From the IMG/VR virus record IMGVR_UViG_3300024264_000013, positions 1-64,000 of that record: a stretch of DNA of 64,000 bases. One strand, written 5' to 3'. Under the pieces are notes generated by a model, which worked only from the letters and a program-made list of their open reading frames with translations, made no database searches and was not told the DNA's origin. This DNA comes from a virus. Below are positions 1 to 64,000 of the stretch, in pieces. Made by a program: the position numbers and the translations under genes. Every line of letters starts with the position of its first letter. The stretch's first letter is position 1.

Positions 1-170
1 ATAACACATATGTCGACGTAGGTTGGGAAAGGTCAGAGCCCATTGAACTAAGTGTATAAACAATTACCTACTTCCAAGTCTCGGCTGTGACGGACTCACA
101 TGAAGACCAAGATTAGATGGAACCAGCGATTAGGTTCCGTCTGACTGAAACAATCTACATGAAGCAATTA

Positions 171-196
171 CAATATTACTTCGTAATATTGCTTTA
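171..196 (+). terminator. Possible intrinsic terminator
   Basis: CAATATTAC (171-179) and GTAATATTG (183-191) form a perfect 9-bp stem with a TTC loop, followed by CTTTAA. The stem is AT-rich and the T-run short, so it would be weak. It could instead be part of a larger RNA fold ending here. Confidence 0.35.
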
Positions 197-254
197 ATTC
201 ATATCTACTGCTTTAATCAAAACGAAGTGTTAAGTTTGAGTGTTAACGAAAACT

Positions 255-275
255 TATATCTACGGAGTAGATATA
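255..275 (+). other. Perfect hairpin just upstream of a late promoter
   Basis: TATATCTAC (255-263) pairs with GTAGATATA (267-275) around a GGA loop, directly abutting the CTAAATAC element at 276-283. It may be an operator or the end of an upstream transcript. No function can be assigned. Confidence 0.4.
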
Positions 276-283
276 CTAAATAC
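276..283 (+). promoter_or_regulatory. Late-promoter-like element CTAAATAC
   Basis: CTAAATAC lies 25 nt before the ATG at 309 and resembles the ATAAATA late elements found elsewhere in this genome, with C in the first position. It would serve the two-gene unit 309-2941. Confidence 0.45.
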
Positions 284-308
284 ATACAACTGTTATAAGG
301 ACTTTAAA

Positions 309-974
309 ATGAATATCCATGAAATAATCTTAGAAGATACACAAATTAATGAAAAACCTACAAGTAGTATTGGCAATTTTGCTAAAAAAGTAGCAAGTAA
401 GGTAACAACTGGTGCTACTAGTGCTAGATTAGGTGGATCAAGTGAAGTTGGATCTAAAGCAAACGCAATTTACAAAGATCTTGCTAGATGGCAAGGTATC
501 AATGGCAAAAACGATAAAAATATGACTTCTGCTGATTTATCAGCGTTTATGAAGCAACATAAATTAAGTGCAGGCGGGATGCAGTTGCCCGATGGTGTAC
601 TTCCAAAGTCAATAATTGATAAAGCATTAAAGAAAGCGGCCGCAAGTGATTTAACTGGTGGCAATGTAGGTACTGACTCAGCACCAAAAGCACAAAGCGG
701 TGGCAGTACTCCATCACAAGGCGGAGTTGCAGGAGCAATGGCGTCAATGGCTAAAGGCGCAGGTGTAAAGGCTCCACAAACAAAAGGGCAACAAGCACAA
801 GCGGCAGGACAACCTACTACAAATAAACAAGCAGGTAGTTCCCCAGCGTCAACATCAGCACCGGGTGCAAAAGTTGCACCACTAAAGAATAAACAAGGTA
901 TTCCACCAGAAGTCCAAACAATGTTAGATAAACTTACACCAACTGAGAAAAAAGCATTGGCGGGAGCAATATAA
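309..974 (+). CDS. Unrecognised virion-type protein, 221 aa
   Basis: I do not recognise a family. The reading frame is open from 240, but ATG 309 is preferred: it follows an AAGGA ribosome site (TTATAAGGACTTTAAA) and a CTAAATAC promoter-like element, and gives a plausible N-terminus MNIHEIILED. The first ~110 residues look folded. The C-terminal half is low-complexity, rich in Ala, Gly, Ser, Gln and Lys, and likely disordered. A short helical-looking C-terminus (PEVQTMLDKLTPTEKKALAG) closes the protein. The stop codon overlaps the next ATG (TAATG), so the two genes are probably translationally coupled and may make interacting products. Position beside baseplate gene 26 suggests a structural or assembly role (inference). 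Confidence 0.7.
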   Translation: MNIHEIILEDTQINEKPTSSIGNFAKKVASKVTTGATSARLGGSSEVGSKANAIYKDLARWQGINGKNDKNMTSADLSAFMKQHKLSAGGMQLPDGVLPKSIIDKALKKAAASDLTGGNVGTDSAPKAQSGGSTPSQGGVAGAMASMAKGAGVKAPQTKGQQAQAAGQPTTNKQAGSSPASTSAPGAKVAPLKNKQGIPPEVQTMLDKLTPTEKKALAGAI

Positions 975-2941
975 TGAAACTACAAGAAGTAACATCATAC
1001 AATTTGAAATCAGCAACAATCTTAAACGAAGGTTGGCAAGATTTAACAGAATCACAAAGACTATATGTAGGCCGTTGGGAAAAAGAACTTTGGCCGTTAC
1101 TAGAAGAATACACACGACTTGCTGAAGCAACACTAACAGCAAATCAAATTCAAGATATTTTTAAAGGTGCTGAAGCACAAGCAAACGCAAGTGGCGATAA
1201 CAGAAACGCACTAGGTAAAGTAGGAGCGGCGGCTGGTGCTGTTGCTAAACTTCCTGTAGACATGGCTAAGAAAGTTGATGCTAAAATTAACGAACTTGGT
1301 GCTATGGCAAAGAATGCAGGACCAGTTAAAAATGCTGATGCAAAGTTTGCACAACTTAAGAAAGACATTACTGCTAAAAACGGTGATAGTAAAATTGTAC
1401 AAGGTATACAAAAAGTAAGTGACTGGGCAAAAGAAAATCCAGGCAAAGCAAGTTTAGCAGTTGGTATTCTAACAACTATTGCGGCATTTGCAGGCGGACC
1501 ATTAGGTGGTGCGGCCGCAGGTTTGATACTGCGTTCAACAAAAGAATTATTACAAGGCGAAGACCTTTCAACAGCAATTGGCAAGTCAGTCAAGACAGCC
1601 GCTTATGGTGCTATTGCAGGTTGGGCATTAAATGGCATTGGAGATTGGTTTGAAGGATTAAGATTTGATTCTGTACCATATGAAAAAGCGCCAGGGTTAG
1701 TTAAATTTGATGTAGGGTTTACTGAAACATTTAAAGCACCCGGCATCACTATGAAAGACACAATCGGCAGTATGGTTATTCCAGAAAGCGAAGTAGGTAG
1801 ATTCACAGATCTTCTTAACACGATGAAAGAAGCAACAGCAGGCGGAGCAACAAGTGATCCTGCGGCTCTAAATGCGTTTGCTAAGATGAGCGAATTTGTA
1901 GATACATTTGATAAGCAATGGTGGCTTGATAGTAATGAAATACAAGATAGCATTGCACAACTGGTTGCGGCTGAGAATGATGCATTTTTACAAAACATGA
2001 CTGCAATCAATAGCGGTATATCAGCATTAGCACAAGGTACAGCATCAGGAAAGATTGATGCTAAAGATGTTAAAGTAGGTGGCGAGCCAGTACAAGGTGA
2101 ATTAGATCTACAAGGTGGCGGCGAGAAAAAAGCAGAGTCATTTGATATGGAAGATCGATTTGAATTATTTTTAATGGAAAAAGATCCTGCACAAGGTGAA
2201 CTTCCTTTAGACAATCCAAATTCAATGGGTGCAAAAGCAAAGCGTGGCTTAGGAAATTTAGCCAAAGGCGCATTAGGCGCAGTTGGTAAAGCGGCCGGCA
2301 AAGTTAAAGCCGGTGCTAAAGAAATGGGAACAGCAGTAAGTGCTAAAAAATTAACCAAGCAATGGAAAGCGGCTGGCGAACCTGCAGATACAGCAAGTAT
2401 TATGAATATTTTACAAGACAACGGGATGACTCCGGACCAAATTGCAACTATTGGACAAGAAGCAAAAGTAGACCTTGGCAAGCCTAGTGCAAAGCCTAAA
2501 GCAGATGCACAAGCAAGTCCAACAGCAGATGCAGGCGCAACAGACGAACCAACAGCAGATGCTCCAACAGCAGATGCTCCAACAGCAGATGCTCCGGCAA
2601 GTGATGCTCCGGCAGGCAATACACCAACACCAAAAGCAGTTGCTAAAGGCGATACTATGAAAGCCAAAGATGGCAAAGAGTATAAATGGATGGGTGCATT
2701 ATGGGTAGACACTGCTACTAATAAACCAATTGGTATTATTCCTTCAATGGCACAAGGCTTACCTAATCCTAAATTAGATCCAATTATTTCAGCGGCTAAG
2801 AAAGATCCAGCACTTGCTAAATTAATTAAATCGCAAGTTGCATCAAAAGGTGTTGAAGCAGGAACATCCGGTGCTCAAAAAGCGGCACAAGCAGGTGTAC
2901 AAGGTACTGAAAAATTAGATGCTAAAGGTGTTACTGCTTAG
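974..2941 (+). CDS. Unrecognised large virion-type protein, 655 aa
   Basis: Function unknown. Start ATG 974 overlaps the upstream stop. Visible regions: an N-terminal helical part with a Trp-rich segment (residues ~30-50); a glycine/alanine-rich hydrophobic stretch around residues 160-190 (ILTTIAAFAGGPLGGAAAG) that could insert in a membrane or pack as a glycine zipper; a middle domain; and a long Ala/Lys/Asp-rich low-complexity C-terminal third with TADAP repeats (DNA repeat at 2549-2593). The segment around residues 395-405 (FELFLMEKD) separates two acidic/Ala-rich linkers. The composition suits an internal virion or ejection protein, but this is inference. Its TAG stop shares bases with the stop of the convergent gp51-like gene. 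Confidence 0.7.
   Translation: MKLQEVTSYNLKSATILNEGWQDLTESQRLYVGRWEKELWPLLEEYTRLAEATLTANQIQDIFKGAEAQANASGDNRNALGKVGAAAGAVAKLPVDMAKKVDAKINELGAMAKNAGPVKNADAKFAQLKKDITAKNGDSKIVQGIQKVSDWAKENPGKASLAVGILTTIAAFAGGPLGGAAAGLILRSTKELLQGEDLSTAIGKSVKTAAYGAIAGWALNGIGDWFEGLRFDSVPYEKAPGLVKFDVGFTETFKAPGITMKDTIGSMVIPESEVGRFTDLLNTMKEATAGGATSDPAALNAFAKMSEFVDTFDKQWWLDSNEIQDSIAQLVAAENDAFLQNMTAINSGISALAQGTASGKIDAKDVKVGGEPVQGELDLQGGGEKKAESFDMEDRFELFLMEKDPAQGELPLDNPNSMGAKAKRGLGNLAKGALGAVGKAAGKVKAGAKEMGTAVSAKKLTKQWKAAGEPADTASIMNILQDNGMTPDQIATIGQEAKVDLGKPSAKPKADAQASPTADAGATDEPTADAPTADAPTADAPASDAPAGNTPTPKAVAKGDTMKAKDGKEYKWMGALWVDTATNKPIGIIPSMAQGLPNPKLDPIISAAKKDPALAKLIKSQVASKGVEAGTSGAQKAAQAGVQGTEKLDAKGVTA
2549..2593 (+). 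repeat. 15-bp tandem repeat, three copies
   Basis: CCAACAGCAGATGCT occurs three times head to tail and encodes PTADA units. Degenerate copies flank it on both sides. This coding microsatellite is prone to copy-number change. Confidence 0.9.
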
Positions 2942-3159
2942 AAAAACGGTAAATTTGTTTTCTTTGTAGTTTCCATATTTTCTTTAATTAAATCTGACAT
3001 AAGAGTACGATCCTCAGTACTAAGTTGAAAAGCCTCATTCATAGACATGCTTCCTCGCATATACCACATGAGTTTAAATAATTCAGATTTTAACTGTTTG
3101 CTTTGGCCTTCTAAGTTATCAACTTCTTTTAGGATCTGTTCAACCGGCCAACTGACGAT
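2938..3159 (-). CDS. 51: Small gp51-like protein downstream of gp26, unusual start
   Basis: An open frame of about 73 codons directly follows gp26 on the minus strand, matching the T4 order 26-51. The product runs SWPVEQILKEVDNLEGQSKQ, then a helical segment LKSELFKLMWYMRGSMSMNE, and ends KKTNLPFF. No ATG, GTG or TTG occurs before codon 31. The first codons after the gp26 stop (TAAGG-ATC-GTC-AGT-TGG) suggest initiation at ATC 3159, coupled to gp26 termination, with AAGGA present but very close. The internal ATG at 3069 would lose nearly half the protein. Its stop interlocks with that of the convergent gene, as expected for a real gene end. The gp51 assignment (baseplate hub assembly) rests mainly on position. 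Confidence 0.55.
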   Translation of the reverse strand: MVSWPVEQILKEVDNLEGQSKQLKSELFKLMWYMRGSMSMNEAFQLSTEDRTLMSDLIKENMETTKKTNLPFF

Positions 3160-3161
3160 CC

Positions 3162-4088
3162 TTAGGCGAAAAAATGTGCTTGATCAAATATAATTGGTAC
3201 TTCAAAAGTTTCCGGTGCACCTTCTTTAAGTTGTTCCTCAGTTGAGCGCACTTCCATTGGAGGTACTTCAAATTCTTTCTTTTGTTTTTCGATATGATTA
3301 CTTAAAGATTTAAAAAACGATTTATCAGTATTTTCTAAAAATTCTGTAATATGGCTTCGGTCACTAACAACTTCGTCACCAACTTGAATTGAAACAACAC
3401 TGCTAATAACCATACCCAATGTAATATCTCTAATTTTATTAAATGTAACATTAAATTGTTTTAATTTTTCATCTTCGTCAATTTGATCGTTATTAACAAG
3501 TGCAAAGATTCTTTGTTCTTCAAATGTTTGCATAGACACTTGACTAAACTCTTTATAATTTAATGGACGTATCTTACATGTTAAATCTTTCGCTGTAAAC
3601 GAATCTGAAAATTTAGCATTTTCATAACGCTGTAGTACTTGTCGTAAATCAATAGAATATTCTACTGGTTCTTTTGTATTTGGAGCAGTTGCACTAATAT
3701 TCATATGTTCTCCATATGAAGCAATTCTAATTGCAATCAAACAAGCATCAATATCAAGACTTGGCATACTCCATGCATTTTTAATATTTGGAATACAACT
3801 TTGAATTAAATCAACTGTAGCCTGGCCGCTTAACAAAGCATCCGGAGTTTTTAATGCTAGTTCGTCTTTTGCTGTCATAGGCATAACTGCTAGTTCTCCA
3901 GTTTCAGGCATGTCTAAGGACCCCTCATCATAATATTGACCACCACTAGGTAACTTAATATAAATTTTTGCTTGTCTAAAATGACCTGCAAGTGGGTTTG
4001 CTGTCTTAGGTGCTGTCGCTGGTTGCATTAATGGATTCATTTTATTTCCATTATCTTGTTTAAATTGCTCTGGGTTAAAATCTGCCAT
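3162..4088 (-). CDS. 26: Baseplate hub subunit gp26
   Basis: This 308-residue protein matches the T4-type gp26 baseplate hub family. Recognisable blocks are IKLPSGGQYYDEGSL (residues ~44-58), the MPMTAKDELALKTPDALLSG block, a conserved IQSCIPNIKN segment and the ID..LIAIRIASYGEHM region. The protein would form part of the central baseplate hub used in tail assembly. It reads leftward from a late-type promoter at 4126-4133 with a short leader, divergent from the gene at 4162. It is longer than T4 gp26 (208 aa), which is common in marine T4-like phages as I recall them. The Gln/Glu-rich tail (residues 270-300) is probably flexible. Confidence 0.85.
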   Translation of the reverse strand: MADFNPEQFKQDNGNKMNPLMQPATAPKTANPLAGHFRQAKIYIKLPSGGQYYDEGSLDMPETGELAVMPMTAKDELALKTPDALLSGQATVDLIQSCIPNIKNAWSMPSLDIDACLIAIRIASYGEHMNISATAPNTKEPVEYSIDLRQVLQRYENAKFSDSFTAKDLTCKIRPLNYKEFSQVSMQTFEEQRIFALVNNDQIDEDEKLKQFNVTFNKIRDITLGMVISSVVSIQVGDEVVSDRSHITEFLENTDKSFFKSLSNHIEKQKKEFEVPPMEVRSTEEQLKEGAPETFEVPIIFDQAHFFA

Positions 4089-4100
4089 GTCTATCTCCGT

Positions 4101-4108
4101 ATAAATAC
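4101..4108 (+). promoter_or_regulatory. Late promoter ATAAATAC (rightward)
   Basis: TATAAATAC-type element matching the T4 late -10 consensus TATAAATA. It lies 53 nt before the ATG of the tape-measure-like gene at 4162 and is paired with a divergent element at 4126-4133. Confidence 0.7.
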
Positions 4109-4125
4109 ATTAGTAATTAGTATAT

Positions 4126-4133
4126 GTATTTAT
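4126..4133 (-). promoter_or_regulatory. Late promoter ATAAATAC (leftward)
   Basis: Reading the minus strand, ATAAATAC lies 37 nt before the gp26 ATG (4088). With the + element at 4101-4108 it makes a face-to-face pair: each promoter lies beyond the other, so the two transcripts overlap by roughly 10-20 nt at their 5' ends. Confidence 0.7.
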
Positions 4134-4161
4134 GTACGTAGTTTATAGGATTTAGAACAAT

Positions 4162-6558
4162 ATGGCAGGACCTGTAAAAGGAACAATAGGGCAAGACGAA
4201 GTTACCCTAAATGACGCGGCTACCGAAACAACGCTGTTAAAAATGCTTGCGGCTATCCAAAAGTCCGGCGGTGGAGGCGGTGGCGCGGCACAAAGTTCCG
4301 AAAAAGAACTAGTCAAAATGGCTAAAGCCACTGGTAAAACTACCAAAGAATTAGAAGATTTTGACGAACAAATAGAAGAAACTAGCAGTGCATTAGCACG
4401 TGGCTTTGGCCAAGTAACGGCTATGTTGTCTGGTTTGGGACATGAATTTTTAGGTGGTGCAACATCTATATCAGACTTTACATCACATATTACAGGAGCA
4501 TTATCAGCAATACCTATAGTTGGCCCATTGGTCGGCGGAGCATTACAATTATTAATTGGTGTTGTAGATTCAAATGTTCAAACATTTAGAGAACTATCAC
4601 AAGTTGGAATTGATTTTGGTGATAGTCTTTTTGGTGCAAAATTAGCGGCAACTCAAGCAGGATTAAGCCTAGAAACTTTTCAAAGTGTAATACAATCTAA
4701 TGCACAGTCTTTAGCATTATTTGGAGGTAGTGCAAGCGAAGGTGCAAAACGTTTTGCTCAAATTAGTGGTCAAATTCAAAAAAACATGGGTCCTACATTT
4801 AGTCGTTTAGGTTTAACTATGGAAGAGACTGCTGAATATACAGCAGACTATTTAGAATTGCAAACAAGTTTAGGTCGTTCACAACGTATGTCTAACAGAG
4901 AATTAACAGCAGGTGTTTCAAGTACTGTAATGGAAATTGATAAACTTGCTAGAGTAACTGGTAAACGTCGTGATCAAATTATGGCTGAAATGAAAGATAA
5001 CATGGCAGACAAACGTCTTAAGTTGATCTTTAATACAATGGACGAAGCGGCACAGAAGAATCTTAATGGTGTTATGACTATGATGGGCGATGCAAGTCCA
5101 GGACTAAAAAATGCAATAGCAGAAATGGTTGCAACAGGTGGTGTTCCGTTAGATGCAATGGGTCAAGATTTAATACGTTTGAATCCAAACTTGGCGGCAA
5201 TGTCAGAAGGATTGAGAGACGGAACTGTAACACAAGACCAGTTTATGGCAGAGATTAGAAAAACTGCTGAAATGGCAGACAACATGTCCGATGCCCAGAA
5301 AAAACAGTATTCAACACTACAAGCAATGGGCAGTGAAGTTGGTAGTGCAGTTGTTGAAATTATTGGATTGAAGAATGCTGGTAAAGGATTAACAGATGTA
5401 CAAAAAGAACAAAAAGCGGCTGAAGAATCAAGAGCAAAAGGGTTAGCAGACTTTGAACGTATACTACAAGACGCAAAAAACAAAATTTACGATGCTTTAA
5501 TTAAATCAGGAGTATTCAAAGTAGTAGAAGATACTTTGGGCACTTTTACTACTTGGTTAGGAAGTCCTGAAGGTATTGCTAAAATACAAAGTTTTGCAAC
5601 AATGCTTTCTGATAAATTTAAAGAACTTGTTGATGCATTTAAAAATGGTAATCTAATGTCTACCATTGGCGGGTATCTAGCAGACGGACTTTCTGGTCTA
5701 GGCGCAATGATAATGAGCAAGATCTTTGGTGGCGGTGAAGAAAAACAAGAAGGCCCACCAGGCGAAAGCGGAGCAAAAGCAAGCGGCGGCGGCGGAGGCA
5801 TGTTCTCAGGTATAGACGGTGCCTTATCAAAACTAGCAGTAATGGTTGCGGCAGGTGGTACAGTTTACCTTGCAATAAAAGGCTTCCAATCATTACTTAG
5901 AGGATTTGCAGGACCACAAGTTATACTAGGTGCGGCAACATTAGCAGGATTGTTAATTGGTACAGGAGCGGCAATTGCCTTAGCAGGTAAAGGTATTGAA
6001 TCGGCTGGTACAGGTATAGAAAAAATGGCGGCTGGCGTTGAAAGAATGGCCGCAGTTAAAGATACAGCAAATTTAAAAGACGTTGCAGTAGCACTAGGTG
6101 ATTTAGGCAGTGCAATGATAGGCTTAGCCGCAGGCGGAGTTCTAGATAGTATTGCTAGTTTCTTTGGTGTAAAATCACCATTTGATAAAATGGTTGACGG
6201 TATTAATAAGTTTGGCGCAATTGATGGCACAGCAGTTGAAAACTTAGTAGCATCGTCAGGCGGTTTGCAAGGCTTAAAATCCTTTGCAGATGACTTAAAT
6301 GCAAAAAATGTTGAAGATTTTGCTGACGCATTAGACAAATTAGTAGATCAAATGAAAGATCTAAATGCTGAATTATCAAAAGATAACAACGGATTCTTTA
6401 AAAAGGGAACTGGTCCAAATGCAGGATCCTTTCTTAGCGGTGGTTCAGGCGGTGAGGGCATAAGTAGTAGTAACATGGAAACATTAATCACACTTATGCG
6501 TGAAAATAATACACTAACAAGACGGATTCTTGAAAAAGATCCAGAGAGCGCATATTAA
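4162..6558 (+). CDS. Tail tape-measure-like structural protein, 798 aa
   Basis: A long mainly helical protein. The N-terminal ~60 residues hold a poly-Gly run. Residues ~95-130 are hydrophobic and glycine-rich (AIPIVGPLVGGALQLLIGVV). A central helical part follows (residues ~150-430) with the composition of tail tape-measure proteins. Further hydrophobic Ala/Gly segments lie at ~555-625 (VYLAIKGFQ, VILGAATLAGLLIGTGAAIA), and the C-terminus is helical (MRENNTLTRRILEKDPESAY). Membrane-like segments in the middle and end are usual for tape-measure or DNA-delivery proteins. T4 gp29 fills this role, but I cannot show direct homology. It precedes gp20 by 9 bp and is probably co-transcribed with it. 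Confidence 0.6.
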   Translation: MAGPVKGTIGQDEVTLNDAATETTLLKMLAAIQKSGGGGGGAAQSSEKELVKMAKATGKTTKELEDFDEQIEETSSALARGFGQVTAMLSGLGHEFLGGATSISDFTSHITGALSAIPIVGPLVGGALQLLIGVVDSNVQTFRELSQVGIDFGDSLFGAKLAATQAGLSLETFQSVIQSNAQSLALFGGSASEGAKRFAQISGQIQKNMGPTFSRLGLTMEETAEYTADYLELQTSLGRSQRMSNRELTAGVSSTVMEIDKLARVTGKRRDQIMAEMKDNMADKRLKLIFNTMDEAAQKNLNGVMTMMGDASPGLKNAIAEMVATGGVPLDAMGQDLIRLNPNLAAMSEGLRDGTVTQDQFMAEIRKTAEMADNMSDAQKKQYSTLQAMGSEVGSAVVEIIGLKNAGKGLTDVQKEQKAAEESRAKGLADFERILQDAKNKIYDALIKSGVFKVVEDTLGTFTTWLGSPEGIAKIQSFATMLSDKFKELVDAFKNGNLMSTIGGYLADGLSGLGAMIMSKIFGGGEEKQEGPPGESGAKASGGGGGMFSGIDGALSKLAVMVAAGGTVYLAIKGFQSLLRGFAGPQVILGAATLAGLLIGTGAAIALAGKGIESAGTGIEKMAAGVERMAAVKDTANLKDVAVALGDLGSAMIGLAAGGVLDSIASFFGVKSPFDKMVDGINKFGAIDGTAVENLVASSGGLQGLKSFADDLNAKNVEDFADALDKLVDQMKDLNAELSKDNNGFFKKGTGPNAGSFLSGGSGGEGISSSNMETLITLMRENNTLTRRILEKDPESAY

Positions 6559-6567
6559 GGATAAACA

Positions 6568-8313
6568 ATGAGTTGGAAAAAATATTTTACACCAGTGCCT
6601 ACAGGCGATAACCCGGGCGGAAATTATAGCCCTTTAGGAGGCGGTCGCGGCGGCAGTGGTAGTGCAGGTCCTGCACGAACAAACTATAGTTCATATTTGC
6701 CAGATGTTTATGTAGGTGCTCCTAATAGAGTTGAGCGTTACGGACAATACAATACTATGGATTTAGATTCAGAAGTAAATGCCGCATTGGATATTCTTGC
6801 AGAGTTTTGTTCACAGAAAAATTCACAAAACAAAACTCCTTTTACAATTGATTTTAAGAAATCAGCAACAACAAGTGAAACAACTATTTTACAGCAATAC
6901 TTACAACAGTGGAATAAGTTACAAAAATTTGATACACGTATGTTTAGGATTTTACGTAACGTATTTAAATATGGAGATCAATTTTTTATTAGAGATCCAG
7001 AAACTAAAAAATTATTTCATGTTGATTCTGCAAACGTTGCAAGAATTATTGTTAACGAATCAGAAGGTAAAAAGCCACAACAATATGTAATTAAAGATTT
7101 TAATCTAAACTTTAAAGACATGGTTGCAACTACACCTTTCCAAACTAATGGAAATGTTACAGGTGGTGGTGATGGTTATTTACAAGGCGGTGTTCGTGGC
7201 ATGGTAGGCAACTCCCCAAGACAAAGCGGAAGTAGATTTCAAGAAGGTGAAGGCGAAGTTGCTATTGATGCAGAGAATGTAGTACACCTAAGTTTATCAG
7301 AAGGTTTAGACAACAACTTTCCTTTTGGTAACTCATTACTAGAAACAATATTTAAAGTATACAAACAAAAAGAATTACTTGAAGATGCTATTATCATTTA
7401 TCGAGTACAACGTGCGCCAGAGCGCAGAGTATTCTACGTTGATGTGGGCAACATGCCAAGTCACTTGGCAATGCAATTTGTAGAACGTGTTAAGACGGAA
7501 ATACATCAAAGACGTATCCCATCGTCAACAGGTGGAGGCACAAATGTCATAGACAGTTCTTACAATCCCCTGTCAATTAACGAAGATTACTTTTTCCCTC
7601 AAACTGCTGAAGGACGTGGATCAAAAGTTGAAACACTGCCCGGCGGTACTAACCTAGGTGAAATTGACGACTTAAGATACTTTACCAACAAGTTAGTTCG
7701 TGGCTTACGTATTCCGTCAAGTTACTTGCCAACTGGTGCTGACGATAGTGCCGCTCAATATAATGACGGTAGAGTAGGTACAGCATACATTCAAGAATTA
7801 AGATTTAATACATATTGCGAAAGATTACAAGGTTTATTAATTGAAGATATAAATCAAGAATTTAAACGCTATCTATTAGAACGAGGTGTAAACATTGATA
7901 CTGCAATGTTTGACATTAGATTCCAACCACCACAAAACTTTGCGGCATATAGACAAAGTGAAATTGATAATGCACGTATTCCAACATTTACACAAATGAG
8001 CGCAATACCATATATTTCAAATCGCTTTGCAATGAAACGATACTTAGGTCTTAGTGAAGAAGAACTTACTGAGAACGAAAGACTATGGCGAGAAGAAAAC
8101 GATGAGAATATTACTCCACCACCAACTGACGCAGGTGGAGAACTTAGAGGCGCAGGCATTAGCGGAGCAGGTATTGATGCAGATATGGGTGACATGGATG
8201 CAGAAGTACCAGGCGGTGAAGCACCAATTGATGGAGGTGCGACAGATGCACCCGACACAGCAACTGGCGGCGAAGGCGTACCTCAAGAAGGCGCAACTGA
8301 CGTAACGGTATAA
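6568..8313 (+). CDS. 20: Portal vertex protein gp20
   Basis: The 581-residue product matches T4-type gp20, the dodecameric portal through which DNA is packaged and to which the neck attaches. Diagnostic stretches: YGQYNTMDLDSEVNAALDIL (residues ~60-79), the FRILRNVFKYGDQFFIRDP block, IYRVQRAPERRVFYVDVGNM (~280-300), and VRGLRIPSSYLPTGADDSAA (~380). The N-terminal 40 residues are Gly/Pro-rich, and the C-terminal ~60 residues are a Gly/Asp/Ala-rich acidic tail. An AAGGAT ribosome site precedes the ATG. Gene order 20 - core proteins - 21 - 22 - 23 is as in T4. Length is slightly over T4 gp20 (524 aa). Confidence 0.95.
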   Translation: MSWKKYFTPVPTGDNPGGNYSPLGGGRGGSGSAGPARTNYSSYLPDVYVGAPNRVERYGQYNTMDLDSEVNAALDILAEFCSQKNSQNKTPFTIDFKKSATTSETTILQQYLQQWNKLQKFDTRMFRILRNVFKYGDQFFIRDPETKKLFHVDSANVARIIVNESEGKKPQQYVIKDFNLNFKDMVATTPFQTNGNVTGGGDGYLQGGVRGMVGNSPRQSGSRFQEGEGEVAIDAENVVHLSLSEGLDNNFPFGNSLLETIFKVYKQKELLEDAIIIYRVQRAPERRVFYVDVGNMPSHLAMQFVERVKTEIHQRRIPSSTGGGTNVIDSSYNPLSINEDYFFPQTAEGRGSKVETLPGGTNLGEIDDLRYFTNKLVRGLRIPSSYLPTGADDSAAQYNDGRVGTAYIQELRFNTYCERLQGLLIEDINQEFKRYLLERGVNIDTAMFDIRFQPPQNFAAYRQSEIDNARIPTFTQMSAIPYISNRFAMKRYLGLSEEELTENERLWREENDENITPPPTDAGGELRGAGISGAGIDADMGDMDAEVPGGEAPIDGGATDAPDTATGGEGVPQEGATDVTV

Positions 8314-8317
8314 ATAA
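8310..8317 (+). promoter_or_regulatory. Late promoter ATAAATAA overlapping the gp20 stop
   Basis: TATAAATA (8309-8316) overlaps the gp20 stop codon and ends 5 nt before the ATG at 8322. A transcript started here would begin at or near that ATG, without a leader. No Shine-Dalgarno sequence is visible before 8322. Confidence 0.5.
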
Positions 8318-8321
8318 CAGT

Positions 8322-8570
8322 ATGATACTAAGAGAAATATTTTACTTTGACAAAGAAACACTTGAGCCTGTAGAAGACAAACGTTATTCTGCTAAAGACG
8401 ACCAGTCACCAGTAGACTTTGATTCAACACGTAAAACTCGACTCACACTTCGCCAAATTAATCGTGCAAGATTAGCCGCAGAGGTACATAAAGAAGAGCA
8501 AGCAAAAGACTTGCATTTTGTAAGACAAATGTACGGCATAGCGGCAAACGCAGAGGCCGGCGGAGTATGA
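8322..8570 (+). CDS. Small prohead-core-position protein, 82 aa
   Basis: An 82-residue basic, helical protein with a conserved-looking centre (RKTRLTLRQINRARLAAEVH, residues ~37-56). In T4 the genes between 20 and 21 are prohead core genes 67 and 68. This one occupies the position of 67, but I see no decisive sequence match, so the assignment is positional. A late promoter ends 5 nt before the ATG and there is no Shine-Dalgarno, so translation may be leaderless or coupled to gp20. The next gene starts 3 nt after its stop. Confidence 0.75.
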   Translation: MILREIFYFDKETLEPVEDKRYSAKDDQSPVDFDSTRKTRLTLRQINRARLAAEVHKEEQAKDLHFVRQMYGIAANAEAGGV

Positions 8571-8573
8571 TAA

Positions 8574-9176
8574 TTGAGTATAGCCTTTGTATTAGGTAAC
8601 GGTATAAGCCGTCGCCAAATCCCATTAGAACCACTTAGAAAATTTGGAACTATATATGCTTGTAATGCAGTATATAGAGAATTCAAACCTGACTATTTAA
8701 TTGCTGTTGATACTAAAATGGTCAACGAAATTGTTCAATACAGATATCAGAAAGAAGGTCAAGTATGGACAAATTATAACAAGTCTTACGAAAAATACAG
8801 TGGATTAAATTATTTTGAACCTAGCAAAGGATGGAGTAGTGGACCAACTGCACTTGATTTTGCAAGTAGTCACGGACATAAAACAATATACATATTAGGC
8901 TTTGATTATCAAGGAATAGGCCCTGAGCACAAAAGAGTAAATAATTTATACAGTGGTACACCTAATTACAAGCGTGAACACGATACATCAACGTATTACG
9001 GCAATTGGTTACGCCAAACGACTACTGTTTTTCAGAAAAATACCGAAAAAAGATATATAAGAGTGTTAGGACACGAAAACGGATTTATTCCAGAGCCTTT
9101 TGCTAACTTTGGAAATATTTCTCACATAACATCGGAAGATTTAGTAAAATCTTTCAATTTTTCGTTGAATCCTTAA
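8574..9176 (+). CDS. MptE/DUF115-like nucleotide-binding-fold protein, 200 aa
   Basis: Starts at TTG 8574 with a GGAG site just before; no ATG is available in frame near this point. The N-terminus IAFVLGNGISRRQIPLEPL and the following NAVYREFKPDYLIAVDTKMV resemble the Rossmann-like core of MptE/DUF115-type proteins and some glycosyltransferase-related families: a glycine loop then a PDY..AVD motif. A second block, SSGPTALDFASSHGHKTIYI then LGFDYQG, would complete the fold. Catalytic activity is not established. It sits inside the capsid assembly cluster although it is not a known T4 core gene. A hairpin after the stop may terminate some transcripts before the next promoter. Confidence 0.65.
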   Translation: MSIAFVLGNGISRRQIPLEPLRKFGTIYACNAVYREFKPDYLIAVDTKMVNEIVQYRYQKEGQVWTNYNKSYEKYSGLNYFEPSKGWSSGPTALDFASSHGHKTIYILGFDYQGIGPEHKRVNNLYSGTPNYKREHDTSTYYGNWLRQTTTVFQKNTEKRYIRVLGHENGFIPEPFANFGNISHITSEDLVKSFNFSLNP

Positions 9177-9178
9177 AA

Positions 9179-9199
9179 AAGGCTCATTTTGAGCCTATA
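9179..9199 (+). terminator. Hairpin, possible weak terminator
   Basis: GGCTCA (9181-9186) and TGAGCC (9190-9195) form a stem with a TTT loop, extended by flanking A-T pairs, immediately after the stop at 9176. The downstream sequence TATATC lacks a strong T-run. Confidence 0.45.
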
Positions 9200-9215
9200 T
9201 CTACGTACTTTTCTG

Positions 9216-9223
9216 TATAAATA
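9216..9223 (+). promoter_or_regulatory. Late promoter TATAAATA
   Basis: A perfect match to the T4 late -10 TATAAATA, located 58 nt before the ATG at 9282. A GGAGAC ribosome site follows. It probably drives the core-protease-scaffold-capsid cluster. Confidence 0.75.
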
Positions 9224-9281
9224 GTAAATATTAATGACAGCCTTACCGTAAGGTAATTTTATTTTAATCAGGAGACAAAAA

Positions 9282-10292
9282 ATGGCAGATCTAAACAAGT
9301 TCGAGAATATGCTCGAAAAACTAGTCAATGAAGATCGTGCTGGAGCAGAAGAATTGTTCCACGAGATCGTAGTTGAAAAATCAAGAGAAATTTATGAAAA
9401 CCTACTAGAAAATGATCTAGAGGAAACTGACAAAGAAGTAGACGAGTCTAGTAAAGACGAAGATGCTAATGAGTCTACAGATGAAGAAACTAAAGAATCT
9501 TCAGATGATGAAGACACTAAAGAGTCAGCAGACGAAGACTTAGACGAAGCAACTGACGAAGAAGTTGATGAGTCAAGCGACGATGAAGAAACCAAAGAAG
9601 GTTTTGACATGAACGAATTCGAAGTTGAACCAATGCCAGAAGCAGATCCAGCAGACGATATGATGGCTGATTTGGAAATGGGTGACGATGAAGAAGGTGA
9701 AGACGATGCTCCAGAAGGAGACGAAGACCTAGAAGATCGTATGGTAGACTTAGAAAAAGAATTAGACGACTTACGTCAACAGTTTAATGACGAAATGGGC
9801 GACGGCGGCGACGAAGGTGACGACGAAGACGCAGGCGACATGGGTGATATGGCTGATGACGAAGCAGATGACGAAGCAGAAGAAGAGTCATTTGATCTTG
9901 GCGTAGAAGAAGCGACAGACGAAGAAGTAGACGAAGCATCGAAAGATGAAGAAGTTGCAGAAAAGTCTGAAACTGAAACAATGCGTGAGTATGTTGAAAA
10001 AGTAACTGCAAGTATGGGCGACAATGGTGCAAACACTAAGTCAACTGTAGCAGGTGCTAACAACATGGGCGGAACATCTAGTAACTTAGTTGCTGGCGGT
10101 GAAGCAGACTCAAAAGGTACAACTGGTGGCTTAGCGGCAAACTCAAGTAAAGAAGATAACATGGGTAACATCAACGTACCAGGTGGTAAAGCATCGAAAA
10201 GCATGAAAGCACAGCCAAAAGGCCACGGCGCAGAAAAGAAAAGCGCAGGCGAAACTGCTGACAATAAAAAATCTACTATTGGCAGTAAATAA
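9282..10292 (+). CDS. Highly acidic prohead core-type protein, 336 aa
   Basis: The first ~45 residues are a helical domain (MADLNKFENMLEKLVNEDRA). Residues ~45-220 are an extreme Asp/Glu/Ser repeat region made of variants of ATDEEVDESS and DDEETKES. A predicted coiled coil sits within it (LEDRMVDLEKELDDLRQQF, residues ~151-169). The C-terminal ~100 residues are Gly/Ser/Asn/Lys-rich and basic at the end. Position between gp20 and gp21 and the composition suit a prohead core or internal head protein in the role of T4 gp67/gp68. Many Glu-containing sites could be cut by gp21. Specific homology is not proven. Confidence 0.75.
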   Translation: MADLNKFENMLEKLVNEDRAGAEELFHEIVVEKSREIYENLLENDLEETDKEVDESSKDEDANESTDEETKESSDDEDTKESADEDLDEATDEEVDESSDDEETKEGFDMNEFEVEPMPEADPADDMMADLEMGDDEEGEDDAPEGDEDLEDRMVDLEKELDDLRQQFNDEMGDGGDEGDDEDAGDMGDMADDEADDEAEEESFDLGVEEATDEEVDEASKDEEVAEKSETETMREYVEKVTASMGDNGANTKSTVAGANNMGGTSSNLVAGGEADSKGTTGGLAANSSKEDNMGNINVPGGKASKSMKAQPKGHGAEKKSAGETADNKKSTIGSK

Positions 10293-10308
10293 TTAGGAGT
10301 AGAAGGCA

Positions 10309-10935
10309 ATGAATCTACTAAGCGAGAATTTGACATTCGACCAGGCTAAAATGGTTGTTGAGTCAACTGAAAACTCAAATGGAGGCAAAGATCTTTATTT
10401 AAAAGGTATTTGTATTCAAGGCGGAGTACGCAATGCAAATGAGCGTGTTTATCCTGTAAATGAGATTGGAAGGGCTGTCAAAACTCTCAATGATCAAATT
10501 GGGACTGGTTATTCAGTTCTCGGCGAAGTTGATCATCCTGAAGGCCTAAATATTAACCTTGATCGTGTTTCACATATGATAACAGATATGTGGATGGAAG
10601 ACAACAACGGTTATGGCAAAATGAAAATTTTACCGACCCCGATGGGACAATTAGTTAAAACAATGCTAGAAAGCGGAGTTAAACTAGGAGTTTCATCGCG
10701 TGGTTCGGGTGAAGTTAATGAGTCCGGCGATGTGTCGGGCTTTGAAATAATCACTGTGGACGTTGTGGCTCAGCCTAGCGCCCCTGGTGCATATCCAACA
10801 CCAATTTATGAACATCTTATGAATGCACGTGGGGGAATGAAGGCATATGAATTAGCACAGGCAACAAAACAAGACGACAAGGCACAAAAGTATCTTAAGG
10901 AATCGTTGATTAACATAATCAACAAACTCCAGTGA
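10309..10935 (+). CDS. 21: Prohead core maturation protease gp21
   Basis: A 208-residue serine protease of the T4 gp21 / herpesvirus assemblin-like family. It cleaves scaffold and capsid proteins after Glu during head maturation. The catalytic His lies in GEVDHPEG (H76) and the nucleophile in KLGVSSRGSG (S129 or S130). The N-terminal block YLKGICIQGGVRNANERVYP (residues ~30-49) is typical of the family. The region QPSAPGAYP (~155-163) is also typical. Good AGGAG ribosome site at 10296. It is followed by gp22 after 16 bp, as in T4. Confidence 0.93.
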   Translation: MNLLSENLTFDQAKMVVESTENSNGGKDLYLKGICIQGGVRNANERVYPVNEIGRAVKTLNDQIGTGYSVLGEVDHPEGLNINLDRVSHMITDMWMEDNNGYGKMKILPTPMGQLVKTMLESGVKLGVSSRGSGEVNESGDVSGFEIITVDVVAQPSAPGAYPTPIYEHLMNARGGMKAYELAQATKQDDKAQKYLKESLINIINKLQ

Positions 10936-10951
10936 AACTAGGAGAAAAAGT

Positions 10952-12040
10952 ATGATAGATGCACTGAAAACACTCTTTGAAAACGATGTAGTTACTCAAG
11001 AAGTCAGAGCACAAATTGAAGAGGCTTGGGAAGGCAAGATTCGCGAAAACAAGCAGGCTGTAACGGCTGAATTGCGCGAAGAATTTGCTCAAAAGTACGA
11101 ACATGACAAAGCAACAATGGTGGAAGCCATTGATACTATGCTTAATGATCGTCTTGGAAGTGAAATTGCCGAGTTTGCAGAAGACCGCAAACAACTAGCA
11201 GAAGCCAAAGCAAAGTATGCTGTTAAGTTGAAAGAAAATGGAGACTTAATGAAAGCGTTTGTTATGGACCAACTAGGTAAAGAAGTCACTGAATTGCACG
11301 AAGACCAAAAGAAAATGGCAAGTAATTTTGCTAAACTAGAGGAATTTGTTGTAGAGGCTCTATCTAAAGAAATCGCAGAGTTCTTTGAAGATAAGAAAGA
11401 TCTAGCCGAGACTAAAGTACGTTTAGTACGCGAGGCTAAGAAACATTTCAATAAAGTGAAAACTTCATTTATTGAGAAAAGTGCAAAATTAGTATCCGAA
11501 ACAGTAAGTAAGAACTTGAATAAAGAGATTACTGCACTTAAAGAAGATATTAATGTTGCAAGAGAAAATGACTTCGGTCGTAAATTATTCGAATCTTTCG
11601 CAAGTGAGTATGCAAATAGTTACTTGAACGAAAAGAGCGAAACTTCAAAACTTCTAAAAATTGTAGATCTAAAAGATAAGCAAGTTGAAGAAGCGAAAGC
11701 ACAAGCGGTTAAGGCTATTGAATTAGCAGAAGCGAAAGCAACTGAAATCAAGAGAATTAACGAAAACGCAGAGCGAAACAAAGTAATAAACGGTTTGATT
11801 GCGCCATTAAGCAAAGATCAGCGTGAAATTATGACAGACTTACTGGAATCTGTTCAAACGAAGAAACTTAGTGATTCGTTTAACAAGTACCTACCAGCAG
11901 TTATTGATGGTAATGCTCCAGCGAAGAAGAAGGCAAAACTAGTAGAAGGCACAGAAATCACAGGCAATAGAACAACTAATATTAGTAGTAAAGCAGACGA
12001 GAATGTAGTTGACATTAGACGTCTTGCTGGATTAAATTGA
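10952..12040 (+). CDS. 22: Prohead scaffold protein gp22
   Basis: A 362-residue, almost entirely helical and highly charged protein, as expected for the major scaffolding core of T4-like proheads. Three recurring units carry EI.EF.EDRK/EDKKDLAE-type motifs (residues ~65-150). The C-terminal third contains ERNKVINGLIAPLSKDQREI and MTDLLESVQTKKLSDSFNKY, which match the conserved gp22 C-terminal region. It would be degraded by gp21 after shell assembly. AGGAG ribosome site before the ATG; the gap to gp23 is 12 bp. Confidence 0.9.
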   Translation: MIDALKTLFENDVVTQEVRAQIEEAWEGKIRENKQAVTAELREEFAQKYEHDKATMVEAIDTMLNDRLGSEIAEFAEDRKQLAEAKAKYAVKLKENGDLMKAFVMDQLGKEVTELHEDQKKMASNFAKLEEFVVEALSKEIAEFFEDKKDLAETKVRLVREAKKHFNKVKTSFIEKSAKLVSETVSKNLNKEITALKEDINVARENDFGRKLFESFASEYANSYLNEKSETSKLLKIVDLKDKQVEEAKAQAVKAIELAEAKATEIKRINENAERNKVINGLIAPLSKDQREIMTDLLESVQTKKLSDSFNKYLPAVIDGNAPAKKKAKLVEGTEITGNRTTNISSKADENVVDIRRLAGLN

Positions 12041-12052
12041 TAGGAGATAATT

Positions 12053-13225
12053 ATGTCAGAACTACTCGAAAGCCGCTGGCAGGAGACTAAAACTGCATTG
12101 TTGGAAGGCCTAAGCGGAACAAAAAAATCCGTTATGGGTGCAACTTTGGAAAATACTAGAAAGTATTTGTCAGAGACTGCAACAGCAGGTAGTACTTCAG
12201 CCGGTAACGTAGCAACTCTTAACAGAGTTATTTTACCAGTAATTCGTCGTGTAATGCCAACGGTAATTGCAAACGAATTAGTTGGCGTACAGCCAATGAC
12301 TGGTCCAGTGGGTCAAATCCACACACTAAGAGTCCGTTATTCGGACACTTTTAATGCAGGTGCATCAGGTGCAACTGCAGGTGAAGAAGCACTTTCACCA
12401 TTCAAGATTGCTGAGTCTTACTCAGGTGCAACAGACGGCAAAGCGGCAGCAACCGCGGCGCAAGAAGGTAGTGCCGGTAACAAACTAAGCATCCAGATCC
12501 TAAAACAAACTGTTGAAGCGAAAACTCGTAAGTTGAGTGCTCGTTGGACGTTTGAAGCGGCTCAGGACGCTCAGTCACAGCATGGTATCGATGTTGAAGC
12601 AGAAATCATGGCGGCATTAGCCCAAGAGATTACTGCTGAGATCGACCAAGAAGTTCTTGCTTCACTAAGAACACTTAGTGGTACAGCCGTTGAAACATAC
12701 GACCAAGCCGCAGTAAGTGGTACAGCAACTTTTGTTGGTGATGAGCATGCCGCGTTGGCAGTTCAAATTAACAGAGCGGCTAACTTAATCGCACAGCGTA
12801 CAAGACGTGGTGCTGGTAACTATGCAGTGGTAAGTCCATTTGCATTAACAGTACTTCAGTCTGCAACAACTTCAGCGTTCGCAAGAACAACTGAAGGTTC
12901 GTTCGAAGCACCAACAAACACTAAGTTTGTAGGTACATTGAACAACGCTATGAAAGTATATGTAGATACATATGCTGGCGATAGTACAGCAGTACTAGTA
13001 GGTTACAAAGGTTCATCTGAATCAGATGCACCAGCGTTCTACTGCCCATACATTCCATTAATGAGTAGTGGTGTTGTAATGGATCCGGATACATTTGAGC
13101 CAGTAGTGTCATTCATGACACGTTACGGCTATGTTGAACTATCCAACACAGCGTCTTCACTTGGTAATGCAGGTGACTACCTAGCGAATGTAGCGATTAC
13201 AAACGGTAACGTATCATTTAGTTAA
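12053..13225 (+). CDS. 23: Major capsid protein gp23
   Basis: The 390-residue HK97-fold major capsid protein. Recognisable gp23 segments: VILPVIRRVMPTVIANELVG (residues ~65-84), VQPMTGPVGQIHTLRVRYS, KTRKLSARWTFEAAQDAQSQ and the C-terminal DPDTFEPVVSFMTRYGYVE. A likely gp21 cleavage site is L39-S40-E41, before TATAGSTSAG. The protein is much shorter than T4 gp23 (521 aa), consistent with a reduced insertion domain in marine relatives. It holds the only GCAGC pentamer I found in the window (12446-12450). A strong terminator follows the stop. Confidence 0.95.
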   Translation: MSELLESRWQETKTALLEGLSGTKKSVMGATLENTRKYLSETATAGSTSAGNVATLNRVILPVIRRVMPTVIANELVGVQPMTGPVGQIHTLRVRYSDTFNAGASGATAGEEALSPFKIAESYSGATDGKAAATAAQEGSAGNKLSIQILKQTVEAKTRKLSARWTFEAAQDAQSQHGIDVEAEIMAALAQEITAEIDQEVLASLRTLSGTAVETYDQAAVSGTATFVGDEHAALAVQINRAANLIAQRTRRGAGNYAVVSPFALTVLQSATTSAFARTTEGSFEAPTNTKFVGTLNNAMKVYVDTYAGDSTAVLVGYKGSSESDAPAFYCPYIPLMSSGVVMDPDTFEPVVSFMTRYGYVELSNTASSLGNAGDYLANVAITNGNVSFS

Positions 13226-13245
13226 TAGGTATTTTACAAAATTAG

Positions 13246-13274
13246 AAATAGGGCCTACGGGCCCTATTTTTTTG
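13246..13274 (+). terminator. Rho-independent terminator after gp23
   Basis: AAATAGGGCC (13246-13255) pairs perfectly with GGCCCTATTT (13260-13269) around a TACG tetraloop and is followed by a T-run. A classic intrinsic terminator closing the capsid operon. Confidence 0.93.
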
Positions 13275-13275
13275 A

Positions 13276-13283
13276 CTAAATAT
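13276..13283 (+). promoter_or_regulatory. Late-promoter-like element CTAAATAT
   Basis: CTAAATAT directly follows the gp23 terminator and precedes the 50-codon gene at 13356 by about 70 nt. It has the same first-base C variant as the element at 276. Confidence 0.4.
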
Positions 13284-13355
13284 TAGTACGTTCATCCTAA
13301 GGGACGGAAGTAGCATAAGCGAAGGAACGCACTTAACTGTAAAAGGAAGAGTGTT

Positions 13356-13508
13356 ATGAATCACAGAGACTTCGAAGCGGCTCGTAAAAAGATCCAAACG
13401 AAATTAGCACACAAAGCGATACATCGCAAACAGATGGAAAGACCACTGTCAAGACCACGTGCTGAAAAGAACATACTTAGTACAGACCCAAGATTACAAA
13501 AAATTTAA
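13356..13508 (+). CDS. Small basic protein, 50 aa
   Basis: ATG 13356 follows an AGGAAGAG ribosome site. The product is strongly basic and probably helical (MNHRDFEAARKKIQTKLAHK at the start; C-terminus STDPRLQKI). I do not recognise a family. It is flanked by terminator and promoter on the left and by a sigma70-type promoter on the right, so it looks like a single-gene transcript. Basic charge could mean nucleic-acid binding (inference). Its leader (13285-13350) is purine-rich with two related segments, GGGACGGAAG and GAAGGAACG. Confidence 0.65.
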   Translation: MNHRDFEAARKKIQTKLAHKAIHRKQMERPLSRPRAEKNILSTDPRLQKI

Positions 13509-13527
13509 TATTTTGGTAAAAAAAAGG

Positions 13528-13556
13528 TTGACTTTATATATAAAGTCTGTTATATT
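13528..13556 (+). promoter_or_regulatory. Sigma70-type promoter of the structured RNA
   Basis: TTGACT (13528-13533), a 17-nt spacer and TATATT (13551-13556) give 5/6 matches to each consensus hexamer. The predicted start near 13563 coincides with the 5' strand of the closing stem of the RNA that follows. This is unlike the ATAAATA late elements around it. Confidence 0.75.
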
Positions 13557-13562
13557 AAGTAC

Positions 13563-13809
13563 ATAAGCAACAGAAGAGTAATTAACTTTTGTTTATAGTG
13601 CAAGGAAGAGGCCTTTACCAGAAGGGTCTAACTTGACTGTCCAGGGGTGGTACCCAGGCTTGGTAGTAGAAATACGCTGAGTCACATCGCATTAACCCGC
13701 GGGGATAGGTTGTACGGTTTAGAAATGGTATTTCGGTCCGTACTTGTAGGTGTACCCAAGTCCTACCTATTTTGCTTATATTTTAAAAAGGCACTTCGGT
13801 GTCTTTTTT
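13563..13809 (+). ncRNA. Putative structured phage ncRNA, about 250 nt
   Basis: No ORF fits this stretch. It starts just after a sigma70-type promoter and ends in a TTCG-loop terminator. The ends pair perfectly: ATAAGCAA (13563-13570) with TTGCTTAT (13772-13779). Internal helices: CAGAAG/CTTTTG (13571-13576 / 13586-13591); an 8-bp hairpin 13609-13616 / 13622-13629 with a 5-nt loop; GGG/CCC at 13645-13655; GTACGG/CCGTAC (13712-13717 / 13738-13743); ATAGGT/ACCTAT (13705-13710 / 13765-13770). CTTGG/CCAAG (13659-13663 / 13756-13760) would cross the last helix and make a pseudoknot. I see no match to tmRNA, RNase P, 6S, tRNA or a riboswitch class I know. Function unknown. Confidence 0.72.
13785..13809 (+). 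terminator. Rho-independent terminator of the ncRNA
   Basis: AAAAAGGCAC (13785-13794) and GTGTCTTTTT (13799-13808) form a 10-bp stem (one G-T pair) capped by TTCG, with the T-run in the 3' arm. A canonical UUCG-type terminator. Confidence 0.93.
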
Positions 13810-13840
13810 CTTGACAAATTTTCCTATATACTTTTATTTG

Positions 13841-13848
13841 ATAAATAC
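13841..13848 (+). promoter_or_regulatory. Late promoter ATAAATAC
   Basis: GATAAATAC lies about 85 nt before the ATG at 13933, downstream of the ncRNA terminator. The leader (13855-13920) contains a possible TGCAG/CTGCG stem and an AAGGAG ribosome site. Confidence 0.65.
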
Positions 13849-13932
13849 TTGTGTCGATAATCGTGCCGTGCAAGCGGACTTATGCAGAATTGACCCACTG
13901 CGTATTACTTAGAACGTAACAAGGAGAAACAA

Positions 13933-14382
13933 ATGGGAAGACCATTAAACAAAAGAAACTTTGGTGCGCCAACAGCAGGTGGATCAGAGATTAAAGTAAA
14001 TTTTCATAACGGAACAGCAGTTAAAGAGGGCTATATTGTAAAACAAAAAGGCTCTAAGAGATTTGTGTGTGAAGAAATTGGTACAGGTGGCGAATTTACT
14101 TGTACACTAACAACTGGTAAATTACCAGCGGCATTAGCGGCAGGCGAAATGTCAATTTCAGTACAAGGTAATGATGCAGAAACTTATGGTGTAAGTAAAA
14201 TTACAGGTCGTAAAGTTACTGTTGCTTCACCGAGTGCAACTGGTACTAACGTATTAGCAGGAACATCATTAGCATTCCAAATGGGTGCCGCGGCAAGTGC
14301 CGGCGTTGTACGCATGGAAGAAGCAGGCGATGACAACACACTAGTTGGAACTGATGACGACGACTTTACAGAAGACGCATAA
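13933..14382 (+). CDS. Small virion protein, MGRPLNKRNFG family, 149 aa
   Basis: Beta-rich protein starting MGRPLNKRNFGAPTAGGSEI, with an acidic, disordered C-terminus (DDNTLVGTDDDDFTEDA). The next gene encodes a paralogue with a near-identical start. I recall similar MGRP-starting proteins annotated as virion structural proteins in marine T4-like phages, but the exact role (capsid decoration or fibre accessory) is not known to me. A strong AAGGAG site precedes the ATG; the downstream paralogue follows after 8 bp. Confidence 0.75.
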   Translation: MGRPLNKRNFGAPTAGGSEIKVNFHNGTAVKEGYIVKQKGSKRFVCEEIGTGGEFTCTLTTGKLPAALAAGEMSISVQGNDAETYGVSKITGRKVTVASPSATGTNVLAGTSLAFQMGAAASAGVVRMEEAGDDNTLVGTDDDDFTEDA

Positions 14383-14390
14383 GGAATAAC

Positions 14391-14753
14391 ATGGGTAGAC
14401 CAGTCAATAAAAAGAACTTTGGAGCAACTGGCGTTGATGCCACACCAACAATACCAATTCGATTTCATGATGGATCAAATTTAATTGAAGGTAAGGTAGT
14501 AAGTCAACGTGGTAACGGTAAATTCCTTTGTTCAAATGATGCTGGAAATATTACAAGAATCTGTCGTTTGGTGAATGAAATTTCACCGAACGCACAGTTC
14601 GAAGCATCGTTAATTGGTATTGCTCCAGGAAGTAGTCCAAAGGTTATAAAGAAGATACATAACAGAACAGCAGTTGATTGGGATGGCAATCGATATACAT
14701 GGGAATGTCAAGATGATTCTACAGAATCATTAATGATATTAACTGCTATCTAA
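14391..14753 (+). CDS. Paralogue of the MGRP small virion protein, 120 aa
   Basis: Starts MGRPVNKKNFGATGVDATPT and shares with the upstream protein the block IPIRFHDGSNLIEGKVVSQR (compare IKVNFHNGTAVKEGYIVKQK). The C-terminal half differs (NRTAVDWDGNRYTWECQDDS) and lacks the acidic tail. The pair probably arose by tandem duplication. Structural role inferred from context only. AAGGA ribosome site before the ATG. Confidence 0.75.
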   Translation: MGRPVNKKNFGATGVDATPTIPIRFHDGSNLIEGKVVSQRGNGKFLCSNDAGNITRICRLVNEISPNAQFEASLIGIAPGSSPKVIKKIHNRTAVDWDGNRYTWECQDDSTESLMILTAI

Positions 14754-14769
14754 AGATGGAAATGAGTAA

Positions 14770-15747
14770 ATGAGCGCAAGTGTAGTAAGTATACCAAATA
14801 ATGATTATATTATTAAAGTAACTCCTGGTGGACAAATTACTTTTGATACAGGACCGTTACAGGGAGATGTTGTTTTTACAGGTAACATTACAGTTGGTGG
14901 TTCACAAACAATAGTTAATTCAACTAACCTAGATGTACAAGATAATATTATTACAGCAAATTACGGTGAAACTGGTTCTGGTATAACTTTAAATAAATCA
15001 GGACTGCGTATGGATAGAGGACTGTTAACAGATGCAGAATTTGTATTTGTTGAAACTATGCAATGGACTAATCCGTTAACTGATACACTAATAGACGGTG
15101 GATTTGTTTTTCAAAATATTGCAAATAGTTTAGTCGGTATTCAAACAAATAGTATTACTACAAGAGGCGGAGACTTGTATCTTATTAATGAAGGTACAGG
15201 AGTGATTAGTGTAACAGGTACTAATAACTACGAAGGTAGTGTAACTGATGACGATCATATTCCTAATAAAAAATATGTTGACGATGAAATTGTTACAGCA
15301 TTAACAAGTACATTCCAAAGACGTATTGAAGAAGGTAGTACTAGTAAATCATTTGTTGAAGTAAGAGATCGAGAAGTTTCGGGCGTACAAAGTGTTATTA
15401 ACTTTGACCTTGACGGTGTTAATGTTGGTAAAGTATTTGCTGACAGAACAGAACTACAAGATTTAAGAATTCAAGATAATATGATTGAAACATTAGTTTC
15501 AGATTCAGATTTAATTTTATCAGCACCTGGTACTGGAGGTATTAAGGTACTTGATAATATGACACTAACATCAACTCCTGCGATTGATGATGCATTAGCA
15601 GATCCAGCAGGTCCAGCAGACGGATTAAAACTTTATGTTAAAACTCCGGAAACAGGCGGTACAGGTTTATTTTTTAAACATGCTAACGCTACTACTGGAG
15701 AAATAATAAGTAGAAAGAATGCTCTATTATTGAGCATGTTATTTTAA
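14770..15747 (+). CDS. Fibre-like structural protein, 325 aa
   Basis: Beta-rich protein with fibre-type repeats: N-terminal VVFTGNITVGGSQTIVNSTN (residues ~34-53), mid IPNKKYVDDEIVTALTS (~166-182), and IQDNMIETLVSDSDLILSAP (~234-253), which is a version of the NxIxTxxSNxDLxLxAxGTG repeat found in the large fibres downstream. It is probably a short tail fibre or a fibre segment. The N-terminal modules of the giant fibres are absent. It begins 16 bp after the preceding gene and belongs to the same transcript. Confidence 0.7.
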   Translation: MSASVVSIPNNDYIIKVTPGGQITFDTGPLQGDVVFTGNITVGGSQTIVNSTNLDVQDNIITANYGETGSGITLNKSGLRMDRGLLTDAEFVFVETMQWTNPLTDTLIDGGFVFQNIANSLVGIQTNSITTRGGDLYLINEGTGVISVTGTNNYEGSVTDDDHIPNKKYVDDEIVTALTSTFQRRIEEGSTSKSFVEVRDREVSGVQSVINFDLDGVNVGKVFADRTELQDLRIQDNMIETLVSDSDLILSAPGTGGIKVLDNMTLTSTPAIDDALADPAGPADGLKLYVKTPETGGTGLFFKHANATTGEIISRKNALLLSMLF

Positions 15748-15759
15748 GGAAAGAGAAAT

Positions 15760-16098
15760 ATGGCCATAGCATCTACAGCAATAGCAAATACTGACACAGA
15801 CCTGCTACTTGTCCCAGGCGGCAAATCTTATGCTGTTTTGACAATTATGGTTTGTAATACTGACACACCAAATCCAGTTCATCAAGAACATGGAATAACA
15901 AATTTTGATTTACATCTTGTAGCAAACGGAGATGCAAAGTCAGATACTAATAAAGTGATTAATTCTTTACAATTACCTGCAGGTGAAACATTTACATTTG
16001 ACAGTGAAAAGATTGTTTTAGAAGCAGGCGATAAAATTGTAGCACTTGGTGAATCCCCTACAAACTTAGTTGCAACAGTAAGTTTCTTGGAAGTGTAA
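15760..16098 (+). CDS. Small beta-sandwich-like fibre-region protein, 112 aa
   Basis: A compact, predicted all-beta protein (MAIASTAIANTDTDLLLVPG at the start). Its pattern (V/Y-x-V-P, an N-containing central strand, LPAGETFTFDSEKIVLEAGD, final VSFLEV) is echoed in the proteins at 27563 and 38670, which also sit between fibre genes. The three are probably distant paralogues forming a small tail-fibre accessory or head/tail decoration. No catalytic motif is visible. The next ATG begins one base after its stop. Confidence 0.7.
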   Translation: MAIASTAIANTDTDLLLVPGGKSYAVLTIMVCNTDTPNPVHQEHGITNFDLHLVANGDAKSDTNKVINSLQLPAGETFTFDSEKIVLEAGDKIVALGESPTNLVATVSFLEV

Positions 16099-16099
16099 T

Positions 16100-16600
16100 A
16101 TGAGATTAATAAAAGCACAAAGTACTAATTTAAGAAGTATACAAGGTACTGGAATTAAATATGATATCAACGGATTTAACCGAATGGGCGGTGAAACAGG
16201 CATAGTAGTTCCACTAGGTACTACTGCTCAAAGACCTATATTCCCAGAAAACGGTGTAATGAGATATAACACAGACCTTGAGGCTTTTGAAATTTATGCA
16301 GATGGTGTTTGGGGTGAAGTACGTAAAAAAGAACCAACTGAGATTGTGCAACAAAATTTAGGAAACGGTGATGCTAGTGAAACAATATTTGGACCATTAG
16401 TAAACGGAGATATTAATTTTCCAGCACCAGCATCAGCAAGAAATTTATTGGTGTTTATTGAAAACGTGTTCCAAATAGCAACAACAAACTATACATTAAT
16501 CCAAAATCCAGCAGGAAAAGCAGAAGGCTGGTATATATCATTTAGTAGTGCCCCTGACGTAGGCAAGCCGGTTACAGTATTACATAATTTTGATAAATAA
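16100..16600 (+). CDS. Fibre-tip-like protein, 166 aa
   Basis: The motif VPLGTTAQRPIFPENGVMRY then NTDLEAFEIYADGVWGEV (residues ~37-75) is the same TxQRPxxPExGMxRYNxxxxxxExYxxGxW unit that ends the giant fibres at 17617 and 22678. The C-terminal half (PASARNLLVFIENVFQIATT, then NYTLIQNPAGKAEGWYISFS) is another beta domain common in phage fibre proteins. It is therefore probably a short fibre or fibre-cap protein. Its stop codon overlaps a late-promoter-like element for the next gene. Confidence 0.7.
   Translation: MRLIKAQSTNLRSIQGTGIKYDINGFNRMGGETGIVVPLGTTAQRPIFPENGVMRYNTDLEAFEIYADGVWGEVRKKEPTEIVQQNLGNGDASETIFGPLVNGDINFPAPASARNLLVFIENVFQIATTNYTLIQNPAGKAEGWYISFSSAPDVGKPVTVLHNFDK
16593..16600 (+). 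promoter_or_regulatory. Late-promoter-like element ATAAATAA
   Basis: GATAAATAA overlaps the preceding stop codon, 20 nt before the ATG at 16621, with AGGAG between them. Likely a local late promoter for the cysteine-rich protein. Confidence 0.5.
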
Positions 16601-16620
16601 AATTACTAGGAGAACAAAGA

Positions 16621-17577
16621 ATGGCATCGTTAAAATCATTACTAGGAAGTAGAAACTTTACTCAAGATGAAGGTAACCTTGAAAAAGGTAGAATTTATTC
16701 ATATATGAACGGTCAAATGTACAGTAAACTGTGTAATGGCTTTTGTTTCATTGCACCCGGTAACGGTGTAGCAACTATCGATTCATGGGGAGCAGGTGGC
16801 TCAGGCGCAAGAATGTGTTGTTGTGGTGGAGGACTACCAGGTAATTCAGCGGCATATACACGTAAGAAACACAGTATGTCCAGCGGACAAAGAGTTTGTG
16901 GATGTATTGGTAAATCATGCGGTAATGCTAGTTCATTATGTTTTAGAGGCTGTTCAGAACCTACAATGTATTGCTGGTTTAGTTCAGGTAGTAATGGTTG
17001 TGTTTGTTCAGAAGGTGGTAGAGGCGGAACAAGTTTTTGTTCAACTTCTCCAAGTTTATATTGCTGTTATAGAGCAAATGGTTTTTGTGCAACAAACAGA
17101 GGACCAAACTGTGGTATAGTATGTAATCACTGTAGTGGTATGTTCTGTGCAAGATCATATGGTGGCGAAACTAACTGTTGTGGTATTACATCGTGTGCAA
17201 GTTTCTTAGGATGTTATCCACAATGTACATGTATGCACTATTATCATGTTTCAGTTCCAGCAGGTATTTTCTCAAAAGAAGGTCTTATGGTAACATATGG
17301 CACAGAAGAAAATAATCCATATTCACGTTGGTCAGGAATGGGCGCACACCAATTTAGTTTAGCATTAAATGCGGCAAGTAGAAATCCATCAAGAGGTGTT
17401 TATCACGGTAGTTGTTGGATGGGTAACAGAGCATGTCAGTGTTACGAGCAATTAGGTTGTGGACACTTTGTACCATACGGAACAGGCGGAATGGCGGCTA
17501 ACCCATGTCCAGGTGTTAGAGATCACGGCTGGCGCGGCGGCGACGGTGCTGTACGTATTAAATTCGTCGAAGGTTAA
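16621..17577 (+). CDS. Cysteine-rich glycine-rich adhesin-like protein, copy 1, 318 aa
   Basis: About 32 cysteines in 318 residues (10%), many in CC, CCC and CxC groups, on a scaffold resembling the phage glycine-rich tail-tip domain: IDSWGAGGSGARMCCCGGG, then PGNSAAYTRK, and a C-terminal GVRDHGWRGGDGAVRIKFVE. Typical domains of this type use long Gly runs where this protein has Cys-Gly. Two paralogues of identical length lie at 39359 and 40332. No signal peptide. The cysteines could form a disulphide net or bind metal. As a fibre-tip receptor binder it would be an adhesin (inference from the glycine-rich family). Confidence 0.75.
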   Translation: MASLKSLLGSRNFTQDEGNLEKGRIYSYMNGQMYSKLCNGFCFIAPGNGVATIDSWGAGGSGARMCCCGGGLPGNSAAYTRKKHSMSSGQRVCGCIGKSCGNASSLCFRGCSEPTMYCWFSSGSNGCVCSEGGRGGTSFCSTSPSLYCCYRANGFCATNRGPNCGIVCNHCSGMFCARSYGGETNCCGITSCASFLGCYPQCTCMHYYHVSVPAGIFSKEGLMVTYGTEENNPYSRWSGMGAHQFSLALNAASRNPSRGVYHGSCWMGNRACQCYEQLGCGHFVPYGTGGMAANPCPGVRDHGWRGGDGAVRIKFVEG

Positions 17578-17591
17578 TCTAAAAAAATCAA

Positions 17592-17599
17592 ATAAATAC
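17592..17599 (+). promoter_or_regulatory. Late promoter ATAAATAC
   Basis: AATAAATACTGTG lies 18 nt before the GTG start at 17617, with CAGGAG between. Matches the late consensus. Confidence 0.6.
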
Positions 17600-17616
17600 T
17601 GTGTCAGGAGAATTAA

Positions 17617-20600
17617 GTGGCACAAGTAGGTAGAATATCTGGACCGTTATTAACGGCAAATCTAGAACGTCAAGGCAAAGATTTAGACTTTAGAAATCTT
17701 CAAGCCAGTACTCCCATAATTAAACTAAAAGTTGATACCAATCGAATTGGTGTCAATACAACGTCTCCGGCATTTGATTTAGATGTCAACGACACAATAT
17801 CGGCTACTTTTTTAACTACTTTATCTGCAAGTCTAGGCAATTTTACTATATCTAACAATGATATAAATGCACTAACTGGATCTATTAATTTTAAAAATGA
17901 TGTGCGTTCTAGTGGTATTGCTACTCAGCAATTATTGTTTAGAGATAATACTATTAGTTCTTATGTAACTGATGCTGATATAAATCTTTTACCTAATGGA
18001 ACAGGCACAATAGAATTGCAAGGCGATACTAATGTTACTGGTAACTTAAACGCAACAGGTAACATTACCTTAGACGGTAATATAATTTTTGGTGATAGTA
18101 CTACAGACAGTGTAACACTAAACGCAGATGTTGCAAGTAATATTATTCCGGATGTAGATAATACCTATAACTTAGGATCAATATCTAATAAATGGGATCA
18201 AATTAACTTTGGTACTATGGAAATCCAAACAATACTCGGTAATAGTATATCTCTTGAAAATGGCCTAATAGATATAACTGAACGCCAAGGTAATATTTTT
18301 TATGTAGACAAAAATGGTAATGATTCAAATGTAGGAGATCATCCTAACGGTGCATTCCTTACATTAACAAGAGCATTAAGTTTTGCAGATGCAAGTATTC
18401 AAGGCCCTGTAGTCATACATTTATCGCCTGGAGAATACGAAGAAGCATTTCCGTTAACAGTACCTTCAAATGTAACCATTATTGGTGAAGATATTCGTAA
18501 CACAGTTATAAAACCTACACTAGCAACAAATACTGCAAATGCTTTTTTAGTTGACGGCGAAGTTACAATAGAAAATTTAACAATTAAAGACTTTTACAGT
18601 CCGGGATATGCGTTTGCATTCAAAACAAATGCAACAGTAACTTCACGTAGTCCTTATATTAGAAATGTTTCAGTTATTACAAAAGGAAGTGTTACAAGTG
18701 CAACGGATCCTAATGGTTACGATCAAGGAGATGCTGGTAAAGGTGTTTTAGTAGACGGAGCAAGTGTAACTAGTTCAAGTCAAGAAGCAAGTATGTTATT
18801 CCACAGTGTAACATTTATCACACCGGGAGTTGAAAGTGTTAAGTTAACAAATGGTGTAAGAGTTGAATGGTTAAACAGTTTTGTTTATTTTGCACAACAA
18901 GGTATATTACTTGAAAGAGGATCAACAGGACATCTAAGCACAGACGGTTCTACTATACAATATGGTGCTGAAATACGTTGCATAGGTAGTGCAAATGTTT
19001 ATGGTGATTTTGGAATAAAAGCAGACGGTGCAGGCACAAATGCATATTTGGTAAATCATAATTTTACCTATATAGGCACAGGAAAAAGTACAGCAAATGA
19101 CGATACTCTATCGATACATGCAAATGAAGTTGTAGAAATAAATTCAGGCAGAGTAAATTATACAACTGTAGATGAACAAGGAAATTTTAGAGTTGGTACT
19201 GCACTTTTTGTAAATCAAGAAACAGGTAAAACTGAAATACAATCTGCAAGCATTGATTTTAGTAATACAGATTCATTAACTATAGTAACAGGAGGTTCAA
19301 CAGTAACCATAGATGATACTAGAGTTAGAACAGATTTTATAAGACTAAGAGATAATAAACTTGAAACTTTAGTTGGCAATTTAAAAATAGATTCAGCATT
19401 AAACACAGTTAATATTAATGCAAATACAAATATTACAGGTAATTTAGATACTACAGGAAACACAACTATAACAGGATCGTTGGTTAGTTTAGGTGACGCA
19501 GACACAGATAATATTAGTTTCAATAGTGATGTAACATCAGGCATGACGCCGAATGTAAATTCTGCTTATGATCTAGGATCAACAACAAAAAGTTGGAGGA
19601 CTGTGTTTGCTGAAAAATTAACAACTGATATATTTGACGTAGAAGGTAATAGATTTACAACAAAAGATTCTAATGCAGATTTAGTATTAGAAGCAAGCGG
19701 AACAGGTAAAGTAAAGTTTGGTAGTCTAACAACAGGACAAGCATTTACTCAAACAGGTGTTAGTACATTAGACAGCGGCGATATAAACTCTAATGCTATT
19801 GTTACAGACAATATTAATATTAGTTTAAACAGTACTTTAAATAATGTAACTACTACTACATTAAATGCAAACGGTGTTGCAAATTTTGATAGTGTAGGAT
19901 TTGTAGGAAATAGAATTACCACAAACGAAAGTGATGCAAATTTAGAGTTACAACCATCAGGCACTGGTATAGTTAGAATACCTGGCAATGTTCTTGTTGA
20001 AAATACAATCATGGCGCCAAATGCAAACTATAGTTTTGCAAGTGCTACTATGACAACAACAAGTGGTGAAAAACTTGTTACTGATAATTTAAACTTAGAA
20101 CAAATGATCACAGGTGATATTTTATTTGAAGGTAATGTAATCACTACAAGAAGTTCTAATACCGACTTAGAATTTAGATCAACAGGAACAGGCACTGTAG
20201 ATATACAAGAAAATGTTGAAGTAGGACAAAGCATTTCTGTTAATACTATTTCAGGAGTTGCTCCTAATATTACTGCAACTGACATTACAGCAAACTTTGC
20301 AACTGTAAACACATTCTTTAGTGCTCAATCTGCTATAGTTGGTTCTATTAGTTTAGCAGGTAATAGAATACAAACTATTGAAAGTAATGCGGATTTAGAG
20401 TTTGATGCAAGCGGAACAGGCCAAATTATCCTAGACGAAAATGTTATAATACCAAATCTTACTGTAGACGGAAATACAAATATTACTATTTCTACTGCAC
20501 CTTCTGCTACATTTGATAATGCTACAATTACAAATAACGTTATTGCTCCTAGTAGAATTACTATGGAAGGTGTACAAATTTTTGGAAACAAAATACAAAC

Positions 20601-22536
20601 AAAATCTTCTGACAGTGATTTAGATTTACGTGCAAGCGGAACTGGTGCTATACGTTTTAAAGAAGATACAAATATATCTCAAAATTTAACAGTAAATGGT
20701 ACACTTACTGCACACAATATAGGCATTGCAGGAGATGTTGATCTTAATGAGTTAGAAACAGACGGAAATATAGAATTTAATGACAATTATGTAACAACGA
20801 CTGCATCAAATAGTAACTTAGAACTTAGAACATCAGGTGGTGCATTTATAGATTTACAAGGTATAAAAGTTAGAGACAATGTAATACAAACAACTTCCGC
20901 AGATATTTTACTTGATCCTACTGATGTTCTTGAAGTTAATGGAACAGGAAGTGTTGTTTTACCAAACAGTACTGTGTCAGGATCTCCAGACCCAGAATAC
21001 AACAATGGCGCTTTTAGTAATGTTACAGGCGACGGTAGTGATTTCTTTAAACGTGAAGTTACAGTTAACGGTGTAAGAATTATAGCGGCAGGCACAATTG
21101 GAGGACAAACAGCAGTTCCTGATTCGTTTGTTGAAAAAGTAGCACGTATGTTTGAATTATTCTTAGATAAGGATGCCGCAGGCATTAATGAATCTGCACA
21201 AAGAACTGTAATTAAAACATTAAGCGGAGATGCAGGCACGTATCATGCGGCAGTTGGACCAACACTACAACGAGTAGCAAGAGGTGCTGGCGCAGATTAT
21301 ACTCCAAACTTCTTAAGTGACCCGGGTATTATTAGTTGGAACTTAACTAACTTGTTTGATACTCACGTACATAATGACATGGTGTGGTACTTAAATTCAA
21401 CAGGTGGAGCACCAGGCGATGGCGATCAAGATGCACAAGAAGTTATTGAACACGTATTCCATACACTACACATGCACGGCCTTGACGCAGTGTCATTAAA
21501 AATGTATCCTTATATTAGTGCAGACTGGGCAACTGGTCCATTGTATGCGGCTATGGAAGAAGCATACGATGCAGGCAAATGGGATTCATCAGGATATGGT
21601 GGAAATGCTTGGAAGACTAATGGAGATGCATTTGAAGTAGCGGCAAAAGAATATTTGTTCCTGTTAAACTTTGGTATGTTTGAATACTCAAGTCTATGGG
21701 ACGGCGGAAGCCTTGCTCCTGAGTGGACAGACGATATGCGTACACAGTCTGGCATACAAGCAAATAACCCATTAGGTTATGCATTACATAATACATATAT
21801 TGCTCCTGTTATTAGTAAGCCTTCATTGACAACAATTAGAAGCATATTCCAAGACGGCGACACAGGCAATCCTACACTAGCAGGTGCATCAGGATATGTA
21901 GTAGACAACTACACTCCAATATTTTCAAATAATATTGGTGCTGTGCAATATAATTCAGATGTTAATCAAATAGTAGGACTTACAAATTCTGTAAAAAGAG
22001 TATTAGGTCCCGGATTATATAGTGATGATTTACAAACATTTGTTAATCCAAACCCCAACAACACAATAGAATTTACCGCACAAGGTGTCAATAGTATGAC
22101 AACATCTTATGGCGCAACTACAATGAATCGTATTGAATTAAGTGGTATAGACATTGATGGAAATACATTGTCTACAAATATTACAAACAGTGATTTAATA
22201 CTTTTACCGGAAATAGGACAAGGTAAAGCACAGTTTGAAGATTTACATATACTCGACAGCACAATTACTAATACGTCAGGCGGCGCGGCAAGTATAGGAT
22301 ACACAGACAACGGATATGTTAAATTCAATCAAACTACTGCAATGAGAATACCTGCAGGAACATCAGTACAACGAATAGCAACTCCTGAAGTTGGCACAAC
22401 ACGATGGAATGTTGCTTTAGGAAACTTAGAAGTGTACGGAGTTAGTGGTTGGACAGATGCTTCAGGATCTGGAGCCACAGTTAGTGCCACTGAAATGGAC
22501 GAGATAATGAATGAATTTATTCTTATCTTTGGCTAA
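17617..22536 (+). CDS. Giant tail fibre with beta-helix and His-rich inserted domain, 1639 aa
   Basis: GTG start with AGGAG. N-terminal module GRISGPLLTANLERQGKDLD is shared with the fibre at 22678 and is probably the attachment end. Residues ~225-530 form a right-handed beta-helix-like domain (IFYVDKNGNDSNVGDHPNG; VVIHLSPGEYEEAFPLTVPS). Residues ~590-1120 carry many copies of the NxIxTxxSNxDLxLxAxGTG fibre repeat. An unusual inserted domain spans ~1145-1415 and includes DTHVHNDMVWYLNS and EHVFHTLHMHGLDA. The C-terminus resembles a trimeric fibre tip (RWNVALGNLEVYGVSGW). Likely a receptor-binding long fibre; the inserted domain could be enzymatic, but no known active site is proven. Confidence 0.85.
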   Translation: MAQVGRISGPLLTANLERQGKDLDFRNLQASTPIIKLKVDTNRIGVNTTSPAFDLDVNDTISATFLTTLSASLGNFTISNNDINALTGSINFKNDVRSSGIATQQLLFRDNTISSYVTDADINLLPNGTGTIELQGDTNVTGNLNATGNITLDGNIIFGDSTTDSVTLNADVASNIIPDVDNTYNLGSISNKWDQINFGTMEIQTILGNSISLENGLIDITERQGNIFYVDKNGNDSNVGDHPNGAFLTLTRALSFADASIQGPVVIHLSPGEYEEAFPLTVPSNVTIIGEDIRNTVIKPTLATNTANAFLVDGEVTIENLTIKDFYSPGYAFAFKTNATVTSRSPYIRNVSVITKGSVTSATDPNGYDQGDAGKGVLVDGASVTSSSQEASMLFHSVTFITPGVESVKLTNGVRVEWLNSFVYFAQQGILLERGSTGHLSTDGSTIQYGAEIRCIGSANVYGDFGIKADGAGTNAYLVNHNFTYIGTGKSTANDDTLSIHANEVVEINSGRVNYTTVDEQGNFRVGTALFVNQETGKTEIQSASIDFSNTDSLTIVTGGSTVTIDDTRVRTDFIRLRDNKLETLVGNLKIDSALNTVNINANTNITGNLDTTGNTTITGSLVSLGDADTDNISFNSDVTSGMTPNVNSAYDLGSTTKSWRTVFAEKLTTDIFDVEGNRFTTKDSNADLVLEASGTGKVKFGSLTTGQAFTQTGVSTLDSGDINSNAIVTDNINISLNSTLNNVTTTTLNANGVANFDSVGFVGNRITTNESDANLELQPSGTGIVRIPGNVLVENTIMAPNANYSFASATMTTTSGEKLVTDNLNLEQMITGDILFEGNVITTRSSNTDLEFRSTGTGTVDIQENVEVGQSISVNTISGVAPNITATDITANFATVNTFFSAQSAIVGSISLAGNRIQTIESNADLEFDASGTGQIILDENVIIPNLTVDGNTNITISTAPSATFDNATITNNVIAPSRITMEGVQIFGNKIQTKSSDSDLDLRASGTGAIRFKEDTNISQNLTVNGTLTAHNIGIAGDVDLNELETDGNIEFNDNYVTTTASNSNLELRTSGGAFIDLQGIKVRDNVIQTTSADILLDPTDVLEVNGTGSVVLPNSTVSGSPDPEYNNGAFSNVTGDGSDFFKREVTVNGVRIIAAGTIGGQTAVPDSFVEKVARMFELFLDKDAAGINESAQRTVIKTLSGDAGTYHAAVGPTLQRVARGAGADYTPNFLSDPGIISWNLTNLFDTHVHNDMVWYLNSTGGAPGDGDQDAQEVIEHVFHTLHMHGLDAVSLKMYPYISADWATGPLYAAMEEAYDAGKWDSSGYGGNAWKTNGDAFEVAAKEYLFLLNFGMFEYSSLWDGGSLAPEWTDDMRTQSGIQANNPLGYALHNTYIAPVISKPSLTTIRSIFQDGDTGNPTLAGASGYVVDNYTPIFSNNIGAVQYNSDVNQIVGLTNSVKRVLGPGLYSDDLQTFVNPNPNNTIEFTAQGVNSMTTSYGATTMNRIELSGIDIDGNTLSTNITNSDLILLPEIGQGKAQFEDLHILDSTITNTSGGAASIGYTDNGYVKFNQTTAMRIPAGTSVQRIATPEVGTTRWNVALGNLEVYGVSGWTDASGSGATVSATEMDEIMNEFILIFG

Positions 22537-22677
22537 CTAAGTCATTATATTATCTACATTCACATAAATACAATATAACAAAAGAATCAGACCTAAAATT
22601 CTTTCGTTATTAATACTGTGGTCAACCCGCAATGCAAGGTGGTTGGAGGGACAAGATCCCCGTGTTAAGGAGTAGAG
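22537..22677 (+). promoter_or_regulatory. Late promoter (22564-22571) and structured leader
   Basis: ATAAATAC at 22564-22571 lies 106 nt before the ATG at 22678. The leader holds AAAGAAT/ATTCTTT arms (about 22581-22605) and a GC-richer segment GGTCAACC...GGTGGTTGG. AAGGAG precedes the start. The long leader is unusual for this genome. Confidence 0.55.
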
Positions 22678-25600
22678 ATGGCAATAGGTCGCATATCCGG
22701 TCCGCTCTTAAAGTCAAATCTCATTAGAAATGGGATAGACCTGGCTTTTGAGACAGACCTTTTATACTTAGATGTAACTAACAATCGCATCGGTATTAAT
22801 ACAGCAACTCCAGAACACGATCTAGACGTTAACGGTACTATTAGAACTACAAATTTGTTGTTAGACAAACTAACAGCAGGTAGTATTACGATTGAAAATA
22901 ATGATATTACAAGTAGCACAGGAACTATTGATTTAGGTACTGCTGATCAAGTTGTATATCAAAATAAACTTGTAGTTGATAGTTTTGAAATTAACGACAA
23001 TACAATTAGAACAACAGATTCAAATGCAAACTTAGAACTAGATCCAAGTGGTACAGGAACTATTGAATTACTTGCAAATACTAACGTATCAGGAAATTTA
23101 CATGCAACTGGTAATATTAGTGCAGACGGAGACATTGTACTTGGTGATGCAGATACTGACAGTATTAATTTTAATGCAGAGATTGCAAGTAATATTATTC
23201 CAGACGGAGGCGGATCATTTACATTAGGCGAGGCTGGAAAAACATGGAGTACTGTATTTGCAAATACAGTAGACGGCCAAACTATAAATGCAAATCAAGT
23301 TAATATTGCAGGTATAAATTTAAATACAAGACATGCTAATACTTTATATGTTAGTGAAAACGGTAGTAATAATAACGCTGGTAATCATCCACAATCTCCT
23401 TACTTAACTGTTGAAAAAGCATTACAAAATGCTACATCAGGGGACACAGTTCACATTTATCCAGGTGAGTATCAAGAAAGACTTCCGCTAGTAGTTCCTG
23501 TAGGAGTTACAGTCAAAGGTCATAGTATGAGAAGTGTAACTATCAAACCTGATAGTGTTGACTCAGAAGATGTATTTCATCTCAATGGCGAAACAACTGT
23601 TGAAGATATAACAATCAAAGATTTTTACTATAACAGCGGAACTAATGTAGGACATGCATTTAGATTTGCACCTAGTTTTAAAGTAACATCACGTTCGCCT
23701 TATATTAGAAACATAACTGTTATTACAAAAGGTAGTGTAACAAATGCTAGTGATCCAAGAGGATTTAATCAAGGTGATGCAGGTAAAGGTGCATACTTAG
23801 ATGGTAGTGTTGCACATGCAGATTCAAAAGAAGCAAGTTGCTTATTTCATGCTGTAACATTTATTACACCAGGCGTTGATGCATTAACATTTACAAATGG
23901 TGTTAGAATAGAATGGCTAAACTCATTTACGTATTTTGCTAATAGAGGGTTTTATGCTGTTAACGGATCAACTGGTTTAAAAGGATCAGGAGAAACAGAA
24001 TTTAGAGTAAGTGACGTAGACGGATCATTTAGTGCGGGAGAAACTTTTGCAGTAAACAGTATTGACGGAAGTACTGTTATTGCTAGTGGCACTATTGATA
24101 GAGTTGATGCTGATGATAAATTTTATATTTCGGGCAACGTATCAGGTATAACAGAAGCAACAACACGTACTGCAAAAACAATTAAATTTAACGGCAATGC
24201 AAAATTACAAACTGGTAATAAAAAGTTTGGATCTGCAAGTGCAAATTTAGATGGAATAAACAGTTATCTAAGTGTAGGTGCTAATGACGATTTTGGATTT
24301 GGTACAGATGATTTTACATTAGAAGCATGGATTTACGCGGCATCTACTACAGGTGAGCAACCAATTTATGATCTACGTGCAGGAATTGCAACAGATACTG
24401 CACCTTACTTTTACTTAGATGGTACAACCTTAAAATATCAAGTCGGTAATGCTACTCCTGTAATAAGTGGCGGCACTATTACAGTTAATACATGGCACCA
24501 CATTGCTGTAAGTAAAATTAGTACAGGTACACGCATGTACTTGGATGGTAATCAAGTAGGTAGTACATATGTAGATAATAATGATTACGGTTTTACAAAA
24601 CCTGTGTTTATTGGTGCTAATTTTGATCTAGCAAATTATTTTACAGGTAATATTGATGATGTTAGAATTAGTAACAGTGCAAGATATTTAGATACAACAT
24701 ATACTGTTCCTACAATGCAAATTACTGGCGATAGTAATTGTGTACTATTAACACATTTAGATGGTGCAAATAATGCAACCACAGTTGAAGAAGATGTTAA
24801 GGTAAAACAAAACTTAACATTTAGTGGCGGAGCAACTGCTAACTTTATTGACTTATATAATACAACTGACTTTGGTGGCGAATTAAGATCAATAGGCTCA
24901 GCAAACGTTTATGGTACCAAAGGTGCAGTAGGCGACGGTACTGGTGTTATTATGTATCTAATAGGACATAACTTTGCATATATTGGTAATGGTAAAGAAG
25001 TTACTAATGACGAAACTACAGTAGTACAAGCAAACGAAGTTGAAGAATTAAACAATGCAAAAGTAAGATTTACAAGTGTTGACCACAAAGGTGATTTTAG
25101 AGTTGGTGATAATTTTTATGTTAATCAAGAAACAGGCGAAGTTGTATTTGATGCTGTTAACTTAAACATTACAACACCAGATGGTATTACATTTGGCACC
25201 GCCGGCAATGTAACATTTATTGATGGAACAAAAATTGAAACAGGCGACTTTAGATTAAGTGGAAACACTATTGAAACGCTTACACAAAACTTTGTTATTG
25301 ATAGTGCAACAAATATAGTTGACATTGAAGCAGATACTAATATTACAGGAAATTTAAGTGTTACTGGTAATTTTACACTAGGTGGTAATATTACAATAGG
25401 TGATGCAGATACTGATAGTGTTGAATTTGCTTCAGATATAAACAGTGATATTTTACCAAACACTGACAATACTTTTGATTTAGGTAGTACAAGCAAACGC
25501 TGGAAAAACATTTACACTAACAATTTTGACAACGGCAATTTAAAAATTGAAGGCAATAAAATATCAACACAAGATAGTGATAGTGATTTAGAACTAGTTG

Positions 25601-27558
25601 CATCAGGCACAGGATCAGTTACTGTTCCTAATAACAATGTTGAGATTACAGGAACGTTTACTGCAAACGACACTGCTACATTTAACAATACTGTTACAGT
25701 AAATAATGATTTAAATATTACAGGAGATTTAAATGCTCTTGGAAGTATTACAATTAGTGCTGATCTTACAGTAGAAGACGGTCTTACTGTTAATGGTAAT
25801 ACACAATTAGAAAATATTAATATTGCTGGTAATAAAATACAAACTACTGAATCAAACAGTGACTTAGAATTAGATGCCGCAGGCACAGGAAGAGTAGTAT
25901 TTCCAAATGCAGATTTAGAAGTTGGTGGAGATATTGTTGTTAATGGGTCTGCACAATATGCAAATTTAAGTGCAAGTGGAACTATTACTGCTGATACAGT
26001 TACAGTAAACACAGCAACTATTAACGGTCAATTAAACTTAGAAGATATTGAAATTAATGACAACTATATTACAACTACAGAATCTAACAGTAACTTAGAA
26101 TTACGTGCAAGTGGTACAGGTAAAGTTGTATTTCCTGATAATGATGTTAATATTACAGGAGACTTAGATGTTACAGGAACAGTATCATTTAACACATTAT
26201 CTGGTAATGTTTACACAACAAATAGTTTGACAGTAAATGAAGAATTAAACATTAATGGACAAGTACAATTTGAAGATATTGAAATTAATGACAACTATAT
26301 TACTACAACATTATCTGATAGTGATTTAGAATTACGTGCTAACGGAACTGGACAAATTGTATTTAGAAACAATACAAATGCTACAGGCAATTTAACAGTT
26401 GACGGCACTACTACTTTTGTAGGCAATGTTACAGGAACAACAGCAACGTTTGACGATGTAATTATTAATAATAATATGACTGTTCAAGGTCAAATTAATT
26501 TTGATAATATACAAATTAATGACAATACAATTACAACGACAGAATCCAATAGTGACTTAGAATTAGAAGCAAGTGGAACAGGTACAATACTTATACCAAG
26601 TAATAATGTTGTAGTAGAAAAAGACTTAACTGTACAAGGTGTATTGAATGCAGATAACTTAGATGCACTAGGTAGAGTAACAGCAAACAGTTTTAGCACT
26701 GGTGATATTTTAATCGATGATAATTTTATTACAACAACACAATCTAACAGTGATTTAGAATTAAGAGCAAATGGTACTGGTAACGTAACATTAGATGATA
26801 TAAAATTTAACAACAATATCATAAGCAGTACAGCAGATATGGTATTGAATCCAGGCAGTGGTATACTTGACATTGATAGTGTTGATAGTATGATACTTCC
26901 AAAAGGTACAACTGCAGAGCGTAACGCTTCTGCACAAACTGGTATGCTACGCTATAACACAACTACTAACAATTTTGAAGGTTATAACGGTTCTTGGGTA
27001 ATATTAGATGGTGGATTACAAGATAATGATGGTGATACAAAGATTACACCAGAACTAACACCGGGTGCAAACGACAATGTAATTAGATTCTACAATGCAG
27101 GAGCATTGACAGCAGATCTTACAAGTCAAAGATTTAGTACCAATAAACTAATTGTTGATGATATCGAAATCGACGGCAATGAGATAAAAACGATAACTAC
27201 TAATACAGACTTAGTATTGTCAGGAAACGGTACAGGTGGTATTCTATTAGATCACTTTAAATTTAACGGTTCTACAATCACAAACACTGTGTCAGATGCT
27301 ATTACAATATTTGACTCTACAGCAACAGGATATTATAAATTTGCTGGAACAGGTGGTGTTGTAATACCAACAGGTAATAATATTCAAAGACCTTCACCGA
27401 TTAATGCTGAAGAAGGCATGATGAGGTACAACAATGAAGACGATCGTGTTGAGATCTTTGACGGAACAAACTGGGTTAGTGTTGCAGGGTCAAGCGGCGG
27501 AATAAGTAGAAATGATGCGGAATCAATCGCATTAGAATATGTATTGGTATTAGGATAA
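22678..27558 (+). CDS. Giant tail fibre with beta-helix and LamG-like domain, 1626 aa
   Basis: Same N-terminal module as the preceding fibre (GRISGPLLKSNLIRNGIDLA; NRIGINTATPEHDLDVNG). A beta-helix-like domain starts near residue 218 (NTLYVSENGSNNNAGNHPQS; DTVHIYPGEYQERLPLVVPV). Residues ~510-690 are a laminin-G/concanavalin-like jelly roll (FGTDDFTLEAWIYAAS; TWHHIAVSKISTGTRMYLDG; FTGNIDDVRISNSARYLDT), a fold that commonly binds sugars. About ten NxIxTTxSNSDLELxAxGTG repeats follow, and the C-terminus has MRYNNEDDRVEIFDGTNWVS. It is a paralogue of the 17617 fibre that carries LamG instead of the His-rich insert. Confidence 0.87.
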   Translation: MAIGRISGPLLKSNLIRNGIDLAFETDLLYLDVTNNRIGINTATPEHDLDVNGTIRTTNLLLDKLTAGSITIENNDITSSTGTIDLGTADQVVYQNKLVVDSFEINDNTIRTTDSNANLELDPSGTGTIELLANTNVSGNLHATGNISADGDIVLGDADTDSINFNAEIASNIIPDGGGSFTLGEAGKTWSTVFANTVDGQTINANQVNIAGINLNTRHANTLYVSENGSNNNAGNHPQSPYLTVEKALQNATSGDTVHIYPGEYQERLPLVVPVGVTVKGHSMRSVTIKPDSVDSEDVFHLNGETTVEDITIKDFYYNSGTNVGHAFRFAPSFKVTSRSPYIRNITVITKGSVTNASDPRGFNQGDAGKGAYLDGSVAHADSKEASCLFHAVTFITPGVDALTFTNGVRIEWLNSFTYFANRGFYAVNGSTGLKGSGETEFRVSDVDGSFSAGETFAVNSIDGSTVIASGTIDRVDADDKFYISGNVSGITEATTRTAKTIKFNGNAKLQTGNKKFGSASANLDGINSYLSVGANDDFGFGTDDFTLEAWIYAASTTGEQPIYDLRAGIATDTAPYFYLDGTTLKYQVGNATPVISGGTITVNTWHHIAVSKISTGTRMYLDGNQVGSTYVDNNDYGFTKPVFIGANFDLANYFTGNIDDVRISNSARYLDTTYTVPTMQITGDSNCVLLTHLDGANNATTVEEDVKVKQNLTFSGGATANFIDLYNTTDFGGELRSIGSANVYGTKGAVGDGTGVIMYLIGHNFAYIGNGKEVTNDETTVVQANEVEELNNAKVRFTSVDHKGDFRVGDNFYVNQETGEVVFDAVNLNITTPDGITFGTAGNVTFIDGTKIETGDFRLSGNTIETLTQNFVIDSATNIVDIEADTNITGNLSVTGNFTLGGNITIGDADTDSVEFASDINSDILPNTDNTFDLGSTSKRWKNIYTNNFDNGNLKIEGNKISTQDSDSDLELVASGTGSVTVPNNNVEITGTFTANDTATFNNTVTVNNDLNITGDLNALGSITISADLTVEDGLTVNGNTQLENINIAGNKIQTTESNSDLELDAAGTGRVVFPNADLEVGGDIVVNGSAQYANLSASGTITADTVTVNTATINGQLNLEDIEINDNYITTTESNSNLELRASGTGKVVFPDNDVNITGDLDVTGTVSFNTLSGNVYTTNSLTVNEELNINGQVQFEDIEINDNYITTTLSDSDLELRANGTGQIVFRNNTNATGNLTVDGTTTFVGNVTGTTATFDDVIINNNMTVQGQINFDNIQINDNTITTTESNSDLELEASGTGTILIPSNNVVVEKDLTVQGVLNADNLDALGRVTANSFSTGDILIDDNFITTTQSNSDLELRANGTGNVTLDDIKFNNNIISSTADMVLNPGSGILDIDSVDSMILPKGTTAERNASAQTGMLRYNTTTNNFEGYNGSWVILDGGLQDNDGDTKITPELTPGANDNVIRFYNAGALTADLTSQRFSTNKLIVDDIEIDGNEIKTITTNTDLVLSGNGTGGILLDHFKFNGSTITNTVSDAITIFDSTATGYYKFAGTGGVVIPTGNNIQRPSPINAEEGMMRYNNEDDRVEIFDGTNWVSVAGSSGGISRNDAESIALEYVLVLG

Positions 27559-27562
27559 AGAT

Positions 27563-27892
27563 ATGGCAACGTTTTTTAGAACAAGAGTAATTAAAGATAT
27601 AGGAACACAAAAGGTTGTGGTGTTTGAAGTACCAAGTGCAACTAACGCAACAGTAATTGGACTTAACTTAGCAAATACTACAGACTTTGCAGTGCAAGGA
27701 AGTATTTTGATAAAAGATGATACGAGTGTAGAAGGATTTTATGTCAAGGATGTAATGATTCCACCACAAACGGCATTTAAAGCAATGATTGGCGGCGAAA
27801 AGATTATTTTGCCAACATCACATCAATTAATAGTACAGTCAAATGCAACTGATAGCATAGATGCTATTATTAGTTATGTGGATATTCAATAA
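27563..27892 (+). CDS. Small beta-rich fibre-region protein, 109 aa
   Basis: An all-beta protein starting MATFFRTRVIKDIGTQKVVV with the central pattern VPSATNATVIGLNLANT, then a PPQTAFKAMIGGEKIILPTS strand pair and a final IDAIISYVDIQ. It has the same layout as the proteins at 15760 and 38670, so it is probably a member of a small accessory family placed between fibre genes. It starts 4 bp after the giant fibre stop and is followed closely by the cupredoxin-like protein. Confidence 0.7.
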   Translation: MATFFRTRVIKDIGTQKVVVFEVPSATNATVIGLNLANTTDFAVQGSILIKDDTSVEGFYVKDVMIPPQTAFKAMIGGEKIILPTSHQLIVQSNATDSIDAIISYVDIQ

Positions 27893-27902
27893 GGAGAAGT
27901 AA

Positions 27903-28631
27903 ATGAGTCAATATGCAGGAAATGATATAACAAGCGTAACTGGAAACATTGATGGTAGATTCATGTATGCTTTACGTAGAACAGATCAAGGCGAATTATT
28001 TTTCACAAAAATTGATCAAATGGACAGCAATGCTTCAATTCAAATTAATAAACCTGGTGATCCAGAACAAAATTATAATGACTTTGAACAAGGTATAGAC
28101 TTCTACGAAGGTAGAGATCAAAATCATGAAATTGTATATCCAAATTTAAACTACGAACAATTACGTTGGGACAATAGACATATTAATTATTATGTTAATG
28201 ATGACGGAGAATTTGTACTTAAATTTAACGAGCCACATACATATTCTTCCGATGTTAGTAGTGACGGACTTACAGAGTATAATAAAAACTTTTATCAAGT
28301 TACTGTTGCATCAGGAACTAACCAATACGGAACAGGAAATAAATTTCACTTTAACGGAATTACAAGTCCTACACTTAATTTATATGAAGGACAAACTTAC
28401 ACATTTGGACAAAGTTCAACAACAAATAATACACATCCGTTAAGATTATCAACAACTCCAAATGGAATACATGGTGGTGGTGTAGAATATACAACTGGAG
28501 TTACAATATTAGGTGTGCCAGGCATCGAAGGTAGTTATGTTAAGTTTAAAGTGCCAACTAACGCACCAACTTTATATTACTATTGTGTTAATCATTCGGG
28601 CATGGGCGGACAAATAAATACACTTACATAA
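27903..28631 (+). CDS. Virion protein with cupredoxin-like C-terminal domain, 242 aa
   Basis: Residues 1-120 are a fibre-region N-terminal domain with Tyr/Asp-rich strands (DNRHINYYVNDDGEFVLKFN). Residues ~130-242 resemble a cupredoxin: LNLYEGQTYTFGQ, THPLRLSTTPNG and YYYCVNHSGMGGQI. H178, C228, H231 and M234 occupy the spacing of a type 1 copper site (His, then Cys-x2-His-x2-Met). Copper binding is an inference from the ligands. The function in a virion is unknown; the domain may only be structural. Ribosome site AAGGAGA. A homologous domain without ligands lies in the protein at 46196. Confidence 0.75.
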   Translation: MSQYAGNDITSVTGNIDGRFMYALRRTDQGELFFTKIDQMDSNASIQINKPGDPEQNYNDFEQGIDFYEGRDQNHEIVYPNLNYEQLRWDNRHINYYVNDDGEFVLKFNEPHTYSSDVSSDGLTEYNKNFYQVTVASGTNQYGTGNKFHFNGITSPTLNLYEGQTYTFGQSSTTNNTHPLRLSTTPNGIHGGGVEYTTGVTILGVPGIEGSYVKFKVPTNAPTLYYYCVNHSGMGGQINTLT

Positions 28632-28650
28632 TTAGTGAACAGGAAAAACA

Positions 28651-31600
28651 ATGGCAGAATTTAGAATTGATAGAATTAGATTTAACTGGAAAGGTGTTTG
28701 GGCCGGCGCAACACCATATAGAAAAGATGATGTTATAAGTTACGGTGGTAAAGTATTTGTTGCTTTAACTGGACATACTTCAAGCGCAGACTTTAATACA
28801 GATTTAGACTTTCTTGTAGCAGGTGAATCTACTCCTAAATGGGAGCAAATGGGAGACGGACGTCAGTGGAAGGGCGAGTGGCAACCAGAAGAATTCTACA
28901 AAGTAAATGATGTAGTCAAATACAGAGGTATACTTTATAACTGTATTGATAGCCATACTAGTGCATCTACAATTACATTAGGTCTTGAAAATGATGAAGC
29001 CAAATGGGGACCTTTTGCAAAAGGTAATAACTATCTTGCAACATGGACTGCTACTACAGTATATAAAAAGAATGATTTAATAAAATACGGCGGCACTATG
29101 TATGTATGTGTAGTTGATCACACAAGTAACACTGTGCCTAATGGATTAGAAAACGACCAAGAAAAATGGGCAACTTATACTAGAAGTGATAATTGGTTAA
29201 ATGTTTGGTTAGAAAATACTAGATATAAACCAGATGATATTGTTCGTTATGGCGGCAATGTATATAGATGTGTTGTAGGTCACACAAGTAATGATAATAT
29301 TAGAGAAGGAATAGGATCTGATTTAGGTGATGATAGTACTGCGGCAAAATGGGAATTGGTACTAGAAGGAATTGAATACAAAGGCGATTGGGATGGAGAA
29401 CAATGGTATAAAACTAATGACATTGTAAGATACGGTCCAAATCTATATATTGCAAAACGAGGAATGAGTGGTACAGATAATTTTGATGATGATAATGACT
29501 GGGATGTTTGGCTACCAGGATTAGGATTTGAAGAAGTTTGGAGCCCTAATGAAGTTTATCAGCCAGGTGATTTAGTTCAATATGGTGGCTATACTTACAC
29601 AGCATTAACAATTAATATTGGTTCTAATCCTAGTGCATTTGGTCTAGAGCAAGACGCCTCTGGCGCAGACTGGGAAGTTCTAGTTCGAGGCTATGAAATG
29701 AAAGGTGAATGGAGTATAGATAATCCATATAAACCAGGAAGTGTTGTAAGAAAAGGTGGTTACTTGTATGAAGCACTTGTAAATGTTCTTCCAGTTGAAT
29801 TAATTGAACCAGGAGATCCTGATACTGATACATCAGCAAGTTGGAAGTTAATTAAAACTGGTATTGCTTGGAAAGGCGAATGGAAAGAAAGTGGAACTAA
29901 TGAGTTAGGTGATAGTACATCTAGAATATATTATCCAGGCGAAGTTGTAATGGACGAAAGCGAAACATATATTTGTAAAACACAACATTACAGTGATCTA
30001 CTTGAAGCAAGGCCGAGAATTGATGCTGAAACTACTGCTGGTAATGATTACTATTGGACAAAATATGCAGGTAATAATGAAACTAGTGCTGAAAATAACG
30101 TACTACGTTATAGAGGTGATATTAGAACTTATTCAACTAAAGACGATGGTAGTACAGCAGGTACATCAAGACTAGCAATTGGTCCATCAGGCGAACTTTT
30201 AAAAGTTGATGAAGATACTACTCTTAAATATGATAAATTATTTGAAATTAATAAAGTATGGTACGTAAGTCCTTACGGAGAAGATCTTCCAACTAATGGA
30301 TTAAATCCAGCAAAACCATTTAAAACTATAAAATATGCTTGTCAAATTTTACAAGGCAATTTAGCAGAAAGAGTTCCTGCTACAATATTTGTAGCAACAG
30401 GAGTTTATAAAGAATTACTTCCTATTGTTGTTCCTAGAGATACAGCAGTAGTTGGAGACGAATTAAGATCAACAGTTATTATGCCAGCAGATGGTTATGA
30501 ACTAGACGATATGTTTTATATGCATAACGGCAGTGGATTAAGAAACTGTACACTACAGGGATTAACAGGTACACTAGGCGCACCTAACGATAATTTAACA
30601 AGAAGACCAACAGCAGGTGCTTATGTTTCGTTAGATCCTGCAAACGGAGATGTTGCGGCAACATATGCACACATTACAACTAAATCTCCATATGTACAAA
30701 ACGTAACTACATTCGGAACAGGATGTATTGGAATGAAGGTTGACGGAGATTTACATAATGATGGAAACAAATCTATTGTTGCTAATGACTTTACACAGAT
30801 TCTAAGTGATGGTATTGGGTATTGGGCTAATGGCGATGGTAAATCAGAACTTGTGTCAGTGTTTACATATTACTGTCATATTGGTTATCTAGCAACAGAT
30901 GGTGGTAAAGTCAGAGCACTAAATGGTAACAACTCATATGGTGATTACGGATCAGTTGCAGAAGGCTTTGATGTTGACGAAGTACCAATTTCTGGATCAG
31001 TTAATAACAGAAGTCTACCAGCACAAATTGCTCAAACATATACTGATAATGACAAAGTTTTTGGAGTTGCATACACACATGCAGGTGAACAATATACAAA
31101 TGCACAAATGACAATTGGTGGTAACGGTCAAGGTGCTGTAGCAACTTTTAATGAATTTAGAAACGGCGCAGTAAAACAAATATTTGTTACAGAAGAAGAT
31201 TCAAACTTTATTGGTGGTAGTAACTATCTGTTTAAAGCAAATAAAGCACAAATTGGAACTACAACTTCATTGACCCTTAGTGGAGCAGAAGATGCAGACG
31301 CAGACGATTATGTTGGACAACGATTGTTTATATACGCAGGTAAAGGTGCAGGACAATACGCTAAAATTAGTTCCTACCAACCATTAAACAAAGTTGCACA
31401 AGTTGTAAAAGAACTTAACGGAGAACCAGGTTGGGAGCATGTAACAGGAGCACCAATACAATCAAGTTTAAATGATACTAGTCGTTATTATATTGAACCG
31501 AGAGCAGAAATAGCAGAGCCAAACTACCAAGTCGAAAGCGTAGGATTAGGAAGTAGTTCAGCGTGGCGTGATATCCAAAGAGGTACGTATAGTTCTAGTG

Positions 31601-33543
31601 ATATATGGATAACTGCACACGATGACGGTATAGCAGTAAGTACAGACGGAAACGGATTTTCTTTTACTGGAAGATCAGCCAAAGGTGGCTATGTTGCAAT
31701 AGCAAATGGAAACTTATGTACAATGAATCCAAGTACAGCAGTTGGCACTGGGTCATTTAGTAACGATGGCGGCCAAACTTGGGCTGATACAACACTGGGT
31801 ACTGGAGATATCGGTACTATAACAGCACTAGCAGGTCAAGACAACGGCGGTGCAGTAATAGGTACACTAACAGGAGCATCTGCAACAACAACCTTACTTA
31901 GATCAACAGATAGTGGTAATAGTTGGGGAACAACTACGTTGCCTACAAGTGAAAACTGGAGCACCTGTGCATACGGTGATGGAGTTTTTGTAGCGTTAGC
32001 AGGTAATGTTACTACTGCAAGTAATCAAGCAGTATATTCAACAGACAACGGTAATAGTTGGACAGCAACGACTCTTCCAGCATCAAGTGCATGGTCAAGT
32101 GTAACCTGGGGCAAGGATAGATTTGTAGCAACTACAGCAAAAACTGATAGTAGTGTAGCAGAAACAGCAGTAAGTCATGATGGTATAACTTGGGTTGCAG
32201 GAAGTATGGAACCAGGTGAATGGACTGGCATAGGCTATGCACAAGGAACATTTTGTGCTGTGAAAAGTGATACAGGATCCGAATCAGATGTTATTGCATT
32301 TAGTAGAGATGGATATCATTGGAGAGCAAAATTATTACCAGCAGGATTTGAAACTAGGGCAGGTGTTGCAGGCGCAAGTACAGAAAGTAAATGGGTTGTT
32401 GTAACAAGTGGCCAAGGTGATGCTAATAAAATTACATATGGTACACAAGCATTAGGTCGTGCTGTTGTAAGCAGTGGACGTATTGGTTCGTTTACATTAC
32501 ACGAGCCGGGTGCAGGTTATACAACTGACCCTGTTGTGACAGTGCATGATAATACAAACACATTAGATGTTACAACTAGAGCAGAAACAGCAAACGGTGT
32601 ATTACCACAACCGACTATGACTAATAAAGGAGTTGGATACTTTAGATCAACTGCTGAAGTCACTGCAGGTGACGGATATGCTGAAATACTACAAATTGCA
32701 GATACTTTAATTATAGAAAATGTAAGTAAACTTCCTGGACCGGGCGATAATATTAGTATTGACGGTATTGATGGTGTAACATATTTTGTTGTTAAAATAC
32801 TTACAAGTTCAGGAGTACTTGGAGCATATAATTTAAAACTACAAATTAGTCCAAACTTAGGTAGACAAGAAGCACCAGTACATGGTGAAAATATTGTTAT
32901 TAGACAACAGTACAGTCAAATTAGATTAACAGGACATGATTTCCTAGATATTGGTACAGGTAACTTTTCAAGCACAGCATATCCTGGACTATATGTATTT
33001 GGATACAATCCAGATGAAAACGCAGAACCAAAACAGTTCCAAGAAGTTAGTCAATTCAACGGCGGGCGTGTATTCTACACAAGTACTGACCAAGATGGTA
33101 ACTTTAGAGTTGGCGAACTATTTGAAGTTGAACAGGCAACAGGTACAATTAGTATTAATGCTAGTTTCTTTGAATTAGATGGACTAGAAGAACTTAGACT
33201 TGGTGGTGTTGTACTTGGTGGTACAGGTGCTGTGATTAGAGAATTTAGTACAGATCCAACGTTTGCGGCCAATAGTAACAATATTGTACCAACACAAAGA
33301 GCAATCGGCAAATATGTACAATCAAGAGTATCATCAGGTGGTTCAGATCTTAAAGTGAACAGATTAAATGCTGGTGATATTAGTTTTGAAGGTAATAGAA
33401 TCTTTAAAGTATTAGGTGGAGGCATTGATATTAATGTTGCCGCTAATATTACAGGCAACGTATCGGGTGATATGGCGGCACAAGCATACTTCCAGTCTGG
33501 AGCATCAGTTCCTGAAGGCGGACCAGGATTTGGCGATGATTAA
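28651..33543 (+). CDS. Giant fibre with eight carbohydrate-binding-like repeats, beta-helix and Asp-box propeller, 1630 aa
   Basis: Residues 1-~450 contain eight units of the form W..x..Y..xDxVxYGGxxYxC..xHTS (for example WKGEWQPEEFYKVNDVVKY), resembling chitin/cellulose-binding CBM5/12 (ChtBD3) modules. A beta-helix-like domain starts near 534 (VWYVSPYGEDLPTNGLNP; ATIFVATGVYKELLPIVVPR). Residues ~990-1235 hold sialidase-type Asp-boxes: SNDGGQTW, STDSGNSW, STDNGNSW, SHDGITW, SRDGYHW, implying a beta-propeller. The C-terminus (RLTGHDFLDIGTGNFSSTAY; FYTSTDQDGNFRVGELFEVE) is shared with the paralogue at 33582. It looks like a surface-glycan-binding fibre. Confidence 0.87.
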   Translation: MAEFRIDRIRFNWKGVWAGATPYRKDDVISYGGKVFVALTGHTSSADFNTDLDFLVAGESTPKWEQMGDGRQWKGEWQPEEFYKVNDVVKYRGILYNCIDSHTSASTITLGLENDEAKWGPFAKGNNYLATWTATTVYKKNDLIKYGGTMYVCVVDHTSNTVPNGLENDQEKWATYTRSDNWLNVWLENTRYKPDDIVRYGGNVYRCVVGHTSNDNIREGIGSDLGDDSTAAKWELVLEGIEYKGDWDGEQWYKTNDIVRYGPNLYIAKRGMSGTDNFDDDNDWDVWLPGLGFEEVWSPNEVYQPGDLVQYGGYTYTALTINIGSNPSAFGLEQDASGADWEVLVRGYEMKGEWSIDNPYKPGSVVRKGGYLYEALVNVLPVELIEPGDPDTDTSASWKLIKTGIAWKGEWKESGTNELGDSTSRIYYPGEVVMDESETYICKTQHYSDLLEARPRIDAETTAGNDYYWTKYAGNNETSAENNVLRYRGDIRTYSTKDDGSTAGTSRLAIGPSGELLKVDEDTTLKYDKLFEINKVWYVSPYGEDLPTNGLNPAKPFKTIKYACQILQGNLAERVPATIFVATGVYKELLPIVVPRDTAVVGDELRSTVIMPADGYELDDMFYMHNGSGLRNCTLQGLTGTLGAPNDNLTRRPTAGAYVSLDPANGDVAATYAHITTKSPYVQNVTTFGTGCIGMKVDGDLHNDGNKSIVANDFTQILSDGIGYWANGDGKSELVSVFTYYCHIGYLATDGGKVRALNGNNSYGDYGSVAEGFDVDEVPISGSVNNRSLPAQIAQTYTDNDKVFGVAYTHAGEQYTNAQMTIGGNGQGAVATFNEFRNGAVKQIFVTEEDSNFIGGSNYLFKANKAQIGTTTSLTLSGAEDADADDYVGQRLFIYAGKGAGQYAKISSYQPLNKVAQVVKELNGEPGWEHVTGAPIQSSLNDTSRYYIEPRAEIAEPNYQVESVGLGSSSAWRDIQRGTYSSSDIWITAHDDGIAVSTDGNGFSFTGRSAKGGYVAIANGNLCTMNPSTAVGTGSFSNDGGQTWADTTLGTGDIGTITALAGQDNGGAVIGTLTGASATTTLLRSTDSGNSWGTTTLPTSENWSTCAYGDGVFVALAGNVTTASNQAVYSTDNGNSWTATTLPASSAWSSVTWGKDRFVATTAKTDSSVAETAVSHDGITWVAGSMEPGEWTGIGYAQGTFCAVKSDTGSESDVIAFSRDGYHWRAKLLPAGFETRAGVAGASTESKWVVVTSGQGDANKITYGTQALGRAVVSSGRIGSFTLHEPGAGYTTDPVVTVHDNTNTLDVTTRAETANGVLPQPTMTNKGVGYFRSTAEVTAGDGYAEILQIADTLIIENVSKLPGPGDNISIDGIDGVTYFVVKILTSSGVLGAYNLKLQISPNLGRQEAPVHGENIVIRQQYSQIRLTGHDFLDIGTGNFSSTAYPGLYVFGYNPDENAEPKQFQEVSQFNGGRVFYTSTDQDGNFRVGELFEVEQATGTISINASFFELDGLEELRLGGVVLGGTGAVIREFSTDPTFAANSNNIVPTQRAIGKYVQSRVSSGGSDLKVNRLNAGDISFEGNRIFKVLGGGIDINVAANITGNVSGDMAAQAYFQSGASVPEGGPGFGDD

Positions 33544-33551
33544 AGATAATG

Positions 33552-33559
33552 ATAAATAT
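33552..33559 (+). promoter_or_regulatory. Late promoter ATAAATAT
   Basis: GATAAATAT lies 22 nt before the ATG at 33582, with GGAG between. Matches the late element seen before other fibre genes. Confidence 0.6.
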
Positions 33560-33581
33560 AAAGTATACGGTGGAGTAACCA

Positions 33582-36500
33582 ATGGCAGAATTTAAACTAG
33601 GTAGAATCAGATTTATTTGGAAAGACGAATGGTCTGAAGCAACCACTTACTACAAAGACGATGTAGTGCGTTACGGTGGTAAGACATTTATGTGTGTAGT
33701 AGGACACATTTCGCAAACTGACTTTATGTTGGATCTAAACGATTCTACAGCAAAGTGGCAACAATTTGCAGATGGTCAGACTTGGAGAGGCGATTGGGCA
33801 ACAGGCACTGTTTACAAAATTAACGATATTGTAAAATATGGTGGACAACTTTATATTGCAAACACAGGACATATTTCAGACGCTAGTGCCATTGGCGGAT
33901 TGGAAAGTAATCTAGGTGATGATAGTACTGCGGCATATTGGGATTTATTTGGTGAAGGATTTGATTACAAAGGTGACTGGGCTATTAATACAAGATACAA
34001 ACTTAATGATATTGTAAAATATGGATCAAGAGTTTATATTTGTACAGGGTATCATGTTAGTGCGCCAAACACAACCTCAGGTTTAGAACTAAATCAATCT
34101 AAGTGGGATATTATTAGTAACGGTTTTGATTGGAAAACAGACTGGGCTATAGGAGTTCGTTATAGAATTGGAGATTTAGTTAAGTATGGTGGACAAGTTT
34201 ATTCTTGTAATACTGGACATACTTCAGCGGCAACGACTGTTCTTGGTCTTGAAGCCGATCAAGCAAAATGGGATTACTTCCATAAAGGTATTGAATACTT
34301 AGGTGAATGGGCAAGTGCTTATAGATATAAAATTAACGATGTTGTAAAAGATTCAGGCGGACTTTGGATTTGTACAACGTATCATACATCAAGTGTTGCA
34401 GTAGACTTAAGATCAGACGAAGCAAACTGGGCACAGTTTATTCCAGGATTAGAATTTGAAGATAGTTGGGGACCATACTCACCATACCAACCAGGTGACA
34501 TTGTTACTTATGGTGGTTATACTTATGTTGCAAAAACAAATAACTCAGAGAAAAAACCAAGCGAAGCACCAAACGATTGGGACGTATTTGCAACTGGCTT
34601 TAACTTAAGAGGCGACTACGGTGATGACTCTGCAAGTCAAGATTACTTAACAGGTGATGTTGTTAGAGTTGGTGGTTATACTTACCTTGCTATTACAAAT
34701 TCAAATGGTGTTCGTCCACCAAACACAACATATTGGGAAAAGTTAAACGAAGGTGCTAACTGGAGAAACACTTGGACTGACGCAACATATTATGACTTAG
34801 GTGATACAGTTCAACAAGGTGTTAACAGTTACATTGCAGTACAATCACATACATCAAGTAATTCAGTAAATGATCCAGCAACTGATACAGCAGGAGCATT
34901 TTGGAACTTCTTTAGTGGTGGTGCTGAATCTGGAAACTTAACAACTACAGGTGATATTGTTTATTACGGTGGTTCAGGACCTGCAAGATTACCAGTTGGT
35001 AAACCGGGTCAAGTATTAAAAGTTAATGATGCGGCAACTGCTCCTGAATGGACATACTTTGGTCAAATTAACCATGTATGGTATGTTGATACAGGCGCTG
35101 GTGTAGATGCTCCGGCTCCAGATAGAGGTATTACATTAGATAGACCATTTAAAAGTGTACGTTATGCTACAGAACAAATTAGAGACGGTGGTGTGAATCA
35201 GCCAGATCGTATTTTAATTGAAGCAAATAGATCATTCTTACAAGCAGAAGTTACAGAATGGATTGATTATCAAATTGCAAATGCAATTTCGCCATTCACA
35301 GGTTCATTCTCATATGATAAGGCAAAATGTTTAAGAGACACAGGACAAATTATTGATGCAGTTGCTTGGGATTTATCACACGGTGGTAATGTTAGATCAA
35401 GATTAGCGGCGCTGTCATATTTCCAACCAGGCGGTGCAAGTTACATTTCAGGACAAACAGGTGAAACTGTTGCGGCAATTAATTACTTAAAAAGTATTAT
35501 GCCAAACATCCTTGCAAAAACAGATCCAGCGGCAAATTATCAAACACTAAACAGTGTTGGTACACCAATTACACAACAAAAATTAACAGCATATGGTGAA
35601 ACAGAAGGAGCAATCACAACTATTAATGGATTGATTCCAATTATTACAGATGCAATTACAGCAGGAGTTATAACAGGTATTCCAGCAGAACTACATGCAC
35701 AAAAAACAATATTTGTAAAAACTGGAGAATATCAAGAAGTACTTCCAATTATTATTCCGGAAGATACAGCAGTTGTTGGTGACGAATTGCGTTCAACAAG
35801 AATTTCGCCTGCACCAAGTTTAACTGATGCGGCTGATGTTGCAAAAAGTATTGCGGCACTAACAAGAGTAAGTGCAGTAGTAAGTAACATTATACAAAAC
35901 GTAGCAATTACAAAATCTACAGGCAATACTGATACACAAGTAACTACAAGACCAGCAGGTAGTGCTAGTGCAGGTACAGCAACAGAAAACTTATTTAGAG
36001 AAATTTACGACTACATTGATTGGGGAATTAATGGTGCTTCGGGAGATAGTACAGAGCCTACAAACAGAGGAGTAAACGATCCAGAAACATCAACAGGTTA
36101 CACATACGCAGTAGAAACATTAGAAGCAAATAGAGATTTTATTATTGCAGAAGTACACGCTTATATTGCATTAACTTATCCAAGTTATACATATACACTA
36201 GCGGCTTGTGCAAGAGATATGAATGCATATATTGATGCTGTCAAACATGATTTAATTTACTCAGGTAATTATAGATCATTATTAGCGGCAAAATATTATG
36301 TACACTCAGTAGAAGGTTGTTTATTAAAAGACATGTTCTATGCACGTAATGGTACAGGTGTAAGAAACTGTACTCTTACAGGATTAACAGGAACACTAAG
36401 TGGTGCAAATGCATACGGAACTAAACGTCCAACATCAGGTGCTTACGTTTCACTAGATCCAGGTTGGGGACCAGCACATAAAGATGCTTGGATCACTAAT

Positions 36501-38657
36501 AAATCACCTTATGTACAAAACGTAACTACATTTGGTACAGCATGTATCGGATTAAAAGTTGACGGTGACTTACATGACGGTGGTAACGATTCAATTGTTG
36601 CTAACGACTTTACACAAATTTTAAGTGACGGTATTGGTTACTGGGTTACAAACTTAGGTAGATCAGAACTTGTATCAGTGTTTACATACTACAACCACAT
36701 TGGTTACCTTGCAGAAAACGGTGGTAAGATTCGTGCTACAAACGGCAACAACTCTTACGGTGATTTTGGATCAGTTGCAGAAGGCATTGACTCTACAGAA
36801 ACTCCAGTATTAGGTGAAGTTGATAACCAACAACTAGAAGCACAAATTGCAAATGTTGTTACAGATGGTGCAAATGAAATACTACAATTAGAATACGGAA
36901 ATGCAGGTACAGGATATACTACAGAAGCAACAAGTGCAATCCTTACAGTTGACACAATTATTAACAATGACCCAGACAGAACTACTGGTACATACAAAGG
37001 TATTACAGGTTCAACTTCAGGAAGTGGAACTGGACAAGAATTTGACATTCAAGTAACAGCAGTTGGCGGTGTTGAAGTTACAGTAATCAAAGGTGGTACT
37101 GGACATGCTCCAAATGATGTTATTACAATTAGTGATTCATTAGTTGGTGGTGGCGGAGCCGCAGATGTAACATTCCAAATTGATACAATTGGCGCGGCAA
37201 CAAGATATTCACTACAAGGTGAAGGATTTGGAGCGGCAGTTGATACAGTAACAGTTACAAACGGTGCAGTATTTGAAGTACAGTTAGAAGAAGATTCAAC
37301 TGTTTATGGTGGTGATGGCTTTGTTACTATTGCCTCAAATGCACAGTCTGGTAATGCTACACAAATTACACTAGCGGCAACAGATGTTAATCCAACTGGT
37401 ACATATAATGGTATGATGATTTATATTGTAAGTGGACTAGGTGCAGGACAATTTGGTGTTATTGGATCATATGATGCGTCAACAAAAATTGCAACTATTA
37501 CAAAAGAATCAAATGGTAGTGCAGGATTTGAACATATTAAAGGCTCTGCAATAGCAAGTACACTTGATGCTACATCATCATATGACATTACTCCAAGAGT
37601 GATATTCAGTGCACCAGCAAGTGGTACACGAGCAAGAGGTAGATGTAGAGTAGCAGACGAAAAAGTTGTTGAAGTTAAAATTATTACTCCAGGTAGCGGG
37701 TATACTAGTCCGCCATCAATGACATTAATTGATCCAAGTCATACTATTGAAGTTCCACATACAGTAAGAATTGGTAACGGAGTACTAGGACAACCAACAT
37801 ACTCAAATAGAGGTACAGGGTTTATTACAGCAAGTGCTGAAGTTGTTGGTGATGGTCTTGCAGATATTAGACAACTTGGTACAAAAATTAGAGTTGATGG
37901 ACTTGATAGCATTCCACAAAAAGGTGCTAACGTTGAATTTGCAAGTTTGCCGAATAGATGGTTTAAACTTGTAAGTATTACTAACTTATTAGGTATTGGT
38001 CCATATAGTGCATTACTACAGATTAGTCCTGCATTAGAAGCAGACGAAAGACCACCTCATACAGATGCAATTACAATTAGACGTAGATATTCACAAGTAC
38101 GTTTAACAGGACACGATTTCCTAGATATTGGTACAGGTAACTTTAGTAATACAAACTACCCAGGTGAACCATTAACAGCACCAGAGCCACTATACGAAAC
38201 AAATGATTTTGGTGGAGGAAGAGTGTTCTACACAAGTACTGACCAAGATGGTAACTTTAGAGTTGGTGGATTGTTTAACGTTGAACAGGCAACAGGTATT
38301 GCTACACTAAACGTTGAAGCATTTAATATCTCAGGATTAAACGAACTACAACTTGGTAGTGTTGCACTTGGTGGTGCAGGAGCAGTTATCACAGAATTTA
38401 GTACAGATGGTACATTTAGTGCTGATAGTGATAATGTTGTTCCAACACAAAAAGCAATTAAAACGTATATTACATCACAAATTGGTGGTGGTGTTGCTAC
38501 ACTAAACGTTAACAGTGTAACAGCAGGTACAGTTGAGATTACGCAAAATCAAATATCAACTACCGACGGCGGTAAGATAAATATACTTAACGCAGTAAAC
38601 TTTAAAGGTGGAATAGACGGTGCTCCTGTAGCATTAAGTATGTTCCTAAATAATTAA
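33582..38657 (+). CDS. Giant fibre paralogue with eight CBM-like repeats, 1691 aa
   Basis: Paralogue of the preceding fibre. Residues 1-~450 hold eight W...Y..xDxVxYGGxxY units (WRGDWATGTVYKINDIVKYG and others). A beta-helix-like region starts near 500 (VWYVDTGAGVDAPAPDRGIT) and is interrupted by two helical modules (NRSFLQAEVTEWIDYQIANA; AKCLRDTGQIIDAVAWDLSH; later NRDFIIAEVHAYIAL). The Asp-box propeller of the paralogue is absent, replaced by other beta domains (AGTGYTTEATSAILTV; VTVIKGGTGHAPNDVITISD). The C-terminus matches the paralogue (RLTGHDFLDIGTGNFSNTNY). Probably a glycan-binding fibre. Confidence 0.87.
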   Translation: MAEFKLGRIRFIWKDEWSEATTYYKDDVVRYGGKTFMCVVGHISQTDFMLDLNDSTAKWQQFADGQTWRGDWATGTVYKINDIVKYGGQLYIANTGHISDASAIGGLESNLGDDSTAAYWDLFGEGFDYKGDWAINTRYKLNDIVKYGSRVYICTGYHVSAPNTTSGLELNQSKWDIISNGFDWKTDWAIGVRYRIGDLVKYGGQVYSCNTGHTSAATTVLGLEADQAKWDYFHKGIEYLGEWASAYRYKINDVVKDSGGLWICTTYHTSSVAVDLRSDEANWAQFIPGLEFEDSWGPYSPYQPGDIVTYGGYTYVAKTNNSEKKPSEAPNDWDVFATGFNLRGDYGDDSASQDYLTGDVVRVGGYTYLAITNSNGVRPPNTTYWEKLNEGANWRNTWTDATYYDLGDTVQQGVNSYIAVQSHTSSNSVNDPATDTAGAFWNFFSGGAESGNLTTTGDIVYYGGSGPARLPVGKPGQVLKVNDAATAPEWTYFGQINHVWYVDTGAGVDAPAPDRGITLDRPFKSVRYATEQIRDGGVNQPDRILIEANRSFLQAEVTEWIDYQIANAISPFTGSFSYDKAKCLRDTGQIIDAVAWDLSHGGNVRSRLAALSYFQPGGASYISGQTGETVAAINYLKSIMPNILAKTDPAANYQTLNSVGTPITQQKLTAYGETEGAITTINGLIPIITDAITAGVITGIPAELHAQKTIFVKTGEYQEVLPIIIPEDTAVVGDELRSTRISPAPSLTDAADVAKSIAALTRVSAVVSNIIQNVAITKSTGNTDTQVTTRPAGSASAGTATENLFREIYDYIDWGINGASGDSTEPTNRGVNDPETSTGYTYAVETLEANRDFIIAEVHAYIALTYPSYTYTLAACARDMNAYIDAVKHDLIYSGNYRSLLAAKYYVHSVEGCLLKDMFYARNGTGVRNCTLTGLTGTLSGANAYGTKRPTSGAYVSLDPGWGPAHKDAWITNKSPYVQNVTTFGTACIGLKVDGDLHDGGNDSIVANDFTQILSDGIGYWVTNLGRSELVSVFTYYNHIGYLAENGGKIRATNGNNSYGDFGSVAEGIDSTETPVLGEVDNQQLEAQIANVVTDGANEILQLEYGNAGTGYTTEATSAILTVDTIINNDPDRTTGTYKGITGSTSGSGTGQEFDIQVTAVGGVEVTVIKGGTGHAPNDVITISDSLVGGGGAADVTFQIDTIGAATRYSLQGEGFGAAVDTVTVTNGAVFEVQLEEDSTVYGGDGFVTIASNAQSGNATQITLAATDVNPTGTYNGMMIYIVSGLGAGQFGVIGSYDASTKIATITKESNGSAGFEHIKGSAIASTLDATSSYDITPRVIFSAPASGTRARGRCRVADEKVVEVKIITPGSGYTSPPSMTLIDPSHTIEVPHTVRIGNGVLGQPTYSNRGTGFITASAEVVGDGLADIRQLGTKIRVDGLDSIPQKGANVEFASLPNRWFKLVSITNLLGIGPYSALLQISPALEADERPPHTDAITIRRRYSQVRLTGHDFLDIGTGNFSNTNYPGEPLTAPEPLYETNDFGGGRVFYTSTDQDGNFRVGGLFNVEQATGIATLNVEAFNISGLNELQLGSVALGGAGAVITEFSTDGTFSADSDNVVPTQKAIKTYITSQIGGGVATLNVNSVTAGTVEITQNQISTTDGGKINILNAVNFKGGIDGAPVALSMFLNN

Positions 38658-38669
38658 CGGAGAAACAAA

Positions 38670-38990
38670 ATGGCAACAGGAAGAATAGGCGCATCAGATT
38701 TGAGTGTGGGAGCAAATACTACAGTATATGAATGCCCTACAGATAACTATGCGGTTGTAAGTTTAAATATTTGCAACAGAGGAAACCAAGCAACGTCAAT
38801 TAGAATTGCTGTTGCTGATCTGGCTACACCAACAGTAGGCGAGTACATTGAATATGAAGTAGAAGTACTATCAAAAGGTGTATTAGAAAGAACTGGAATA
38901 GTTTTAGCCGCAGGGCAAAAAATTGTATGTTACGCCTCAGGTGCTAACATTTCAGCAGTCGCTATGGGCATTGAAACGTCTACGGCATAA
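38670..38990 (+). CDS. Small beta-rich fibre-region protein, 106 aa
   Basis: Starts MATGRIGASDLSVGANTTVY, followed by ECPTDNYAVVSLNICNRGNQ, then GVLERTGIVLAAGQKIVCYA. The layout matches the 15760 and 27563 proteins (V-strand, N-containing strand, late I-x-L-x-x-G-x-K strand), so it is probably the third member of that small family. No enzymatic motif. AACGGAGAA ribosome site. A late promoter overlaps its stop codon. Confidence 0.7.
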   Translation: MATGRIGASDLSVGANTTVYECPTDNYAVVSLNICNRGNQATSIRIAVADLATPTVGEYIEYEVEVLSKGVLERTGIVLAAGQKIVCYASGANISAVAMGIETSTA

Positions 38991-38994
38991 ATAC
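38987..38994 (+). promoter_or_regulatory. Late promoter ATAAATAC
   Basis: GGCATAAATACATAGGAGAAGG overlaps the preceding stop and places AGGAG shortly before the ATG at 39014. Confidence 0.55.
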
Positions 38995-39013
38995 ATAGGA
39001 GAAGGATAAAACC

Positions 39014-39346
39014 ATGGGAAGATATATAACAACTACAGGTACTGCTGGTGTTACTAGTCGAGAAATTAGTACAACTTTTAGTGCCACGGTAAACGATAGA
39101 ATATTAGCAAATACTGCTAGTAGTGCTTACACTGTTACTTTACCGACGAATGCTTCATTGTTAGTAAATGATACAATACAAATTATTGATATTTCAAACA
39201 ATGCGGCAAGTAATAATCTTACTGTTGGTAGAAACGGTAGTTTAATTAACGGTTCAGCAGAAAACTTAGTCATTGACGTAAGTGGTGCGATCGTTACATT
39301 AATTTACACAGGGTCTACTTACGGTTGGGTCGTTGGCTCGGTATAA
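39014..39346 (+). CDS. Small beta-strand fibre-type protein, 110 aa
   Basis: A short all-beta protein (MGRYITTTGTAGVTSREIST; AYTVTLPTNASLLVNDTIQI; LTVGRNGSLINGSAENLVI). The alternating Thr/Val/Asn pattern is that of a beta-prism or triple beta-helix fibre piece. Its C-terminus IYTGSTYGWVVGSV is typical of phage fibre head domains. It immediately precedes two cysteine-rich proteins and is presumably co-expressed with them. Exact role unknown. Confidence 0.7.
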   Translation: MGRYITTTGTAGVTSREISTTFSATVNDRILANTASSAYTVTLPTNASLLVNDTIQIIDISNNAASNNLTVGRNGSLINGSAENLVIDVSGAIVTLIYTGSTYGWVVGSV

Positions 39347-39358
39347 TAGGGGAAACAG

Positions 39359-40315
39359 ATGGCATCATTAGAAGCATTAATCAAAGCGAAACAGCCTCAG
39401 TCTGAAGAAGAAAATCTAGAATCAGGCAGACTGTATAGTTTTTCAGAAGGAAATACTTACACAAAGTTTTGTAAGTGTTCATGTTGGTGCCCACAAGGTA
39501 ACGGTACAGCAGTAATTGAAGTTTGGGGCGCAGGCGGCTCAGGCGCAAAAATGTGTTGCTGTGGTAACGGATTACCAGGTAACTCAGGATCTTATTCAAA
39601 AACAACAAAAGTAATGACTCCATCAGATTACATGTACGGTTGTACAGGGTTTGCATGTGGTAATTCAGACGCACTATGTTTTAGAGGTTGCTCAGAACCA
39701 ACAATGGTTTGTATGGTAGCGGCGTCAGGAAACAGTTGTATGTGTGCAAGAGGCGGTAAAGGTGGCGTAAGTTACTGTTCAACAGGTACATCAATGTACT
39801 GTTGTTTTAGAGCAGGCGGATTTTGTCATACTAACACAGGACCAAACTGCGGTACAATTTGTAACCAATGTTCAGGACAGTGGGACGCTATTGCATATGG
39901 CGGTGACGTAAACAGATGCGGAAATATTTCATGTATGGGCTTTCATGGTTGCTATCCAGCATGTGTATGTTTATTTAGAGGCATGGTAGCATTTCCTCCA
40001 GGTATGATTACAGAGTGCGGTGGAATTGTACAGTACGGTATGTCAGATGATTCAGCACACTCACGTTGGTCAGGTATGGGTCAGTTTGAAGCAAATGCTA
40101 TGATTAATGGCGCAGGTAGATCACCAGGTGAAGGATTAACATGGAAAGCATGTTACCAAGGTGATACAAGTTGCGGTTGTTATAATACTAACGGTTGTCA
40201 AAGTACTTTACCATATGGCGTTGGAGGTCCAGGACCTCAACCTTGTCCAGGTGTGAGAGATCACGCAACACGTGGTGGTATGGGTGCAATTAGAATTAAG
40301 TTTATAGAAAGTTAA
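39359..40315 (+). CDS. Cysteine-rich glycine-rich adhesin-like protein, copy 2, 318 aa
   Basis: Paralogue of the 16621 product, of identical length, with about 32 cysteines. Shared blocks: VIEVWGAGGSGAKMCCCGN, LPGNSGSYSK, CFRGCSEPTMVC, CSTGTSMYCCFRAGGFC, GPNCGTICNQC, HSRWSGMG, and the end GVRDHATRGGMGAIRIKFIE. Cysteine positions are mostly conserved among the copies, so they are probably structural (disulphides or metal). The N-terminal helix-like 30 residues (ALIKAKQPQSEEENLESGRL) may anchor it to a fibre. It is followed 16 bp later by copy 3. Confidence 0.75.
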   Translation: MASLEALIKAKQPQSEEENLESGRLYSFSEGNTYTKFCKCSCWCPQGNGTAVIEVWGAGGSGAKMCCCGNGLPGNSGSYSKTTKVMTPSDYMYGCTGFACGNSDALCFRGCSEPTMVCMVAASGNSCMCARGGKGGVSYCSTGTSMYCCFRAGGFCHTNTGPNCGTICNQCSGQWDAIAYGGDVNRCGNISCMGFHGCYPACVCLFRGMVAFPPGMITECGGIVQYGMSDDSAHSRWSGMGQFEANAMINGAGRSPGEGLTWKACYQGDTSCGCYNTNGCQSTLPYGVGGPGPQPCPGVRDHATRGGMGAIRIKFIES

Positions 40316-40331
40316 GGAACAGGAGTAATTT

Positions 40332-41288
40332 ATGGCAGGATTAAGAGCAATATTAGAAAGTAGGTCGACGCCGTTCGCAGAGGATAACCTTGAAAAAGGC
40401 AAATTGTGGGCTTACTCGACTGTTGCTACATATTCAACCTATCCAGGTTGCTTTTGTTGGATTTCACCAGGTACAGGTACAGTAGAACTTGAAGTCTGGG
40501 GAGCAGGTGGCGGCGGTTCTAGAATGTGTTGTTGTTCAGCAACAATATCAGGAAACTCTGGAGCGTACAGTAAAAGAAGTATTTCAGTGGCAACAAATTG
40601 TTACATATGTGGACACGCAGGTAAAAGTTGTCGAAACGGTAGCCTTTGTCATAGAGGGTGTTCAGAACCAGGCGAAGTATGTTGGACAGGCAACAGTGGC
40701 AATAACGGCTGTATGTGTGCTCAAGGTGGTTGGAGTGGTGCTAGTTGGTGTACAACTGGTACAGCACGTTGGTGTTGTTTTGCCGCTAACAACTGGTGTA
40801 AAACACAATATTCAGGGTATTGCGGTATTATTTGTAATGCTTGTAACAATAGTTGGAAAAACCAAGCATATGGTGGCACAACTAACTGTGAAGGTGTAAA
40901 GAGTTGTGTTACGTTTTGGCATTGTTATCCAAACTGTAACTGTTCAACTATTCATCACACTGCGTTGCCAGCAGGTATGTTTAGTACATGCGGAGGCGTA
41001 GCATCGTATAGTTTAGATGATGATAACGGTCACGGTAGATGGTCCGGAAATGCTTTAAATGGATACCAAAATTCACTAAATAGTTTGTCAAGAATGCCAG
41101 GTGGTGGTACATATTGGTCACAATGTTGGAACGGAGTTCGAGCATGTGGTTGTTATGACACACAAGGGTGTTCAATGTTTGTTCCACACGGTTCAGGTGG
41201 TCCAGCGGCAACACCGTGTTCGGGAGTTAGAGACAATGGATGGGCCGGCGGAGACGCATTAATTAAAATTAAATACATAGAAAGTTAA
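40332..41288 (+). CDS. Cysteine-rich glycine-rich adhesin-like protein, copy 3, 318 aa
   Basis: Third paralogue, again 318 residues, with about 31 cysteines. Key blocks: LEVWGAGGGGSRMCCCSA, ISGNSGAYSKRS, CHRGCSEPGEVC, TARWCCFAANNWC, YCGIICNAC, HGRWSGNA, GVRDNGWAGGDALIKIKYIE. This copy is richer in Trp (for example GASWC, TARWCC, NSWKNQ), which would suit a sugar-binding surface. Copies 2 and 3 are adjacent and copy 1 is 23 kb away, so at least one dispersed duplication occurred. Function as tip adhesin is inferred. Confidence 0.75.
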   Translation: MAGLRAILESRSTPFAEDNLEKGKLWAYSTVATYSTYPGCFCWISPGTGTVELEVWGAGGGGSRMCCCSATISGNSGAYSKRSISVATNCYICGHAGKSCRNGSLCHRGCSEPGEVCWTGNSGNNGCMCAQGGWSGASWCTTGTARWCCFAANNWCKTQYSGYCGIICNACNNSWKNQAYGGTTNCEGVKSCVTFWHCYPNCNCSTIHHTALPAGMFSTCGGVASYSLDDDNGHGRWSGNALNGYQNSLNSLSRMPGGGTYWSQCWNGVRACGCYDTQGCSMFVPHGSGGPAATPCSGVRDNGWAGGDALIKIKYIES

Positions 41289-41301
41289 TGGAGATATAGA
41301 A

Positions 41302-41997
41302 ATGAACAAGACTTTTACAGTAACATATGCAGATGAGCCGTATAAAACGACTACTGCGGATGGAAATACGTTTGAATGTACGTATAACGGTCCTAGATGG
41401 ATTTTAGGACAGGTTGACAGAGATGACGACCAAGTTAGAGAAGCAGGACGTAGTGATGAATCAGCAAGTGACCCAGCAGTAGATCCTACAGGATACGAAC
41501 CTGATGAATATGACTACATCTTATTAGATGCAAATGAAAGCGATGCAATGACTGCTCGTTGTGCATATATGACAGATGATTATACGCATCCAGATGTTGC
41601 TGATTACACAGAAACAGTTACAGATGCTGATGGTACAGAAACTACATTCACTCATGTGTACGAAGGTACAACAGGTATGCTTGCACACATTTATATGGGC
41701 GATAGTTTGTTATACAATCATGAAACGTCAACTTGGACAGATCCAACTTTACGTACTCACAATAATACAAGAGAAGATACGTTAGCAACGTGGGCGGCGC
41801 AAGCGGCAGGTATTAGACGTGCTATATCATCAGACGGTGATGCACACAATAATTTAACTGATGCTGAAAAAACTACACTAGGTAATCATGCTACATGGTT
41901 AGAATCAATTCCAGTAAAATACGCAGGTATTAATCATTGGAAAATTCCTTATCCAGATGCAGTATTACCAAACTTTGTAGATCCAGCAGATCAATAA
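41302..41997 (+). CDS. Fibre-cluster protein of unknown function, 231 aa
   Basis: I do not recognise a family. Residues 1-~160 are acidic and beta-rich (MNKTFTVTYADEPYKTTTAD; AHIYMGDSLLYNHETSTWTD). Residues ~160-200 look helical (EDTLATWAAQAAGIRRAIS). The end is Pro-rich (HWKIPYPDAVLPNFVDPADQ). It is the last gene before a strong terminator, directly after two cysteine-rich adhesin-like genes, so it may be a chaperone or partner for them (inference). GGAGAT ribosome site. Confidence 0.65.
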   Translation: MNKTFTVTYADEPYKTTTADGNTFECTYNGPRWILGQVDRDDDQVREAGRSDESASDPAVDPTGYEPDEYDYILLDANESDAMTARCAYMTDDYTHPDVADYTETVTDADGTETTFTHVYEGTTGMLAHIYMGDSLLYNHETSTWTDPTLRTHNNTREDTLATWAAQAAGIRRAISSDGDAHNNLTDAEKTTLGNHATWLESIPVKYAGINHWKIPYPDAVLPNFVDPADQ

Positions 41998-42023
41998 AAA
42001 CTAAAAATTCTATATCCAATCTT

Positions 42024-42075
42024 AATCGGATTCAACAGTATTTTTTATAACTATTGTTGAGTCCGATTTTTTTTA
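42024..42075 (+). terminator. Strong rho-independent terminator
   Basis: AATCGGATTCAACA (42024-42037) pairs with TGTTGAGTCCGATT (42055-42068), 14 bp with one T-G pair, an AT-rich 17-nt loop, and a following T-run. It closes the fibre transcript before the glycan-modification genes. Confidence 0.93.
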
Positions 42076-42090
42076 TGGAGACAAATATAG

Positions 42091-43059
42091 ATGACTAGAA
42101 GTAAAGCATTTTTTCTAAACGGCGGCGCTGGGCGTATGCTGTGTTCAATCCCTGCACTAGAATTATATGAACAAGAATCAGGTGATAAAGATTTTGTAAT
42201 AGTATGTGAAGGCGGGACTGACATGTTTAAAGGTCATCCTAAATTACATAAACGTGCTTATGATCCTTGGCACAAAAACCTATTTGAAGATATAATAAAA
42301 CATAGACAAGTAGTTAATCCTGAACCATACCAAGTATGGGAATACTACAATCAAGAATGTAGTTTAGCACAAGCATTTGACATTATTCTTAATAATAAAG
42401 GTGTAAGAAAATTAGAAAAACCTTTTTTAAATTTAAGCAAAGATGAAATGCTAGTTGGTAGAAAACTAGTTAACGAAGTTAAAGAAAAACTTAAAAAAGA
42501 TAAAGTGCTAGTATTCCAACCTTTTGGAAGAGGAATTGAAATACTCGATGATACCCCAATTGATGTCACTGCACGTAGTTTTGAATTTAAAGATGTTAAA
42601 GAACTACTTAAAATTTTAGAAAAAGATTATGCTATTGTTATGATGAGTGAAATGAAAATGGAACTTAAAGGCGAAGGTATTAAACAAGAAATAGCAATGC
42701 CCGAAGGATTAAGTCTACGACAATGGGCTGGAATGATTAAATTTTGTGATCACTTTTTGGGTTGCGATAGTGTAGGTCAACATTTATCATATGCTGTTGG
42801 TACAGAAACTACAACAGTAATTGGAGCAACTTATCCAGTTAATGTAAGTTATCCAAATAGTGAAGGTATTAAAATTGTAGATCTTGGAATGACTGAAAGA
42901 GTTTATGACCCTATAAGAATAACTCAAGACGAAACAGTTAATAGATCTAATGAAAAACTTATGCAAATGGATGACCAAATTCGAGATTATGTTATTGGTG
43001 TTGTTAAAAGAGAAATTGACCCTGATTCACCCGAAGATGATGTAGCAGAGAAAAAATGA
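42091..43059 (+). CDS. GT9/heptosyltransferase-like glycosyltransferase, 322 aa
   Basis: The fold resembles ADP-heptose:LPS heptosyltransferases (GT9, GT-B fold). The N-terminal FFLNGGAGRMLCSIPALELY is the glycine loop plus P-A-L motif of that family. The C-terminal domain contains SLRQWAGMIKFCDHFLGCDS then VGQHLSYAVGTETTTVIGAT, equivalent to the family's nucleotide-sugar site (D-S-G-x-x-H-x-A...P.v.lfG). It would transfer a sugar, plausibly heptose, to a glycan. It overlaps the next gene by 4 bp (ATGA). The phage also encodes ADP-heptose enzymes at 55077-58705, which supports a heptose donor (inference). Acidic C-terminal tail. Confidence 0.72.
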   Translation: MTRSKAFFLNGGAGRMLCSIPALELYEQESGDKDFVIVCEGGTDMFKGHPKLHKRAYDPWHKNLFEDIIKHRQVVNPEPYQVWEYYNQECSLAQAFDIILNNKGVRKLEKPFLNLSKDEMLVGRKLVNEVKEKLKKDKVLVFQPFGRGIEILDDTPIDVTARSFEFKDVKELLKILEKDYAIVMMSEMKMELKGEGIKQEIAMPEGLSLRQWAGMIKFCDHFLGCDSVGQHLSYAVGTETTTVIGATYPVNVSYPNSEGIKIVDLGMTERVYDPIRITQDETVNRSNEKLMQMDDQIRDYVIGVVKREIDPDSPEDDVAEKK

Positions 43060-43916
43060 GCCGACTCTTTGTATTAGGGTGTTCATTTAGTAATTATGCA
43101 TGGCCAACTTGGGCAGATATGCTAGGGTTAGAATTTGACAAATTTGAAAACTGGGCATTTCCAGGCCTAGGCAACAGAGCAATAGCAGAACGTGTTGCAG
43201 AAATACATGCAAGAAATCAATTAACAAAAGATGATACTGTAATAATACAATGGACTAGTCATCTAAGACATGACTGGCATGCTACAGATAATAGACATCA
43301 AGACAACGCAGGCTGGAAAACTTCTGGTAGCATATTCAATTATATAAATGAAGAATTATATAACGAAAAATGGATACGAACATTTTGGGATGAAAATAGT
43401 TATATGATGCACACATTTAATAATATTTTACTAACACAAAACTTTTTAAATGGTATAGGATGCAACTGGCGCATGACTAGTATGGGATATATTAATAAAA
43501 TGAATAGCGACTACCCAGATGATACACATGGCGAAAAAACTAAAGAAGTAAACATATGGGAAAGTGCTCCAGGATTAAAAATATACGAAACTATATTTAA
43601 AGATAAATCAAAATGGATTACTCCAGTAGGATCTTTTGCATGGACACACGAAACTAAGCCTTACAAATTTATTTCAGTACAGGATAAATCTGTTTTTACA
43701 TCAGACAGACATCCTACAATAATTCAGCATAATGATTACTTAAATAAGCATGTTTTGCCTAGTATAAACAAAAGCCAAAAACAATCAGATAAAGTAAATT
43801 TTTGGATAGATACTATTAACAATTTATATGATAACAGTCGTAAAGATTTTAATCAATTTGTTGGAAATATAAGCAAAAATATTAATGGTTGGAATAACAG
43901 TTATAGAGGATTTTAA
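43056..43916 (+). CDS. SGNH-hydrolase-like protein, 286 aa
   Basis: Block I FVLGCSFSNYAWPTWADMLG places Ser10 as candidate nucleophile. FENWAFPGLGNRAIAERVAE resembles block II/III with conserved Gly and Asn (N40). IIQWTSHLRHDW follows a central strand. DRHPTIIQHNDYLNKHVLP near residue 220 carries the D-x-H-P block V. This pattern fits the SGNH/GDSL superfamily, whose members often remove or add acyl groups on glycans. Activity is not proven. It is coupled to the glycosyltransferase by overlapping stop and start and to the carbamoyltransferase 4 bp downstream. Confidence 0.65.
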   Translation: MSRLFVLGCSFSNYAWPTWADMLGLEFDKFENWAFPGLGNRAIAERVAEIHARNQLTKDDTVIIQWTSHLRHDWHATDNRHQDNAGWKTSGSIFNYINEELYNEKWIRTFWDENSYMMHTFNNILLTQNFLNGIGCNWRMTSMGYINKMNSDYPDDTHGEKTKEVNIWESAPGLKIYETIFKDKSKWITPVGSFAWTHETKPYKFISVQDKSVFTSDRHPTIIQHNDYLNKHVLPSINKSQKQSDKVNFWIDTINNLYDNSRKDFNQFVGNISKNINGWNNSYRGF

Positions 43917-43919
43917 ATT

Positions 43920-45725
43920 ATGAGCAAACCAGTTTGGATAGCAGGTATAGCAAGAGGACACAACGCAGGCGTTTGTCTATTAAAGGACGGCGAAGTAGTA
44001 TTTGCTGTTGAAGAAGAACGTTTAAGTAGACAAAAATATGACGGCGGACCTTTTGCAACAATGGTAAAAATACTTGATTACACAGATAAGTTAGATTATC
44101 TAGTTGTTGCTCATACACAAAAATTACAAGACTCTGCAGGTACAATTGACTATAGCGGAGATGATGTGTATACTGGACTAGCACGTAAACTAGGCCTTAT
44201 TGACAAAAAGTCAAATGCATATACATATGAACATCCACAAGTAATTGATCTTGCTTTTATGCACCACAAACTTCATAGTGCTTGTGCATTTTATCGTTCA
44301 GGATTTGATAGTGCAGTAAGTGTTATTGTAGACGGAGCAGGAACTTTTGTTCCTATTGGAGTTAACAATGAACAAGTTATGAGTTGGGAAGTAGAAAGTA
44401 TTATTGATTGTGCTTATCCTGCAACATTTAATACTTTGCATAAAGTCTACGGAACTAGAGATCCAATTCAAGGCGGCATTGTACAAATGGACAGTACACA
44501 ATTTGGTGAGAATGGTCGAACACACTCAGCAGTTGTAAGTGACAGAGCAGGTATTGTAAAAGCATACGAAGCGGCAACTATGTACTGCGGTTGGCAAAGT
44601 ATTGAAGCAGGTAAAACTATGGGATTATTTCCATATGGTAAGCCTAATGATAAATTTCCAAAACTATTTGAAGATACAGCAGATTATCCATTAACAAATA
44701 GAAACATTGTAGTACCAAATTATCCTAACGGTGCATTAATCAATGCTGGGCTGTATAAAGAACTTTCCGAACAACCTAAAGAAAAAGAAAATAGCGATCT
44801 TACATTACTACAAAGTAGACGTGATATTGCGTATGCTGTGCAAACAGAAACACAAGAACAAGTTACAGATTTAATTAGAAATGCTGTTGAATTATCTGGT
44901 AACAAAAACGTTGTTATTAGTGGAGGATACGGATTAAACTGTGTTGCAAATTATCATTATTTAGATGCATTAAAAGACGAAGGCATTAAAATTTATGTTG
45001 AACCAGTTTCAAATGATGCAGGTACAGCAATGGGTGCCGCAATGATGTTTTGGTATGGGTTAGAAGATGAAACAGAAAAACGTCAAACACAAACATTATA
45101 TTTAGGCCCTGCCAATAATTACACATCAGAAGATATTGTTGCAAAATCTAAAGAAGCAAGTGTAGAATTATCAGATGCTACACACGAAGATGTTGTAGAC
45201 TTAATTACTAACAAAAATATTGTAACTATTTTCCAAGGTCAAAGTGAAAACGGTCCGAGAGCGTTAGGTAATAGAAGTGTACTATACGATCCGACAGATC
45301 CAAACGGTAAAGACCATGTTAACAAAGTTAAACACAGAGAATACTTTAGACCATTTGCTGGAACTATTTTACAAGACGATGTACATGAATGGTTTGATCT
45401 ACGCGGCATGGAAGATAGTCCACATATGATGTATGCTGTAAACTGTCAACCAGGTATTGAAGAAAAAATTCCTGCTATTATACATGTAGACGGTACATGT
45501 AGAATTCAAACAGTTACAAGAGAACAAAATAAACATTACTACGATTTAATTAAAGCATTTAAAGATAAAACAGGTTGTCCTATTATCTTTAATACTAGTT
45601 TTAATTTAGGTGGTGAACCTCTTGTTGAAACACTTGAAGATGCTATTTGGACACTACAAAATAGTGATATTGAATATCTTTACCTTCCTGAATTTGGAAA
45701 ACTAATCACTGTTAAAAACGCATAG
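43920..45725 (+). CDS. Carbamoyltransferase, NodU/CmcH/TobZ family, 601 aa
   Basis: N-terminal Kae1/YrdC-like module: AGIARGHNAGVCLLKDGEVV then FAVEEERLSRQKYDGG; metal-ligand histidines in AFMHHKLHSACAFY; VIVDGAGTFVPIG. The C-terminal carbamoyl-transfer domain carries GQSENGPRALGNRSVLYDPT and FRPFAGTIL, and near the end CPIIFNTSFNLGGEPLVETL. The family attaches carbamoyl from carbamoyl phosphate, via carbamoyl-AMP, to hydroxyl groups of sugars or antibiotics. Length is normal (~550-600). With the neighbouring glycosyltransferase this suggests carbamoylated glycan synthesis, on host LPS or on virion glycans (inference). Confidence 0.9.
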   Translation: MSKPVWIAGIARGHNAGVCLLKDGEVVFAVEEERLSRQKYDGGPFATMVKILDYTDKLDYLVVAHTQKLQDSAGTIDYSGDDVYTGLARKLGLIDKKSNAYTYEHPQVIDLAFMHHKLHSACAFYRSGFDSAVSVIVDGAGTFVPIGVNNEQVMSWEVESIIDCAYPATFNTLHKVYGTRDPIQGGIVQMDSTQFGENGRTHSAVVSDRAGIVKAYEAATMYCGWQSIEAGKTMGLFPYGKPNDKFPKLFEDTADYPLTNRNIVVPNYPNGALINAGLYKELSEQPKEKENSDLTLLQSRRDIAYAVQTETQEQVTDLIRNAVELSGNKNVVISGGYGLNCVANYHYLDALKDEGIKIYVEPVSNDAGTAMGAAMMFWYGLEDETEKRQTQTLYLGPANNYTSEDIVAKSKEASVELSDATHEDVVDLITNKNIVTIFQGQSENGPRALGNRSVLYDPTDPNGKDHVNKVKHREYFRPFAGTILQDDVHEWFDLRGMEDSPHMMYAVNCQPGIEEKIPAIIHVDGTCRIQTVTREQNKHYYDLIKAFKDKTGCPIIFNTSFNLGGEPLVETLEDAIWTLQNSDIEYLYLPEFGKLITVKNA

Positions 45726-45744
45726 CGACTTTCTTCAAACTCCG

Positions 45745-45752
45745 ATAAATAG
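45745..45752 (+). promoter_or_regulatory. Late promoter ATAAATAG
   Basis: CCGATAAATAG lies 18 nt before the ATG at 45771. It begins a new structural transcript after the glycan genes. Confidence 0.6.
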
Positions 45753-45770
45753 TATAAAGCGAGTTTGATT

Positions 45771-46157
45771 ATGGATATATTAAAATACTTTAAAAAAGGC
45801 CTAAGAGGCACAGTACTGGTCCAAGGAAGTCATTTTTCCTATGGTGGATCATGGAAATCAGTAGAAACTTCTCTACCACTAGATAGATGGTATCAAGGTG
45901 ACTTTGCAAGTGCTGAATATACAATTAGTATCGAACTAGGTAGAGATAAAAAAGAAATTATAAAATGTCTATTAACTGCTTCACCAAACGAAGCAAGCGT
46001 AGTAGTGTATGGTAGAACTAGCACAACTACTGATTTAGTTAATGTAACTGCACAAGTTACTAACTCTTATGTTGAATTAATTTTAACACCAAAAACAGAT
46101 GCTAATAAAGGTGCTAAAGCATCGTTTAGTGCAACTTATTTTAAGAGTCATACCTAA
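45771..46157 (+). CDS. Small beta-rich structural-type protein, 128 aa
   Basis: ATG 45771 chosen over TTG 45765; neither has a strong ribosome site. An N-terminal amphipathic segment (MDILKYFKKGLRGTVLVQGS) is followed by strands (YTISIELGRDKKEIIKCLLT; ASVVVYGRTSTTTDLVNVTA; NSYVELILTPKTDANKGAKA). No family recognised. It follows a late promoter and precedes two fibre genes, so it is probably a virion accessory protein. Confidence 0.65.
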   Translation: MDILKYFKKGLRGTVLVQGSHFSYGGSWKSVETSLPLDRWYQGDFASAEYTISIELGRDKKEIIKCLLTASPNEASVVVYGRTSTTTDLVNVTAQVTNSYVELILTPKTDANKGAKASFSATYFKSHT

Positions 46158-46168
46158 ATTGTTGTTAG

Positions 46169-46176
46169 ATAAATAT
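46169..46176 (+). promoter_or_regulatory. Late promoter ATAAATAT
   Basis: GATAAATAT lies 19 nt before the GTG start at 46196, with CTGGAG between. Matches the local late consensus. Confidence 0.6.
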
Positions 46177-46195
46177 ATAAAACTGGAGTACTAAA

Positions 46196-47131
46196 GTGGC
46201 CGTAGAAGAAAGACAATTTGAATCAGAATTTGGATTTAAAAGTCCAGGATTTACTGTAGATAAACTAGGAAATATTACAGCAACATCTATTAATGCCGCA
46301 GGCGCCGGTGGCGGTGGATCAGGTGCTACAGGCGACTTTACTGTTACAGCAGATAACGGAAATTTTAGATTAGCAAGCGAAAGTGTAATTGTTGGTAGCG
46401 GTAATAATCCAACAATAACAATGACTCGTGGACAAGAGTATTCCTTTACTTTAAATTTAAGCGGATCACCTTTATCATTTAATATATTAGATTCTACAGG
46501 ATTAGTTAGGTATAGTGATGGTCTTCAGCATCAAGCAGAAGATGGTACTATAACCAATGGAGCCGCGGCACAAGGATTTATTGCCGGTAAAGTTGTGTTT
46601 ACAGTTCCTTCAGATGCAACTGATACATTATATTACGGTAACACAACAGGCAGTGTTAGAGGAACAATTAACGTTAGTGATGCTATTGCAGTTGATGCTA
46701 CTTTTGCTGATTTAACTGTAACTGGAAATACAAGTTTACAAGCACTTACTGCTACATCATTTACTTTAAATGGCAACGGCACAGTTACTGGTGATATGAC
46801 TGTTGAAGGTAAATTAATTGGTGACTCATTAAGTGTTAATGGCCTAGGAGTTGCTGAATTTAATGCTGGAACTAATATTGTTTTACGTGCTGGCAACAAA
46901 ATAGATATTATTATCGATGATGTAATAATAGGAAAAATTGATAGTGCTGGTACAACAATGCCAGTGATTAATACAACAGTAAATAACACGCCAATTGGTA
47001 CAACTACAGCATCAACCGGCGCATTTACATCAGGAACCGTTGCTAGTCAACCGACGACAGCAAATGGCATAAGTAATAAAAAGTATGTAGACAACACATC
47101 GACAGCATTAGCGATTGCACTTGGGGTATAA
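46196..47131 (+). CDS. Fibre protein with degenerate cupredoxin-like domain, 311 aa
   Basis: GTG start with TGGAG. Residues 1-45 form an N-terminal fibre module ending in a Gly-rich linker. Residues ~65-162 align with the cupredoxin-like domain of the 27903 protein (NPTITMTRGQEYSFTLNLSG; DATDTLYYGNTTGSVRGTIN), but the copper ligands are replaced (H to S, C to G, H to T, M to V). The rest is fibre repeat (FLNGNG-type strands; LSVNGLGVAEFNAGTNIVLR) and a final SNKKYVDNTSTALAIALGV. Probably a short fibre or collar of the giant fibre that starts 3 bp later. Confidence 0.72.
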   Translation: MAVEERQFESEFGFKSPGFTVDKLGNITATSINAAGAGGGGSGATGDFTVTADNGNFRLASESVIVGSGNNPTITMTRGQEYSFTLNLSGSPLSFNILDSTGLVRYSDGLQHQAEDGTITNGAAAQGFIAGKVVFTVPSDATDTLYYGNTTGSVRGTINVSDAIAVDATFADLTVTGNTSLQALTATSFTLNGNGTVTGDMTVEGKLIGDSLSVNGLGVAEFNAGTNIVLRAGNKIDIIIDDVIIGKIDSAGTTMPVINTTVNNTPIGTTTASTGAFTSGTVASQPTTANGISNKKYVDNTSTALAIALGV

Positions 47132-47134
47132 TTA

Positions 47135-50100
47135 ATGGCAAAGAAGAAAATTAATAATTATAAGTTTAAACCAGGAATAGGTTATTTAGATAATTTATTT
47201 CCAAACGCTTATGCACTTTTAAATACAAACAAAGCATTTTTACAAGCAGAAACTGGACAGTTTATTACTGAACGAGTAAGTGATGCTACGGCTTTTCAAG
47301 CAGATTTAATTGCATTAGTTGATGACTTAGAACAAGAAATGGTTTTAGGAACGACTGCTACACAAAGACTATGGGGACAAATTGAAAATAAAAAAGATGT
47401 CCAAGTAAAATTAACACGTAAAAGAACATTACAAAGATTAAAAACTGGCCTAGCGGCTTTAAGTAACGTAACAAGCACATATCAAACTGCAATGGAAAAT
47501 GCAATTGATGAAATTATTGATATTGCTGATAACGGATTTACTAGTGCTACTGCACTTGTTACATCAGAGCGCACAGGTGAAGCAATAGGAGATATTGGCC
47601 TTGCTGTTGCAAGATTAAAATCTAATCGTGCTTTTATGATTCGTGAAACAAAAGCATTTATAGATGATGATACTCCTGGTAATACAATTACTACTGCTAG
47701 TGATTTTGAAATAAATCTTGGATTATTAATAGACGGTATTACACAAGACGTATCAACAACAGCAAACAATCTAACTAGAACAATTAATACTCAAATTTAT
47801 GTTAATACAACTCCGTCAGATAGATCATTACTAGGTGATGGTATGACTAGACTTGGAACTGTAATTAAACAAGTTGTTGAAGGTAGCACAGTTGTACGCA
47901 CTACTGGAAATTCGTTATCACAAGACACATCAGGAACAAGTGCTGGTACAGTACTAGGTGACAGATGTAAAACACATATATTAGATACACAAACAGTTAT
48001 TGCAAACGGAACTATAGCAAGTTTACCATCCGCTGTATATCCAAATTATAGTGACGAACCAGCGGCAGGTTTAGCGGCCGCAACAGATTTAGAAAATAAT
48101 AAAACTATTGTCTCTACAAATGTAAATGCGTTTTATAATTATACATTTAACCAAGCAAAATGTGAAAGAGATACTGGATTAATTTTAAATGCATACTTGT
48201 TTGATTTACGCTATGGCGGCAATTTCAAAACTTATGATTATGCAAGCAAATATTGGGAAGGCGATGTAGCACAAGTTGATGGCACACGTTATCCAGAGTT
48301 AGACACTCATAGTTGGCTTACAACATTAATTAGAGATTATGTGTTTGACAAAATAGCATATCCAAAAGAACAATCAGCAACAGCACAAACAGTTACAGGT
48401 GACGATGCGGAAACAGGTGCTGACACACCAATTACAGATCTAGGCTCTTTAGTAGTAACAACTATCGAAGGTGGATTAAGTGCAAGGCCTACTTTTGTAG
48501 ATACCGGTGCTGGTTATGTAAAGTTTCCAGGTAACTATGATTCAAGCGACATATTATTAATTACTAACACAACAGATAATGAAGTTATATATGCATTCAA
48601 CGATGTAAATAATGGCGGCTTTACTGAACAACCATCAGAGTTTATTTCAACTAATGGCTATGCATATGATGAAGATGAAGACTTTCCAAAATATTTACAA
48701 ACAACAGATGCCATTACAAAAGTTTATTTTAATAAATCAACAGCATCTCAAATTTCAGAAGATAAGTTACAAATTTATGTTGACACTGATGAATTAATTG
48801 TTAGACCATATGAGTTTGGTACAGATTCAATTGAACGTCAGCGTACTGCTGAACCACAGTCAATGCTTGATGCTGACTTTGAATATGGACTTCAGCCTAC
48901 TAAATGGAGTGCTATTGCAACAATGCGTGGTTATCCATCAGTATACGAAGTTCCAGGAACTGAAACAAGTGTTATAACAGTTATATCAGATAGTAGTGCT
49001 GGAACAGAAGGAGTTGGTAGTTCATTAATTACTGTTACAACAGCAGGTGCTCACGGATTTGAACTTGGTGATGCTATTACTATTAAAGGATTAAAACAAG
49101 ACGTACAAGGATACAGCAGAGCAGAAGGTGCATTTATAATAATCTCTGTACCCAATGCAATTAGTTTCCAATTTTATGCAAAAGCAAAAGTCGGAACTGG
49201 TGGTAATGTTAATATCGAAGCAGAAGCAACACAACTAAGGCAAGCAGGATTTTACACAGGTGCAAGTATTGGTGTACCAACATTTAGTGTAGAAAGTCAA
49301 GGTAGTTCGGGTGTAATTAGGCCAGCATTAACTGTTGATTCCGGCGAAGACGTAATACCGTTCACAGTTACATCAGGCGCCGCACCAGAAATTGGTGCTC
49401 CATTATCAGCATCATCAGGAATTTCACTTGGTACACAGGTTACTGGTAGAGTTGGAACTGGTGGTATTGCTGTAACTCCAGTTACAACAGCAGACTTTCC
49501 TCCAGGAACAACAGAGATTACAGTACAATCTGCAACAGGCATACAACAGAATATGGCCGCTAACAAAGGTGACGGTACAGTAACACTTGTTAACACAGTT
49601 GTAGGAAATACAATTACACTTAATGAAGCAATAACAACCGATTTTTACGGTAACTTAGTTACGTACACAGCAGTTGAAGGTACTAATATTGTAAGTTTAG
49701 GATTTGGTGCGGCATTTAGTATTAGCAGAGCAGGCGGTAATTATTCATTAGTTGAAATTGTTAATTCAGGACAAGATTACCAAGTTGGTGATGTTTTAGA
49801 AATTCAAGGTGAATTTTTAGGTGGTATTACACCAACTCATGATTTAAATATAACAGTTAATACTGTTGATACAGGTGGTGAAATATTAACTGTAACACTA
49901 GCAGGTAATGCTTTTGACGGAACTGCAACTTTTCCTAATACAAATGGTGAATATCAAAACGGTCAAGGTACTGGCGGAACATGGGATATAGGTTATACTT
50001 CTAATGTTTTCAACTCAGTTACTCAAGTCAATCCAAGTTTTGTTGCACAAACAGGTCAAACATCAGGCGGTGAAGGTACAGGTGTTTTATTAGATTTTAC

Positions 50101-53100
50101 AATTACTGATAATGTTTATTCAGTAGCAATAGATCCTGTAGATGCAGGAGTAACAGGGTATAGTGTTTATGATGTTATTGAAGTATCTGGTACTAATATG
50201 GGTGGCTTATCACCTGACAATGATGCCCAAGTTACTATTACATCAGTAGACAGTAATGGATTTCCTACAGGTGCATCTGTAACTGGTAATGGTGCAAATG
50301 CGGCTAATAACTTTACTAGTGTAACATTTAGTACAAACAATGCTGGTATTGGTGCTAACTTAAATATTAATACAGATGGTGCAACATACAATGCAACATT
50401 CACAGCACAAGGCACAGGATTTGCCGCACTAGATACTGTTACAGTATTAGGTACACAAGTAGGTGGATTAAGTCCTGCAAATGATGTTACAATTACAATT
50501 GATACTGTTGATACTGGTGGTGAAATTTTAACATTTACAGTATCAGGTACAGCAGTAAACACACATTCTTATCCTGGAATAGCAAGTGGAACTAATTTAA
50601 CTGGTGCAGGTGCTGACTTTGATATTGTTATTAATGGGCTTCTTGAAACATACGGAGTTACTGTTGCAAATGCAGGTAGTAACTATGCTCCTAACCAAAC
50701 AATTACAATTCAAGGTACACAATTAGGTGGAGCATCACCAGATAATGATTTAGTGTTAACAATTACTGATGTTGACAATGATAGTACACTAACAGCAGGC
50801 GGAGTGTTAACAGTTAGCGTAGCAGGTACTGCACGAAAAGCAACTTCAGGATTTGCAGTTGCTGACAGATTAAAAATTCAAGGATCTAATTTTCCAGGCG
50901 GCGCAGATCCAACAAACGATGCAATTATCGAAATTACAAGTGTTGACGGCACTGGTGGAATTACCGGATTTACAACTACTGGTACAGCACCAGACGGACA
51001 ACAAACATATAATGCTGTAAGCGGTACAGCAAGTGCTTCGGGTACAAGTGCATCCTTTGATATAACTAGACAAGGTACGATTTATTCAGCAGTATTTAAT
51101 TCCCCAGGAGCAAACTTCGTTGCTACAGAAACAATTACATTTTTAGGTACTGACTTAGGCGGGGCTTCACCAGCAAACGATTGTACAATTACAGTTGACA
51201 CTGTAGACGGTAGTGGAACTATTTTAACATTTACAGTAACAGGTACTGCGGCTAATTCCGGAGAATTACTTGGACAAAGCGCAGGCAATGTACTTGGTAG
51301 TGGAGCAACATTTAACGTTTCATTATCAGGCGGTAGTTATACTACAGCAGTTGCAGGTGGTGGCCAAGATTATTATCCAAGTCAGACATTTAAAATTCTA
51401 GGTAACACTTTAGCAGGTGCAACTCCAACTAACGACTTAACAGTTACTATATCAACAGTAGATGCTTCAGGAGCCATAACTGCAATTAGTTCATCAGGTT
51501 CAGCAAGTACTGATGTTGGATCATTTGCTAATGTAACTGCAACCGTAGCAGGTGCAACAGGTAATGGTGCAAGTTTTGATATTTTAAGAGACGGCACAAG
51601 TGCTGATAGTACTATTGGTACATACACAGTAAGTCAGAATGCTGGCGGTGGCAACTATAATCCAAGTGATAAAATTAAAATTGGTGGCGAAAATTTAGGC
51701 GGTCAAGCCGCATCAAATGATATTATTGTAGTTGTAGATACTGTTGATAGTTCGGGTGCTGTATTAACATTTACAGCAACTGGTGAAGCCTTTGCAGGAA
51801 CGTCATTTGATCTTTACAGTACTGTAACAGTTGATACACCAACTATTGCACAACTTGCAACTACATTAGATATTAGTTTTAGTGCATTAGGTACTTTAAG
51901 AATTAACTTTGATTCAGCACATGGATTAGTTCCAGGTGATACATTTATTACAACAGTTGATTCAGATGACGGAAGTAACAATCATGATTTAGCGGCAGGA
52001 TCATTTATTGCAACTACTATACCAAGTCCGACAGCACTTACATTTACTGCTAGAGCGGCAGGAGCAATTGATGCGGTAGGTGATAATATTAACGGTACAG
52101 TTTATCCAAGACCAGACAGTTTCTTTATACACAGACCATTTGATGGCGGTGTACAATTAGGAACAGGCGGTCCGCAACACGGCGCACAAGCAATACGTCA
52201 AAGTAAAAAATATATTAGATATCAGTCAGGTAAAGGTATTATGTATACTACTGGTGCGTTGTTTGCACCAAGTTACGACTTGCGTACATGTACAGCAGAT
52301 GGCGTAGAAGTAGGATCAGTAATTACTGTAACATGTGATGATAACGATCACGGTTTGCAAATTGGTGCAAAAATAAAACTAATTGGTATTGAAACAGTAG
52401 GATACAACGGAACATATACTGTAAATGATGTTATTGACGAACGTACATTTCAAGTTATAAACACATTAAACAGACTAGGTGGCACATCAGCAGTGCTAAG
52501 TTTTGGTGCTCAAATGTCAACATTCCAGTGGCATGGTGCTACTGTACGTTCAGGGGTGTTTGATGATCAAAACGGAATTTATTGGGAATATGACGGTGTT
52601 AATTTACAATGTTGTCAGCGTACTTCAACTAAGCAAATTTCAGGTACAGCAAACATTTTACCAGATAATAACACAGTTACAGGTACAAACACTAGATTTA
52701 GAGATCAACTTAAAGCAGGCGATAGAATTGTTATTAGAGGAATGACTCATGTTATTAGCGGTATTGCAACACAAACGTCAATGACAGTTACACCAGACTA
52801 TCGTGGAGTAAATGCGGCAGTAGGTACTAAGGTATGTTTAGTTTCTGATAAAAAAATTAGACAACAAGATTGGAACTTAGATAGAATGGACGGCACTGGT
52901 CCAAGTGGATACAACTTTGACCCTGCTAAGATGCAGATGATCGGGATTGAATATTCATGGTATGGTGCTGGTTTTATTGATTATATGGTACGTGGCGCCG
53001 ACGGTAACTTTGTATACGGACATAGAATTAGAAACTCTAACGTAAACACAGAAGCATATATGCGTTCAGGTAACTTGCCTGTTCGTTATGAAATTACTAA

Positions 53101-54559
53101 CGAAGGTCAAAATGGTAAATTAAAAGAAGATATTGATGCAACACAAACTTCAATTCCGTTAGAAACTGTTGCCTTCTTTCCAGAAAACGGTACAGTTTAT
53201 ATTGACAATGAATTAATTAGTTTTACAGGAAGAGATGAATCAAATAACTCTATTACAGGTTGTACAAGATCTGCAACACTTACAAACTTCCAAGCAGGTG
53301 CGGCACGTAGTTATACTGCTGGCGGCGCGGCGGCTCATGATGCTAGAACAGGTGTAATTTTAATTAGTAATACATGTACTCCACTTATATCACATTGGGG
53401 TTCAGCGTTTATTACAGACGGTGGATTTGATGAAGATCGTGGTTATATTTTCTCATACACAGAACAAGCACTAACAGTTACTAATGTAAGACAAACCGCA
53501 TTTATGATTAGACTAGCACCAAGTGTTAGTAATGCTATTATTGGTGATTTAGGAGATAGAGAACTTCTAAACAGAGCGCAGTTGCTACTAAGTTCGCTAG
53601 AAGTTACATCAGAAGCAAACGCATCAGGTACTATTGTTATTGAAGGTATTTTAAATCCACAAAACTATCCTACTAACCCAGCATTGATTAGTTGGACAGG
53701 ACTAGCAGGTCTTGCACAAGGTGGACAGCCAAGTTTTGCACAAATTGCGTCAGGTGGTGGTATTACATGGTCAACTGGTGCATCAACTACCACATCAAAT
53801 TTAACTTCTCAAGCAGGCATTAACGCTGTACTTGATTCAGGACAATATAGATCAAGAAACGGTAGTAGATATCTTTATGTTAGTGGTACAGATTTTAGAG
53901 CAACATTTGGATCTGAAAGTTTAGATCCAGTATTAGGTAAAACAATTAGTGGTAATAATATTAGAACTGGCACTAGAATTGATGGCGGATTTATTTCTGC
54001 TACATCTAACTACGGATACTTGTTCCTTTCACAAACACTAAGTGGTAACATTAACCAAAACACATCAAATGCATCGACTATTACATCACATGGTAATTTG
54101 GCTAATGCTAACTTTGCTTACATTAATAAAGCAAGTTGGGAAGCAAGTGGTGGTAGAGACGGCACAGCAGTAAGTTCAACAAGTGCATCACCAAGTTGGC
54201 CTGCCAACACAGTTATTAACAAAATTACATTACTTGATTTTGCTGGTACTGAATATTACGAAGTTGAATTTAATAATGCTTCAAATGGTGATTTAGTAGC
54301 AGGTAGTGGTACTATTACACTTGAATTTAGTTCACCACCCTACGGACAACCAGGCGAAACAGTTCTATCATTTATTGCACAACCAGGTGCTCGAGCAGAC
54401 TTAGATTTAAGTCAGTTGAAAGAACTTACAAATACCACATTAGGTGGTAGAGGTACTTTTCCAAATGGTCCTGATGTATTAGCGATTAACGTGTTTAAAA
54501 CTACTGGTACAGATGTTGAAGCCAACATCATTCTACGTTGGTCAGAGGCTCAAGCGTAA
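47135..54559 (+). CDS. Giant modular fibre/baseplate-associated protein, 2474 aa
   Basis: The largest gene here. Residues 1-~250 contain helical modules (NTNKAFLQAETGQFITER; NRAFMIRETKAFIDDDT) and ~320-400 a related unit (FNQAKCERDTGLILNAYLFD). Residues ~860-1560 hold eight repeats of about 75-90 residues with the core GxxxGGxxPxNDxxxTIxxVDxxGxIxxxTxxGxA (for example IQGTQLGGASPDNDLVLTIT). The C-terminal third contains AIRQSKKYIRYQSGKGIMYT and NGIYWEYDGVNLQCCQRTST, which I recall from very large structural proteins of marine T4-like phages. Likely a long fibre or a baseplate-wedge-attached protein. Its end overlaps the convergent oxygenase gene by 10 bp. Confidence 0.85.
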   Translation: MAKKKINNYKFKPGIGYLDNLFPNAYALLNTNKAFLQAETGQFITERVSDATAFQADLIALVDDLEQEMVLGTTATQRLWGQIENKKDVQVKLTRKRTLQRLKTGLAALSNVTSTYQTAMENAIDEIIDIADNGFTSATALVTSERTGEAIGDIGLAVARLKSNRAFMIRETKAFIDDDTPGNTITTASDFEINLGLLIDGITQDVSTTANNLTRTINTQIYVNTTPSDRSLLGDGMTRLGTVIKQVVEGSTVVRTTGNSLSQDTSGTSAGTVLGDRCKTHILDTQTVIANGTIASLPSAVYPNYSDEPAAGLAAATDLENNKTIVSTNVNAFYNYTFNQAKCERDTGLILNAYLFDLRYGGNFKTYDYASKYWEGDVAQVDGTRYPELDTHSWLTTLIRDYVFDKIAYPKEQSATAQTVTGDDAETGADTPITDLGSLVVTTIEGGLSARPTFVDTGAGYVKFPGNYDSSDILLITNTTDNEVIYAFNDVNNGGFTEQPSEFISTNGYAYDEDEDFPKYLQTTDAITKVYFNKSTASQISEDKLQIYVDTDELIVRPYEFGTDSIERQRTAEPQSMLDADFEYGLQPTKWSAIATMRGYPSVYEVPGTETSVITVISDSSAGTEGVGSSLITVTTAGAHGFELGDAITIKGLKQDVQGYSRAEGAFIIISVPNAISFQFYAKAKVGTGGNVNIEAEATQLRQAGFYTGASIGVPTFSVESQGSSGVIRPALTVDSGEDVIPFTVTSGAAPEIGAPLSASSGISLGTQVTGRVGTGGIAVTPVTTADFPPGTTEITVQSATGIQQNMAANKGDGTVTLVNTVVGNTITLNEAITTDFYGNLVTYTAVEGTNIVSLGFGAAFSISRAGGNYSLVEIVNSGQDYQVGDVLEIQGEFLGGITPTHDLNITVNTVDTGGEILTVTLAGNAFDGTATFPNTNGEYQNGQGTGGTWDIGYTSNVFNSVTQVNPSFVAQTGQTSGGEGTGVLLDFTITDNVYSVAIDPVDAGVTGYSVYDVIEVSGTNMGGLSPDNDAQVTITSVDSNGFPTGASVTGNGANAANNFTSVTFSTNNAGIGANLNINTDGATYNATFTAQGTGFAALDTVTVLGTQVGGLSPANDVTITIDTVDTGGEILTFTVSGTAVNTHSYPGIASGTNLTGAGADFDIVINGLLETYGVTVANAGSNYAPNQTITIQGTQLGGASPDNDLVLTITDVDNDSTLTAGGVLTVSVAGTARKATSGFAVADRLKIQGSNFPGGADPTNDAIIEITSVDGTGGITGFTTTGTAPDGQQTYNAVSGTASASGTSASFDITRQGTIYSAVFNSPGANFVATETITFLGTDLGGASPANDCTITVDTVDGSGTILTFTVTGTAANSGELLGQSAGNVLGSGATFNVSLSGGSYTTAVAGGGQDYYPSQTFKILGNTLAGATPTNDLTVTISTVDASGAITAISSSGSASTDVGSFANVTATVAGATGNGASFDILRDGTSADSTIGTYTVSQNAGGGNYNPSDKIKIGGENLGGQAASNDIIVVVDTVDSSGAVLTFTATGEAFAGTSFDLYSTVTVDTPTIAQLATTLDISFSALGTLRINFDSAHGLVPGDTFITTVDSDDGSNNHDLAAGSFIATTIPSPTALTFTARAAGAIDAVGDNINGTVYPRPDSFFIHRPFDGGVQLGTGGPQHGAQAIRQSKKYIRYQSGKGIMYTTGALFAPSYDLRTCTADGVEVGSVITVTCDDNDHGLQIGAKIKLIGIETVGYNGTYTVNDVIDERTFQVINTLNRLGGTSAVLSFGAQMSTFQWHGATVRSGVFDDQNGIYWEYDGVNLQCCQRTSTKQISGTANILPDNNTVTGTNTRFRDQLKAGDRIVIRGMTHVISGIATQTSMTVTPDYRGVNAAVGTKVCLVSDKKIRQQDWNLDRMDGTGPSGYNFDPAKMQMIGIEYSWYGAGFIDYMVRGADGNFVYGHRIRNSNVNTEAYMRSGNLPVRYEITNEGQNGKLKEDIDATQTSIPLETVAFFPENGTVYIDNELISFTGRDESNNSITGCTRSATLTNFQAGAARSYTAGGAAAHDARTGVILISNTCTPLISHWGSAFITDGGFDEDRGYIFSYTEQALTVTNVRQTAFMIRLAPSVSNAIIGDLGDRELLNRAQLLLSSLEVTSEANASGTIVIEGILNPQNYPTNPALISWTGLAGLAQGGQPSFAQIASGGGITWSTGASTTTSNLTSQAGINAVLDSGQYRSRNGSRYLYVSGTDFRATFGSESLDPVLGKTISGNNIRTGTRIDGGFISATSNYGYLFLSQTLSGNINQNTSNASTITSHGNLANANFAYINKASWEASGGRDGTAVSSTSASPSWPANTVINKITLLDFAGTEYYEVEFNNASNGDLVAGSGTITLEFSSPPYGQPGETVLSFIAQPGARADLDLSQLKELTNTTLGGRGTFPNGPDVLAINVFKTTGTDVEANIILRWSEAQA

Positions 54560-55077
54560 AGATTAAAGTTTACAATGCAACGGGGATTATCTGTTGGGAA
54601 TCCACCTGAGTGAAAAGTATTTCCGTCAAATAGAACTATGCGTCCTTTTTTAGGTGAAACACGTTTAATGATTTCTTTGTTTTTAAAGAATACTGTATCT
54701 CCGTCGCTGTCGTTGACATAATAAATTAGACCTAAATGTTCTTCTGGTCTGTCTGTATGAGGAGCATAGTATTCAAGTTTTGTTTTATGCGGTACTGTTA
54801 TAAAAAGTCTTGCCGCTATAATATCTATAAAATTTATATTTAATTTTGAACACACAACTTGAGGTATTTTACTAAAGTTGCCATAATGTTCTGTAAGTTT
54901 AGTACTGCTTTTGAGAACATGTTCAAAACTAATAGGTATTGAATCGCCTTCAAAAGCAGTAGGTTCGTACTTGCATACTAACGGTAGCATGGCATTAACA
55001 TTCACACTACCAAATACAAGCATATGATAATAATCTTGTAATTCTTGAGATACTAAGTTATCTTCTACAATTATCAT
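54550..55077 (-). CDS. 2OG-Fe(II) oxygenase, prolyl-4-hydroxylase-like, 175 aa
   Basis: The jelly-roll core carries the iron triad H107-x-D109 (YYAPHTDRPEEHLGLIYYVN) and H156 (FDGNTFHSGGFPTDNPRC), with R166 as probable 2-oxoglutarate ligand. This fits the small phage prolyl-hydroxylase/2OG dioxygenase type. It would hydroxylate a protein or sugar substrate using O2 and 2-oxoglutarate. It is last in the minus-strand sugar operon, sharing one base with gmhB, and ends convergently against the giant fibre gene. The substrate cannot be told; fibre proteins or a nucleotide sugar are candidates. Confidence 0.85.
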   Translation of the reverse strand: MIIVEDNLVSQELQDYYHMLVFGSVNVNAMLPLVCKYEPTAFEGDSIPISFEHVLKSSTKLTEHYGNFSKIPQVVCSKLNINFIDIIAARLFITVPHKTKLEYYAPHTDRPEEHLGLIYYVNDSDGDTVFFKNKEIIKRVSPKKGRIVLFDGNTFHSGGFPTDNPRCIVNFNLYA

Positions 55078-55712
55078 TAATGTGCAGTTTCTAAATAGTC
55101 TACAAATGCGGCTAAGTTATCAAACACTAAGCACTTCTTTTTAATATCACGATATGAAAAACGTTTCATAACTAATTCTTCTGTTTCTTTACCATGACCT
55201 GTGCGTATAATTACTGGAATAGCACCAATCTTCATAGCGGCTTTTAAATCACGAAGTCTATCGCCAGCATAGTAACCTTTGTTAAATTTTACATGAGGTA
55301 CTTCTTTTTCACAACGCTTAAACATTCCTGCATTTGGTTTTGCATACATATCAGTTTTATGACTACTTGCACTATAATATAAACCGTCTATACTTGGACA
55401 GCCTGCTTTACCTAGTTCTTCAAACATGTGATTATGTACTTTTTCAACATCTTCTTCGGTATAGATACCTTTTTCAATACCGCCTTGGTTCGTAATAATA
55501 ACTATTTTGTGTCCAAGTTTGCGTAGTTTAACTATTGCTTCTAAACTACCTTCTTCAAATTCCCAGTCATCTACTTTGTAAACATAATCTCCAATGTCTA
55601 CATTAATAACACCATCTCTATCTAAACCAACTACACACTTTGGTGCAATATAATCTGGTTTATAAAAGTCGACATTAACATCGTCACTCCATACTATCTT
55701 CGGATTGCTCAT
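55077..55712 (-). CDS. gmhB: D-glycero-D-manno-heptose-1,7-bisphosphate phosphatase (GmhB-like)
   Basis: HAD-superfamily phosphatase of the GmhB/HisB-N type: catalytic DxD in VGLDRDGVINVDIGDYVYKV (D31, D33), motif II IVIITNQGGIEKGIYTEED, a Lys motif (AKPNAGMF) and motif III YYAGDRLRDLKAA. It removes the C1 phosphate... more precisely, in the LPS pathway GmhB takes heptose 1,7-bisphosphate to heptose 1-phosphate by losing the C7 phosphate. The zinc loop cysteines of E. coli GmhB are absent (SASSHKTDMYAKP). A ~20-residue N-terminal extension is present. Grouping with hldE and hldD on overlapping reading frames supports the role. A histidinol-phosphatase-like specificity is less likely here. Confidence 0.82.
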   Translation of the reverse strand: MSNPKIVWSDDVNVDFYKPDYIAPKCVVGLDRDGVINVDIGDYVYKVDDWEFEEGSLEAIVKLRKLGHKIVIITNQGGIEKGIYTEEDVEKVHNHMFEELGKAGCPSIDGLYYSASSHKTDMYAKPNAGMFKRCEKEVPHVKFNKGYYAGDRLRDLKAAMKIGAIPVIIRTGHGKETEELVMKRFSYRDIKKKCLVFDNLAAFVDYLETAH

Positions 55713-56109
55713 TTGCTACTTTTCCTTTTAATTCTTCCATTAAGCCTTCCTGACTATCACCAGGTATAAGCCTATAATTGTCTTCCACACTATCAGCAGT
55801 ACTTACTTCAGTAATACTACTGTTGTCTTCAAGTGCTTCTAATTGATGTGGCAATAAAGGTTTATTGCGCCACGTCATTCCTTGTGTAAGTGTTTGACTA
55901 AACAGTGTTGCAGTTTTAGTATCAATCCATCTTACAATAAAACTTCCTTCATTTACAAACCATGATTCGTCTTTTTCTTTATGGAAGTGCATACTAAATT
56001 TATTACCTTTTTTAGTAAACACCATCATTTTACCACAGTAGTGTTCATTGGTTGCCCAAATTAATTCGAATCCCCAACCTTTATCTACTTTACCTTCTAA
56101 TCGTTCCAT
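55684..56109 (-). CDS. Cupin, mannose-6-phosphate isomerase C-terminal type, 141 aa
   Basis: A single-domain cupin: GWGFELIWATNEHYCGKMMV, then KFSMHFHKEKDESWFVNEGS with metal-ligand histidines (HFH), and a second motif LLPHQLEALEDNSSITEVST. This is the pattern of the type II PMI/ManC cupin used in sugar-nucleotide metabolism. The C-terminal ~30 residues are acidic and free of cupin features. It overlaps gmhB by 29 bp and the oxygenase upstream by 13 bp. Its reaction is not certain (isomerase, epimerase or non-catalytic), but it belongs to the sugar operon. Confidence 0.78.
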   Translation of the reverse strand: MERLEGKVDKGWGFELIWATNEHYCGKMMVFTKKGNKFSMHFHKEKDESWFVNEGSFIVRWIDTKTATLFSQTLTQGMTWRNKPLLPHQLEALEDNSSITEVSTADSVEDNYRLIPGDSQEGLMEELKGKVANEQSEDSME

Positions 56110-56741
56110 TCTTTAATCTCCAATTGTTTTACTTTATTATAACCAAATTCTCCAAAAGCAAAAAAGTTACTTGCTAAACTATATCTGTCTGTATCACTAG
56201 AATTAGGTTCTACACTGTGTTCTAAATTACTCGGAAACATAATTAACATATCTTCTTCTACTTCAAATGGCCATCCCGATGCGGCTACTGGAGTATAATT
56301 TTCTACAGGAATTTCAACTGTTTCACTAAAAACATTATCATAATGTTTACGTCTATGTACAATAAGTCTACCACAGTTAGTTGGAGTTGTTAAATAGTAC
56401 ACAGCACTTATTAAACTATTTGCATGATTATGCATATAAACTTGTTCACCTGGTGGTTGTTTACTAACCCAACTATTAGTCATTTTAAAATCTAATGCAT
56501 TTGAATAGCCTAAACAACCTTTTACAAAAGAATTTACTTGATCTGTAATATCGTTTTTAAGTTGTGTGAAATCATTTAATAATACTAATGTATCGTTTGG
56601 CGAATTTGAATTAGGTCTTTGAACAACTTCTTTATTATTAATTAACTTTTCTTTTGTTTTACTATCTAACTTAGGCATACGTACAATACCAACAGGAACT
56701 GAAAATAGTTGATGCAATTCTAAATTTCCTAATTTAAGCAT
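56097..56741 (-). CDS. 2OG-Fe(II) oxygenase-like protein (PF13759 type), 214 aa
   Basis: Family signature MTNSWVSKQPPGEQVYMHNH then ANSLISAVYYL, with H104/H106, and LIMFPSNLEHSVEPN (H175) followed by RYSLASNFF (R186). These correspond to the putative 2OG-Fe(II) oxygenase family common in marine T4-like phages. It is related to the two proteins at 62804 and 63445, but sits inside the heptose operon between cupin and hldD. Substrate unknown. Start ATG 56741 overlaps hldD by 8 bp. Confidence 0.82.
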   Translation of the reverse strand: MLKLGNLELHQLFSVPVGIVRMPKLDSKTKEKLINNKEVVQRPNSNSPNDTLVLLNDFTQLKNDITDQVNSFVKGCLGYSNALDFKMTNSWVSKQPPGEQVYMHNHANSLISAVYYLTTPTNCGRLIVHRRKHYDNVFSETVEIPVENYTPVAASGWPFEVEEDMLIMFPSNLEHSVEPNSSDTDRYSLASNFFAFGEFGYNKVKQLEIKEWND

Positions 56742-57570
56742 TTTGTATCCATTCTTTAGGTGTTGTAAATTTAAAGTCGCCTATTGTTTTTAAAAGTCTA
56801 GTATTATCACTACATGTGTATTTTTGATATTGTCCTTGTAATGCTTCGGGCATCGGAATAGGTTCTATAGTTGCATTATATTTGTCTGCAATAGTATTAG
56901 CAATAGAACCAAAACTAGTTGTTTCTCCCATACCAACATTCCATATACCCATTTCATCAATATTCATCATTTTTTCAATAATTTTACATACATCTCCTAC
57001 GTATATAAAATCTCGTAAATATTCATCACTACCCTCAAATGGATGTACTTTTCCTGTTTCTTTTGCTTGCTTTGTAAATTTATGAAACACACTCATTTGG
57101 TCGCCTTTGTGTTCTTCATGTTCTCCGTATACATTAAAGAAACGTAATCCTTTGATATTACATTTATAATCTTCCCATGTTAACATTTCTACACTACGAT
57201 CAAACAAATATTTTGACCACGAATATGGACTTTGTGGTTGCTTAGGAGCATCTTCATTAAATTTTTGACCATCGCCATATACACTAGCACTTGATGCATA
57301 AATTAAATCAACTCCTTGCATATCACATACTTGTAATAATCTATGACTAAAGTCTAAATTTTGTTTTAAAACTTTTTCAACATCGCGTTCTGTTGTGCTT
57401 GATATTGCACCCATATGTATAACTTTATCAAATTGACTGCAATCAGGTACAACATTTTCTATAAAATCATATTCAGCAATACCATGCCCCTTGCTCATTA
57501 GGTATTTTTTTAAATTCTTTGCTATAAATCCGTCAGGACCTGTAATTAATATTTTTAGTTTATCACTCAT
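56734..57570 (-). CDS. hldD: ADP-heptose 6-epimerase-like SDR (HldD-like), 278 aa
   Basis: Extended short-chain dehydrogenase/reductase. The NAD(P) glycine motif is ITGPDGFIAKNL (residues 9-20), the active-site S/T region YASSASVYGDG (~91-101) and catalytic Y116-x3-K120 in SPYSWSKYLFDRSVEM. The LRFFNVYGEHEEHKGDQMSV block matches HldD (ADP-L-glycero-D-manno-heptose-6-epimerase) more than generic UDP-hexose epimerases. HldD converts ADP-D,D-heptose to ADP-L,D-heptose. At 278 residues it is shorter than E. coli HldD (310). Adjacent hldE and gmhB make the assignment convincing. Confidence 0.85.
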   Translation of the reverse strand: MSDKLKILITGPDGFIAKNLKKYLMSKGHGIAEYDFIENVVPDCSQFDKVIHMGAISSTTERDVEKVLKQNLDFSHRLLQVCDMQGVDLIYASSASVYGDGQKFNEDAPKQPQSPYSWSKYLFDRSVEMLTWEDYKCNIKGLRFFNVYGEHEEHKGDQMSVFHKFTKQAKETGKVHPFEGSDEYLRDFIYVGDVCKIIEKMMNIDEMGIWNVGMGETTSFGSIANTIADKYNATIEPIPMPEALQGQYQKYTCSDNTRLLKTIGDFKFTTPKEWIQNA

Positions 57571-58705
57571 TTATTTTCTCTAATATACTTGTAGTTGAAA
57601 AGTCTTCAACTGTAGGAACAATGTATACACTAGTTAAGTCGTGTCCTACTACTTCGTTAACTTTATAATCGCCACCCTTTACAATCAAGGTTGGCTTTAA
57701 TGATTTAATTAAATTGTATGGTGTGTCTTCACTAAACACAATAACTTCGTCTACCCAAGATAAAATTTCTAATTGCTTTTTACGTATTTCTACAGGATTT
57801 ATAGGTCTGTTTTTTCCTTTTAATCTTTGTACACTAGTATCATCATTAAGCCCTACAATAAGTTTATCACCTTTTTCTTTAGCCGCTTTTAATAATTCAA
57901 AATGCCCTGTGTGCAATATATCAAAACAGCCGTTAGTAAACACAATAGTATTTTCTAAATCTTCTTTTAATAATTGGTATGTGCCACTATGCTTTACACT
58001 TTCAGTTGAACCTTTTGTTGCAATTTCTAAACATTTTTTATGTGTGTAACCTTTTGTAAGACCATAAACAAATGCGGCCATAAAACAATCACCTGCACCT
58101 GTTACGTCTGATACTTCAACAGCATCTACTTCAATCTCATAGTTTTTACCATCAATGTGTGCAATAACTTCTTCGCCAGCATTAGTTGTAATAATATTAC
58201 CCTGCCATTCATCAAATCCTAAGTCATGAAATTCGTTGTAGTTAGGTTTTACTAACCAAGCACCTTCATAGAACCAAGCATTTTCTTTTGGATCGACAAC
58301 TACTTTACAATTATACTTGTTAATGTGTGCAATGATATCTTTTGCTTCGTCTAATACACCTTTGTTATAATCACTTAGCACAACATAATCATACTGAGAA
58401 AAATCTGTTGATTGTACTTTCTTAAGCACTTCTCCTCCGCTTGCCGGCTTGTCATCATCTATACGTGTAATATAATGTCCGTCACACATGATACGTGTCT
58501 TTACACTACGTGGTTGATCCATTTCAAACAACGTAACATCTACATCTAAGTTTTTTAAATTTTCATATACAAGGCCTGCACCGCCTAATGTTTCTTTTTC
58601 TTCGATATATGTAATTACAGGCACTGGTGCTTCGGGACTAATTCGCGAACTAGTGCCGTACACATACTTGTCAATTATTACATCGCCGATTACTAAGACC
58701 TTCAT
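57563..58705 (-). CDS. hldE: Bifunctional heptose-7-P kinase / heptose-1-P adenylyltransferase (HldE-like)
   Basis: Residues 1-~250 are a PfkB/ribokinase-type kinase: VIGDVIIDKYVYG, SPEAPVPVITYIEEKETLGG, and the anion hole with catalytic Asp, DVTGAGDCFMAAFVYG (GAGD 203-206). Residues ~253-380 are a nucleotidyltransferase with FTNGCFDILHTGHFELL (HxGH 265-268) and IVKGGDYKVNEVVG. This is the domain order of HldE, which phosphorylates D,D-heptose-7-P and later adenylylates heptose-1-P. At 380 residues it is compact (E. coli HldE 477). It is preceded by a perfect sigma70 promoter whose -10 ends 5 nt before the ATG, with no ribosome site, so a leaderless message is likely. Confidence 0.92.
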   Translation of the reverse strand: MKVLVIGDVIIDKYVYGTSSRISPEAPVPVITYIEEKETLGGAGLVYENLKNLDVDVTLFEMDQPRSVKTRIMCDGHYITRIDDDKPASGGEVLKKVQSTDFSQYDYVVLSDYNKGVLDEAKDIIAHINKYNCKVVVDPKENAWFYEGAWLVKPNYNEFHDLGFDEWQGNIITTNAGEEVIAHIDGKNYEIEVDAVEVSDVTGAGDCFMAAFVYGLTKGYTHKKCLEIATKGSTESVKHSGTYQLLKEDLENTIVFTNGCFDILHTGHFELLKAAKEKGDKLIVGLNDDTSVQRLKGKNRPINPVEIRKKQLEILSWVDEVIVFSEDTPYNLIKSLKPTLIVKGGDYKVNEVVGHDLTSVYIVPTVEDFSTTSILEKINE

Positions 58706-58710
58706 ATTTT

Positions 58711-58739
58711 ATTATAACTTACTATCTAATTTTTGTCAA
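58711..58739 (-). promoter_or_regulatory. Perfect consensus sigma70 promoter of the heptose operon
   Basis: On the minus strand TTGACA (58739-58734), a 17-nt spacer and TATAAT (58716-58711) match both hexamers and spacing exactly. The promoter overlaps the 3' end of the Nudix gene. The start point would fall at or next to the hldE ATG (58705). Confidence 0.9.
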
Positions 58740-59166
58740 GCAAATTCAAAACTTTTGTTACAGTTTCTAACTTACTTTGATTAATTTTACTTTGTAGGGT
58801 ATTGCGTAAACCGTGGTGCAATGGCTTAGGCCAACTACCATTATTAACCCAAGCATACCCATCATGTTCAGTATTTAATTTAGGAATAAATTCTTCTTTT
58901 ACTGCACACAAATATGTATGAAATTGAAATTGATGATCAGTTGAAATAAAAGTTTCTAAAGGAATTGTTTTTTCTATTTTAGGTAAAAATCCTAATTCTT
59001 CTTTAATTTCTCTTTTTAAAACTTCCCATGGAGTTTCTTTACCTTCTCCAGTACCTCCAACTAATCCCCACTGGTTTTTAGTCTTACCTTGAGTACGATG
59101 TAATAAAAGAAAACGCTTTGTATCGAGACTGTAGAACAGAGTTCCACTGCAAATTATCTTGTTCAT
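58726..59166 (-). CDS. Nudix hydrolase, 146 aa
   Basis: A complete Nudix box GX5EX7REUXEEXGU spans residues 38-60 (G38, E44, R52-E53, E56-E57, G59), in WGLVGGTGEGKETPWEVLKR then EIKEELGF. The family hydrolyses nucleoside diphosphates linked to another group, such as sugar nucleotides, ADP-ribose, NADH, Ap4A or damaged dNTPs. Its position beside the ADP-heptose operon makes a sugar-nucleotide substrate possible, but it is equally consistent with nucleotide-pool cleaning. It lies 9 bp after gp15 and its 3' end contains the promoter for hldE. Confidence 0.88.
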   Translation of the reverse strand: MNKIICSGTLFYSLDTKRFLLLHRTQGKTKNQWGLVGGTGEGKETPWEVLKREIKEELGFLPKIEKTIPLETFISTDHQFQFHTYLCAVKEEFIPKLNTEHDGYAWVNNGSWPKPLHHGLRNTLQSKINQSKLETVTKVLNLLDKN

Positions 59167-59174
59167 AAAAATAA

Positions 59175-60614
59175 TTAGCCGTTGAGAGCGATTCGCCAGG
59201 TACCTTTTGGATATAATCCCTCAACACTTAATAGCCATTCTTCGCCGTCCCAGCGATATTGAATGCCTGTTTTCAGATTAGTTGTATATGTAACTTCTTT
59301 AGTTGTAGATGCTGTAAACACAACTTCCCATTTTATACCATTCCATTCAACAATATCGTTGCGTTTAGCAACTAGATCTTCGTTTGCTGTGCCTTTCCAT
59401 GCATCAGCACCGTCATAGTTATCTTCGTCACCAATATCATTTAACAATAATATTCTACCACCTAAACCTTTCATTACTGACGTTGGTACAGTTTTTTGTG
59501 GATCAATAATGTAATCAATAGTTGTCCATTGATTATTGTTTCTAGTAGGACCTTGTATAATAGTATTACTTGGAAATGTATCGGCATCCCAATCAATAAC
59601 CAATTGTGATTCATCCATAGGATTCATACTAATTGTACCAGTAATTTCGTGTGTTTCTTCATTAAGTTTTGTAAAGTAAATTCTACTAATACCGTCTTGA
59701 TATTGTCCAGGATGTGAGTCTAATATTTGTCTCCAATTAGTAGCACCTACTATGCCACGACTTTCTATTTGTGCTAATGTGCCCTGTACATATATACCGT
59801 AATCTTGATAATTAGTTCCAACTACATGTTTAGCCGCAGTAGTTTCAACTGAACGATTTCCGTCTTTGTCTACTACTCCAGGCACAACACTATCATCATA
59901 TGAATTCAGTGTTGGCATACTTAATCCTAAGTCTAATGTTCCTGTATTTTCATCAAAAATACTTGTTATAATGTTTGTAATTACACCAAGTCTTTTAACT
60001 TTAACTGGAGGACTAATGTAAATTGGTGTACTAAATGTTAGTGTCGAAACATCAATTTCACTATCAACACCTACAGGTACACTTCTTGAACTCCAAGTAA
60101 CACTATCTAACATAACCGCAGTTAGACTAGTCCAGTCAATATAGTTATCTGTAGTTTGTAATTCTAAACTAGGATTAAACAATACTAATATTTGTTCTAA
60201 TATTTGTAATTTCATATCTGTATTAGTTGACCAAATATCACAATTAAATGTTAACTTATATGGTGTAGGCATTAAACGTTCAACAGTATAGTTTTTACCT
60301 TCGTAATTTAAATACTCTTCGCCGTCAGTATCATATGCACGTTCTCTAATATTAACTTTACTAACATAACTAGCATCACTTGTGCGTTCTCTGTCAATTT
60401 CCATGCCAGTTACATGCACAGCAATACGTGGTGCACTAGGTATTTTGTTTTCAGTATTATCGCGTATAATATTTGCAACCTGACGTGTAAGATCACCGTA
60501 TGTTACAGGTATTTGTGTTAAATTTCCCTTACCGTCTTTGACCGAAAAGTTACTCATTAGTCTTACCATTTGAGTAACATACCGTCTTACTTGACCATCA
60601 TAAAAATGTTCCAT
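59175..60614 (-). CDS. 15: Tail sheath stabiliser / tail completion protein gp15
   Basis: The N-terminal 230 residues match T4 gp15 in pattern: MEHFYDGQVRRYVTQMVRLM, IPVTYGDLTRQVAN, PRIAVHVTGMEIDRERTSDA, MPTPYKLTFNCDIWSTNTDM, LQILEQILVLFNPSLELQTT, and PVGVDSEIDVSTLTFSTPIY. gp15 caps the tail tube and sheath and joins tail to neck. The protein is 479 residues against 272 in T4. The extra C-terminal half carries YRWDGEEWLLSVEGLYPKGT-type beta segments as in marine relatives. It overlaps the gp14 stop by one base. Confidence 0.88.
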   Translation of the reverse strand: MEHFYDGQVRRYVTQMVRLMSNFSVKDGKGNLTQIPVTYGDLTRQVANIIRDNTENKIPSAPRIAVHVTGMEIDRERTSDASYVSKVNIRERAYDTDGEEYLNYEGKNYTVERLMPTPYKLTFNCDIWSTNTDMKLQILEQILVLFNPSLELQTTDNYIDWTSLTAVMLDSVTWSSRSVPVGVDSEIDVSTLTFSTPIYISPPVKVKRLGVITNIITSIFDENTGTLDLGLSMPTLNSYDDSVVPGVVDKDGNRSVETTAAKHVVGTNYQDYGIYVQGTLAQIESRGIVGATNWRQILDSHPGQYQDGISRIYFTKLNEETHEITGTISMNPMDESQLVIDWDADTFPSNTIIQGPTRNNNQWTTIDYIIDPQKTVPTSVMKGLGGRILLLNDIGDEDNYDGADAWKGTANEDLVAKRNDIVEWNGIKWEVVFTASTTKEVTYTTNLKTGIQYRWDGEEWLLSVEGLYPKGTWRIALNG

Positions 60615-61768
60615 TAGTTATCCGCCTTTGGACGTAGTGCCTTTGAAAGACTTTGTTTCTCTTTAACTGTTTCGCCACCAATTTGTGATTGCGCTGGGTT
60701 ATTAATAAATGTAGTTTTTTGTGTATTACGTGTATCAGTATTTGTAAGGTCAACACGTATACCGTCTTGCATTTTAATCCAACGGTTGTTATTGTACTTA
60801 AATAATCTTTTAGGTGAATAATCTGTTCTCATAAAGTAATCTCCATCAACTGGCGTAGTTGGAAAACTAATACCCATTCCGTATGGAGCACCGTTATTGC
60901 CTTCAACTCCTAGTAAGTATCCTTGATAACCTGATCTATCAGGTCGATCACTTATATCGCCTGCTTGAACACCTATGTTACTTGCATCTATATCAGTTTC
61001 GTCAGCAGTTTTTAATGCAACAGTTCCATCATCATTAGTTGCTAGTGTATAATAGTGTCCTGTATCATAACCTGACTTAGGAGCATCTGCTTCTGCTTGT
61101 GCAATTACTGCGTCATTAATTTGCATTTCTTTTTCGTAGGTTGATAATACATCACGTAATGTATCACTTGAACCTTCTTGTGCTGGTAAATCTAATATTT
61201 CTTTAAACTCTTGACTGTCAACAATTTGTTTCAATTTTATTCTATATAAATGTGGATACCATGTAGGAGAAAATCCTTCTGCGGCTCTGTTTACATCCTC
61301 AACAACGTAAAATCTTTTTAATGCTACACTGTGATCGTTAAGAGCGTATTCATCTTTTAAATGAGGAAGTTCAATTACGTCCCCTGATATAATTTTTCTG
61401 CCCAACGTTTTAACACTTCCGTTAATTGGAATAGTCATAAACAAAGTATCATTTTGTAAAAATAAACCAAATTGACTCATATCAAAATCGATATCTTGTA
61501 CATTATAGATACCACGCATTGTATAAATGTCTGGATCGTATTTTCTATCCCTGTTTTCAAGGAATAGCATGTCTTGTATGTTAGTTGTTGCAACAGCATT
61601 ATAGCGAGGCTGGTCAGCAGTTGCATCAATCTCTTCAGGATTATTTGGGCCTAAATACTTGTGTACGAATATATCTGTTCCGCCCACAGTAAACATTTCA
61701 TGGATCTGTTTGTCCATAAAATGATAGTCATTGCCCTTTTCTGGTTTATATAAGGATAGTCTCGGCAT
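60614..61768 (-). CDS. 14: Neck protein gp14
   Basis: ATG 61768 chosen, giving MPRLSLYKPEKGNDYHFMDK (384 aa); the frame stays open upstream but without a ribosome site. T4 gp14-like features: QIHEMFTVGGTDIFVHKYLG, a central MRGIYNVQDIDFDMSQFGLF block and FSPTWYPHLYRIKLKQIVDS near residue 195. gp14 and gp13 form the neck that follows DNA packaging. T4 gp14 is 256 residues, so this one has a longer C-terminal half. A late element ATAAATA (61780-61774) ends 5 nt before the ATG, so the mRNA may start without a leader. Confidence 0.88.
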   Translation of the reverse strand: MPRLSLYKPEKGNDYHFMDKQIHEMFTVGGTDIFVHKYLGPNNPEEIDATADQPRYNAVATTNIQDMLFLENRDRKYDPDIYTMRGIYNVQDIDFDMSQFGLFLQNDTLFMTIPINGSVKTLGRKIISGDVIELPHLKDEYALNDHSVALKRFYVVEDVNRAAEGFSPTWYPHLYRIKLKQIVDSQEFKEILDLPAQEGSSDTLRDVLSTYEKEMQINDAVIAQAEADAPKSGYDTGHYYTLATNDDGTVALKTADETDIDASNIGVQAGDISDRPDRSGYQGYLLGVEGNNGAPYGMGISFPTTPVDGDYFMRTDYSPKRLFKYNNNRWIKMQDGIRVDLTNTDTRNTQKTTFINNPAQSQIGGETVKEKQSLSKALRPKADN

Positions 61769-61773
61769 ACACA

Positions 61774-61781
61774 TATTTATC
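61774..61781 (-). promoter_or_regulatory. Late promoter ATAAATA (leftward, gp14)
   Basis: The minus strand reads CGATAAATATG. It is divergent to the element at 61799-61806, and its last base is 5 nt from the gp14 ATG. Confidence 0.65.
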
Positions 61782-61798
61782 GTAAGAGACAACTATCG

Positions 61799-61806
61799 AT
61801 AAATAC
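61799..61806 (+). promoter_or_regulatory. Late promoter ATAAATAC (rightward, gp13)
   Basis: TCGATAAATAC lies 17 nt before ATG 61824, with GGAGA at 61811-61815. With 61774-61781 it forms a divergent pair separating gp14 and gp13. Confidence 0.7.
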
Positions 61807-61823
61807 TAATGGAGACTATACAT

Positions 61824-62582
61824 ATGGCTACACTAGCAACTAAAAAACAAGAAGTTTATGACTACGTTTACGCACTATTAGGTGGCGGAATGATAGACGT
61901 TGAACTTGACCCAATTCATTATGAGACTGCTCTAGGCAAAGCATTGTCAAGATTTAGACAGCGCAGTGATAATTCAGTAGAAGAGTCATACATGTTTATG
62001 CCAACAGTGACTGATCAAAATACTTATGTACTACCTGATAATGTAATTGAAGTAAGAAAAATATTTAGACGTTCAATAGGATCACGCTCAGGAGGCGGTG
62101 ACGGCGGTACTTTGTTTGAACCATTTAACATGGCATATACAAATACATATTTGTTATCAAGTTCAAACATGGGTGGATTAGCAACATATGATATGTTCAG
62201 TCAACACCAAGAATTAGTAGGACGTATGTTTGGATCATATATTGAATTTAAATGGAACACGACTACAAAAGAACTTACGATGCTACAAAGACCACGCACA
62301 CAAGAAACGCTATTATTATTTTGTTATAATTATAGAGCAGATGAAAACTTATTATCAGATTATCTTGCAAGTCAGTGGATTAAAGATTATACACTAGCAA
62401 CATGTAAATTTATGTTAGGCGAAGCACGTAGTAAATTTGCACAAATTGCAGGCCCACAAGGTGGTAGTTCACTTAACGGTGATGCACTTAAAGCAGAAGC
62501 ACAATCAGAATTAGAAAAACTTGAAATGGAAGTATCACAACAAGTATCCGGCGGAGCAGGATACGGATTCTTGATTGGTTAA
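61824..62582 (+). CDS. 13: Neck protein gp13
   Basis: ATG 61824 chosen because GGAG at 61811-61814 gives good spacing; an upstream ATG at 61809 lacks a ribosome site. The 252-residue protein matches T4-like gp13: KKQEVYDYVYALLGGGMIDV, LDPIHYETALGKALSRFRQR, VLPDNVIEVRKIFRRSIGS, and ASQWIKDYTLATCKFMLGEA then RSKFAQIAGPQGG. It joins the filled head and helps attach the tail. In T4 genes 13, 14 and 15 run together; here gp13 is divergent from gp14-gp15. Its stop overlaps the next ATG. Confidence 0.88.
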   Translation: MATLATKKQEVYDYVYALLGGGMIDVELDPIHYETALGKALSRFRQRSDNSVEESYMFMPTVTDQNTYVLPDNVIEVRKIFRRSIGSRSGGGDGGTLFEPFNMAYTNTYLLSSSNMGGLATYDMFSQHQELVGRMFGSYIEFKWNTTTKELTMLQRPRTQETLLLFCYNYRADENLLSDYLASQWIKDYTLATCKFMLGEARSKFAQIAGPQGGSSLNGDALKAEAQSELEKLEMEVSQQVSGGAGYGFLIG

Positions 62583-62791
62583 TGGATCAAGATGAACTTA
62601 AAGAAGCCTATAGGCTTTTTTGGTTAGTCAAAGGACATCTCAATACAACCGAACAAACAGTACTAAGTTCAGCAAATAGTTATTTTAAAAGACTTTGGGT
62701 TGCAGGTAGCAATGGTGCGCCATTGTACGAGTACGAAGAAGGCTTTGAAAAAGAATATCAAAAAGTACTTGACAAACAACATAATAGATAG
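62582..62791 (+). CDS. Small protein of unknown function after gp13, 69 aa
   Basis: A short, mainly helical protein (DQDELKEAYRLFWLVKGHLN; EEGFEKEYQKVLDKQHNR). TAATG overlap with gp13 makes expression likely. No family recognised. Trp/Tyr in the first helix and an acidic second helix suggest a small assembly partner, without further evidence. Confidence 0.65.
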   Translation: MDQDELKEAYRLFWLVKGHLNTTEQTVLSSANSYFKRLWVAGSNGAPLYEYEEGFEKEYQKVLDKQHNR

Positions 62792-62803
62792 TATTATTAT
62801 ACT

Positions 62804-63448
62804 ATGCATTATGAAACAACACCTTTATTCTCTACACCTCTTCTAAAGTCACACTTAGGACCATTAGATCCTATTACACTTGCATGGCTCAAGCGTTTAG
62901 ATTATCCAAATAGCGCAGTTGCTCAGTATGGTAACGAAGATCATTTGCCTGAGTCAGAAAGAGGATTTGATGTATTAAGCCAACCAAAGTTATTGAATTT
63001 ACAAATTTTAATTAAACGTGCAGTAGATTATTTTGCTTATACAGTACTAGATGTTATTGACGATGTTGAATTTCAACTTACTACTAGTTGGATTAATAAA
63101 ATGAACACTGGTAGTGATATAGAATTACACAATCATGCTAATGCTGTAATTAGTGGAGTATATTATCCTGATGTAGGACCAACTAGTAATCCTCTTACGT
63201 TTAAAAAGAACAGGCAACACTTGAACAGTTTTCCTGAACATATACGTCCAGATACAAAACAAAACTGGAGTCAATATACTTCAGGTGAATGGACAGTAAA
63301 ACCAATGACAGGTGACGTATTAATCTTCCCTAGCCATTTAGAACATACAGTTGCTAAGAGTTTGGATAAACAAGATAGATATAGTTTGGCTTTTAATTAT
63401 TTTCCAAAAGGAAGAATAGGACAAAATTCAGTTAGGACTTTTATATGA
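62804..63448 (+). CDS. 2OG-Fe(II) oxygenase-like protein (PF13759 type), 214 aa
   Basis: Same family as the minus-strand protein at 56097: VEFQLTTSWINKMNTGSDIE, LHNHANAVISGVYY (H109, H111) and VLIFPSHLEHTVAKSLD (H181), then RYSLAFNYFPKGRIG (R192). Start ATG 62804 lies 13 bp after the small gene; no strong ribosome site, and possibly coupled. It overlaps the next paralogue by 4 bp (ATGA). Two adjacent copies and one in the sugar operon suggest expansion and perhaps different substrates. Confidence 0.82.
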   Translation: MHYETTPLFSTPLLKSHLGPLDPITLAWLKRLDYPNSAVAQYGNEDHLPESERGFDVLSQPKLLNLQILIKRAVDYFAYTVLDVIDDVEFQLTTSWINKMNTGSDIELHNHANAVISGVYYPDVGPTSNPLTFKKNRQHLNSFPEHIRPDTKQNWSQYTSGEWTVKPMTGDVLIFPSHLEHTVAKSLDKQDRYSLAFNYFPKGRIGQNSVRTFI

Positions 63449-64000
63449 AATATCAAACCACACCGTTATTTTCAATTCCGTTATTTTATGCAAATATAGG
63501 ATCAGTTAATGCTGAAACAATGACATGGATTGAAAACTTAGATTATCCAGACGAAGCGGCTGGACATGATCATACTTCAGACAAATATATTTTAAATAGT
63601 CCTCAACTATCGTCACTTAAAGAACAAATTCAAAATGCTTGTAATGTGTTTACAAAAGAAGAATTAAAAATAAATGATGATGTAGAATTTGAAATGCAAA
63701 ATAGTTGGATTAATAGACATGTAAAGGATGAACAAAATACTCTACACTGGCACAGCAATGCTATGTTAAGTGGAGTATATTATATACAAAATGAACCAGA
63801 TGCTGGAGATATTGTATTTCAAAAGTCACATTTATACTATAACTTATTTCATGACACAGTAAGGGTATCTTTTAAAGAACCTACACAATACAATACGAAC
63901 GAATTTTATGTATCACCTAGGTCAGGCGATCTAGTGTTATTTCCAAGTCATTTGGAACATATGGTTACCCCAAATCTAACAACAACTCCACGATACAGTT
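63445..64000 (+). CDS. 2OG-Fe(II) oxygenase-like protein, partial (cut by window end)
   Basis: At least 185 codons, starting MKYQTTPLFSIPLFYANIGS, overlapping the preceding stop (ATGA). It contains FEMQNSWINRHVKDEQNTLH, WHSNAMLSGVYYIQ and SPRSGDLVLFPSHLEHMVTP, the same motifs as the 62804 protein, so it is a tandem paralogue. The end, with the Arg motif (TTPRYS), runs off the window. Confidence 0.85.
   Translation, partial: MKYQTTPLFSIPLFYANIGSVNAETMTWIENLDYPDEAAGHDHTSDKYILNSPQLSSLKEQIQNACNVFTKEELKINDDVEFEMQNSWINRHVKDEQNTLHWHSNAMLSGVYYIQNEPDAGDIVFQKSHLYYNLFHDTVRVSFKEPTQYNTNEFYVSPRSGDLVLFPSHLEHMVTPNLTTTPRYS

Follow-up and report, generated by a model that had tools for sequence, protein, structure and literature searches.

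A divergent manA-family RNA of marine T4-like phages predicted to be a stand-alone RNA gene

Results

Genomic context and family assignment

The window analyzed here, a stretch of 64,000 nucleotides, is part of a 96-kb viral contig in which a T4-like major capsid gene (gp23) is followed by a glutamine riboswitch aptamer, a 50-codon gene, a manA RNA, and a gene at 13933 (Table 1). The nearest relatives of the gp23 (65 to 70% identity) belong to jumbo T4-like phages (Sinorhizobium phage Phosso, Vibrio 2.275, PA5oct, and the 121Q group), and the contig may for this reason belong to a much larger genome; manA was absent from the jumbo relatives picked by gp23 (Phosso, Vibrio 2.275, and PA5oct). 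The 50-codon gene behind the glutamine aptamer had no match in Pfam or PHROG, and a search of the window for tRNA and tmRNA genes recovered none. A T4-type late promoter-like motif, GATAAATA, is placed after the terminator of the RNA and so suggests a separate start for the gene at 13933. Behind this motif sits a sub-threshold freshwater-2 RNA, the leader of the same gene, copies of which score above threshold in three related loci; the glutamine aptamer, manA, and freshwater-2 together place three structured RNAs within ~650 nt.

Table 1. Coordinates of genes, regulatory signals, and RNA helices at the manA locus of the window.
Feature	Position	Strand	Remarks
T4-like major capsid gene gp23	12053-13225		Pfam PF07068
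Glutamine riboswitch aptamer	13287-13333		RF01739, 51.6 bits; upstream of the 50-codon gene
Sigma70-type promoter (predicted), TTGACT-17-TATATT	13528-13556	+	Extended -10 (TGt); predicted start ~13563
Structured RNA, divergent manA (RF01745)	13563-13779	+	Rfam match spans 13571-13776
P0 5' strand, ATAAGCAA	13563-13570	+	Pairs with TTGCTTAT (13772-13779); closing helix beyond the Rfam model
P1a hairpin	13571-13591	+	First hairpin of the RF01745 model
P1 5' strand	13595-13598	+	Pairs with 13767-13770; 98% of cells paired; two-sided changes in 3/4 pairs
P2 (13601-13604/13632-13635) and inner hairpin P2b (13610-13615/13623-13628)	13601-13635	+	Two-sided changes somewhere in 10/10 pairs
P3 (13637-13642/13703-13708)	13637-13708	+	Encloses P4, P5, and P6; 99.3% paired; two-sided changes in each pair
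P4	13644-13655	+	Loop GUGGUA; 100% paired
P5	13657-13683	+	91% paired
P6	13687-13702	+	95% paired
P7 and P7b hairpin	13712-13743	+	92% and 86% paired; two-sided changes in 8/9 pairs
P8 hairpin	13746-13766	+	Conserved 11-nt loop; 100% paired; two-sided changes in 3/5 pairs
Intrinsic terminator (predicted)	13785-13810	+	UUCG tetraloop hairpin and T-run
T4-type late promoter-like motif, GATAAATA	13840-13847	+	Beyond the terminator; from sequence
Freshwater-2 RNA (RF02980), sub-threshold	13862-13935		42.1 versus 49.9 bits; leader of the gene at 13933

A sequence-only reading of this region had proposed a structured noncoding RNA belonging to no known class, but the Rfam covariance model for manA (RF01745; Weinberg 2010, PMC2864571; Rfam 14 update, PMC7779021) contradicts the latter point, matching positions 13571 to 13776 over its full length (model positions 1 to 192 of 192) with 56.3 bits against a cutoff of 55.2 and an E value of 1.1e-11. 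The helices of the model are present, among them the outer pairing around the multibranch fold, and the window RNA is a divergent manA subfamily member. It shares with the filed manA family all model helices, the GUGGUR loop, the P8 motif, and an occurrence in marine T4-like phages, whereas it differs in belonging to a subfamily near or below the cutoff, in an extra P0 helix, in a predicted promoter and terminator of its own, and in a location that is not a 5' UTR. Close relatives in other contigs score 48 to 55 bits against RF01745, compared with 77 to 122 bits for canonical members, and window-type relatives often fall under the cutoff, where Rfam would miss them. A BLAST search recovered a relative in one cultured phage, Pelagibacter phage Mosig (74.5%), where the RNA is unannotated. 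The stretch had also been described as free of open reading frames, which holds in substance even though a mechanical 55-amino-acid GTG frame exists; we rejected coding by this frame, since 34 of 50 homologues contain a stop in it and many have length changes that break the frame.

Secondary structure and covariation

The predicted fold has an energy of -81.9 kcal/mol (z score of -2.23), and 5 of 200 shuffled sequences were equally stable. Compensatory changes, whose absence had been named beforehand as refuting the RNA, are abundant in an alignment of 50 representative homologues. The consensus comprises ten helices with 53 pairs, and 93.3% of cells are paired. Two-sided changes occur in 42 of the 53 pairs (480 cells, versus 147 in shuffles), and the covariation score is 0.558, whereas shuffles gave 0.203 and sliding the structure along the alignment gave no more than 0.129; none of 500 shuffles did as well. 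The several helices proposed from the sequence are thus real.

The two crossing pairings proposed alongside them (13659-13663/13756-13760 and 13705-13710/13765-13770) did not fare as well: 66.4% of their cells are paired, versus 64.6% in shuffles, and we rejected both pseudoknots, the strands of which compete with the well-supported P5, P3, P8, and P1. The original description of manA draws a pseudoknot bearing a question mark (PMC2864571). Another pseudoknot could be hidden by invariant loop bases; one candidate is a kissing contact between GGU in the P4 loop and ACC in the P8 loop, the key bases of which hardly vary.

A conserved promoter-RNA-terminator layout

The promoter, the matched ends, and the UUCG terminator read from the sequence are all present in the window (Table 1). 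Seven bases separate the -10 box from ATAAGCAA, and P0 receives modest support, as pairing is better between flanks of one and the same RNA than after the flanks are swapped or shuffled. Taken alone, however, the promoter and terminator signals of the window are weak, with 3 promoter-like sites found in the region versus 4.9 expected by chance and a simple terminator scan that did not list the plus-strand hairpin, and they gain weight only through their conservation across loci. A perfect palindrome, GACTTTATATATAAAGTC, lies between the -35 and -10 boxes (13530 to 13547). Its counterpart in one homologous locus is GACTTCTATATAGAAGTC, with both arms altered, a pattern pointing to an operator or a hairpin; the palindrome is not kept in all loci.

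A degenerate-pattern search returned ~120 viral stretches, including a few chance matches, and the loci of the window-type subfamily were reduced to a set of 88 non-redundant phage loci. Measured against control windows at random positions rather than matched intergenic windows, 64 of the 88 loci have a sigma70-type promoter in the 85 nt upstream (7.6% of controls), 51 of 88 have a terminator in the 85 nt downstream (5.7% of controls), and 50 of 88 have both; these counts are not independent and are inflated because the loci are related. The terminator begins 10 to 21 nt past P8, just behind the closing helix, in 48 of 50 loci, and its sequences are unrelated from locus to locus, so that homologues carry unrelated replacements of the UUCG hairpin of the window. 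More diverged alleles at the gp23 locus (38 to 111 bits with the model built here) mostly keep the promoter-RNA-terminator layout. A T4-type late promoter motif follows the RNA within 140 nt in 52 of 85 loci and precedes it in 2 of 85; because late motifs lie downstream and scarcely upstream, the RNA is probably outside the late program of its neighbors. These patterns lend good support to the prediction of a structured noncoding RNA that is transcribed separately, between a promoter and a terminator of its own.

Association with tRNA and tmRNA genes

At ten loci the RNA begins 2 to 12 nt past a permuted tmRNA gene, and at another the order is promoter, manA, and tRNA-Gly, with the tRNA beginning ~3 nt behind the RNA. 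A second pattern scan yielded a canonical-type set of 37 loci, consisting of 35 viral loci from IMG/VR and two cultured phages. In 30 of these 37 loci, many of which are near-duplicates, a same-strand tRNA lies 3 to 6 nt upstream of manA, and many also have a tRNA within 8 nt downstream; the tRNA identities vary. The loci without an upstream tRNA either lie at contig ends or belong to a single recurrent type (four loci). When canonical loci were scanned with Rfam, manA was confirmed in 14 of 14, and 13 of these 14 have a tRNA no more than 7 nt away. The order is tRNA-Leu, manA, and tRNA-Asn with gaps of 0 to 1 nt in S-CREM1 and tRNA-Arg, manA, and tRNA-Asn in ACG-2014f. S-CREM1 is annotated with manA beside tRNAs, and its paper retains the cis-regulatory label; in the open-access texts consulted, we found no description of a tRNA-cluster location as a feature of the manA family.

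Two further observations concern these regions. The wcaG RNA (RF01761), a different family that is likewise typed Cis-reg, is present in or near the manA-holding tRNA regions of S-CREM1 and three other phage loci, and its cis-regulatory label may need the same recheck. In addition, a recurrent unannotated motif, ATAGGTTCGGTTGAAAAAAATCGGTAAGATC followed by CTTAATAAG and a GC-rich hairpin, adjoins the tmRNA-manA pair at L153 (about 10817 to 10936, minus strand), L106 (870 to 975), and L135, and partially at three more loci; it has no Rfam match and is possibly another structured RNA.

Among the 369 gammaproteobacterial and 292 cyanobacterial genomes sampled, a strict-filter survey found no manA, but controls were likewise without matches and the survey did not recover the two copies that the literature records in gammaproteobacteria, so that absence from bacteria is only suggested by a survey that found nothing anywhere. 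A pattern scan of genome contigs returned loci without a match to the model built here.

Discussion

The manA RNA is typed Cis-reg in Rfam, and Weinberg 2010 presents it as a riboswitch candidate located in potential 5' UTRs (PMC2864571), a riboswitch or cis-regulatory view repeated in later work (PMC9964418, PMC12197685, and PMC7657543). Under such a view the fold would sense a metabolite and the terminator would serve as the expression platform controlling whichever gene follows, in the window the capsid-neighbor gene at 13933. The terminator does lie directly behind the fold, one downstream gene family is common to 26 of 80 loci, and in Mosig (rubrerythrin) and three other loci the RNA is found just ahead of a start codon, where a cis role is possible. 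That common gene, however, partly reflects the collection of loci by gp23, and it has a late-promoter motif and a freshwater-2 leader of its own. Mechanical open reading frame calls place 38 families next to the RNA over 80 loci, with opposite-facing neighbors at seven loci, and canonical members are flanked by tRNAs that leave hardly any spacer. The RNA is not found in the 5' UTR of a controlled gene, as a terminator and a separate late promoter motif precede the next gene; this affects the functional label and leaves the homology untouched. The terminator also lacks the complementarity that attenuation would involve: pairing of the terminator strand with the aptamer averages -8.5 kcal/mol at its own locus versus -8.3 kcal/mol with other loci (mean rank, 0.52; n = 50). 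Because the terminator arm shows no complementarity to its own RNA beyond that to the RNAs of other loci, there is no attenuator signature over the 50 loci, and we rejected this pairing. A cis-acting riboswitch is an unlikely explanation on balance, and the textbook label of manA as a gene switch is probably wrong. The close spacing between manA and tRNA or tmRNA genes could also mark an element that serves RNA operons in processing or as a spacer, with a fold that guides tRNA or tmRNA cleavage and is functionless once cut out, but this is highly improbable given a window in which no tRNA or tmRNA was found and ~50 loci where the RNA has its own promoter and terminator and the fold is still strongly conserved.

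The window RNA is very probably a manA-family (RF01745) RNA gene that is phage encoded, stands alone, acts in trans, and is not a riboswitch of the next gene. Its family membership, its helices, the layout of the unit, the proximity to tRNA and tmRNA genes, and the diversity of the genes behind it are observed here, whereas its transcription, processing, and trans action are what we infer. In the window it would be transcribed from its own sigma70-type promoter, starting at ~13563, the first base of P0, fold into about ten helices, and end at the intrinsic terminator at ~13809, a unit located within the late capsid gene block and yet outside the transcription program of that block. The same RNA would be cut from tRNA or tmRNA transcripts in cyanophages and several other marine phages, such that two routes may free the product, one through its own promoter and terminator and the other through tRNA processing, and manA would then be a stable structured RNA with a role in trans. 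Because manA travels with tRNAs and tmRNA, our guess is that its target in the infected cell most likely belongs to translation or RNA processing.

A bolder reading, which we would sooner doubt than accept, is that the whole manA family constitutes a phage-specific trans-acting RNA involved in the viral takeover of translation or RNA processing, for example, as a decoy for the ribosome or a tRNA-handling enzyme or as a cofactor of either, and that marine T4-like phages would keep it either in tRNA/tmRNA operons or in a promoter-RNA-terminator cassette. In T4 itself, RNAC and RNAD sit in the tRNA cluster. These phage small RNAs of unknown function (PMC9697503) are the nearest precedent, resembling manA in being phage encoded, small, and associated with tRNA genes; they are late RNAs, whereas the promoter of the window RNA is of the sigma70 type.

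The riboswitch-candidate status of manA dates from 2010, and phage papers published since then have kept calling it cis-regulatory. Should manA instead prove to be an independent RNA gene in marine T4-like phages, ligand searches would be misdirected, and manA would be a widespread phage noncoding RNA that could be tested directly in cultured phage-host pairs, such as those of S-CREM1, ACG-2014f, and Pelagibacter phage Mosig.
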